DNA of 40,691 nt, taken from Wenjunlia vitaminophila DSM 41686 (GTDB lineage: Bacteria > Actinomycetota > Actinomycetes > Streptomycetales > Streptomycetaceae). Location: NCBI RefSeq assembly GCF_000380165.1, contig NZ_KB904687.1, positions 1 to 40,691 on the forward strand, written 5' to 3'. Made by a program: the position numbers and the translations under genes. Position 1 is the stretch's first letter; each line of letters starts with the position of its first letter. Below are positions 1 to 40,691 of this stretch, in pieces. Under the pieces are notes generated by a model, which saw nothing but the letters and a program-made list of their open reading frames with translations, was not told where the DNA came from and ran no database searches.

Positions 1-216
1 CGGCGGGCGCCCCTCACCGTCATACCGGACCCACGCCCCCTCCGGAGCCAACGCCTGACCGTCCACGAACTCGCCCGTCTCCTCCAGCCGCGCCGCGAAG
101 TCGTTCATGTACTGCACGTGCGCCGAGATCTCCTCCGGCGTCCACCGGTCCATCGGCACGTCGTTGACCGCCGCCGGGGCACCCCGGTAGTGCTTCAACA
201 GCAGGTACTTCGCCAT
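1..216 (-). CDS. YciI-like protein, 3' end cut by the window edge
   Basis: The 72 visible codons begin MAKYLLLKHYRGAPAAVNDV and continue through VQYMNDFAARLEETGEFVDG. This is the pattern of the YciI/DGPF family, small ferredoxin-like alpha/beta proteins that are common in actinomycetes, often beside ECF sigma factors, and mostly of unknown function. The ATG at 216 has a good GAGGAGA ribosome site about five bases upstream. The C-terminal part runs off the left edge, so full length and the usual C-terminal features cannot be judged. The family call comes from sequence pattern; no substrate is inferred. Confidence 0.8.
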   Translation of the reverse strand, partial: MAKYLLLKHYRGAPAAVNDVPMDRWTPEEISAHVQYMNDFAARLEETGEFVDGQALAPEGAWVRYDGEGRPP

Positions 217-340
217 CGTGGTTCTCCTCGGTACTCGTGCGACCCCCGGTGGATGCCGCCTTCACCCCCAGGACGGAGCAGGACACGGGTTCTCGACATC
301 GCCGTCCGACTTTTTTGGAATCTCGCGGACGGGCGTGGTC

Positions 341-387
341 AACGGGGCGAGCGTCGCCCGGGGCGGCCCCCGGGCGGCTCGCCCGTT
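341..387 (-). terminator. Long two-part hairpin terminator
   Basis: Two nested stems are visible: an outer arm AACGGGGCGAG (341-351) facing CTCGCCCGTT (378-387) with one bulge, and an inner perfect 9-bp stem CGCCCGGGG (355-363) with CCCCGGGCG (368-376) and a four-base loop. It lies 16 bases past the stop of the 322-residue gene and before the YciI-like gene. There is no clear U run, as is common for streptomycete terminators. Confidence 0.65.
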
Positions 388-402
388 CCGATCCTCCCGA
401 GG

Positions 403-1371
403 CTAGAAGGAGGTTCCGAAGCCGCCGATGTAGCCACCGGAGCCGAGGCTGCCGGTACCGCCGAAGCTGGGGCGGGTGGGAGGCGGGGCGGGGGTGGGGC
501 CGGAGGGGGTGGTGCGCCAGGTGTGCCGGGTCACCTGGTTCCACCAGGTGCTGAACGCCATGGGCTCGCCCAGGTCGCGGCACTCGCGCTCGACCTCGGC
601 GCACGCGTCGGGGTCCCAGGCGAACCGGGGCCGGGGGCTGGTGGAGCGCCAGAGCTCCAACAGGCTCTCCTCCAACTCGTACGCGGTCAGCCGTGGCGGC
701 GCGGGCTCGCTGGGCGCCTCCGGGGAGATCCCGATGTTCACGGTCCTGCCGCTCCTGCTCGGGGCGTGGACCCAGTGGCGGTGGGAGGCGACCGTCCGCA
801 CCACCTGGCGCAGTCGTTCCGCCGCGCGCCGGCGCTCCTCCTGGACGGCCTGCTGCTCGGCGCGGTGGGCCGCGACCAGGGCCTCGATCTCCTCGCGCAC
901 CGGGCGGTACTCCTGGGCCGCGTGCTCCAGCCGCTCCAGGAAGACCTGTTGCGCCCTCGCCGACCGTGCCGCCGTCCTGCGTCGCCTGCCGGGCCAGGGG
1001 AACGGCTCCCCCGGCGTCGCCCAGGACCTCACCCGGTGGTACAGGTCCACGGAGGCCCGTCGCCCACCGTGTGCCCGGTGCAGCTCCTCCAACGCCCGGG
1101 ACACCGCGTCGAGGTAGCGGCGCGCCGCGGCCTGCCAGCGCACGCGTTGCGCCTCGGTGCAGGAGATCCCTCCGTACCGCCCGATCTTCCACGGCCGGAA
1201 GACCACGATGTGGCCGGGCAGCGGCGCCGAGGCGACGGGGACGAAACGAGCACCGCACAGCTTCGCCGCGTCGAGGGCCACCCTGTCCTCGTCCAGCGAG
1301 ACCCGGACGGTCTCACCGGAACCGGTCTCCGTCACGACGACCGACCTTCCCGCCCCGCCGGCCGCGACCAC
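403..1371 (-). CDS. Unrecognised 322-residue protein with Gly-rich tail
   Basis: I do not recognise the family. The N-terminal 45 residues (GRSVVVTETGSGETVRVSLD) look like a compact beta segment, followed by a charged, largely helical Arg/Glu/Ala-rich middle (about residues 75-185) that may form a coiled coil. The last 35 residues are Pro/Thr-rich, then end GGTGSLGSGGYIGGFGTSF. No signal peptide or membrane segment is seen. The GTG at 1371 is the first plausible start after an in-frame stop at 1411-1413, but I see no strong ribosome site. Strong GC3 bias and the downstream terminator support a real gene. Confidence 0.55.
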   Translation of the reverse strand: MVAAGGAGRSVVVTETGSGETVRVSLDEDRVALDAAKLCGARFVPVASAPLPGHIVVFRPWKIGRYGGISCTEAQRVRWQAAARRYLDAVSRALEELHRAHGGRRASVDLYHRVRSWATPGEPFPWPGRRRRTAARSARAQQVFLERLEHAAQEYRPVREEIEALVAAHRAEQQAVQEERRRAAERLRQVVRTVASHRHWVHAPSRSGRTVNIGISPEAPSEPAPPRLTAYELEESLLELWRSTSPRPRFAWDPDACAEVERECRDLGEPMAFSTWWNQVTRHTWRTTPSGPTPAPPPTRPSFGGTGSLGSGGYIGGFGTSF

Positions 1372-1517
1372 CCGTGCGGCCCGGGCGAACTCCGCGTCGC
1401 GGCCGTCGTCTCAGGACGGCCGCACGTACCCGGGCAATACCCGCCGCAGTGGCCGGATATGCGGCCACCACCGCCGGCACCCGCCCGAGGGGCGTGCGTC
1501 AGAGGGACCGGGGGTTC

Positions 1518-1946
1518 CTACCCGTCCCCCTCACCCGCTGAGGCCACCAGGAGGAACGTCGCTCGCACGCGGTTGCCCTCGGGCGTCCGACCGAAGTCGA
1601 GGGCGCACCCGTGGCCCAGCAACAGGCGAAGCCCACGGCCGGACTCGCACTCGTCGTCCGCGTCCGGGTCGCCGACGCGCGGGAGCTGAGGTGACCGGTC
1701 ACGGACCCCGATGAGGACGTGATCCTCGTCCCTCTCGATGGTCAGGCCACATCGCGGGTCCTCAACGTGCCTGATCACGTTGGTCAGGAGCTCGCTGACC
1801 ACCAGGGCCGCGAGCTGCTCGGCCCGCTCGTCGCCCCCGAGGTGCCGCACGGATCTCCGCGCGACCTCACGCCACCCGGCAAGGCCCTTCGGCTCCGCCG
1901 ACAGGGACCAGTTGAACCCGGTCTCTTGATCCTGGGACACAGGCAT
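1518..1946 (-). CDS. RsbW/SpoIIAB-like ATP-binding protein
   Basis: This 142-residue protein has the HATPase_c_2 layout. An N-box helix (SELLTNVIRHVED, about residues 49-61) holds the Mg/ATP-binding Asn. A degenerate G1 box follows (GVRDRSPQLPRV) and then a G2-type box (SGRGLRLLLGHG). Family members are anti-sigma-factor kinases or stand-alone regulatory ATPases, and Streptomyces genomes carry dozens of them, often beside XRE/DUF397 genes as here. The ATG at 1946 starts MPVSQDQETGFNWSLSAEPK. It is divergent from the XRE gene at 2134. Its partner sigma factor or antagonist is not in the window. Confidence 0.85.
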   Translation of the reverse strand: MPVSQDQETGFNWSLSAEPKGLAGWREVARRSVRHLGGDERAEQLAALVVSELLTNVIRHVEDPRCGLTIERDEDHVLIGVRDRSPQLPRVGDPDADDECESGRGLRLLLGHGCALDFGRTPEGNRVRATFLLVASAGEGDG

Positions 1947-2049
1947 GAGGCACCTCCAACAGGGCGAGTAACGCAGGCGCGTTCACCCAACGTGGTCGGA
2001 TGTATGACACGCCGTCACCACCGATCATGCAAGTGCCCACCACTCGAGT

Positions 2050-2073
2050 CAAGTACTTGCTTGGCAACTTGCC
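2050..2073. promoter_or_regulatory. Two palindromes upstream of the XRE/DUF397 pair
   Basis: CAAGTACTTG (2050-2059) is a perfect 10-bp palindrome, and GGCAACTTGCC (2063-2073) is a perfect 5+1+5 inverted repeat. They are four bases apart, in a 187-bp divergent control region that is poorer in GC than its surroundings. Further ACTTG/CAAG half-sites occur at about 2028-2033 and 2076-2080. The clustering suggests an operator for the XRE protein encoded just downstream; this is inference. Confidence 0.4.
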
Positions 2074-2133
2074 ACGCAAGAAGACTCGCTTGAGTGTGTA
2101 CGAACGGTAACCTGCACCGCGAAGGGAGTAGCT

Positions 2134-2997
2134 GTGTCTGTTGTGTCCAACACCGGTCCGCTGGCGGCCCGGCGACAGCTCGGAGCCGCACTGCGTCGAC
2201 TCCGGGACCAACGCGCCATGACGGCGGAGGAGGTTGGCGGGCACCTCGACTGTCACCTATCGAAGGTCACGCGGCTGGAGCAGGGCAAACGCGCCTGCAC
2301 CAAACGGGACTTCGAGGCCCTGATGGATCTGTACGGGGTCGAGGCGCAGGAGCGTGAGCGACTCCACGCGCTCATGTTGCGGGGCAGACAGCGGGTCGCG
2401 CCCTGGTGGCACGCCTACCGCGATGTGATCTCAGCGAACTACGACGAGTTCCTGACGTACGAAGCGGAAGCGTCGCGCTGCCTCGAATATCAGCCGTTGC
2501 TCATCCCCGCTCAGCTTCAGACCGAAGACTACGCACGCGCGGTTACCGGCGTTGGCTTCGCCGCTCTCGGCCCTGATCAGGTGGACAGCCTGGTCGAGGT
2601 CAAGTTGAAGAGGCAAGCCCGCCTCCGCGAGGAACCTCCGCTCGAGATTCGGGCCGTGATCACGGAGGCCGCCCTACGCTTCCACGTCGGCGGCCCTGCG
2701 GTCATGCGAGATCAGCTCCGGGCACTCACCAAGGCCGCCGCAGCCCCTCACGCCAGTCTGCGGGTCATCCCTTGCTCAGCCGGCGAGAAGGGCATCGCAA
2801 CGGGAGCGTTCACCCTGTTCGGCATCGGGAATGACGCAGACGTGGCGTTCGTTGAGTCGGCAGAAGTCACAACCTTCCGCGATGAACCACTCACGCTACG
2901 TCGCCTGAACCGCTTGTTCAAGAACCTCTCCGAAGCTGCGCTGCCTGAGCAAGATAGCCTTGACCTGGTCAAACGTATCGAGAGAGAGCTGATCTGA
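2134..2997 (+). CDS. XRE-family regulator with DUF5753
   Basis: The 287-residue protein has an N-terminal helix-turn-helix (about residues 15-70; RRLRDQRAMTAEEVGGHL then LSKVTRLEQGKR) and a C-terminal DUF5753 region (about 100-285), marked by RCLEYQPLLIPAQLQTEDYA and LRVIPCSAGEKG. These proteins typically control, and act with, an adjacent DUF397 gene; Streptomyces has many such pairs, some affecting development and antibiotic production. The GTG at 2134 follows GAAGGGAG. Its stop TGA (2995-2997) is separated from the next ATG by one base. GC content looks lower than in the core genes, hinting at an accessory origin. Confidence 0.9.
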   Translation: MSVVSNTGPLAARRQLGAALRRLRDQRAMTAEEVGGHLDCHLSKVTRLEQGKRACTKRDFEALMDLYGVEAQERERLHALMLRGRQRVAPWWHAYRDVISANYDEFLTYEAEASRCLEYQPLLIPAQLQTEDYARAVTGVGFAALGPDQVDSLVEVKLKRQARLREEPPLEIRAVITEAALRFHVGGPAVMRDQLRALTKAAAAPHASLRVIPCSAGEKGIATGAFTLFGIGNDADVAFVESAEVTTFRDEPLTLRRLNRLFKNLSEAALPEQDSLDLVKRIERELI

Positions 2998-2998
2998 G

Positions 2999-3223
2999 AT
3001 GAGCGAACGGGCCGTCATGTCTGCGGCTGATGTTGAAGGCGTGTCGTGGCGCAAGAGCACCTACACGGCCAACAACGGTAACTGTGTCGAGGTGGCTGAC
3101 GGCCTCACAGGTGTCATCCCGGTCCGCGACTCCAAGGACCCGGCCGGCCCGGCCCTGCTTTTCACTTCCGACGCATGGTCCTCGTTCGTGGAGGCGGTGA
3201 AGCGGGGCGAGCTGCCTCTCTGA
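2999..3223 (+). CDS. DUF397 protein
   Basis: This 74-residue protein carries the DUF397 pattern: VSWRKSTYTANNGNCVEVAD near the N-terminus, VIPVRDSKDPAGPALLFTSDAW in the middle and a C-terminal helix FVEAVKRGEL. It is co-transcribed with the upstream XRE gene, with one base between stop and start. In characterised pairs the DUF397 partner modulates the regulator, but the molecular function is not firmly known. A terminator follows at 3239. Confidence 0.92.
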   Translation: MSERAVMSAADVEGVSWRKSTYTANNGNCVEVADGLTGVIPVRDSKDPAGPALLFTSDAWSSFVEAVKRGELPL

Positions 3224-3238
3224 CAAACGGAGAGTTGA

Positions 3239-3264
3239 AGCCCGCCTGTTCCTCGGGTGGGCTT
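3239..3264 (+). terminator. Rho-independent-type hairpin
   Basis: AGCCCGCC (3239-3246) pairs with GGTGGGCT (3256-3263), including one G-U, around a nine-base loop and followed by a short T/C stretch. It lies 16 bases after the DUF397 stop. Confidence 0.65.
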
Positions 3265-3372
3265 CCCCATGTCCGGGGAAACTGACCGGCTGGAGCGGCG
3301 GCACCGACCGAGGCGTGTGACTCTGCCGGTGCTTACCCCGAACGTCGCGGGGACACGTAGCGCCACACGAGA

Positions 3373-3915
3373 TCACATGCGGTTATGCGTAGTTGTGGAT
3401 TGCTGAGATGCCGATGCGTGCCCGCGTTCCAGCAGCGTGATGGTGACACCGGGCGCGACCTGGCGCTCGCCGACAGGTATGAATCCGCGCCGACGATAGA
3501 GCGCTATCGCGGGCAGGTTGGCGGTTCCGGTGGACACGACCGTCAGTTCCGCGGGCTCGATCGAGTCCAGGGCGTTGAGCAGTGCTGTGGCGACGCCGCG
3601 GCGGTGTGCGACGGGGTGAACCACGAGGCGGCAGATCTCCAGAGCGCCGTTCGGCAAGCGGGTCCAGGCCACCGCTCCGACAAGTCCCGACTCGTCGCGA
3701 ACTCCGAGGAACGACTCCTCACACGCGCGCAGCTGCTCGAGGGTCTCGTGCAGGGGCGGGATTCCGTCGAAGCCGATGAGCCGCGCTTCGACCGCGTATG
3801 AAGCCCGCTGGAGGTCCCACAGATGGCTCAGGATGTCGGAATCGGTCAGGTCGAGCCGGAACGGTTCACCAAGAGGCCAGTGGGATTCGGGGGCGGCGTG
3901 GGATCGGCCGGTCAT
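3373..3915 (-). CDS. GNAT-family N-acetyltransferase
   Basis: The 180-residue protein has the GNAT core: a beta4 strand GALEICRLVVHP, the pyrophosphate-binding motif A loop HRRGVATALLNAL (about residues 104-116), beta5 ELTVVSTGTAN and the helix/strand pair AIALYRRRGFIPVGERQ. Such enzymes move an acetyl group from acetyl-CoA to an amine; the acceptor cannot be predicted. The ATG at 3915 begins MTGRSHAAPESHW. It converges on the DUF397 gene and appears monocistronic. Confidence 0.9.
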   Translation of the reverse strand: MTGRSHAAPESHWPLGEPFRLDLTDSDILSHLWDLQRASYAVEARLIGFDGIPPLHETLEQLRACEESFLGVRDESGLVGAVAWTRLPNGALEICRLVVHPVAHRRGVATALLNALDSIEPAELTVVSTGTANLPAIALYRRRGFIPVGERQVAPGVTITLLERGHASASQQSTTTHNRM

Positions 3916-4129
3916 ACTGCGATTCTCTCAAAGCTCGCGTCTACCTCCGCACCGAGGCTCTTGGCCCAGCAGCGTCACTCCGATTCATCCGTGATGTGTT
4001 CAAGGAATTCAAGATGGCCAAACTCTCAGCACGCAGAGCCGGCCAAACCCCACTGAGAGCGACCTGGTGGCGCGCCTGGCCGCGACTGGCGTGCGTGGCG
4101 CGGTGGCTGCTGATGGTCGGCGCGGGCGG
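3916..4129. other. Non-coding stretch beside the transposase relic
   Basis: Upstream of the GNAT gene and before the relic I see no convincing gene in any frame. The GNAT promoter must lie here. The composition is slightly less GC-rich near 3920-4030, consistent with decayed or inserted DNA. Confidence 0.4.
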
Positions 4130-4372
4130 GGGGCTACCAAGTGACAGGAACCGTGGGTGCGGTTCGGCCTGGACCATCGCGGCAGAGGGCGCTGACGTGA
4201 CGGCGACGATGCTGGTCATGCCCGTTGTGTAGTCGATCCTGCGCCCGTCGGGGTGCAGATGCGCGTTGCCGATCTTCGGGATTCCACGGTCCCAGTCCCG
4301 GGCAGTGCGTTCGTGGCCCCCCACCTGTGCCGCAGCGTCCCGTCGCCCGGCCCTGATGGTCAGGGTCTGCCC
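4130..4372 (-). pseudogene. Relic of a transposase N-terminus, IS30-like
   Basis: On the minus strand the reading frame below a stop at 4373-4375 gives AGRRDAAAQVGGHERTARDW, then DRGIPKIGNAHLHPDGRRID and a short stretch ending HPRFLSL. From memory this resembles the N-terminal DNA-binding part of actinobacterial IS30-family transposases, ending where the HPRFLSL segment normally leads into the second helix-turn-helix. After that the frame becomes unrelated Pro/Ser-rich sequence and no DDE catalytic domain is present. No terminal inverted repeats were found. I infer a short decayed remnant. Confidence 0.45.
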
Positions 4373-5181
4373 TCAAGGAGTCGTCGCAGCGCCGGCTCCA
4401 GGTCGGGGTGGTCGCCGCGGCTGGCGGACTGGAGCAGGTCCGCCACGACCACGAGCATCACGGCGCGGCCTGACTCACCCGTGATGAGGTCGCCGAACGT
4501 CTCCCGAACCTGGTCCGCAAGCGAGGGCTCGCGGAGGGAGTAGGCCAACAGCAGCGCCGCGTCGTATCCGGCCGGGGCCAACCCCCATCCCTCCCAGTCG
4601 AGGATGACTCCGCTGGTGGTGATGTTGGCCAGGTGCAGGTCCCCGTGGGCCGTCGTCCACTCGGTGATCCTGGGCGCGGCACATCCGGTGTACTGGGGGA
4701 CCACACGGTCGATCCACTCCTGCCGTACTGCGACTCGGTCCGTGTCCACCGTGGCGATCCGGTCCAGGTCCGCGCGGAGCTGCTTCCACCAGGTGGGCGG
4801 GAGTTCCAGCGGGGAGCGTACGACCGGATCGGGTGAGCACGTGGGGGCGTCGATGTACTGGGTCAGTTCCGCCCGGTACGCCGTGTCGTCGACCACCTGG
4901 TCGTGCACGGCGTACAGGGCCGGTTTGCTCACCGTGCCGTCGAGCACGGATGCCGCGGCGGTGCCCTCCCAGATCTTGCCGCCCTGCTTCCCGGCCGGTG
5001 CGGAGACCAGCCGTAGCCAGCAGGCGCCGTGTCGGAGGTGGTCCGCGCGGCGGGACAGGGTGCGCCCGTGCCAGCCCCACACCGTGGGCCCGGTCGGGGT
5101 CACGTCGAGCGCGCCGGCCGCCGCGGTGAACGCCGCGTGCATGCTCTGTTCGGTGGCAGGGTCACGTGGGGGTGAGTACAT
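4360..5181 (-). CDS. Kinase-fold phosphotransferase (APH-like)
   Basis: The protein (273 residues from ATG 5181) has the aminoglycoside-phosphotransferase fold signature: Brenner-type catalytic loop HGDLHLANI (residues 179-187, catalytic Asp181) and metal-binding LDWEGWG (Asp195), then APAGYDAALLLAYS. The N-lobe Lys is probably in GKQGGKIWEG. Relatives phosphorylate small-molecule hydroxyls such as aminoglycosides, choline or homoserine. It is the last gene of the peptide/JmjC/reductase unit and overlaps the reductase by 20 bases if started at 5181; the Met at 5142 is an alternative, and neither has a clear ribosome site. Substrate unknown; context suggests modification of, or self-protection from, the unit's product. 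Confidence 0.8.
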   Translation of the reverse strand: MYSPPRDPATEQSMHAAFTAAAGALDVTPTGPTVWGWHGRTLSRRADHLRHGACWLRLVSAPAGKQGGKIWEGTAAASVLDGTVSKPALYAVHDQVVDDTAYRAELTQYIDAPTCSPDPVVRSPLELPPTWWKQLRADLDRIATVDTDRVAVRQEWIDRVVPQYTGCAAPRITEWTTAHGDLHLANITTSGVILDWEGWGLAPAGYDAALLLAYSLREPSLADQVRETFGDLITGESGRAVMLVVVADLLQSASRGDHPDLEPALRRLLEGRP

Positions 5182-6061
5182 CCAAGACCGTCCGGAGGTG
5201 ATCGCTGTCGAGCGGGCCGCCGGCCAAGCCGGCGAGGGCATCGTCCCAGTGTGCCGCTGTGCTGGCCGAGACCAGCACTCGTGAGACACCCGGGCACGAG
5301 GCCACGGCCAGCAGGCACGCCCCCGCGACCGACAGGCCCGGTCGGATGAAAGCGGCCAGCTCCGGGGTGGCCGCGGCCAGCAACTCGCCTCCATGCAGCG
5401 GGGCGGACGCGTAGACGTCCAGGTTGGCGACGGCTGCCTCGGCGATGGGGCCGCGGTCGTTCAGTGCCGCGGCGAGTGGGCCGGCCATGACGAGGCTGAC
5501 GGGGAGCTGCACGGCGACCAGGTGGTGGGCGCTGCCGCAAGCCGCCGCACGAGCCGCGGCAAGCAGGCCCCGCACGGTGAGCACGCCGTCGGCGAAGCCG
5601 GACCAGGTGGCGACTCCGTAGCCTCCGATGCGGCCGGCCGCGGCCTCTTCCTCGAGCACACGGAATGCCGCGGCCACCTGCTCGGGGGTTCGGGCGCCGG
5701 CACGTTCGGGGTTGTGCAGGAGCACCACCTCCAGCCGGCTCCGGCCGAGCTGCTGCCGGTTGCGGTTGAGCTGCCAGCGCACGTAGGCCGGAGCCAGGCT
5801 GTGGCCGCTGGCCGCCTCCTCCGGCGAGAGCACGCCGGCCCTTTGAGCCGCGGCCGCTTCCGCGGCCGGGACGAAGCCCACCTTCGTGGAGATGCCCAGG
5901 CGCGGGTGGGCGCGGAGCACGGGGGCGAGCAGGGTCTGGGCTCGGCCACGAAGGTAGTTCGGCGCAGTGTCCACCCAGGGGTCCGGTGCGGTGGCCGCGC
6001 GCCGTGCGGCGGCGGCCACCTCCCTGCACCGGTGCGTGCCCAGCGCCAGGGTCGCGGGCAT
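5162..6061 (-). CDS. Aldo/keto reductase-like protein
   Basis: This 299-residue protein matches the aldo/keto reductase barrel: WVDTAPNYLRGRA (Asp31, Tyr36) corresponds to the DTAxxYG motif, STKVGF (Lys60) to the catalytic Lys, LEVVLLHNPE to strand 4, and GGYGVATWSG to strand 5. The C-terminal part (PGVSRVLVSASTAAHWDDAL) resembles the NADPH-binding end. Family members reduce carbonyls with NADPH. ATG 6061 overlaps the oxygenase stop by one base (TGATG), so the two are translationally coupled. The canonical G in DTAxxYG is replaced (YLRG), and the substrate is unknown. Confidence 0.85.
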   Translation of the reverse strand: MPATLALGTHRCREVAAAARRAATAPDPWVDTAPNYLRGRAQTLLAPVLRAHPRLGISTKVGFVPAAEAAAAQRAGVLSPEEAASGHSLAPAYVRWQLNRNRQQLGRSRLEVVLLHNPERAGARTPEQVAAAFRVLEEEAAAGRIGGYGVATWSGFADGVLTVRGLLAAARAAACGSAHHLVAVQLPVSLVMAGPLAAALNDRGPIAEAAVANLDVYASAPLHGGELLAAATPELAAFIRPGLSVAGACLLAVASCPGVSRVLVSASTAAHWDDALAGLAGGPLDSDHLRTVLDVLTPT

Positions 6062-7242
6062 CACCGTGGCCCGATGGCGGTCGCGACCTGGCCGCCGACC
6101 AGTTCGCCGACCACTGCGGCCACCTGGTCGAGGATGAGGCCGGAGGCGGCGGCGAGGGTGGCCAGGGTGTGCTCGCCACCTCGGCGGAGCACGGTGAGCA
6201 GCGGCCCGACCGGGGCTGTGAACTCCCACTCGCATCCAGCTGCGGAGAACACCACGCCGTCCTCGACGGTGTGGAGGACGCTGCGGGCGGTGGTCAGCCG
6301 CACCGCCAGGTCTGGGTTGGCAGGTGGCCGACCGGTCAGGTAGGGCAGGGACGGTCGGAGCCGTCCCGGGTCGGCCGCATCCCGCGCGTCCAGGTACCGG
6401 GCGACCAGGTTCGGGTCGTCGAGAGCGGCGGTCACTTCCTTTCTCAGCAGGTCCAGGTGGGCTCTGTGCTGGTCCGCGGGCCCGTGGACGGGCAGGTCCG
6501 CGCGGATCACGTCGCGGGAACGCAACGTCTCGCACAGCCAGGTCAGCAGGTCAGCGCCGGTGTGGGTGCGCATTCCGCAGGTCAGGTGCAGGCTGTTGGT
6601 GTGCTGGTCGGCGGTGACGGCGTGCCACCAGCCGCGCGGCAGGTACAACAGGTCCCCTGGGCGCAGCACCAGGTCGGCGACGGGTTCCTCTGGTGGGGGC
6701 TGGGGTGTCTCGGTATCCACTGCCAGCGGCGCGCAGCGAGTCGGGCCGAACAGGCGCCACCGCTTGGCGCCGTGGAGTTGGACCACGATCACGTCGTGGT
6801 CATCCCAGTGCGTACCGAAGCCCTCCACCGGGGTCCACGAAGCGTAGGCGTTGACCTGGACGTGTGTGCGGAGCCAACGCTCCAGTTCTTCGGCGAGGTC
6901 CCGCACTGGTGGGTGGAGTTCGTCGACCGCGTCAAGGACCAGGCTCGCGCCGTCGGCGAGGCGGGCGTGCAGCTCGGCGGGTTGGAGGCGGTGCCAGATG
7001 GTGCGGCGGCGGGTGATCTCGGTCGTGGCGTACCGGTGTTGCGGAAGGGGCTCGCCGTTGGTGGACAGCCGCAGGCGCGGCGGCTCGAGGCGGTGGACGG
7101 CCAGCAGGTCGTTGAGGTCGGCGAAGGTGAGCAGGGCGGCGGCGTCGGGCAGGGCGCCGGGCAGGTGGCGGTAGTCGCGGCCCAGCGCCTGGGCGAGGAA
7201 GTTCTCCCCGCCCAGGCGCCGCGCGATCGACAGTGTCGTCAT
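6061..7242 (-). CDS. JmjC/cupin Fe(II)/2-oxoglutarate oxygenase
   Basis: The 393-residue protein carries a JmjC-type cupin like YcfD/RoxA and NO66/MINA53. The iron-binding triad is visible as GTHWDDHD (His145, Asp147) and LPRGWWHAV (His207). RPGDLLYLPRGWWH is the classical ribosomal-oxygenase motif, and the C-terminal about 120 residues resemble the winged-helix tail of that family. Known relatives hydroxylate Arg or His side chains in proteins. It follows the 53-residue peptide gene by 17 bases and is coupled to the reductase downstream. ATG 7242 has only a poor ribosome site, so coupling to the peptide gene, or a start a few codons upstream, is possible. Confidence 0.85.
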   Translation of the reverse strand: MTTLSIARRLGGENFLAQALGRDYRHLPGALPDAAALLTFADLNDLLAVHRLEPPRLRLSTNGEPLPQHRYATTEITRRRTIWHRLQPAELHARLADGASLVLDAVDELHPPVRDLAEELERWLRTHVQVNAYASWTPVEGFGTHWDDHDVIVVQLHGAKRWRLFGPTRCAPLAVDTETPQPPPEEPVADLVLRPGDLLYLPRGWWHAVTADQHTNSLHLTCGMRTHTGADLLTWLCETLRSRDVIRADLPVHGPADQHRAHLDLLRKEVTAALDDPNLVARYLDARDAADPGRLRPSLPYLTGRPPANPDLAVRLTTARSVLHTVEDGVVFSAAGCEWEFTAPVGPLLTVLRRGGEHTLATLAAASGLILDQVAAVVGELVGGQVATAIGPR

Positions 7243-7259
7243 CGCGAGTTCGGCCGTGC

Positions 7260-7421
7260 TCAGTCGTTGCCGTCCGAGCGGCCGGTGCCGCCGCCGTCCG
7301 ACTCGGCCATCGAGGTAGCGCGGTCCCGGGCGGCGACGACCCGCCGCCGGGCCAGCACCAGGCCCTCCAAGTCGGTCGGACGGTTACCCGAGGACTGGGC
7401 GATGGTGGAGTTCACTCGCAT
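7260..7421 (-). CDS. 53-residue peptide, candidate RiPP precursor
   Basis: The peptide begins MRVNSTIAQSSGNRPTDLEG, continues LVLARRRVVAARDRATSMAE and ends SDGGGTGRSDGND. It is Arg-rich in the middle and Gly/Asp/Ser-rich at the tail, a leader/core-like division, with no Cys and no membrane segment. The ATG at 7421 has one of the best ribosome sites of the window (AGAAGGAGGG, about four bases from the start). It is the first gene of a unit encoding an oxygenase, a reductase and a kinase-fold enzyme. A modified ribosomal peptide is an inference from gene order; it could instead be a small regulatory protein. I do not recognise the family. Confidence 0.6.
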   Translation of the reverse strand: MRVNSTIAQSSGNRPTDLEGLVLARRRVVAARDRATSMAESDGGGTGRSDGND

Positions 7422-7434
7422 GATCCCTCCTTCT

Positions 7435-7465
7435 GAAGTGCCGGACCGGGGTGGTTCGGCACTTC
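7435..7465. promoter_or_regulatory. 13-bp inverted repeat between peptide gene and regulator
   Basis: GAAGTGCCGGACC (7435-7447) faces GGTTCGGCACTTC (7453-7465) across the five-base loop GGGGT. All 13 pairs form, one as G-U. It sits just upstream of the peptide gene's ribosome site and about 140 bases from the divergent XRE-TPR gene. It can be a protein operator or an mRNA hairpin in the peptide leader. Confidence 0.6.
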
Positions 7466-7602
7466 CAGCGTCGTGAACACGGCAGCGGCAGTCATTGCCG
7501 AAGGGCGCGCGGCGCATTGCGGGCTCGGCGCAATACGCCCTCCCGTCGCCGGCCTCCGGGTAGATACCGTGAGCCGGCTGCCACACCCGAGGGGGTACCT
7601 CG

Positions 7603-9021
7603 ATGCCCGTGGTAACTCGCCGCAGACGCGCAGAGATCCAACACGAGGCCGCCCGCATCCGCCGCGAACAGCAGCGCCGCCAACAGCCGGCGGCCCGCAT
7701 CGCCGAGGCCATCCGCCGCGCGTTACCGGAAGTGTCGGCCCTGGAGGCGTGGCGCCTGGCCCTGGGCTGGTCCCGCACAGAAGTCATCAACCAGATCGGC
7801 GCGATGTACCGCGCCGACGGCCTCCTGCCACCAGGGCTGAACCCGAGCATGCTGTGCCGGTGGGAGCACGGGACGGAACGCCCAGGCGAGGAGTACGCGC
7901 GGATGCTCGCCCGCGCCTACGGCCTGTCCCTCGACCGTCTCGGGCTGACACGCCCCACCCGCCCCAGTGACCACACGTTGCCAGTCCGGTACGGTCAGTG
8001 GGATCACACGCGCCCGTGCCCCTGGTGGGGAGAGGGAGAGCCGATGACCACCGCCGCCGGGCTACCCGCCGTCCGTGAGTCCGTCCACCTCGCGCTCCTG
8101 GCCGACCCGGGCGCCGGCGCCGGGGTCATCGAAGCCGCCGAGGCCGCCATCGAGCACTATGCCCTCAACTACTCCAAGCACCCACCGAGCGTCCTGTTCG
8201 ACGAGGTGCGGCGCGTCCGCGAACTGCTCGCCGACCCACTGGCACGTGACATGCAAAGCCGGGTGGACTTGCACCGGGTCACCGGGTGGCTGTCCGCCCT
8301 GCTCGGCAATCTGGCGTACCACCTCGACGACCTCACTGGCGCCCAGGTGCACCTCGGCGTGGCCGCAGTCATGGGCCAACGAGTCGGGGACGCACGTCTC
8401 ACCGCTTGGGCCTACGGCGCGCAGAGCATGACCGCCCGATCCCGCGGCGACCTCGCCGCCGCCGTGGCCCTCGCGCAACGCGGGGTGGACACAGCGGCGG
8501 GACCACTCGCCCGCGCGCAACTCCTTGGCTGGGCCCTGTTGCCCGCAGTGGCCCAACAAGGCCGCACCGAAGACGCTGATACCACCCTCGCAGCGGCCAA
8601 CGACGAACTCGCGGCAGATCCCGTCGGGTGGGCGCCGGGTCGCTTCGGCTACGACGCCGCCGAACACGCCCTCCACCAGGCCGACGCCCACCTCGTCTTG
8701 GGCCGAGCTGACCAGGCAGCAGCAACGGCCGAGATCTCCGCCGCGGCCTGCATTGTCGGCACCCCGGGCTGGGCCTCCGCCACGCTGCTCCACGCCCAGG
8801 CAGAAGCCCGAGCTCACCCCGGCGACGCCGCCGCCCGGGCCCTGGACGTCCTGGAGCGGGTGCCGGCTGCCCGGCTTCGCTCCACCGCCCGCACACGACT
8901 GGCCGCCCTCGCCACCGCGGTGACAGCGACCTCCACCGCTGCGGTGGCCGAACTCCACGAGCGACTGCTCGCCCTACCGGACCCCATCGATCCCCACGGA
9001 CGACCCGCCACCGACACCTGA
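7603..9021 (+). CDS. XRE-TPR transcriptional regulator with TTA codon
   Basis: The 472-residue protein has a basic N-terminus rich in RR, a helix-turn-helix (about residues 45-110: ALGWSRTEVINQIGAMY, then LNPSMLCRWEHGTERP) and a long C-terminal array of helical TPR-like repeats (about 160-460). Regulators of this build in Streptomyces often control specialised metabolism. It is transcribed divergently from the peptide/oxygenase unit and is the obvious candidate regulator for it. Leu41 is encoded by TTA (7723-7725), the codon read by the bldA tRNA, so translation is probably delayed until development. The ATG at 7603 follows GAGGGGG. Confidence 0.85.
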   Translation: MPVVTRRRRAEIQHEAARIRREQQRRQQPAARIAEAIRRALPEVSALEAWRLALGWSRTEVINQIGAMYRADGLLPPGLNPSMLCRWEHGTERPGEEYARMLARAYGLSLDRLGLTRPTRPSDHTLPVRYGQWDHTRPCPWWGEGEPMTTAAGLPAVRESVHLALLADPGAGAGVIEAAEAAIEHYALNYSKHPPSVLFDEVRRVRELLADPLARDMQSRVDLHRVTGWLSALLGNLAYHLDDLTGAQVHLGVAAVMGQRVGDARLTAWAYGAQSMTARSRGDLAAAVALAQRGVDTAAGPLARAQLLGWALLPAVAQQGRTEDADTTLAAANDELAADPVGWAPGRFGYDAAEHALHQADAHLVLGRADQAAATAEISAAACIVGTPGWASATLLHAQAEARAHPGDAAARALDVLERVPAARLRSTARTRLAALATAVTATSTAAVAELHERLLALPDPIDPHGRPATDT

Positions 9022-9076
9022 GTCCAGACGGTGGAACCCAGGGTGCATCAGGCCACGGAGCCTCGCAGGCTCGGTC

Positions 9077-9280
9077 GTGGCTCGGATCATCGTGGCGCCG
9101 CCGTCCCTGTCAGGCGGTCGCCAGGTGCGTGCGGACGGGGAGATCCTCGGCGTGGGGTACGACGTTAGGGACCTGCTGGAGTTCTGCCGCCGGGCCGGCC
9201 TCAACCGGGATGACACCGACCTGTGCGACAGGGCACTGATCGAGTGGCGCGGAGAGAGTTGCAGCAGGTCAAAGCAGTAG
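9077..9280 (+). CDS. Small conserved-looking protein beside rnpB
   Basis: The 67-residue protein (GTG start; ARIIVAPPSLSGGRQVRADG, then EILGVGYDVRDLLEFCRRAG, then a segment ending LIEWRGESCSRSKQ) reads as a compact alpha/beta domain and resembles short hypothetical proteins I recall in Streptomyces. No catalytic motif or membrane segment is visible. It ends three bases before the 3' end of the convergent RNase P RNA. No function is proposed. Confidence 0.6.
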   Translation: MARIIVAPPSLSGGRQVRADGEILGVGYDVRDLLEFCRRAGLNRDDTDLCDRALIEWRGESCSRSKQ

Positions 9281-9282
9281 GC

Positions 9283-9694
9283 GACGGACGAGACGGCCTG
9301 TACGCCGGGTTCTGTCTCCGTGGGGCCTTGCGGCCCCACGGGAGGCGGCCATCCATCTAGGGCTGCCGTTGCCGACAGCCTCGTGCGGTCTACCCGCGGA
9401 CTCGGGCGGGCAGCCCTCGGTCGTCCGCGCAGAGCCGTCTTGCGGCGGCTCCTCTTGACCTTGCTCCGGGTGGGGTTTACCGAGCCGTCCGGGTCACCCC
9501 GGACGCTGGTGGTCTCTTACACCACCGTTTCACCCTTACCGGGGGCCGAGGCCCCCGGCGGTCTGCTTTCTGTGGCACTGTCCCGCGGGTCACCCCGGGT
9601 GGGTGTTACCCACCACCCTGCCCTGTGGAGCCCGGACGTTCCTCGGCGGAGCCCGTCAGGGCCCCGACGCGACCGCCCGGCCGACTCGTCCGTC
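9283..9694 (-). ncRNA. rnpB: RNase P RNA, bacterial type A
   Basis: The minus strand carries the hallmarks of the catalytic RNA of RNase P, which matures tRNA 5' ends. Near the 5' end GAGGAACGUCCGGGCUCC is the conserved CR-I block. AGGGUGAAACGGUGGUGUAAGAG is present in the middle. UAGAUGGAUGGCCG followed by the ACAGAACCCGGCGUACAGGCC segment is the 3' conserved block. The first and last about 16 bases (GACGGACGAGUCGGCC and its near complement) form helix P1 and set the ends. At about 410 nt it matches the usual streptomycete length. It lies 35 bases downstream of the ABM-fold gene on the same strand. Confidence 0.96.
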
Positions 9695-9729
9695 GTCCCC
9701 CCATGATAGTCACCCGTGGGCGGCGGCGA

Positions 9730-10404
9730 TCACTGCCGGACCAGCGAGGCGTGGTGGCGGTACCGGCGGAACCTGGCCGCGCGGACCCCGGCCAGCCCTC
9801 TGATCGCCGCCATCTCCTGCTGGTGGCCGACGCTGCGCAGGAACGCCTCGTGGGCCGGGAGGTCGACCCACTCGGCGCAGGAGACCAGCGTGGTGCCGTC
9901 CACGCTGCTGAGCAGGTGCATCCTGAGCAGTCCCGGGGCCCTGACGTCGGCGGTCTCGGCGTCGGCGTAGCCCAGCACCTGCTCGTACCGCAGGTCCAGC
10001 AGGTCACGCTGGCCCTGCGGGCCGGTGACGTCGGTGGTGACCACCACGAAGAGACCGGTGGCCCGGTCGGGGTGGAGCGCGGTGGTCAGGCTCAGTCGGT
10101 AGGGGACGGCGTCCTCGGCGGCGTCGGTGAACTCGTCGGTCGAACACTGGGTGAAGGTCAGCAGCGCGTCGCCGTCGGTGCCGAGCAGGCAGGTGCGGGA
10201 CAGCACGCCGGCTGGCCAGTCCTCGTTCTGCCACCCGGCCTTGGTGTCCGCGGCGGCGGTCTGCTGGTCGTGCTGGGTGTCCACGGTCCACTCACGCACC
10301 CAGACGGTGCTCACCTGGGACCGTGGGACGGGTATCAGGAACGGGCCCGGCGCCTCGGCGGGGGCTGGTTCGGTGCGGTCCGGCGGGTCGGAGGGGGCCG
10401 GCAT
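9730..10404 (-). CDS. ABM-fold protein (two dimeric alpha/beta barrel domains)
   Basis: The 224-residue protein has a Pro/Ala-rich N-terminal 40 residues, then two ABM/EthD-like halves. The second half (MHLLSSVDGTTLVSCAEWVDLPAHEAFLRS) is the clearer match to the antibiotic-biosynthesis-monooxygenase fold; the first (WVREWTVDTQHDQQTAAADT) appears divergent. Members include cofactor-free monooxygenases but many lack activity. ATG 10404 follows AGGAG with good spacing. Its stop lies 35 bases ahead of rnpB on the same strand. No substrate is suggested. Confidence 0.65.
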   Translation of the reverse strand: MPAPSDPPDRTEPAPAEAPGPFLIPVPRSQVSTVWVREWTVDTQHDQQTAAADTKAGWQNEDWPAGVLSRTCLLGTDGDALLTFTQCSTDEFTDAAEDAVPYRLSLTTALHPDRATGLFVVVTTDVTGPQGQRDLLDLRYEQVLGYADAETADVRAPGLLRMHLLSSVDGTTLVSCAEWVDLPAHEAFLRSVGHQQEMAAIRGLAGVRAARFRRYRHHASLVRQ

Positions 10405-10662
10405 GAGCTGCTCCTGTATTCGGTGGTCGGTGGCCGGCGACCGGTCGTGGGTCGCTCGGGTCGGTGGCTGAGCTGGCTTCGGGGCAGTGCGTGCGTGACG
10501 TCGGTGGTCCGGTGGTCCCGGGGCGGGCCGCGACTCGGGACCGGCGGGGGGCGAAGGGCCGCGGCGTGTGGCGGCGCCGGAACCCTGCCTGGTGGGGTCC
10601 TATGCTGCGCTGGGCAGCCACCGCTGTCATCACCTGTGCGTCGCTGTCTGAGGAGTTCCGCC

Positions 10663-11460
10663 GTGCTCGTACTGCTTCCGCCGTCCGAGGGTAAGGCCAC
10701 CGCCGGGTCAGGACCCGCGGTACGCGTGGGAAAGCTGGCGCTGCCGGAGTTGTCCCCGGCCCGGGAACGGGTGCTCGACGCCCTGGTGGAGCTGTGCGCC
10801 GCGGACGAGGACAAGGCGCTCGAGGTGCTGGGGCTGGGCCCGGGGCTCCGCGGTGAGGTGGCGAAGAACGCGGCGGTGCGGGACGCGCCGACGCTTCCCG
10901 CGGGGCGGCTCTACACCGGGGTGTTGTACGACGCGCTGGACCTGGGCTCGCTGGACGAGGCGGCGCGACGGCGGGCGAGGCGGTCGCTGCTGGTGTTCTC
11001 CGGGCTGTGGGGTGCCGTGCGGGTGGCGGACCGGGTCCCGCCCTACCGGTGCCCGATGGGGGTGCGGCTGCCCGGCATCGGCGCCCTGGCCTCGTTCTGG
11101 CGGGGGCCGATGGACGAGGTGATGCCGCAGGTGGCGGGGAGCGGGCTGGTGTTGGACCTGCGCTCGGCGGCCTACGCGGCGGCGTGGAAGCCCACCGGGG
11201 CGGTCGCTGGGCGGACCGCGACGGTGCGGGTGCTCCAGGTCACGGTGGTGGACGGGGTGGAGCGGAGGACGGTGGTCAGCCACTTCAACAAGGCCACCAA
11301 GGGTCGGCTCACCCGGGACCTGCTGGTCAGCGGCGCGAGTCCGAGGACGCCCGCGGGCCTGGTGACGACGCTGCGGGACCTGGGGTACCGGGTGGAGGCC
11401 CGGGAGCCCTCGAGGGCGGGGCGGCCCTGGGAGCTGGACGTGCTGGTGGAGGAGATCTAA
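10663..11460 (+). CDS. yaaA: Peroxide stress protein YaaA (DUF328)
   Basis: The 265-residue protein begins LVLLPPSEGKA, the diagnostic YaaA N-terminus, and has FSGLWGAVRVADRVPPYRCPMG and the C-terminal VVSHFNKATKGRLTRDLL segment of the family. In E. coli YaaA lowers free iron during peroxide stress and so limits Fenton damage. The start is the GTG at 10663, eight bases after GAGGAG. It precedes the aldolase gene by 60 bases on the same strand and is divergent from the ABM-fold gene. Confidence 0.92.
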   Translation: MLVLLPPSEGKATAGSGPAVRVGKLALPELSPARERVLDALVELCAADEDKALEVLGLGPGLRGEVAKNAAVRDAPTLPAGRLYTGVLYDALDLGSLDEAARRRARRSLLVFSGLWGAVRVADRVPPYRCPMGVRLPGIGALASFWRGPMDEVMPQVAGSGLVLDLRSAAYAAAWKPTGAVAGRTATVRVLQVTVVDGVERRTVVSHFNKATKGRLTRDLLVSGASPRTPAGLVTTLRDLGYRVEAREPSRAGRPWELDVLVEEI

Positions 11461-11470
11461 CCGTTGCGCT

Positions 11471-11492
11471 CTTCGCAACGACCGTTGCGAAG
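11471..11492. promoter_or_regulatory. Perfect 10+2+10 palindrome upstream of eda
   Basis: CTTCGCAACG (11471-11480) and CGTTGCGAAG (11483-11492) are exact inverted repeats separated by AC. A further CGTTGCG copy at 11462-11468 forms an overlapping 7+5+7 repeat with 11474-11480. The site begins 11 bases after the yaaA stop and ends 28 bases before the aldolase GTG. It is operator-like, and I do not recognise the binding factor. Confidence 0.6.
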
Positions 11493-11519
11493 GCGCCGAA
11501 GCGTGGGGAGGATGAGGGG

Positions 11520-12140
11520 GTGTCCTCCGTACTGGACCTCGCGCCCGTGCTGCCCGTCGTCGTCCTCGACGAGGTGGCCCACGCCGTTCCCCTGGCCCGG
11601 GCCCTGGTGGCGGGTGGGCTGCCGGCCGTCGAGGTGACCCTGCGCACCCCGGCGGCGCTGGACGCGATCAGGGCGGTGGCCGCGGAGGTGCCCGGGGCGG
11701 TGGTGGGCGCCGGCACGGTGCTGGACGGCGGCCAGGTGGGCGCGGCGGTGGCGGCCGGGGCGCGGTTCCTGGTGAGCCCGGGGTGCACGGACTCGCTGTT
11801 GGGGGCGATGCGGGGGTCCGGGGTGCCGTTCCTGCCGGGGGTGTCCACCGCGTCGGAGGTGCTGGGGCTGCTCGAGCGCGGGGTCACCGAGATGAAGTTC
11901 TTCCCCGCCGAGGCCGCGGGCGGCACCGCATACCTGCGGTCCCTGGCGGGGCCGCTGCCCGGCGCCCGGTTCTGCCCCACCGGTGGCATCGACGCGCGGC
12001 GGGCGCCGGAGTACCTGGCGCTGCCCAACGTCGGCTGCGTCGGGGGCACCTGGATGGTCCCGGCCGACGCCGTGGCCGCCGGCGACTGGGACCGGGTGCG
12101 CCGGCTCGCCGCGCGGGCCGCGGCACTGCGGGCCCGTTAG
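11520..12140 (+). CDS. eda: KDPG/KHG aldolase
   Basis: The 206-residue protein is a class I aldolase that splits 2-keto-3-deoxy-6-phosphogluconate (and 4-hydroxy-2-oxoglutarate) to pyruvate plus glyceraldehyde-3-phosphate (or glyoxylate). Visible markers are PAVEVTLRTP with the catalytic Glu, VVGAGTVLDG, FLVSPGCTDSLL, FLPGVSTASEV, MKFFPAE with the Schiff-base Lys, and CPTGGI near the phosphate site. The start is GTG 11520, preceded by GGGGAGGATGAGGGG. An earlier in-frame start inside yaaA is possible but would add unrelated sequence. The palindrome at 11471 suggests dedicated repression, probably by a sugar-acid-responsive factor. Confidence 0.93.
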   Translation: MSSVLDLAPVLPVVVLDEVAHAVPLARALVAGGLPAVEVTLRTPAALDAIRAVAAEVPGAVVGAGTVLDGGQVGAAVAAGARFLVSPGCTDSLLGAMRGSGVPFLPGVSTASEVLGLLERGVTEMKFFPAEAAGGTAYLRSLAGPLPGARFCPTGGIDARRAPEYLALPNVGCVGGTWMVPADAVAAGDWDRVRRLAARAAALRAR

Positions 12141-12194
12141 CCAGCGTTGGCCGTTCCCCCGCCGACGAGGGGGCACCCGGAGTCCGCCGCGGGT

Positions 12195-13409
12195 TCAGCG
12201 CAGGTGGGCGGTGTCGTTGAAGAGGCGCAGCGAGGCGTTGCCGTCCGGGTAGTAGTTGAGCACGCAGAACGACGCCGCGGACAGCTCCATCCGGAACAGC
12301 GCCTCGGAGGGTGCTCCCAGGGCCAGTCGCACCAGCACCTTGATCGGGGTGACGTGGCTGACCACCAGCACCGTCCGCCCGGGGTAGCGGGCCAGCAGGC
12401 GGTCCCGGCAGACGGACACCCTGCGGGTGACGGTGGCGAAGCTCTCCCCGCCGGTAGGCGCGGCCCGCCCGGAGGCCAGCCAGGCGTCGAGGTCGGCCGG
12501 GTGGCGTTCGCGCACCTCGGCGAAGGTCAGCCCGTCCCAGGCGCCGAAGTCGGTCTCCCGCAGGCCGTCGTCCACCCGCACCGTCAGGCCGAGCCGGTCC
12601 GCGGCCACCTGCGCGGTCTGCCGGCAGCGGGACAGCGGTGAGCTGACCACGGCCTGCACGGTGCCGCGGGCCGCCAGGGCGTCGGCCACCCGTTCGGCCT
12701 GCCAGCGGCCCTTGTCCGTCAGCTCCGGGTCCGAGGTGCCGGAGAACCTCTTCTGCGGGGTCAGCGCCGTCTCGCCGTGCCTGAGCAGCACCAACGTGGT
12801 CGCGGTGCCCAGGTCGGGGGCTCCGGCCAGGTCCGCGGGGCCGGCCGGGCGGACGGGCGCGGACGGCTCGGCCGCGGTGGGGGCCTCCACGGCCACCGGC
12901 CCCGCGGCGGGCGGCCCCTGCACGGCCAGGGCCGCGGCCTCCGCGGTGGGCGCGGTCGCGGCGAGCGCGGCACGGGACATGCCCGGCTCCCAGGGCCTGC
13001 CGCTGCGGCCCGCGTCCATCGCCTCGTTGGCCAGCCGGTCCGCGTGGGAGTTCTGGTGCCGGGGGATCCAGGTGTAGCTGACCCGTCCCGGCGGGAAGAC
13101 GCTCCTGGCCTCGGCGGCGAGCGGGCGCATGTCCGGGTGCTTGATCTTCCAGCGGCCGGACATCTGCTCCACCACCAGCTTGGAGTCCATCCGCACCCGG
13201 ACCGCGGCGTCGGGGTCGAGGGCGTGCGCGGCACGCAGACCGGCGACCAGGCCCCGGTACTCGGCGACGTTGTTGGTGGCGACGCCGATGTACTCGGCGG
13301 TCTCCGCCAGCACCTGACCGGTGTCGGCGTCCCGCACCACCGCCCCGTAGCCGGCGGGCCCCGGGTTCCCCCGGGAACCTCCGTCGGCCTCGATGACGAA
13401 GGTGGGCAT
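12195..13409 (-). CDS. Bifunctional RNase H / acid phosphatase
   Basis: This 404-residue fusion is typical of actinobacteria. Residues 1-130 form RNase HI: FVIEADGGSRGNPGPAGYGA, NNVAEYRGL, RMDSKLVVEQ and HQNSHADRLANEA supply the acidic active-site residues for cutting RNA in RNA/DNA hybrids. After an Ala/Pro linker, residues 200-400 form a histidine phosphatase (LVLLRHGET, SSPLSRCRQTA, ETDFGAWDG, VVSHVTPIK) of the CobC/alpha-ribazole phosphatase type, which would fit B12 nucleotide-loop assembly. ATG 13409 shares one base with the upstream zinc-ribbon stop (TGATG), giving an operon nif3, zinc-ribbon, RNase H. Confidence 0.95.
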   Translation of the reverse strand: MPTFVIEADGGSRGNPGPAGYGAVVRDADTGQVLAETAEYIGVATNNVAEYRGLVAGLRAAHALDPDAAVRVRMDSKLVVEQMSGRWKIKHPDMRPLAAEARSVFPPGRVSYTWIPRHQNSHADRLANEAMDAGRSGRPWEPGMSRAALAATAPTAEAAALAVQGPPAAGPVAVEAPTAAEPSAPVRPAGPADLAGAPDLGTATTLVLLRHGETALTPQKRFSGTSDPELTDKGRWQAERVADALAARGTVQAVVSSPLSRCRQTAQVAADRLGLTVRVDDGLRETDFGAWDGLTFAEVRERHPADLDAWLASGRAAPTGGESFATVTRRVSVCRDRLLARYPGRTVLVVSHVTPIKVLVRLALGAPSEALFRMELSAASFCVLNYYPDGNASLRLFNDTAHLR

Positions 13410-14152
13410 CAGATGCCGGACTCCGCGGTGCGCACCAGGATGCGCCGGCAGTTCTCGCAGCGCACCACGGTGTCCGGGGCGGCGGCCCGGACCTCGTTCA
13501 GCTCCGTCACCCCGAGCTCGAGCCGGCAGCCCTCGCAGCGCCGCTGGTAGAGCCGCGCCGCACCGACGCCGGCGGACTGGGCCCGGATCTTCTCGTAGAG
13601 CTTGAGCAGGTCCTGCGGGACGGCGCCGGCGATCACGCCGCGCTCCTTGGTGAGCGTGCCGGTCTCCGCGTCGATCTCCCCGTAGGCGTCGTCGCGGCGC
13701 CGCTCGACCTCGGTGACGCGGGCGCCCAGCGCGGCCACCCGCTCGGCGAGCTCCGCGGCGCGCTGCTGGGCCGACTCGCGGCGCTCCATCACCTCGAGGA
13801 CGACGTCCTCGAGGTCCGACTGGCGCCTGGCCAGCGAGGCGATCTCCCGCTGGAGGTTCTCCAGGTCCTTGGGCGAGGTAATCGCGCCGGAGTCCAGGCG
13901 CTGTTGGTCGCGGGCGGCGCGGGTGCGCACCTGGTCCACGTCCTGCTCGGCCTTCTTCTGCTCCCTGGCGGTGTCGCTCTCCTCGGTCTGTGCCGCGACC
14001 AGCAGGTCGCGGACCTGGGTCAGTTCGCCACTGAGCCGCTCGACCTCGGCGTGCTCGGGAAGGGTCCTGCGCTTGTGCGCCAACTGCTCGAGGCGGGAGT
14101 CGACGGCTTGGAGGTCGAGGAGGCGGATCTGGTCGGCGGGCGCGGCGTTCAG
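13409..14152 (-). CDS. Coiled-coil zinc-ribbon protein with CTG start
   Basis: This protein of about 247 residues (NAAPADQIRLLDLQAVDSRL, a long coiled coil to about residue 180, then a C4 zinc ribbon CEGCRLELG...CENCRRIL) belongs to the C4-type zinc-ribbon family (CT398-like) conserved beside nif3 in actinobacteria; its function is not settled. The only start that keeps the conserved N-terminus is CTG at 14152. It sits seven bases after AGGAG and overlaps the nif3 stop as CTGA, exactly like the common ATGA coupling. Four Cys residues in two CxxC pairs are intact. Confidence 0.88.
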   Translation of the reverse strand: MNAAPADQIRLLDLQAVDSRLEQLAHKRRTLPEHAEVERLSGELTQVRDLLVAAQTEESDTAREQKKAEQDVDQVRTRAARDQQRLDSGAITSPKDLENLQREIASLARRQSDLEDVVLEVMERRESAQQRAAELAERVAALGARVTEVERRRDDAYGEIDAETGTLTKERGVIAGAVPQDLLKLYEKIRAQSAGVGAARLYQRRCEGCRLELGVTELNEVRAAAPDTVVRCENCRRILVRTAESGI

Positions 14153-15027
14153 CGTGGGGCTCCTGGGCTGCTGGTCGGGACGGGCGGGTGTATGTCGGCT
14201 GGCCTGGCCGGTTCGTGTGCGGTCCACGGGTCCGTGACCCGGGTGGAGACGTCGGTGCGCAGGGCCCAGCCGTGCCGGTCGGAGATCTCGTCGAGCTGGG
14301 CGGCGGCCTGGACGCACCACGGCCACTCGGTGGCCCAGTGGGCGGCGTCCAGCAGGCCGAGCGGGCTGGCCTGCTGGGCCTCGGACGCGGGGTGGTGGCG
14401 CAGGTCGGCGGTGAGGAACGCGTCCACGCCCGCCGCCCGCACCTGGTCGAAGAGGCTGTCCCCGGAACCGCCGCTGACCGCGACGGTGCGCAGCGGGGCG
14501 TCCGGGTCCCCGGCGACCCTGATGCCGGCCGCGGTCCCCGGCAGGGACCGGGCGGCGAGTTCGGCGAAGCCGGACAGGGTCATCGGTTCGCGGGGCTCGC
14601 AGATCCTGCCGAGGCCGCGGCGGCCCGCCGGGTCGGTGGGGTCGGGCACCAGGGGTCCGAGCACCCGCAGGCCGAGGACGCTGGCGAGGGCGTCGGAGAC
14701 CCCGGGGTCGGCGGTGTCCGCGTTGGTGTGCGCGACGTACAGCGCCACCCCGTTCCTGATCAGCGTGTGCACGACGCGGCCCTTGAACGTGTCGGCGGCC
14801 ACCGTCGTCGTCCCCCGCAGGTACAGCGGGTGGTGGGTGACCAGCAGGTCGGCGCCGGCCTCGACGGCCTCGAGGGCGACCGGCAGGACCGGGTCAACGG
14901 CGAACAGCACCCGGGACGCCGCGGCGTCGGGATCTCCGCAGACCAGGCCCACGGCATCCCACTGCTCGGCCCGCGCGGGGGGCCACAGGGCTTCGAGTTC
15001 GGCGAGGACGTCGGACAGCTTGGGCAC
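14149..15027 (-). CDS. Nif3-like dinuclear metal center protein
   Basis: This 292-residue protein of the NIF3/YbgI family is usually annotated as a GTP cyclohydrolase I type 2 homologue. Metal-ligand segments are visible: LLVTHHPLYLRG (His-His pair), YVAHTNADTADPGV (His and Asp) and, near the C-terminus, FLTADLRHHPASEA plus LLDAAHWATEWP with Glu and His ligands. The GTG at 15027 (VPKLSDVLAELEALWPP) matches the usual N-terminus. The C-terminal about 25 residues are a Pro/Ala-rich extension. It heads the nif3, zinc-ribbon, RNase H operon. Confidence 0.93.
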   Translation of the reverse strand: MPKLSDVLAELEALWPPARAEQWDAVGLVCGDPDAAASRVLFAVDPVLPVALEAVEAGADLLVTHHPLYLRGTTTVAADTFKGRVVHTLIRNGVALYVAHTNADTADPGVSDALASVLGLRVLGPLVPDPTDPAGRRGLGRICEPREPMTLSGFAELAARSLPGTAAGIRVAGDPDAPLRTVAVSGGSGDSLFDQVRAAGVDAFLTADLRHHPASEAQQASPLGLLDAAHWATEWPWCVQAAAQLDEISDRHGWALRTDVSTRVTDPWTAHEPARPADIHPPVPTSSPGAPR

Positions 15028-15132
15028 GGTCCGAAGGCTACCCTGCGCGGCGGGAGGGACCACAGCCCCGCCGGGCGATCGACGGGCGGGGCGGCCCGCC
15101 CGCGGCGGACACCGTCGGCTGGTCATGCACAT

Positions 15133-15187
15133 CCCCGGGGCTCCGTTCCGGGGAATCCCAGTGCGACCACTCTTATTGGTGAACCAA
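15133..15187. promoter_or_regulatory. Inverted repeats in the nif3/TolB-like divergent region
   Basis: Two repeats lie between the divergent genes: CCCCGG (15133-15138) with CCGGGG (15148-15153), and TTGGT (15176-15180) with ACCAA (15183-15187). The second sits in the most AT-rich patch (CTCTTATTGGTGAACC), where a promoter is likely. Assignment to either gene is uncertain. Confidence 0.3.
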
Positions 15188-15249
15188 CGCATCTCCTGCC
15201 GATCCACCGGTGTGGACGAAAACTACCTTCTGGCACGGAGGTGACCCAA

Positions 15250-16692
15250 TTGACTATCTGTGACGCCCCAGAGGAGACGGTCGCGACGACGCCGGTCCCC
15301 GGTGCGGTCATGGCCCGGGTGGGGTTCACGTTCTCGGCGGACGGCTCCTACGCCGCCTGCCTGGCCCGGGGTCGGGACGGTGGGTGGTTCCCCGAGCGGT
15401 GGGCGCTGCGGGGACCCCGACCGCACACGGTGTCGCTGCGGGGCCGGGGCGGTCCCGAACGACCGGGCGGTGGGTTGCTGGCGCTGCCCGACGGGAGGGT
15501 GCTGATCTGTCGGCGTGACCGGGACGACGGCCGCAGGGACGGGGGGCGCGGTCGCACCCCGGGACGCGGCGCGGGTGTTCGGCGCGTCGGGCTGTTCCGG
15601 CTGGCGATGCTGTGTCCGAGCGGGGAGGGCACCTTGGAGCTGCCGCTCGGCGAGCTCGAACTCGACCAGGTCTGGCTGGTGCCGCTCCCGGCGCCCGGTC
15701 CTGGGACCGGTCCCGGCCGTTGGAGGATCGGTCCTTCCGCGGCGCTCGCGGTGGGCTGCGCACCGGTCGCCGAGGGCGCGGTGGTCACCTCGGTGTGGCT
15801 GGTCAACGCCCGGGACCCGCGGCCGCGGCGGATCGCGGAGCTGCCGGGGCGGCACGTCGGCGGGGTCTGGCTGGACCGGGCGGGCCGGATGCTCGCGCTT
15901 GACCGGGTGGCCAGGGGCCGGGTGAAGACGGTCGTCCTCGACCTGGACACGGGCCGGAGCAGCCCCCTGCTCCAGATCGCCCAGAACAGCAATGACCGGC
16001 TGGTGCTCGCCGATCCGGGCAGCGGGCTGCTGGTGGTGCGCAGTGACGCGCCCGGCAGCGACCGGCTCGGGTGGGGAGTCCTCGGCAGTGACCGCCCGGT
16101 CCGCTTCCCGGAGTGCCTCCGGCCGGTGGACGGGGCGCCGGTCACCCCGTTCGCGATGTGGCCAGGGGCGGCGCCGACGCCGCAGGAGTGCGCGGTCGCG
16201 GTGTGGGCCGGCGGGCCGGCGGGGGTGCGCTGCGCGGTGTGGCGGCCCGCGCAGCGGCGGCTGGTGGCGCTGGAGCCCCCCGACGGCTGGCTCGCGGGCG
16301 CGGGCCACTGGTCGGCGGACGGGTTGAGGTTGCCGTTCAGCACACCGCGGTGCCCCACGGGGGTGGTCACGGTCGGCGGGCCGGCGGCGGTGCGACGGCG
16401 GGCGGGCGGTCCGACGGGGGCCACCACCGGAACGCGGGGGCACGGCGGGCCGGGGGCGGTGGAACGGCAGGCCGGCGGGTACCCGGGGGCGGCGGAGCAC
16501 GCAGGGGCGGAACGGGCGGCGGGACCGGCGGGCCCCGGGGGTACGGGGGCGGCGGGACCGGCAGGGGCGGAGCAGGTGGTGGCAGACGTGGGTGCGGGCG
16601 ACGGGGCGGACCCGCGGCCGGCGCCTCGGGGGGTGCCGCCGTTGCGCAGACCCGTGCCGCTCCAGCAGGCGCCATTGACTGCCGGAGGTTGA
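15250..16692 (+). CDS. TolB-like beta-propeller-type protein
   Basis: The 480-residue protein starts at TTG 15250, preceded by the near-perfect ribosome site GGAGGTGA. Repeated blade-like units (FTFSADGSYAACLARGRDGG, LPGRHVGGVWLDRAGRMLAL, LLVVRSDAPGSDRLGWGVL, LAGAGHWSADGLRLPFSTP) match the WD40/TolB-type propellers found beside nif3 in Streptomyces. The C-terminal about 110 residues are low-complexity Gly/Ala/Pro. No signal peptide is seen, so it is probably cytoplasmic. No enzymatic motif is visible and its function is unknown. Confidence 0.75.
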   Translation: MTICDAPEETVATTPVPGAVMARVGFTFSADGSYAACLARGRDGGWFPERWALRGPRPHTVSLRGRGGPERPGGGLLALPDGRVLICRRDRDDGRRDGGRGRTPGRGAGVRRVGLFRLAMLCPSGEGTLELPLGELELDQVWLVPLPAPGPGTGPGRWRIGPSAALAVGCAPVAEGAVVTSVWLVNARDPRPRRIAELPGRHVGGVWLDRAGRMLALDRVARGRVKTVVLDLDTGRSSPLLQIAQNSNDRLVLADPGSGLLVVRSDAPGSDRLGWGVLGSDRPVRFPECLRPVDGAPVTPFAMWPGAAPTPQECAVAVWAGGPAGVRCAVWRPAQRRLVALEPPDGWLAGAGHWSADGLRLPFSTPRCPTGVVTVGGPAAVRRRAGGPTGATTGTRGHGGPGAVERQAGGYPGAAEHAGAERAAGPAGPGGTGAAGPAGAEQVVADVGAGDGADPRPAPRGVPPLRRPVPLQQAPLTAGG

Positions 16693-16952
16693 CGTGTCGT
16701 TCCGATTGTGACCAACCGTGATCAGCACCGTGATACGCCTGTGACTATTGGGACAGAAGTGGCCTCTGTGGCTGTTTTTCGGTCCCAGACGGATCATCAT
16801 CCCGATAGACTTTCCCCCTGGGCGCCACGCAACGTGATCCCGTGCACCGACTGGTGCCTGACGGGTCGTTGCGGCTGCCGAACGGCACGGCCAGGACACC
16901 CCCATCCCCGCCCACAGCTCGAGACACAGGCGATTCCACGGAGAGACCATTC

Positions 16953-17129
16953 ATGTCCGAAGCCCGAACCGACACCATCGACAACCGCATGGCGGAGGCG
17001 GAAGCCGGACCCGGGAACGGCAAGCACCGCGGACCGGCCGCCGACGACTCCCAGTCGCCCGCGACCGGCCTCGGACACGGTCGGCACCGCCGACCGACCC
17101 CGGTCCAGGACCCCATGACCAGGCAGTGA
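16953..17129 (+). CDS. 58-residue basic, disordered small protein
   Basis: The ATG at 16953 (MSEARTDTIDNRMAEAEAGP) follows GGAGAG. The peptide has two related motifs, GKHRGPAA (about residues 23-30) and GRHRRPTP (about 43-50), and is otherwise charged and low-complexity. A similar short His/Arg-motif protein is, as I recall, widespread in Streptomyces. A strong bidirectional hairpin follows. Its function is unknown; the paired HR motifs suggest nucleic-acid or anionic-ligand contact, which is inference only. Confidence 0.6.
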   Translation: MSEARTDTIDNRMAEAEAGPGNGKHRGPAADDSQSPATGLGHGRHRRPTPVQDPMTRQ

Positions 17130-17214
17130 TGCCCGGCCGGGCAGCGGGGCCGGCCGCGAGCGCACCTCGCGACGGCGCCGCCCGACCCGGCCGGTAACCG
17201 GTAGCCGAGCAGAG

Positions 17215-17246
17215 GCGGTGGGTCCGGGGTTTCCCGGGCCCACCGC
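17215..17246. terminator. Bidirectional hairpin terminator
   Basis: GCGGTGGG (17215-17222) pairs with CCCACCGC (17239-17246). An inner CCGGG/CCCGG stem and a small GTTT-type loop complete it. It lies between the convergent small-protein gene and the MaoC gene and can serve both. Confidence 0.75.
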
Positions 17247-17270
17247 TTGTCGTTCACGGGGCTGTACCGG

Positions 17271-18125
17271 TCAGGAGTGTTCGATCAGGGTGTCGGTGAG
17301 CACCGGCGCCTCGTCGCGCTCCACCGCGGTCGCCACCACCTGCACGGCGCCGTGGCGGCGCCACATCCGCAGCCGGATGGTCTCCCCGGGGAACAGGACC
17401 CCGGCGAACCGGGTGGAGTAGCCGCGCACCCGCGCGGGGTCGCCCCCGAGTTCGGTGTCCACCACGGCCTTGAGCACGATGCCGTAGGAGCACAGACCGT
17501 GCAGGATCGGACGGTCGAATCCGGCGAGGCGGGCGAACGCGGGGTCGGCGTGCAGCGGGTTCCAGTCGCCGGACAGCCGGTAGAGCAGTGCCTGGTCCGC
17601 GCGGGTGGCCCGGTCCACGGTGCGGTCCGGCGGGAGTTGCGGGGCGGGCAGCCGGACGGAGGGGCCCCGCTCGCCGCCGAACCCGCCCTCTCCCCTGACG
17701 AAGATCTGGGTGTCCGAGGCCCACAGCGGCCCGTCGTCGTCGCTGACCTCGGACCGCAGCTCGATCACCGCGGCCTTGCCCTTGTCGTGGACGGCGGCGA
17801 CCCGGCTGCTCTGCACGGCCCGCCCCCGGGCTGGGATCGGCCGGTACGCGGTGAGTCGCTGTCCGCCGTGCAGGACCGCCGCCAGGTCCACGTCAAGGCC
17901 CGGGAAGGACAGCCCGCCGTCCGCGGCCATCGCCCCGCCGGCGACGGTGCCGAAACTCGGCAGCACCTGCAGTCTGCTCTCCAGGGTGTAGCGCAGCTCG
18001 TCCGGGTCGGTGGCCGCGGCGCCGGCGCCGATCCCCAGGTGGTACAGCAGGACGTCCTTGTGGTCCCAGGTCAACTCGACCACGCGGGGCTCGGCCGCGA
18101 GCGCGGCGGCGACGTCGATCGGCAT
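17271..18125 (-). CDS. MaoC-type double-hotdog enoyl-CoA hydratase 2
   Basis: The 284-residue protein has an N-terminal hotdog-like half (about 1-140; LTWDHKDVLLYHLGIGAGAA, LPSFGTVAGG) and a C-terminal MaoC half with the hydratase-2 motif LSGDWNPLHADPAFARLAGF followed by PILHGLCSYG, holding the catalytic Asp/His pair. This matches (R)-specific enoyl-CoA hydratases of the 17-beta-HSD4/FOX2 type, acting in fatty-acid or sterol side-chain beta-oxidation. The ATG is at 18125. The presence of a KstR-like regulator 7 kb away fits lipid or sterol catabolism, but no KstR site was seen at this gene. Confidence 0.9.
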   Translation of the reverse strand: MPIDVAAALAAEPRVVELTWDHKDVLLYHLGIGAGAAATDPDELRYTLESRLQVLPSFGTVAGGAMAADGGLSFPGLDVDLAAVLHGGQRLTAYRPIPARGRAVQSSRVAAVHDKGKAAVIELRSEVSDDDGPLWASDTQIFVRGEGGFGGERGPSVRLPAPQLPPDRTVDRATRADQALLYRLSGDWNPLHADPAFARLAGFDRPILHGLCSYGIVLKAVVDTELGGDPARVRGYSTRFAGVLFPGETIRLRMWRRHGAVQVVATAVERDEAPVLTDTLIEHS

Positions 18126-18250
18126 CGGCTTCCTCTCCGGCCACGGATCTCCGTGTGCCCTGGCGTGCGCGCAACGTTGCCTGTATAACGCATCGTTCCG
18201 GAGCCTGGGAAGAGCTGACCTGGCGTCAGCAAGCCGGACGGCGCCGGTAC

Positions 18251-18310
18251 CAGGACCAAGGGACCGGCCCCCGGACGCCGATGGCGTCCGGGGGCCGGTC
18301 CGTGGTCCTG
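18251..18310 (-). terminator. Very long perfect hairpin terminator
   Basis: A perfect 19-bp stem (18261-18279 with 18283-18301, loop GAT) is enclosed by an outer perfect 8-bp stem CAGGACCA (18251-18258) and TGGTCCTG (18303-18310). Only three unpaired bases lie between the stems. It begins 17 bases beyond the stop of the membrane-protein gene. Confidence 0.8.
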
Positions 18311-18326
18311 CGGAGTGGTGTCGGCC

Positions 18327-19199
18327 TCAGCCGCGCTGTATGCCGGAGGTGTCCTGGAGGGCTCCACGACGGCCGTCCTGGGTCTGCGCGATCAGCACGG
18401 CGCCGCGCTGCTCAACGGCCAGGTACCAGACGCCGGGGGTGAGTTCGGCGATCGGCACGGACGACGAGCCGTCCTCAGGCATCAGCGGCCGGCTGACCGG
18501 CACCGCGAACCAGAACGGGGAGAAGTCGCTCGGGCCGCCGGTGGCCGCGGGGGGCTGCGGGGCCGGAGCCTGGGCACCGGGGTAGGACGGGGCGCCACCC
18601 GCGGGCCCGGGGTAGCCGTAGCCGCCCGGCTGGCCGGGCTGGGGCTGACCGGGCTGCGGCTGGCCGGGGTAGCCGTAGCCGGCAGGCGGCTGCGGGCTCG
18701 GGTACGGCGAGCGGGGCGCGCCCATCAGCGGCGCCTGGAGTGAGGGCACCCGGGCCGCCAGGACCGCGAAGATCCCCTGCGCGAGGCCACCCACCAGCGT
18801 CAGGTACGCGCCGACACCCAACTCGGTGTGGTCGTTGAGCGACCCGAACATCTCCCCGGCGCCCTCGGGCTCCACCCAGAGGTTGGCGAACATGGACCAC
18901 AGGGCGCCCCAGGCGACGAAGACCGACAGGGCGATGCCCCACTGCTCCAGGGTGAGCCCCGCGGCCTTGCGCTCCACGGGCTTGGACATCCGGGAGACCG
19001 CCAACAGCCCGGCGCCGATCAGGGCGGCGAGGTGGACGGTCGGCAGCATCGGGAAGGTGGCCGCGCTCCACGCACTTGACGTGCAGCCGTCACCGTCACA
19101 GTCCTCGATGCTGAAGAACGCCAGGAACGAGGCGATGAACAGCAGCAGCGCGGCGCCGATTACCGCGGCGTCTCCTCTAGTGAGGGAACGGATGTTCAC
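18327..19199 (-). CDS. Tetraspan membrane protein with Pro/Gly-rich C-terminus
   Basis: The 290-residue protein (GTG 19199, after AAGGAC) has four predicted membrane segments in the first 165 residues: AAVIGAALLLFIASFLAFF, LAALIGAGLLAV, WGIALSVFVAWGALWSMFA and LTLVGGLAQGIFAVLAA. A loop with paired Cys (CDGDGC) lies between segments 1 and 2. Then come about 50 residues of PGQP/YGYPG repeats and a final beta-like domain (VPIAELTPGVWYLAVEQRGA). This is the build of DUF5336-type actinobacterial envelope proteins. No enzymatic function is seen. Confidence 0.75.
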   Translation of the reverse strand: MNIRSLTRGDAAVIGAALLLFIASFLAFFSIEDCDGDGCTSSAWSAATFPMLPTVHLAALIGAGLLAVSRMSKPVERKAAGLTLEQWGIALSVFVAWGALWSMFANLWVEPEGAGEMFGSLNDHTELGVGAYLTLVGGLAQGIFAVLAARVPSLQAPLMGAPRSPYPSPQPPAGYGYPGQPQPGQPQPGQPGGYGYPGPAGGAPSYPGAQAPAPQPPAATGGPSDFSPFWFAVPVSRPLMPEDGSSSVPIAELTPGVWYLAVEQRGAVLIAQTQDGRRGALQDTSGIQRG

Positions 19200-19329
19200 T
19201 GATAAGTCCTTTTTGGGTCTTGGTGTCGTCGCTGTCGCCGGTACATCGGGCGCGAATGAGGCCACCATCGTACGGGTGCGGCACCAGCTTCGTACCTCGG
19301 GTACAAATCCGCAGCAAGAGCGTTACGCA

Positions 19330-20289
19330 TCAGCCGACGAGATAACCGGAGATCCCGTCGGCGATCCCCCGGGCGACGCGCTGCCGGCCCGCCGCGCTGG
19401 CGAGCAGGTCCGCATCGGCGGAATTCCGCATATTGCCGCATTCGATGAACACTTTCGGAACTTTCGAGAGATTGAGTCCGCCCAGGTCCTGACGGACGGT
19501 CATCCCGCTGCCACCGCCGAGGTAGGTGGCGGGCGGGAGGGAAGTGGCGTCGGCGTAGTGCTCCTTGAGTTCCAGGCCGAGCCGTCGCGAGGGACCCGTG
19601 ATCGCCCCGGTGTCGGCGCCCCCCGCGTCCACCGCCGCCGGCACGATCACGTGGAAACCGCGGGCGGTCGGCGAGGTGGAGCCGTCCGCGTGGATGGAGA
19701 CGGCGGCGTCGGCGTGCGCCTCGTTGCCGATCCGCGCCCGCTCGTCCACGCACGGCCCCCAGGCCCGCTGCCCGAGGTGGGTGTAGGTGACCTTCGCGCC
19801 CCGCTGGTCCAGCAGGGCGCCGACCCTGCGGGCGACGTCCATGGTGAACTCCGCCTCGCTGTACCCGCGGTTGGTCGCGGTCCCGGTGGTGTCGCACTCC
19901 TTGCGGTTGGTGCCTATGTCCACCAGGCGGTTGATCTCCGCGGGGTGATCGACGTTGTGCACGTTGTGACCGGGGTCGAGAACGACCACCTTCCCGGCCA
20001 GCGGGCGACCGGCGTCCGCTTCCCGGGCGTCGTTCGTGGACTGACGGGGTGACACACTCCCCGACGGGTCCCCGCGGCCGGAGTCGGGGTCCGCTCCCTC
20101 GCGTCCCGCCTCCCTGGGCGACCGCGTCGCGTCCCCCGCCCCGGACGGCGTTGCCGCTGACCGGGTCCTCCCGGCCGGCTCACCGTCGTCGTCCACCGCT
20201 CCCCACGCCAGCCAACCCGCGAAGCAGAACGGCACCGCCGCGACTGTGACGATCAACGCTGTCCTGCCACGACGTGACTCAGAGGGCAT
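19330..20289 (-). CDS. N-acetylmuramoyl-L-alanine amidase (Amidase_3)
   Basis: The 319-residue protein has an N-terminal membrane anchor or signal (TALIVTVAAVPFCFAGWLAW), a disordered linker of about 65 residues, and an Amidase_3 domain. Zinc ligands are recognisable in KVVVLDPGHN (His), GYSEAEFTMDVARRV (Glu) and AAVSIHADG (His), with the catalytic Glu in VPKVFIECGNMRN. It would cleave the bond between MurNAc and L-Ala in peptidoglycan outside the membrane. ATG 20289 overlaps the upstream gene's end by 11 bases, so both are co-expressed. Confidence 0.93.
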   Translation of the reverse strand: MPSESRRGRTALIVTVAAVPFCFAGWLAWGAVDDDGEPAGRTRSAATPSGAGDATRSPREAGREGADPDSGRGDPSGSVSPRQSTNDAREADAGRPLAGKVVVLDPGHNVHNVDHPAEINRLVDIGTNRKECDTTGTATNRGYSEAEFTMDVARRVGALLDQRGAKVTYTHLGQRAWGPCVDERARIGNEAHADAAVSIHADGSTSPTARGFHVIVPAAVDAGGADTGAITGPSRRLGLELKEHYADATSLPPATYLGGGSGMTVRQDLGGLNLSKVPKVFIECGNMRNSADADLLASAAGRQRVARGIADGISGYLVG

Positions 20290-21304
20290 ACGCGGACCTG
20301 GCCTCCAGACCGTGTTCGTCGGCGATCGGGTTCCACAGCCGGACGAAGGACTTCTTGGCCTTGGTCGCCTTGGCGCTGCTGGACCCCCCGCGATAGTAGT
20401 CGGCGTCATGCGGGGCCCCGCCCGGGGCGCATCCCCCGTCCGCCGCGGTCGCCGCCCAGGCCGCGTACGCCCGGTCCGCGTCCGCGGAGTGGCTCCAGGC
20501 GGCGCGGAGTTCCGCGGCCGCCGCCGCGCCGCCGGACACCAGGTCGAGTTCGAGACCGTCCAGGCGGCGGACCAGGTCCTCCCTGCGGCCGGCCGCCGCG
20601 GAGAGGTCGTCGGCGGCGGCCTCCACCGCACGCGGCGAGACGCAGCCGTCCACCGCCTGGACCGCGTTGACCACCGTCTCCCGGTCGTCGGCGCTCTCCT
20701 CCAGCAGTTCGTCCACGGCCCGGGCCTGGTCACCCGCGGTGGCGGGAAGCCCGGTCGAGGGGCTGGGCGCCGCAGACGAGGCCGTGGGCCGGGACCCCTG
20801 CTCCCCGGAGGGCTGCTGACCGCGTCCGGTGGACGGGGCGGCCGACACCGAGCCGGCGGCCGCCGGGTCCCGCCCGTCGTCGTCCCGGTCCATCAGCCGG
20901 ACCGCTCCGAACCCCAGGCCCACCCCGACCACCACCACGGCGACGACAACCAGCCAGGTGCGCCAGGCGCCGGAGCGCCGCGGGGGCTCGGCAAGCGGCC
21001 CCGTGCCGGGCGGCGGCGGCACCAGCCGGCCCGGGGTGAACGGGGGCCGGACGGGCGGCTGGTCGGCTGGCTGGGCGGGCGGCTGGGCAGGCGACGAGGG
21101 GCCCGGGGGCCGCGGGGGCTGGGGTGGGGGCGGGGGCGGTACCGGCCAGACCGCGGCGGGTTGGGTGGTCCGGTCGTGCGGGGACGGCGGGACCGGCGGG
21201 CCCCACGGCTCGGTGGTCCGGTGCTCGCCACGGACCCAGCCGCCCGCTCCCCCGTTCGCCCCCGGGTCCCACACCGCCGGCCCCGAGAAGTCGTTGTCCC
21301 CCAC
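20279..21304 (-). CDS. Membrane-anchored Pro-rich protein upstream of amidase
   Basis: The 341-residue protein (GTG 21304) has a 115-residue Pro-rich cytoplasmic head, one membrane helix (TWLVVVAVVVVGVGLGFGAV), and an external domain of about 200 residues that is helical (AVDELLEESADDRETVVNAV, VEAAADDLSAAAGRREDLVR) and contains two Cys (DGCVSP, DGGCAPG). It is coupled to the amidase gene by overlap. By position it could anchor or regulate the amidase, an inference only. No known family is recognised. Confidence 0.75.
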   Translation of the reverse strand: MGDNDFSGPAVWDPGANGGAGGWVRGEHRTTEPWGPPVPPSPHDRTTQPAAVWPVPPPPPPQPPRPPGPSSPAQPPAQPADQPPVRPPFTPGRLVPPPPGTGPLAEPPRRSGAWRTWLVVVAVVVVGVGLGFGAVRLMDRDDDGRDPAAAGSVSAAPSTGRGQQPSGEQGSRPTASSAAPSPSTGLPATAGDQARAVDELLEESADDRETVVNAVQAVDGCVSPRAVEAAADDLSAAAGRREDLVRRLDGLELDLVSGGAAAAAELRAAWSHSADADRAYAAWAATAADGGCAPGGAPHDADYYRGGSSSAKATKAKKSFVRLWNPIADEHGLEARSAYAL

Positions 21305-21383
21305 CGGTTCCCCCTGACGCCGATACCCGCTCTCGGATCGATTCTCCGTCGGAACGGGCCGGCGCGCACCGCTGTACGCCGAC

Positions 21384-23865
<2,482 letters not shown>

Positions 23866-23924
23866 GGGGGCTCTGCTTTCTTCTGGACGTGCGCGGTCCT
23901 GGGCGGGGTCGGGGGGATCACGGG

Positions 23925-25292
23925 TCAGGGTGCGCGACGGGCTCGGGCGGCTCGACCTGCTCGGGAGGGGGCGGCGGCGATGGCCCTGCGGTAGTGCTCC
24001 ACGGTGCCGCGGGCGGCCCGTTCCCAGGTGAACCGGGCCAGTACTCGTTCCCGTCCGGCCGCACCGAGCCGGCGGCGCAGCTCCGCGTCGCCGAGCAGCC
24101 GGCCGAGTGCGGCGGCCAGCGCGCCCGCGTCTCCTGGCGGGACGGCCAGGCAGGTCTCGCCGTCCGGGCCCGCCACCTCGGGGATGGCGCCGCCGGTGGT
24201 CGCCACCAGCGGGGTTCCGGTGGCCATCGCCTCGGCGGCGGGCAGCGAGAAGCCCTCGTACAGGGACGGCACGCAGGCGACCTGCGCGCCGCGGAGCAGC
24301 GCGACCAGCTCCTGGTCGCTGATGCCGGTGACGAACTCCACGGCGTCCTCGAGGCCGTAGCGCTCCAGGGCGGTGGCGACCGGGCCACCGGCGGCGTGCC
24401 TGCCGACCACCACCAGGTGCGCGTCGGGGTGTTCGGTGCGCAGTTTGGCCATCGCCTCGACGAGGTGCACCAGTCCCTTGAGCGGCACGTCGGCGCTGGC
24501 CGTGGTGACGATGCGGCCCGGTGTGGTGGGGACCGCCGGGTCCGGGGAGAACAGGGCGGTGTCGGCGCCGATGGGCACCACGTGGACCCGGCGGGCGGGC
24601 ACCTGGAGGTCGTCCACGATCTCCCGGCGGGAGGAGGCGGAGACGGTGAGCACCGACGGCAGCCGGTGGGCCACCCGCCGCTGCATCCGGGTGAACCCGT
24701 ACCAGCGGCGCACCGACAGCCGCTGCTGCCAGTCGGTCGCGGCCCGCAGGGCCAGCCTCCGGTCCACGGTGATCGGGTGGTGGACGGTGGTGACGAGGGG
24801 GAACCCGAGCCGTTCGAGACCCAGCAGGCCGTAGCCGAGGGTCTGGTTGTCGTGGACCACGTCGAAGGCGCCGCGCCGTGCGGCCAGGTGGCGGAGGGCG
24901 CGCAGGCTGAACGTGAGCGGTTCTGGGAAGCCCGCGCTCATCATGACGGCGACCTCGAGCAGGTCGATGGCGTCCCGGTACTCGTGCCGCGCCGGTACCC
25001 GGAACGGGTCGGGCTGGCGGTACAGGTCGAGGCTGGGCAGTTCGGTGAGACGGAGCGTCCCCGGGCCGACGTCCTGGTCGAGCACCGGGTAGGGCTGGGC
25101 GCCGATGACCTCGACGTGGTGGCCGAGCCTGGCCAGCTCCCGGGAGAGGTGGCGGACGTAGACGCCCTGTCCTCCGCAGTGGGGGTTCCCCTTGTAGGAG
25201 AGCAACGCCACGCGCAGCGGCGTGTCGTCGGAGCCGGGGCTGGTCGGTCGCACGGGCTCGGGCCCGATGGCCTGCGCGGCCTCAGCGGTCAC
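23925..25292 (-). CDS. Glycosyltransferase family 4
   Basis: This is a 455-residue GT-B enzyme. The N-domain glycine loop NPHCGGQGVYVRHLSRELAR marks the donor/acceptor interface. The C-domain has SADVPLKGLVHLVEAMAKL, VVGRHAAGG and the nucleotide-sugar EX7E motif EGFSLPAAEAMATGTPLVAT. GT4 enzymes transfer sugars from UDP- or GDP-sugars with retention. GTG 25292 follows AGAAGGGGG. It is first of four genes (glycosyltransferase, methyltransferase, toroid protein, methyltransferase), and a KstR-type palindrome lies 54 bases upstream. The C-terminus is Arg/Ala-rich. Confidence 0.93.
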   Translation of the reverse strand: MTAEAAQAIGPEPVRPTSPGSDDTPLRVALLSYKGNPHCGGQGVYVRHLSRELARLGHHVEVIGAQPYPVLDQDVGPGTLRLTELPSLDLYRQPDPFRVPARHEYRDAIDLLEVAVMMSAGFPEPLTFSLRALRHLAARRGAFDVVHDNQTLGYGLLGLERLGFPLVTTVHHPITVDRRLALRAATDWQQRLSVRRWYGFTRMQRRVAHRLPSVLTVSASSRREIVDDLQVPARRVHVVPIGADTALFSPDPAVPTTPGRIVTTASADVPLKGLVHLVEAMAKLRTEHPDAHLVVVGRHAAGGPVATALERYGLEDAVEFVTGISDQELVALLRGAQVACVPSLYEGFSLPAAEAMATGTPLVATTGGAIPEVAGPDGETCLAVPPGDAGALAAALGRLLGDAELRRRLGAAGRERVLARFTWERAARGTVEHYRRAIAAAPSRAGRAARARRAP

Positions 25293-25346
25293 TCGCGGGC
25301 CCCCTTCTCATGCGGTCCAGCGGGAGCGTATCCGCTCCCCCCAGGT

Positions 25347-25360
25347 TGGAACACGTTTCA
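25347..25360. promoter_or_regulatory. KstR-type operator upstream of the glycosyltransferase operon
   Basis: TGGAACACGTTTCA fits the KstR consensus TnnAACnnGTTnnA known from mycobacteria and Rhodococcus. It lies on the GT4 side of the divergent region, 54 bases before the GT4 start. A second match lies at 25506, and the regulator gene is next door. Confidence 0.6.
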
Positions 25361-25505
25361 GATTCGGGCCGCGACGGCCCCTCAGAAGATACCCGCCACA
25401 GGATTCCCCACAGCCCCGGGGATGGGTGACGCACGCCACGCCGGGCGCGCGATCGGACCGCCTGGGCGCGTGGGGCACCGGGCTCGCCGGGCCGCCGCGC
25501 TAGTC

Positions 25506-25519
25506 TGGAACACGTTCCA
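25506..25519. promoter_or_regulatory. KstR-type operator upstream of the TetR gene
   Basis: TGGAACACGTTCCA fits TnnAACnnGTTnnA; with flanks CTGGAAC/GTTCCAG it is a 7+2+7 inverted repeat (25505-25520). It is about 80 bases before the TetR start, as expected for autorepression. Confidence 0.7.
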
Positions 25520-25600
25520 GGAACCGGTGTCGCCACTGCCGTCCTGCCACCACGCGCCGCGCGCCACGGTTCGCGGACGGAAGCCGTTGAAGTGGGACGG

Positions 25601-26200
25601 ATGACCACGAAGACCAACTCAACACTGACGGAACGTCAGGAACAGAGACGCCGCCGCATCCTCCAGGTCAGCGCGCACCTCGCCAACCGGGGCGGCTTCG
25701 AGGCCGTCCACATGCGGGAGGTCGCCGAGCTGTCCGGCGTGGCCCTGGGCACGCTGTACCGCTACTTCCCCTCCAAGGTGCACCTGCTGGTCGCCATCAT
25801 GCAGGAGCAGCTCCAGCAGATGCACGAACGGCTGCGCAGGCGCCCGCCCGACGCCGGGGACCCGGCGGCGGCCGTCGCCGAGACGCTGACCCGCGCCTTC
25901 CGGGGAATGCAGCGCGAACCCCGTCTCGCAGAAGCGATGGTGCGGGCGTTGACCTTCGCCGACCGTTCGGTCAGCGCCGAGGTGGACACGGTGAGCCGAC
26001 TGACCACGGCCATCGTGCTGGACGCGATGGGCCTCACCGGACCGCCCACGGCGGAGCAGCTCTCCGTGGTCCGCGTCATCGAACACACCTGGCACTCGAC
26101 GTTGATCGCCTGGCTGTCGGGACGTGCCTCGATCGCGCAGGTCACGGTGGACATCGAGACGGTCTGCCGGTTGGTCACGCCGTCCCGGCCGAACCCCTGA
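25601..26200 (+). CDS. kstR: TetR-family repressor, KstR-like
   Basis: The 199-residue protein begins MTTKTNSTLTERQEQRRRRI and has the TetR helix-turn-helix (about residues 19-65: AHLANRGGFEAVHMREVAEL, then SGVALGTLYRYFPSKVHLLV), followed by an all-helical ligand domain. From memory this N-terminus is close to actinobacterial KstR, the repressor of the cholesterol-catabolism regulon released by sterol-CoA intermediates. Two KstR consensus palindromes in its promoter support the call. GTG 25592 is an alternative start. It is divergent from the GT4 operon. Ligand and full regulon are inferred. Confidence 0.85.
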   Translation: MTTKTNSTLTERQEQRRRRILQVSAHLANRGGFEAVHMREVAELSGVALGTLYRYFPSKVHLLVAIMQEQLQQMHERLRRRPPDAGDPAAAVAETLTRAFRGMQREPRLAEAMVRALTFADRSVSAEVDTVSRLTTAIVLDAMGLTGPPTAEQLSVVRVIEHTWHSTLIAWLSGRASIAQVTVDIETVCRLVTPSRPNP

Positions 26201-26321
26201 GCCGTTGGTCGGCCGCAGGCCCCGCACACCGGACGGTCCGGACTCGGACGCCCGGGAGCCGGACGGTCGGGAGCCGGTCGGGCCCTCGCGCGTCAGCCGG
26301 TCCACGGGGCCGGCGCCGGGC

Positions 26322-26555
26322 TCAGTCGTCCGGCGGGAACACCAGCTCGCCGCTGTCGGCGCGCCGCAGCGCGATGGCCTCCACCGGGCAGGTCTCGGCG
26401 GCGTTGAGCACCGCCTCCTCGGCGTCCACCTCGGCGTGCCGGGGCTCGGCCTTGTTGGACGCACCGAGCTGGAACCACTCGGGAGACGACCCGGCGCACA
26501 GGCCCGAGCCGATGCAGATCGAGTGGTCTACCTCCACCTTCCAGCGGTCACCCAT
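26322..26555 (-). CDS. Single-cluster ferredoxin
   Basis: The 77-residue protein starts MGDRWKVEVDHSICIGSGLC and ends with CPVEAIALRRADSGELVFPP. The Cys spacing (C14, C20 and CP near residue 59, with a Ser/Gly where a fourth cysteine could be) indicates a 3Fe-4S-type ferredoxin such as those that pass electrons to cytochrome P450s. AAAGGAA precedes ATG 26555. No P450 gene is in the window. Its position next to a KstR-like gene suggests a redox partner for lipid oxidation. Confidence 0.9.
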   Translation of the reverse strand: MGDRWKVEVDHSICIGSGLCAGSSPEWFQLGASNKAEPRHAEVDAEEAVLNAAETCPVEAIALRRADSGELVFPPDD

Positions 26556-26754
26556 CAGCCGTTCCTTTCCCTGCGTGGTCGGCGGCTCACTGGAGCCGTT
26601 TCTACTCCTGCCGCGAGGAGGATGCCTCGAGCCGGACCGCTGACGAACGGCGCGGCGCCCGCGGGGAGTCGGGGAGGCGCCACGGAGGGACCGGGCGACG
26701 GATGGCCGGCACCCGACACCTGGCACACCCCCCGGAAGCGGAACACCAGTACAG

Positions 26755-26925
26755 TGGCCCTGACAAGTTCACACGTTCATCCGTGCCCCAGCAGGAGAAG
26801 CCGGTGGGATTCCGGCACTGACCCGCAACCGTGTACCGGCGCCGCAGCCGCGTCAGCCGGGCAGTCGGAACGCCTGCTGGGACACGAGCGGCTTTCGGGT
26901 ACGGCAGTCGCCCTGCCCACCCGGC
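26755..26925 (+). ncRNA. Cobalamin riboswitch
   Basis: The core AAGCCGGTGGGATTCCGGC followed by ACTGACCCGCAACCGTG (about 26799-26835) is the conserved B12-box and flanking core of the adenosylcobalamin riboswitch. The 3' part includes GTCAGCCGGGCAGTCGGAAC and CCTGCTGGG, which closes on CCAGCAGG near 26787-26794. It lies about 130 bases before the first gene of the ECF operon. Binding cobalamin should switch the operon off. Boundaries are approximate. Confidence 0.88.
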
Positions 26926-26963
26926 ACCGTCGAGGTATACGGAGCTGAGCCCGGTGCTTCGCC

Positions 26964-27002
26964 CCGACGCGTCCCACCTGTCCCCAGGTGCGGGCGCGTC
27001 GG
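26964..27002 (+). promoter_or_regulatory. Long hairpin downstream of the riboswitch
   Basis: CCGACGCG (26964-26971) pairs with CGCGTCGG (26995-27002), and CACCTG (26975-26980) with CAGGTG (26985-26990) across loop TCCC, extended by C/G pairs between. It sits between riboswitch and first gene, so it is the likely expression platform (transcription stop, or structure near the ribosome site). No U run follows; the mechanism is unresolved. Confidence 0.55.
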
Positions 27003-27053
27003 CGCGTCGGCGGCGGTGCCCGGCATTGACCGCACTGAAAGGCATCTGCCGAC

Positions 27054-28421
27054 ATGTCCCGCCCGCCCCTGCCCCCCCAGCACCGAGACCGGCGACGCCC
27101 GTGGGGAACCGGTCCCCTGCGCGGACGCCCGCTCCGCCCGGGCCCGGCACGCCGCGCCGCGACCGTCCTCGCTCCCCTGCTGGTCGCGGGCTCCCTGGCC
27201 GCCGCGACGCCGACCGCCCACGCCGCCCCCTCCCCTAAGCCCCCGGCGACCACCGACCCCGCCCTGTACGGGTCCATGGACCCCACCTTCGACGGGGTGT
27301 GGCGGCAGTCCTACGCGTTGCTCGCCCTGGACACCGCCGGGGTGAAGCCCGCGCAGGAAACGGTGGACTGGCTGGTGGAGCAGCAGTGCGCCGACGGCGG
27401 CTTCACCGCGTTCCGCGCGGACGTCGCCCGGCCGTGCGTCGCCAAGGCCCAGGACACCAACGCCACCGCCGCCGCGGTGCAGGCCCTGGTCGCCCTCGGC
27501 GGGCACGACGCCGAGGTGGACCGGGCGACGGCCTGGCTGCGCACCGTGCAGAACAAGGACGGCGGTTGGTCCTTCAACCCGGGGAACCCCAGCGACACCA
27601 ACTCCACCTCCGTGGTCATCGGCGCCTTCGCCGCCGCGGGCACCGACCCGGCGAAGGTGACCAAGGCCGGCAAGGACCCCTTCGACGCGCTGCTGGGCTG
27701 GCAGCTCGGCTGCTCCGCGCGGGCCGCGGACCGCGGGGCCTTCGCCTACCAGCCGGACGACAAGGGCACGCTCTACGCCAACGACAGCGCCACCGCGGCG
27801 GCGGCGCTCGCCGCGTACGGCAGGGGGCTCCCGGTGCGCCTCGCCGACGTCGCCGAGTACCACAAGGAGCGGAAGGTCCAGGGCGACCTCGACTGCGCGG
27901 GGGCGGACCGGGACCGTGCGCTGGCCCCGCCGGCCGCGGCGGACCTCGCCATCGAGTACCTGGCCCGGCGGATGTCAGCCAACGGCTGGCACCTGGACTC
28001 CCCGCAGAAGGGCGCGGGACCGGACTTCAGCACCACGGTGCACGCCGGTCTCGCCCTGGCGGCCAGCTACCGGACCGGCCCCGCGGACAGCGTGCTGAAC
28101 TGGCTCGGCCGGGAGGCCGACGAGTGGGCCAAGGGCCAGCCGGCCGCCCTGGCCGAGCTGATCCTGCTCTCCCGGGCGACCGGCCACAACCCCCGCGAGT
28201 TCGCCGGCGGCGACCTGGTCACCCAACTCGTCAACCTGGGCCCCGAGCCGACGTCCGACCCCGCGGAGAAGACCACGAAGCCCGAGGGGAAGGACCAGGC
28301 CGCCGCGGACGAGGACGACGGCGACAGCGGCGGGCTCAGCGTCTGGCTGACCGTGGGCATCGGACTGCTCGTCGGGATCGGCGGCGGGTTCCTGATCAGC
28401 ATGCGCAGGAAGCGGGGCTGA
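27054..28421 (+). CDS. Surface alpha/alpha-toroid protein (transcobalamin-like), first gene of B12 operon
   Basis: This 455-residue protein has an N-terminal export signal (RRAATVLAPLLVAGSLAAAT, cleavage near AHA/AP), an alpha/alpha-toroid body with repeated DGG turns (QQCADGGFTAFRADVARPC, QNKDGGWSFNPGNPSDTNST, RGAFAYQPDDKGTLYANDSA), an acidic linker, and a C-terminal membrane helix (LSVWLTVGIGLLVGIGGGFL) ending in basic MRRKRG, so it is held outside the cell by its C-terminal anchor. It is annotated in Streptomyces as prenyltransferase/squalene-oxidase-repeat. The alpha domain of transcobalamin and intrinsic factor has the same alpha6/alpha6 barrel. Riboswitch control and the ECF genes point to cobalamin capture; this is inference. 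Confidence 0.85.
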   Translation: MSRPPLPPQHRDRRRPWGTGPLRGRPLRPGPARRAATVLAPLLVAGSLAAATPTAHAAPSPKPPATTDPALYGSMDPTFDGVWRQSYALLALDTAGVKPAQETVDWLVEQQCADGGFTAFRADVARPCVAKAQDTNATAAAVQALVALGGHDAEVDRATAWLRTVQNKDGGWSFNPGNPSDTNSTSVVIGAFAAAGTDPAKVTKAGKDPFDALLGWQLGCSARAADRGAFAYQPDDKGTLYANDSATAAAALAAYGRGLPVRLADVAEYHKERKVQGDLDCAGADRDRALAPPAAADLAIEYLARRMSANGWHLDSPQKGAGPDFSTTVHAGLALAASYRTGPADSVLNWLGREADEWAKGQPAALAELILLSRATGHNPREFAGGDLVTQLVNLGPEPTSDPAEKTTKPEGKDQAAADEDDGDSGGLSVWLTVGIGLLVGIGGGFLISMRRKRG

Positions 28422-29086
28422 TGCGTCGCCCACCCCGCGCCGCCACCGCGGTGCTCCTCGGGTTGCTGCTCACGGCGCTCGCGGTGCTCGCCGCGGGCCC
28501 CGCGCACGCCACCGGGTACCGGTACTGGTCGTTCTGGCACGCGGACGGGGACGGCTGGACCTACGCCCAGCAGGGACCCGGATCGGCGCGGCCCGACGAC
28601 GGGTCCGTGGACGGCTGGCGGTTCGCGATCAGCGAGGACCGCGCCAGTGAGGCCAAGACGCCCCGGGGGGCCGCGAACTTCAACGCGATCTGCGCCGACA
28701 CCCCGGCCGTGTCCGGCCGCAAGCGGGTGGCGCTGGTCATCGACTTCGGCACCGCGGGCGACGCCCCGGACGGCCGGCAGCCGCCACCCCAGCGCACCGC
28801 GTGCGCCGTGGTCGGCCGGAACGCCACGTCGGCCGACGCCCTCGCCGCGGTCGCCGGGCCGCTGCGCTACGACTCCCACCTGCTGCTGTGCGCCATCGCC
28901 GGCTACCCGAAGTCGGGCTGCGGGGAGACCGTGTCGGGCCGGGACCCGGCCGCGTCCGCCTCGTCGGAGGCGCTCGACGGGACGGACGACTCGGACGGCC
29001 TGAGCGTGGGGCTCTGGGTCGGTCTGGCGGTGGTGGTCGCCCTGGGCTCGGCCGCGGTGTGGCAGAGCCGCCGTCGCCGGTCCTGA
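28421..29086 (+). CDS. SCO2322-family surface protein
   Basis: The 221-residue protein (ATG overlapping the previous stop by one base) has a signal peptide (TAVLLGLLLTALAVLAAGPA, then HA), an external domain of about 140 residues and a C-terminal membrane helix (LSVGLWVGLAVVVALGSAAV) with a basic tail. The external part has GWTYAQQGPGSARPDDGSVD followed by GWRFAIS, and four Cys (CADT, CAVV, CAIAGYP, SGCG), which could form two disulfides. The GW..Y..(DG)..WRF pattern recalls the DUF4430/transcobalamin beta-domain, but I cannot confirm this. It is always next to the toroid protein and ECF genes, as far as I recall. Confidence 0.8.
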   Translation: MRRPPRAATAVLLGLLLTALAVLAAGPAHATGYRYWSFWHADGDGWTYAQQGPGSARPDDGSVDGWRFAISEDRASEAKTPRGAANFNAICADTPAVSGRKRVALVIDFGTAGDAPDGRQPPPQRTACAVVGRNATSADALAAVAGPLRYDSHLLLCAIAGYPKSGCGETVSGRDPAASASSEALDGTDDSDGLSVGLWVGLAVVVALGSAAVWQSRRRRS

Positions 29087-30246
29087 TGGCCAGGCGGCCC
29101 GCCCTGCACGCGGGGGCGTGGTGGTTGTGGGCCCTCGGGCTCGCCGCCGCCGCGTCCCGCACCACCAACCCGCTGCTGCTGCTCCTGCTGCTCGCGGTCG
29201 CCGGGTACGTCGTCGCCGTCCGCAGGACCGACGCGCCCTGGGCGTTCTCGTTCGCCGCGTACGTGCGGTTCGGGGCGCTGGTCCTGGCCATCCGGCTGGT
29301 CTTCGCGACGCTGCTGGGTTCCCCACTGCCCAGCGTCACCGTGCTGTTCACCCTCCCCGAGGTGCCGCTGCCCGAATGGGCCCAGGGGGTGCGCATCGGT
29401 GGTCCGGTGGCCGCCGAGGGCCTGCTCTTCGCCCTCTACGAGGGGCTGAAGCTGGCCGTGCTGCTGATCTGCGTCGGCTCGGCGAACTCCCTGGCGAACC
29501 CGGCGCGGCTGCTGCGCTCACTGCCGGGCGCCCTCTACGAGGCCGGGGTGGCGGTGGTGGTGGCGATGACGTTCGCGCCCCACCTGGTCGCCGACGTGCA
29601 GCGGCTGCGCACCGCCCGGCGGCTGCGCGGACGCAACGACCGGGGCGCGCGCTCGGTGCTCCAGGTCGCCCTGCCGGTGCTCGAGGGCGCCCTGGAACGC
29701 TCCCTGGCGCTGGCCGCCGCCATGGACACCCGCGGATACGGGCGGGCCGCTCCGGTGCCGGCCGCGGTGCGGCACACCACCTCCGTCCTCGTCCTGGGGG
29801 GCCTGCTCGGGGTGTGCCTCGGCACCTACGGGCTCCTCGCCGACCAGCGGGACCTGTTCGGGCTGCCGGTGCTCGCCGTGGGGCTCGCCGCGGCGACCGC
29901 CGGACTCGCGCTCGGCGGGCGGCGGGCGGTCCGCACCCGGTACCGGCCCGACCCGTGGGGCGTCAGGGAGTGGCTGGTCTCCGGGTCGGGACTGGCCGTG
30001 GCGGGGCTGCTGATCTGGGCAGGACGGCACCAGCCGGACGCCCTGCACCCGCAGACCGTCCCGGTCACCGCGCCCTCCCTGCCCCTGCTCCCGGCCGCGT
30101 TCGTGCTGCTCGGCCTGGTCCCCGCGGTGGCGGCACCCGCGCCCGCGCGGGCCCCGCGCCCCCACGGCGACCCCGACCGGGGCGCCCGCCGGGCCACCCG
30201 TCACCCCGTCCCCGGGAACGACTCCGAGAAGGGCCACCGCCCGTGA
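29086..30246 (+). CDS. ecfT: ECF transporter T component
   Basis: The 386-residue integral membrane coupling protein has hydrophobic segments in the first 120 residues, then the cytoplasmic coupling region with DVQRLRTARRLRGRNDRGAR and the ARS/ARG-like motif LAAAMDTRGYGR, which contacts the ATPase pair, and more membrane segments near the C-terminus. Most EcfT proteins are about 260 residues, so this has an extended C-terminus. The ATG at 29086 shares a base with the previous stop (TGATG), and its end overlaps the ATPase start by GTGA. Confidence 0.92.
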   Translation: MARRPALHAGAWWLWALGLAAAASRTTNPLLLLLLLAVAGYVVAVRRTDAPWAFSFAAYVRFGALVLAIRLVFATLLGSPLPSVTVLFTLPEVPLPEWAQGVRIGGPVAAEGLLFALYEGLKLAVLLICVGSANSLANPARLLRSLPGALYEAGVAVVVAMTFAPHLVADVQRLRTARRLRGRNDRGARSVLQVALPVLEGALERSLALAAAMDTRGYGRAAPVPAAVRHTTSVLVLGGLLGVCLGTYGLLADQRDLFGLPVLAVGLAAATAGLALGGRRAVRTRYRPDPWGVREWLVSGSGLAVAGLLIWAGRHQPDALHPQTVPVTAPSLPLLPAAFVLLGLVPAVAAPAPARAPRPHGDPDRGARRATRHPVPGNDSEKGHRP

Positions 30247-31865
30247 TCCACTTCAACCAGGTCTCCGTCGTCTACGCCGATGCCCGGACCCCGGCCCTCG
30301 ACGGGGTGGACCTGACCGTGCCCGAGGGCGAGCTGTGCCTGCTCGTCGGCCCCTCCGGGGCGGGCAAGTCCACCCTGTTGGGCGCCGTCAGCGGGCTCGT
30401 CCCCCACTTCACCGGCGGCACCCTGCACGGCACGGTCACCGTGGACGGGCGGGACACCCGCACCCACCGGCCCCGGGAACTGGCCGACCTGGTGGGCACC
30501 GTGGGGCAGGACCCGCTGGCCCACTTCGTCACCGACACGGTGGAGGACGAACTCGCCTACGGCATGGAGTCGCTGGGCATCGCCCCGGACACCATGCGCC
30601 GCCGGGTGGAGGAGACCCTGGACCTGCTGGGCCTCGCCGACCTGCGCCACCGTCCGCTGTCGACCCTCTCCGGGGGCCAGCAACAGCGCGTCGCCATCGG
30701 GTCGGTGCTCACCCCGCACCCCAAGGTCCTGGTCCTGGACGAACCCACCTCGGCGCTGGACCCGGCCGCCGCCGAGGAGGTCCTGTCGGTGCTGCAACGC
30801 CTCGTCCACGACCTGGGCACCACCGTGCTGCTGGCCGAACACCGCCTGGAACGGGTCGTGCAGTACGCCGACACCGTGGTGCTGCTGCCCGGCCGGGGCC
30901 GGCCCCCGGTCATCGGGTCCCCCGCCGAGGTCATGGCCGTCTCCCCGGTCCACCCCCCGGTGGTCGGCCTCGGCCGCGCCGCCGGCTGGTCGCCCCTGCC
31001 GCTGTCGGTGCGCGACGCCCGGCGCCGCGCCTCGGAGCTGCGCGCCCGGCTCGTCGGGGAACCCCCGGCGAGCCGGGCCGCCGAGGCGGCCGAGCCGGTC
31101 GCCGAGCCGGTGGCCACCGTGACCTCCCTCGGGGTCCTGCGGGGAACCGTGCCGGCCCTGGACGGCGTCACCCTCGGCCTGTCCCGCGGGGAGGTCGTGG
31201 CGCTGATGGGGCGCAACGGCGCCGGCAAGTCCACCCTGCTCCGGACCCTGGTCGGGCTGCACAAGCCCACGTCCGGCCGGGTCACCGTCGGTGGCGTCGT
31301 CCCGCACCGGACGCCGGCCACCGAACTGACCCGCCGGGTCGGCCTCGTTCCCCAGGACCCCCGCGACCTGCTCTACGCGACCACGGTCCGCGGCGAGTGC
31401 GCCAACGCGGACGTCGATGCGGGGGCCGCCCCCGGCACCTGCCGGGACCTGGTCCTGCGCCTGCTCCCCGGCATCGACGACGACGTCCACCCCCGGGACC
31501 TGTCCGAAGGCCAACGACTGGTCCTCGCGCTAGCGGTGGTGCTGACCGCGCGTCCCCCGCTGCTGCTGCTCGACGAGCCCACCCGCGGCCTGGACTACGC
31601 CGCCAAGGCCCGCCTAGTGACGGTGGTCCGCGAACTCGCCGAGCAGGGCCACACCACCGTGCTGGCCACCCACGACGTGGAGCTGGCGGCGGAACTCGCC
31701 GATCGGGTGGTGATCCTGGCCGACGGCGAGGTGGTCGCCGACGGCCCGACCGCGGACGTGGTCACCTCGTCCCCGGCGTTCGCCCCCCAGGTGGCCAAGG
31801 TGCTGCACCCCCAGCCGTGGCTCACCGTGCACCAGGTGGAACGCGCGCTGGGGGCGGCGTCGTGA
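30243..31865 (+). CDS. ECF transporter fused ATPase (A1-A2)
   Basis: The 540-residue protein has two complete ABC ATPase domains. In domain 1 the Walker A is GPSGAGKST (about residue 36), signature LSGGQQQRVAIGS, and Walker B VLVLDEPTSALDP. Domain 2 has GRNGAGKST (about residue 325), signature variant LSEGQRLVLAL, and LLLLDEPTRGLDY. The fusion of EcfA1 and EcfA2 is common in actinobacteria and supplies ATP hydrolysis for the B12-type transporter. GTG 30243 overlaps the EcfT stop; its own stop overlaps the S-component start (GTGA). Confidence 0.95.
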   Translation: MIHFNQVSVVYADARTPALDGVDLTVPEGELCLLVGPSGAGKSTLLGAVSGLVPHFTGGTLHGTVTVDGRDTRTHRPRELADLVGTVGQDPLAHFVTDTVEDELAYGMESLGIAPDTMRRRVEETLDLLGLADLRHRPLSTLSGGQQQRVAIGSVLTPHPKVLVLDEPTSALDPAAAEEVLSVLQRLVHDLGTTVLLAEHRLERVVQYADTVVLLPGRGRPPVIGSPAEVMAVSPVHPPVVGLGRAAGWSPLPLSVRDARRRASELRARLVGEPPASRAAEAAEPVAEPVATVTSLGVLRGTVPALDGVTLGLSRGEVVALMGRNGAGKSTLLRTLVGLHKPTSGRVTVGGVVPHRTPATELTRRVGLVPQDPRDLLYATTVRGECANADVDAGAAPGTCRDLVLRLLPGIDDDVHPRDLSEGQRLVLALAVVLTARPPLLLLDEPTRGLDYAAKARLVTVVRELAEQGHTTVLATHDVELAAELADRVVILADGEVVADGPTADVVTSSPAFAPQVAKVLHPQPWLTVHQVERALGAAS

Positions 31866-32788
31866 GCCCGGCGGCGGCGCGCCCACCGGAACGGGAACCC
31901 GGCACGGGCGGCCCCGCGCCCCGCGGGGCGCGGCAGGTGCGACCGGTGCGCCTCGGGGCGCGTTCCGTCGTCGCCCTGCTGCTGGTCAGCGCCGTCGGGG
32001 TGGCCGCGTTCTGCTGGCCGCTGCTCGCCGACCCCCAGTCCAGCCTCGCCCACTCCGCCGACGCGCCCTGGCTGTTCGCGGCGCTCCTCCCGCTGCTGCT
32101 CGGGGTGGTGGTGGCGCAGATATCCGACGGCGGCATGGACGCCAAGGCGGTCGCCCTGCTCGGGGTGCTCTCGGCCGTCGGTGCCGCGCTGCGTCCCCTG
32201 GGCGCCGGCACCGCGGGCCTGGAGCCGATGTTCTTCCTGATGGTGCTCTCCGGGCGGGTCCTCGGCCCGGGCTTCGGGTTCGTCCTCGGCGCCGTGTCGA
32301 TGTTCGCGTCGGCGCTGCTCACCGGCGGGGTGGGCCCGTGGATGCCGTTCCAGATGCTCAGCATGGGCTGGGTGTCGATGGGCGCCGGCCTGCTCCCCGG
32401 GCCGCACACGCTGCGCGGACGGGGGGAGTTGGCGCTGCTCGCCGGCTACGGGGTGGTCTCCTCGGTGCTGTACGGCACCGTCATGAACCTCCAGGGCTGG
32501 CCCTACCTGGCCGGGATGAGCAGTTCCCTGTCGTTCCACCCCGGCGACCCGGTCGGCGACAACCTGGTGCGCTTCGCGGCCTACTGCCTGACCACGTCGC
32601 TGGGTTGGGACCTGCCCCGGGCCGCGCTCACCGCCGTGCTCACCTTCACCCTCGGCCCGCCCCTGCTGCACGCCCTGCGCCGGGCCACCCGCCGCGCGGC
32701 CTTCGACGCACCGGTGCGGTTCCGGCCGGCCACCCCGGGCACGGGCGGGGACCAGGACCGGCCCGCGCCCGGAGGCGGAACGCCCTAG
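31862..32788 (+). CDS. ECF transporter substrate-binding S component
   Basis: The 308-residue protein has a 35-residue Pro/Arg-rich head and about six membrane segments (ARSVVALLLVSAVGVAAFCW, LFAALLPLLLGVVVAQI, AVALLGVLSAVGAALRPLG, LEPMFFLMVLSGRVLGPGFG, LGAVSMFASALLTGGVGPW, QMLSMGWVSMGAGLLPG). These are features of the DUF6580/CbrT-like S components. The B12 riboswitch on the operon argues for a cobalamin or corrinoid substrate. Start GTG 31862 overlaps the ATPase stop. Its TAG stop shares CTAG with the convergent gene's stop. Confidence 0.88.
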   Translation: MSPAAARPPEREPGTGGPAPRGARQVRPVRLGARSVVALLLVSAVGVAAFCWPLLADPQSSLAHSADAPWLFAALLPLLLGVVVAQISDGGMDAKAVALLGVLSAVGAALRPLGAGTAGLEPMFFLMVLSGRVLGPGFGFVLGAVSMFASALLTGGVGPWMPFQMLSMGWVSMGAGLLPGPHTLRGRGELALLAGYGVVSSVLYGTVMNLQGWPYLAGMSSSLSFHPGDPVGDNLVRFAAYCLTTSLGWDLPRAALTAVLTFTLGPPLLHALRRATRRAAFDAPVRFRPATPGTGGDQDRPAPGGGTP

Positions 32789-35178
32789 CTGGGCTTCGAG
32801 CTGTGCGCGCGGGTCCGCTCACCGGTCGCGCCCGGTGCGGACGGCTCCGCGGCGTCGTGGCGCCCCGTGCCCTGGCGGACGACCCTGGCCCGCGTCGCCG
32901 TGGCATCCGACGGTTCCCCGCCCGTCCCGGCACCGGTGCCGGGCCCGTCCGCGACTGGCCCGTCCTCGGCGTCGTCGTCCCCGTCGTCCTCCGCGGGTCC
33001 GTCACCCGCGGGGCGGTCCCGGTTCGACGCGCGCTGGTCCGACTCCCGTTCCTGCGGCTGGCCCCGGCGCGGCGTGCCCTCGGGCGCCGTGCTCGGCTGC
33101 GACCCGTTGGCCTGCGACCCGCTCGGCTGCGACCCGCCGTCCGGTCGGGGCACGCTCTCGTCCATCGCCCGCACCGGCTGCGGCAGCGGCAGCGGCAGGA
33201 CCGGTGTGGTCCCCGCAGTGGCCGCCTTCTCCCTGGTCAACGGCGAGGTGCCGGTCAGCGCGTACAGCAGGCCGAGGCCGCAGAGCACCACGGCCACCCC
33301 GCCGACCGCGTCGAGCACGTAGTGGTTGGCGGTGCCGACGATGACGAACGTGGTCATCAACGGGTACATCAGGCCGAGCACCCGCAGCCACAGGTACGGG
33401 GAGAGCACCATGATGATCAGGCCGCACCACAGCGCCCAGCCGACGTGCAGCGACGGCATCGCCGCGTACTGGTTGGACAGCTTGGTGAAGGCGCCGAACT
33501 CGGGCTTGGACAGGTCCACCGTCCCGTGCACCGTGTCGATGTAGCCCAGGCCGGGCATCAGCCTCGGGGGTGCCAGCGGGTACAGCCAGAACCCGATCAG
33601 GCCGAGCAGGGTGGCGAACCCGAGGGAGGAGCGGGCCGCCCGGTACATGGTGGGCCGACGTACGTACAACAGCGCGAGCAGGACCAACGGCACCAGGAAG
33701 TGGAACGTTGAGTAGAAGAAGTTCACGCTGCTCTCGAGCCAGGGCAACTCCACCACCCGGTGGTTGAGCCAGTGCTCGACGTCGAGGAACAGCGCACCCT
33801 CGATGTCCAGCACCTGCCGGCCGTTCGCCTCCGCGACGTGGCGCTGGTCCGGGACGGAACCGCGGACGAAGGAGTACACCCAGTAGCCGACGCGGATCAC
33901 CAGCAGTTCGAGCAGCAGGTTGGGCCGGTGCAACGGGCGCCGCCACGCGGGCACCAGCGGAATCCGCCGGTAACGCGTCACCACGCCGGGCGCGAACTCC
34001 GTGGGGATCGGCCGGTCCCACAGCGCGGAACGACGGCTGACGAACGGAACGACGCAGGCCCCGAGGAGTGCCGCGGTCAACGGCACGTTCTCCGAGACGA
34101 CACCGAGCGCGGATATGTTCGGCACCAGCCACTCGCCGCCGGCCGTCATCACCAGGATCACGAACACCGGCCACACCAGCCGGTCCGACTTGTGCCGACC
34201 GACCCTGCCGACCGCAGCGAGCAGGATCCACAACTGCTGGTGCTGCCAGGCGACCGGGGACACCGCCACCGCGACACACCCGGTGAGCGCGGCGGCCAGG
34301 AGGACCTGTCCGTCCTTGGCGCACCAGGCAGCACGGCGCAGCCCGACCACCGCGACCAGACCGGCTGCCACGCCGAACAGCAGCAACTCGCCCGGCCCCT
34401 GCAGTCCGATCCGCAGCAGCATCCCGTGCAGGGACTGGTTGGACACACCGTCCGCCGGGGCGCCGAGCCCGGCTCCGGCCACGTGGTGCACCCAGTAGGT
34501 GGCCGAGTCACCGGGCAGCGCGGCCCAGGCCAGGGCGGTGCAGCCCAGGAAGGTCCCCCCGGCGACGAGCGCGGCCCTGCGCCGCCCCACCAGCCACAGC
34601 AGCACCGCGAACAGCAGCACCACGGGTTGCAGGGCAGCCGCGAGGCCGATCAGGGCCCCGGCCTGGCGGCGGGGTGTCGCGGGCAGGCAGCCGACCAGCA
34701 CCAGCAGCACCGGAAGGATGCTCATCTGCCCGAGGGCGAAGGTGTTGCGGACCGGGAGCGACAGCACCAGCACGCTGACCACCACGGGTGCCGCCAGGGT
34801 CGCGGTGCGCGACGATATGGGCCCGGGCAGGGCCCTGGCCACAACCAGTCCCAGGGCGACCACCAGCAGCAACGTCCCCAGCGTCCAGAACACGCCGAGG
34901 CTGTCCTCGGCCGCCCCGGTCAGGGGTTTGAGCACCAGCCCGGAGAACGGGGTCCCGGTGAACTTGTCGTGGTCGTACAGGCCGCCCCGGAAGTGCAGGA
35001 CGCCGTTGGGACCGATCCAGGTCTCCAGGTCGGTGAGCCGCTCGTCCGGGGGCAGCCGCAGTACCGAGGCCGCCTGGCGCGCGGCCAGCAGCAGGGCGAC
35101 GAGCCACAGGCCGGCCAGCGTCATGACGGTGCGCGAACCCCGCAGGTCCCCCAGGCCGCGTCCTCCTGCGTTCGTCAT
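32785..35178 (-). CDS. GT87 mannosyltransferase-like / PAP2 fusion
   Basis: The protein of 797 residues has an N-terminal GT87 (DUF2029, PimE-like) polytopic half (about 1-420; starting VMTLAGLWLVALLLAA and with WIGPNGVLHFRGGLYDHDKF). The second half is a PAP2-type phosphatase or phosphotransferase (about 430-690) with AMPSLHVGWALWCG and TANHYVLDAVGG carrying the catalytic His residues. The C-terminal about 120 residues are disordered and acidic. Such fusions are annotated in Streptomyces as bifunctional GT87/PAP2. A role in making or remodelling mannosylated envelope lipids, perhaps using polyprenyl-phosphate mannose, is likely. ATG 35178. Confidence 0.88.
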   Translation of the reverse strand: MTNAGGRGLGDLRGSRTVMTLAGLWLVALLLAARQAASVLRLPPDERLTDLETWIGPNGVLHFRGGLYDHDKFTGTPFSGLVLKPLTGAAEDSLGVFWTLGTLLLVVALGLVVARALPGPISSRTATLAAPVVVSVLVLSLPVRNTFALGQMSILPVLLVLVGCLPATPRRQAGALIGLAAALQPVVLLFAVLLWLVGRRRAALVAGGTFLGCTALAWAALPGDSATYWVHHVAGAGLGAPADGVSNQSLHGMLLRIGLQGPGELLLFGVAAGLVAVVGLRRAAWCAKDGQVLLAAALTGCVAVAVSPVAWQHQQLWILLAAVGRVGRHKSDRLVWPVFVILVMTAGGEWLVPNISALGVVSENVPLTAALLGACVVPFVSRRSALWDRPIPTEFAPGVVTRYRRIPLVPAWRRPLHRPNLLLELLVIRVGYWVYSFVRGSVPDQRHVAEANGRQVLDIEGALFLDVEHWLNHRVVELPWLESSVNFFYSTFHFLVPLVLLALLYVRRPTMYRAARSSLGFATLLGLIGFWLYPLAPPRLMPGLGYIDTVHGTVDLSKPEFGAFTKLSNQYAAMPSLHVGWALWCGLIIMVLSPYLWLRVLGLMYPLMTTFVIVGTANHYVLDAVGGVAVVLCGLGLLYALTGTSPLTREKAATAGTTPVLPLPLPQPVRAMDESVPRPDGGSQPSGSQANGSQPSTAPEGTPRRGQPQERESDQRASNRDRPAGDGPAEDDGDDDAEDGPVADGPGTGAGTGGEPSDATATRARVVRQGTGRHDAAEPSAPGATGERTRAHSSKPS

Positions 35179-35315
35179 GTGCCGCTGCTCTCCCTCTCTC
35201 CGCTCGTGGCGCCGCGTGCGTCCTTGCGGCACGCCTTGTGTCTCGCGTACCCACCGGCTCCGGCGCCCACGACAGCCGACTCGGACCGGCTGGGTCGTCC
35301 CGCCGGCCCACCGGC

Positions 35316-35341
35316 CGGGGCCCGGGGCCCGGGGCCCGGCG
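35316..35341. repeat. Short GGGGCCC tandem
   Basis: Three consecutive copies of GGGGCCC/GGGCCC-type units lie in the intergenic region upstream of the GT87-PAP2 gene. They can self-pair; no special function is seen. Confidence 0.5.
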
Positions 35342-35461
35342 GGCGCCCCACGGAGGTGGACGCGGCTCGCCCGGCCGTCGCCTGACCAGCGCCGCGAAAC
35401 GACCCAAGGGATGAGAATCGCACATCCATACTTAGCTGGCTGACGGCCGGGGTAGGGCAAG

Positions 35462-35833
35462 ATGGTCCGCATGAGTGTGGTGAAGATCAACGTACTCACG
35501 GTGCCGGCCGAGCAGCGCGAGACGCTGGAACAGCGGTTCGCCGCCCGCGCGGGCGCCGTGGAGAACTCCGACGGCTTCGAGCACTTCGAGTTGCTTCGCC
35601 CGATCGAGGGAACCGACACGTACCTGGTGTATACCCGCTGGCGCAGCGAGGAGGACTTCCAGAAGTGGATGTCCCAGGCGATGGGGCCGGCCCACGGCGG
35701 GGGCCCGTCCGGCGGCGGGGGCGCCCCGGCAGGCGGTGCGCACGGCGGCGACGGCCGGCAGCGACCGGCCGCGACCGGGTCCACCCTGTGGTCGTTCGAG
35801 GTGGTCCAGCAGGCCACGGCGAAGGGCGACTGA
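35462..35833 (+). CDS. MhuD-like heme-degrading monooxygenase
   Basis: Counting from the ATG at 35471, the protein begins MSVVKINVLTVPAEQRETLE. The residues equivalent to the three MhuD catalytic positions fall at the same numbers: Asn7, Trp66 (FQKWMSQAM) and His75 (MGPAHGG). MhuD opens heme to mycobilins and releases iron. A Gly-rich insertion follows His75 (residues about 76-98). The usual C-terminal strand LWSFEVVQQA is present. ATG 35462 (in frame, three codons earlier) has a slightly better AGGG upstream; either is possible. It is a single gene, divergent from GT87-PAP2. Confidence 0.88.
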   Translation: MVRMSVVKINVLTVPAEQRETLEQRFAARAGAVENSDGFEHFELLRPIEGTDTYLVYTRWRSEEDFQKWMSQAMGPAHGGGPSGGGGAPAGGAHGGDGRQRPAATGSTLWSFEVVQQATAKGD

Positions 35834-35959
35834 GCCGCGCCCCAGCGCCGGGCACCCGGCCGACGCACGTGAACCGGCCGCGGCAAGGCGCACGTCCCCC
35901 TGCACGTGCACCGCTCGCCGACGGCGGTGTGGCCGCCGCGGTCAGGCGCTCCCCGGCGG

Positions 35960-39598
<3,639 letters not shown>

Positions 39599-39663
39599 CG
39601 GTCGGCCAGCCCGTTCCCATCGTCCTCCGGTTCGGCGGGGGACGGCCCTCCCCCGTGCCCCCC

Positions 39664-39699
39664 GTGCCCGGCCGGTGAACGCCCCCACCGGCCGGGCAC
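39664..39699 (+). terminator. Hairpin terminator after the PG-binding gene
   Basis: GTGCCCGGCCGGT (39664-39676) pairs perfectly with ACCGGCCGGGCAC (39687-39699) around a 10-base loop, 66 bases after the stop codon. No T run follows, as usual in streptomycetes. Confidence 0.7.
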
Positions 39700-39756
39700 C
39701 GTTCTCGCGCGCCCGGGCCCCTGGTTCGTTCGGGTCCGGCGGTGCTACTTTGTATA

Positions 39757-39875
39757 GCGCAGGAACAAACTTGGTTCCGCGCCTCGCCCCGACCACCCCG
39801 GGAGCCTCGCCACCTGGCAGTGGGAGCCCCGGAGGGCACTGAGGCGCGGAACCAACCGCTCTTCCGCGCAAGGAG
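39757..39875 (+). promoter_or_regulatory. Switch-like 5' leader of the HAD gene
   Basis: Four segments can form exclusive stems. Segment 1 (39757-39766, GCGCAGGAAC) pairs with segment 2 (39774-39782, GTTCCGCGC), with one bulged A. Segment 2 in longer form (39771-39785) pairs perfectly over 15 bp with segment 3 (39841-39855). Segment 3 (39844-39851, GCGCGGAA) pairs with segment 4 (39862-39869, TTCCGCGC), which abuts the ribosome site AAGGAG (39870-39875). A 55-base, structured-looking insert separates 2 and 3. This resembles an attenuator or riboswitch; family unrecognised. Confidence 0.6.
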
Positions 39876-39881
39876 TTCCAG

Positions 39882-40544
39882 ATGACCGAGCTGACCGCCC
39901 GCGCCGTTCTCCTGGACATGGACGGCACGCTCGTCAACTCCGACGCCGTGGTGGAGCGGTGCTGGCGCCGCTGGGCCGTCGGGGTCGGACTCGACCCGGA
40001 GGTCGTGCTCGGTGTGGTGCACGGGCGCCAGGGCCACGAGTCGATGGCCCTCCTGCTGCCCGAGCGCTCCATGGAGGAGAACCTCGCGGACAACGCCGAG
40101 ATGCTGGTCCAGGAGACCAACGACACCGAAGGAGTGGTCCCGGTGCCGGGCGCGGCAGCCCTCCTCGCCGCCCTGAACGGGTTGCCCCACGCGCTGGTCA
40201 CCTCGGCCAACGTGCCGCTGATGCGGACCCGGATGAGCGCCAGCGGACTCCCGCTGCCCGACGTCCTGGTCACCGCGGAGTCGGTCAGCGCGAGCAAGCC
40301 CCACCCGGAGGGCTTCCTCAAGGGCGCCGCCGAGCTCGGTTTCAGCCCGCAGGAGTGCGTGGTCTTCGAGGACGCCCCGGCCGGCATCGCGGCGGCCCAC
40401 GCGGCGGGCATGCGGGTCGTAGGGGTGGGGCCGAGGGCCGCCACCGGGCCGCTGACCCCCGCCGTCACGGTGCGGGACCTGGAGCAGGTGCTGCTGACCG
40501 CCGACGCGGACACCGGGCTCCTGCGACTGGCGTTCCGTCACTGA
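39882..40544 (+). CDS. HAD-IA sugar-phosphatase-like enzyme
   Basis: The 220-residue protein has the HAD motif I LLDMDGTLVNSD (Asp12 nucleophile, Asp14), a helical cap, motif II LVTSAN (Ser/Thr), motif III Lys in SASKPHPEGF and motif IV VVFEDAPAGIAAA. This is the beta-phosphoglucomutase/YfbT-like sugar phosphatase subgroup, acting on hexose or polyol phosphates. ATG 39882 follows AAGGAGTTCCAG. Expression appears controlled by the leader structure. Exact substrate unknown. Confidence 0.92.
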   Translation: MTELTARAVLLDMDGTLVNSDAVVERCWRRWAVGVGLDPEVVLGVVHGRQGHESMALLLPERSMEENLADNAEMLVQETNDTEGVVPVPGAAALLAALNGLPHALVTSANVPLMRTRMSASGLPLPDVLVTAESVSASKPHPEGFLKGAAELGFSPQECVVFEDAPAGIAAAHAAGMRVVGVGPRAATGPLTPAVTVRDLEQVLLTADADTGLLRLAFRH

Positions 40545-40589
40545 CGGCCGGTTGCCGGCGGGGCTGACCGGCGCTCCACAACGCCGCCT

Positions 40590-40691
40590 AGGGCCTGTCT
40601 GATAAGTAGCGTCGTCCGCCCGGAGGGCGGGGGTCGCGGCGTCTGGTGCGTGCGATCGCAAGGCGGAGGGTCGTCCTCGTACTGGGCGTAC
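40590..40691. repeat. Likely start of a dispersed repeat or IS end
   Basis: GGGCCTGTCTGATAAGTAGC begins at 40591 and is followed by GGCGTCTGGTGCGTGCGAT and GCAAGGCGGAGGGTCGTCC. From memory this matches the end of an IS5-like or MITE-type repeat seen many times in Streptomyces chromosomes, normally with an inverted copy at its other end. The element is cut by the window edge and no coding sequence is visible. Confidence 0.5.

Follow-up and report, generated by a model that had tools for sequence, protein, structure and literature searches.

The five-gene operon at positions 27054-32788 (forward strand) of the window, by which the whole analysed stretch of 40,691 nucleotides from Wenjunlia vitaminophila DSM 41686 is meant, probably encodes a riboswitch-controlled importer of corrinoids (vitamin B12), in which an ECF transporter is fed by a two-chain transcobalamin-like clamp. 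The operon encodes, in this order, an anchored toroid, an anchored small beta protein, EcfT, a fused double ATPase and an S component. All five open reading frames lie where an earlier note on this DNA had placed them, and their stops and starts overlap. Those of the toroid and the beta protein specify separate chains and have one base in common, at 28421. The earlier note had proposed that these two proteins capture corrinoids and pass them to the transporter. The profile links of the beta protein, the riboswitch links of both surface proteins and the ECF operon together support this interpretation.

Transporter genes and cobalamin riboswitch

The coupling to an ECF transporter was correctly recognized: the genes for EcfT, the fused ATPase and the S component are present downstream, with Pfam matches, and are kept in relatives. 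EcfT, a CbiQ-like transmembrane coupling protein (29086..30246, +), matches PF02361 with 28.4 bits (cut-off 25). The fused double ECF ATPase (30243..31865, +) contains two ABC domains, matched by PF00005 (ABC_tran) in two stretches with 200 bits; the ECF_ATPase models give 305 and 302 bits, below their cut-offs of 330 and 315. The ECF S component, a substrate-binding membrane protein (31862..32788, +), matches PF12822 with 37.7 bits (cut-off 30.7). Since a single operon supplies EcfT, both ATPase domains and an S component of its own, the layout is that of Group I. A single-sequence search with the S component linked it to no solved CbrT and to no characterised B12 S component, and in the solved-structure search the best match that might be an S component had an E of only 0.94.

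The leader contains an aptamer of a cobalamin (AdoCbl-type) riboswitch at 26769..26914 (+), with a core at about 26798-26832, as indicated by RF01482, RF00174, the core score and the relatives. RF01482 gives 37.2 bits (E 4e-5 for 801 bases; gathering score 50) and RF00174, in a whole-genome scan, 26 bits (cut-off 31.5); neither match reaches the Rfam gathering score. The core score, a position count on a pattern drawn from the leaders of relatives, is 30/31 for the window leader. It was determined for 78 of the 80 named loci and exceeds the best of 231 background stretches (23) in 74 of these 78 leaders, L094, L127, L131 and L146 being at or below background. The riboswitch signal exceeds chance. 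A strict regular expression recovers 44 of the 78 leaders and gives no hit elsewhere in the loci (2.2 million bases, counting both strands); several of nine inspected misses were small variants, and the position-count score was therefore adopted.

Sense-strand matches to the cobalamin clan lie upstream in 28 of the 32 phylum loci (11 of the 28 at gathering score, 17 below it) and in 15 of the 18 further class loci (nine at gathering score). Of the 32 phylum genomes with a hit, 31 supplied these loci, while G108, a 5-kb contig, was left out. The three phylum loci without a model match have core scores of 26 (L149) and only 23 (L150 and L153). Upstream sequence is short in L171 (407 bases only) and L168 (1,159), while in L257 the true leader was probably missed because the locus is centred on a gene downstream of the toroid, which was recognized by eye afterwards. 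The claim of a cobalamin riboswitch ahead of the operon is therefore upheld: the Rfam match remains below cut-off, but the core is nearly complete and conserved ahead of the operons of relatives.

The two surface proteins

The second gene (28421..29086, +) encodes an anchored exported small beta protein of the SCO2322 family (NF040672: 221 bits, 1-144 of 144; cut-off 85). By profile comparison, it is predicted to be a circular permutant of a transcobalamin-type (DUF4430-like) beta-grasp domain. It has an N-terminal and a C-terminal hydrophobic segment, the latter being a membrane segment (about 28991-29068) followed by basic residues; the GPS-CTERM anchor model gives 25.8 bits, under its cut-off of 28. 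According to the AF2 model (pLDDT 79.7) and the profile comparison, strands 3-5 (about 28514-28633) are followed by a linker (about 28637-28702) and then by strands 1-2, the helix and the hairpin (about 28700-28918). This element order, 3-4-5-1-2-helix-hairpin, is a permutation of the family order 1-2-helix-hairpin-3-4-5.

No Pfam family scores over its cut-off for the window beta protein, and there is therefore no direct match to DUF4430 (PF14478), nor is there one for ten relatives. The likeness to the DUF4430/transcobalamin beta-domain, suspected earlier from a short segment, is visible only via canonical relatives and profile-profile comparison, and by this route it was recovered. Permuted beta domains (alignment A3: the window and 79 of the 80 named beta domains, without L115; Neff 1.75, a low diversity) were compared with canonical beta domains (A4) and with Pfam-DUF4430 domains (A5: 28 of 30 DUF4430 loci, L188 and L203 being dropped for a wrong frame at contig edges). 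A3 and A4 align in two swapped segments, with scores of 72 and 45; after rotation of A3 within the predicted linker, a single alignment to A4 with a score of 109.5 results, the highest of 100 column shuffles being 19.9. A4 and A5 align colinearly (score 30.4, probability 57%; 100 shuffles at most 19.4), and A3 against A5 scores 29.8 (shuffles at most 19.9). A search of solved structures with A5 finds RUMGNA_00854 (3u7z) at E 0.001 and transcobalamin-1 (4kki) at E 0.0099, a link that is indirect for the window beta protein; the same searches with permuted and with canonical beta domains return nothing informative.

The first gene (27054..28421, +) encodes an anchored, probably exported alpha/alpha toroid of the SCO2321 family (NF053823: 467 bits, 1-405 of 405; cut-off 300), which is also matched, barely over cut-off, by SQHop_cyclase_C, Prenyltrans and TED_complement of Pfam. 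The AF2 model of the ectodomain, with the toroid domain at 27237-28253, has a mean pLDDT of 93.8. A hydrophobicity scan finds a C-terminal membrane segment (about 28326-28403), followed by basic residues. Of the earlier description as an exported and anchored toroid, the fold and this segment stand, while the signal peptide is seen by eye only and lies under the hydrophobicity threshold used. Profile comparison, in which the permuted toroids are represented by alignment A2 (the window and 73 of the 80 named toroids, identity filter applied), equates the first part of the toroid (27258-27872) with the second part of canonical toroids and its second part (27885-28211) with their first, the permutation joint being at about 27867-27914. 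The SCO2321 toroid is on this ground predicted to be a circular permutant of the toroids accompanying unpermuted beta proteins, including the toroid of a second operon in the same genome.

The structures were predicted singly, as suggested in the earlier note, and their comparison with the PDB had a divided outcome. The toroid model finds toroid folds, with Z up to 23. Among the matches listed, its nearest solved structures are terpene cyclases and the matches are mostly enzymes, with complement fragments lower down; transcobalamin is absent from the best 50 Foldseek and the best 50 VIA matches, and canonical toroids as query bring up intrinsic factor at no better than E 0.75. The model makes the toroid fold clear, and the claim that the toroid is the transcobalamin barrel holds at the level of the alpha/alpha fold. 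The beta model finds nothing, neither with Foldseek at E 0.001 nor with VIA at Z 2. Circular permutants are hard for order-dependent structure aligners, and this empty result counts as an absence, not as support.

Conservation and alternative readings

The SCO2322 family is found above cut-off in 103 of the 296 genomes of the window's class, and at least 557 stretches encode it; the 18 class loci are a manual selection from these 103 genomes. Toroid and beta protein are both present in 80 of the 80 named loci, with the five-gene order kept in 67. EcfT, ATPase and S component are all present in 29 of the 32 phylum stretches and in 16 of the 18 class loci; two of these 18 permuted-beta loci lack EcfT and S genes as well as a riboswitch match. 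The toroid gene adjoins the beta gene in 27 of the 32 phylum loci, and none was found beside it in the other five. At class level, 12 of the 18 loci showed no toroid next to the beta gene, and two of the remaining six were recognized by weak match or eye reading; 10 of the 16 loci with a permuted beta protein and ECF genes have no detected toroid. G062 has beta and ECF genes and no toroid anywhere at E 0.001. In one locus (L065), toroid and beta protein occur without any ECF gene nearby. Of the two surface proteins, the beta protein accompanies the transporter more constantly.

In a tree with 10 of the 80 named loci (L052, L060 and L065 left out), the double permutation is confined to one well-supported clade among the loci included; L043, with a permuted beta protein, lies outside this clade and complicates the permutation history. 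Neither the permutation of both domains nor the greater constancy of the beta protein formed part of the earlier note. A toroid-like second open reading frame 7-8 kb off in L035, L036, L037, L039 and L040 was first read as a paralogue; inspection by eye in three of these five loci suggests a separate alpha/alpha-barrel protein, and it was therefore set aside.

It could be imagined that transporter and beta protein import the corrinoid by themselves, the toroid being an accessory: an independent corrinoid binder, or a surface enzyme freeing or altering bound corrinoids. The class loci without a detected toroid, G062 and the mostly enzymatic nearest relatives of the toroid among the matches listed speak for this reading, which we nevertheless consider unlikely given the adjacency in the phylum sample and the joint occurrence in every named locus. 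Toroid genes away from the beta gene, moreover, have their own cobalamin riboswitch in three of three cases. The absence of DXDD, the catalytic motif of class II terpene cyclases, from the window domain also counts against this reading; the motif is found in two of the 74 permuted and two of the 18 canonical toroid rows. Published bacterial relatives, finally, can fuse toroid and SLBB domain in one chain (PMC1796856).

It is distinctly improbable that the operon imports another B12-related substrate, such as cobalt, a lower-ligand base or another cofactor, bound by the surface proteins. Cobalt transporters are found under cobalamin riboswitches as well, for example cbiM of S. lividans (PMC8079986), and the single-sequence search connected none of the characterised B12 S components with that of the window. 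The latter, however, matches PF12822 and not a CbiM family, and the transcobalamin-type domain argues for a corrinoid. CbiC, CbiJ and CobQ all fail to appear above cut-off in this genome (CbiC was found in 19 of 21 genomes searched, the exceptions being this one and G206), and cobalt for corrin synthesis would be of little use given the lack of a CbiC or CbiJ match. Judged from its gene content, the organism seems to be without corrin-ring synthesis. Since it also has a B12-dependent ribonucleotide reductase, NrdJ (630 bits), B12 uptake would matter to it. Also in favour of the corrinoid importer, the second operon of this genome combines a riboswitch match with a canonical beta protein, EcfT, ATPase, S component, toroid and a true Pfam DUF4430 protein.

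Another reading takes the two surface proteins as unrelated neighbours in one operon, with a coincidental likeness to transcobalamin. It would fit the failed direct DUF4430 match of the window protein and ten relatives and the beta model without PDB match, but is hardly credible in view of profile comparisons exceeding shuffles, the conservation of neighbourhood and riboswitch across many families in the phylum sample, and the true DUF4430 protein of the sister operon. A cobalt importer, a terpene cyclase and a chance neighbourhood were considered and rejected.

Proposed mechanism and known systems

In the proposed corrinoid importer, a fall of adenosylcobalamin in the cell would allow the leader RNA to permit expression of the operon, an off-switch behaviour expected from the riboswitch class. 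The two exported proteins, with one C-terminal membrane tether each, would be the halves of a transcobalamin-like clamp, the toroid acting as its alpha domain and the permuted beta-grasp as its beta domain. A corrinoid may then be caught between them outside the membrane and handed to the S component, the EcfT-ATPase module presumably driving inward movement as is established for ECF transporters. The toroid would often supply the second half; its gene mostly adjoins the beta gene in phylum loci, in some cases lies elsewhere behind a B12 riboswitch of its own, and in many loci was not detected. In the Streptomyces-type lineage, both clamp halves would be circular permutants.

Transporters of this class are commonly regarded as working without an extracellular binding protein. 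A more specific reading, which we advance tentatively and with somewhat more doubt than confidence, is that the two anchored proteins form a heterodimeric, membrane-tethered capture clamp for the ECF transporter, both halves being permuted transcobalamin-type domains, and that the permutation may have shifted the tether relative to the corrinoid-contacting parts, enabling hand-over to the S component. The analysis offers a testable candidate function for two surface-protein families that have none assigned and are frequent in Streptomyces and also outside it. It connects both domains of the animal B12 carrier with a separate-chain bacterial system and puts natural circular permutants of both domains on offer for the study of clamp closure. 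It further points to the use of external capture proteins by some ECF transporters, and it outlines how bacteria that do not make the corrin ring are likely to obtain B12.

The general idea of B12 scavenging is already predicted for other bacteria: Burroughs et al. 2007 described bacterial transcobalamin-like SLBB (DUF4430) proteins with CbiO/CbiQ as predicted B12 scavengers (PMC1796856). As far as the accessible text of that paper goes, these proteins are likewise exported and often anchored, occur with toroids, a CbiO-like ATPase and a CbiQ-like protein and have the same predicted role, and operons with a second SLBB protein resemble the sister operon. Their toroid, however, is described as fused, and they belong to low-GC Gram-positives, planctomycetes and euryarchaea, whereas the present case concerns actinobacteria, with separate chains, predicted permutation of both and riboswitch evidence; the words 'circular' and 'permut' are absent from that text, figures apart. 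The NCBIfam families SCO2321_fam (NF053823) and SCO2322_fam (NF040672), which take their names from Streptomyces coelicolor proteins, include the window proteins, and their descriptions give neither a function nor a link to transcobalamin. What is new here is the predicted identity of the SCO2322 protein as a permuted beta-grasp and of the SCO2321 protein as a permuted toroid. In open PubMed Central, outside which lie most subscription papers and all preprints, the literature search met no separate-chain form with both domains permuted.

ECF-CbrT of Lactobacillus delbrueckii, proposed for cobalamin, is also of the ECF type, but differs in that the available part of its description mentions no extracellular clamp of its own (PMC5997447). 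The animal B12 carriers transcobalamin, intrinsic factor and haptocorrin share with the window proteins the combination of an alpha/alpha toroid and a beta-grasp, predicted for the window protein, as a putative corrinoid clamp, with the likeness of the toroid at fold level. They consist, however, of one secreted chain, whereas here two separate membrane-anchored chains would have an ECF transporter as their partner, and both domains appear permuted relative to the canonical actinobacterial forms.

Operon anatomy and cobalamin riboswitch

The 6.4-Mb genome, estimated to be 99.2% complete, is assembled in 111 contigs, and the window is contig 53. Judging by its named relatives, the organism is an actinobacterium close to Streptomyces. 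Five genes lie at 27054-32788, each overlapping the next. The first encodes an alpha/alpha toroid with a C-terminal membrane segment and a signal peptide assigned by eye, the second a small protein (the beta protein) with one hydrophobic segment at the N-terminus and another at the C-terminus, and the others, in order, EcfT, a fused double ATPase and an S component. Toroid and small protein belong to SCO2321_fam and SCO2322_fam, respectively, both well above the NCBIfam cut-off; these entries state no function. Upstream are a TetR-type regulator (25592-26200, + strand) and a small ferredoxin (26322-26726, - strand), both assigned by eye, and a bacterial class A RNase P RNA is found at 9285-9688 (- strand).

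The default Rfam search did not detect the operon's riboswitch; a permissive search gave an RF01482 match at 26769-26914, with 37.2 bits against a cut-off of 50. Since a single sub-threshold match is weak, the leaders of relatives were examined. SCO2322_fam has matches at E 0.001 in 32 of 198 genomes of the organism's phylum, 9 above its cut-off, and upstream regions were scored for 32 loci from 31 of those genomes, G108 (a 5-kb contig) being left out. A sense-strand cobalamin-clan match (E 0.1 or better) lies upstream in 28 of the 32 loci, 11 at gathering score; these models gave no sense match upstream of L149, L150, L153 and L171, the last having only 407 bases. One additional match, in L156 (genome G171), is antisense; this second, divergent cobalamin riboswitch (L156:826-1019, - strand, 91.6 bits) adjoins a canonical beta-ECF operon. 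Among 18 further loci, from the organism's class, sense matches precede 15 (9 at gathering score), those without a match being two loci lacking ECF genes and L257, where the examined region is probably misplaced. Among the 80 named loci (79 Streptomyces and one Wenjunlia), 78 had sufficient upstream sequence for a core score, and 74 of these leaders score higher than any of 231 background stretches; the window reaches 30/31. As the core pattern was derived from such leaders, the score gauges conservation and is no independent discovery. The riboswitch placed before the operon by the earlier note is sub-threshold in the window and conserved upstream of most of its relatives.

Domain order of the beta protein and the toroid

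Canonical beta proteins, from other families and from a contig 32 locus of the same genome, have a V-V-D strand, a cysteine strand, a helix and a hairpin, followed by YW..W.Y..G..GW.F, the segment with which SCO2322 proteins start. In a profile comparison of 80 permuted rows (alignment A3) with 20 canonical rows (A4), A3 7-47 aligns to A4 94-135 (score 72.4, E 3e-12) and A3 67-139, in swapped order, to A4 16-86 (score 45.0, E 3e-7). When A3 is rotated within the predicted linker, at residue 46, 56 or 67, a single colinear alignment scoring 109.4-109.6 results; seven other rotation starts reach 71-91, 100 column shuffles at most 19.9 and the reversed alignment 9.2. In the AF2 model (pLDDT 79.7) three strands come first, and a linker containing a short helix leads to strand-strand-helix-strand-strand, the order expected on cutting the transcobalamin-type order, as described in PMC1796856 and PMC1949818, before strand 3. 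Profiles and predicted model indicate that the SCO2322-type beta protein is a circular permutant.

The SCO2321-type toroid, judged by its profiles, is also one. Alignments of 74 permuted (A2) and 18 canonical rows (A6) match in two swapped segments, scoring 224.7 and 112.9, with weaker repeat-shifted alignments below; rotation at residue 226 gives a single 292-column alignment scoring 327.9 (40 shuffles, at most 26.2). The toroid's AF2 model (pLDDT 93.8), a single-chain prediction as proposed in the earlier note, is a clear alpha/alpha toroid and comes closest to terpene cyclases among solved structures (Z 23). The beta model found no match in PDB structure searches. The likeness of the second protein to the DUF4430/transcobalamin beta domain is upheld by profiles through a transitive chain (A3-A4-A5-4kki) whose later steps are weaker: A4 aligns with A5, 28 actinobacterial Pfam-DUF4430 domains, over 111 columns (score 30.4, E 1e-4, probability 57%; highest score of 100 shuffles 19.4), and A5 matches the structures 3u7z (E 0.001) and transcobalamin-1, 4kki (E 0.0099).

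The window, L035-L041 and all 80 named loci have both proteins in permuted order. Among other loci of the phylum, 18 toroids and 23 beta proteins are canonical; in L066 the toroid is permuted and the beta protein canonical, L043 has a permuted beta protein and no toroid, the L063 toroid gave no order and the L062 beta protein fell below threshold. In the class sample the beta protein is permuted throughout (18 of 18). EcfT, ATPase and S were concatenated for a FastTree, rooted at the midpoint, of the window and 39 loci (10 of these named); in it the 18 doubly permuted members group as a single clade (support 0.999). L043 lies outside that clade, so the beta permutation could have arisen repeatedly. 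Each alignment has four fully conserved cysteines (74/74 toroid and 80/80 beta rows), which would fit exported proteins with disulphides.

Partners of the beta gene

The coupling to EcfT, ATPase and S component claimed for the operon is conserved in most relatives. All three genes were detected in 29 of the 32 phylum stretches; L060 has two and L052 none, both ending at contig ends, and in L065 no ECF gene was found, though it is not located at a contig end. In L063 the ECF genes are on the opposite strand. EcfT and S were detected in 16 of 18 class loci. L234 and L235 (G331, G475) encode permuted SCO2322-type proteins with no EcfT, S gene or riboswitch match nearby; there the domain possibly serves another use. 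All five genes occur in order in 67 of the 80 named loci; 12 of the remaining 13, all but L108, are broken by contig ends.

Of the 32 phylum loci, 27 have a toroid gene next to the beta gene. No adjacent toroid was found in L043, L045, L047, L062 and L052, the last offering 6 kb of sequence upstream of its beta gene. In three of the four genomes behind the first four (G134, G102, G166) a toroid is encoded elsewhere, each stand-alone gene being preceded on the same strand by a cobalamin riboswitch, one above gathering score; the genome search of the remaining one, G062, found no toroid. Close to the stand-alone gene of G102 is a glycine riboswitch (L217:54-174, - strand). A toroid was detected in four of the 18 class loci; two further cases are a weak match (L238) and a toroid assigned by eye (L239:8558-10276, G488, - strand), in which the permutation joint apparently holds a long proline/alanine/threonine-rich insert. 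Genomes of 1.3-1.8 Mb (L222, L223, L231, L237; G238, G269, G478, G462) retain a compact permuted beta gene, ECF genes and a cobalamin riboswitch, with no toroid detected nearby. By these counts it is the beta protein that accompanies the transporter more constantly, with the toroid as a frequent second component.

Cobalamin physiology and related systems

On contig 32, a sub-threshold cobalamin-riboswitch match (RF00174, 24.3 bits; AdoCbl-II, 33.2 bits against 36.5) precedes a sister operon, which encodes a canonical beta protein, EcfT, ATPase, S, a toroid whose tail is of the sorting type (LAETG model, 19.6 bits; cut-off 30) and a DUF4430 protein of 184 residues, above the Pfam cut-off. CbiC and CbiJ have no match in this draft genome, and CobQ scores only 20 bits (cut-off 310); CbiC occurs in 19 of 21 genomes searched, a same-genus one included, and is missing from this one and G206. 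B12-dependent NrdJ is encoded on contig 20 (630 bits), and a cobalamin riboswitch (74 bits, above cut-off; L002:1501-1771, G000:C2:194831-195101, - strand) precedes the large subunit of a different ribonucleotide reductase. To judge from the three synthesis families, B12 auxotrophy is probable in this organism. Another, strong cobalamin riboswitch (86 bits, L001:1501-1728, G000:C38:38207-38434) lies directly 5' of a hotdog-fold acyl-CoA thioesterase ORF (L001:1776-2210), an unexpected target.

The substrate of the system would be a corrinoid, which the surface proteins might capture in a clamp-like manner and hand to the S component. For SCO2321-SCO2325 the literature search turned up one paper, on a peptide for skin delivery. 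Passages of the S. lividans TK24 re-annotation (PMC8079986) describe two cobalamin riboswitches, one ahead of cbiM and one ahead of cobD, the leader of the SCO2321/SCO2322-type operon not being among them. Burroughs et al. (2007; PMC1796856), who defined the SLBB superfamily, describe exported bacterial transcobalamin-like proteins that carry a fused toroid and whose genes accompany CbiO/CbiQ genes, and propose B12 scavenging. The present system is consistent with that idea and extends it through its occurrence in actinobacteria, its separate anchored chains, the permutation of both and the riboswitch evidence.
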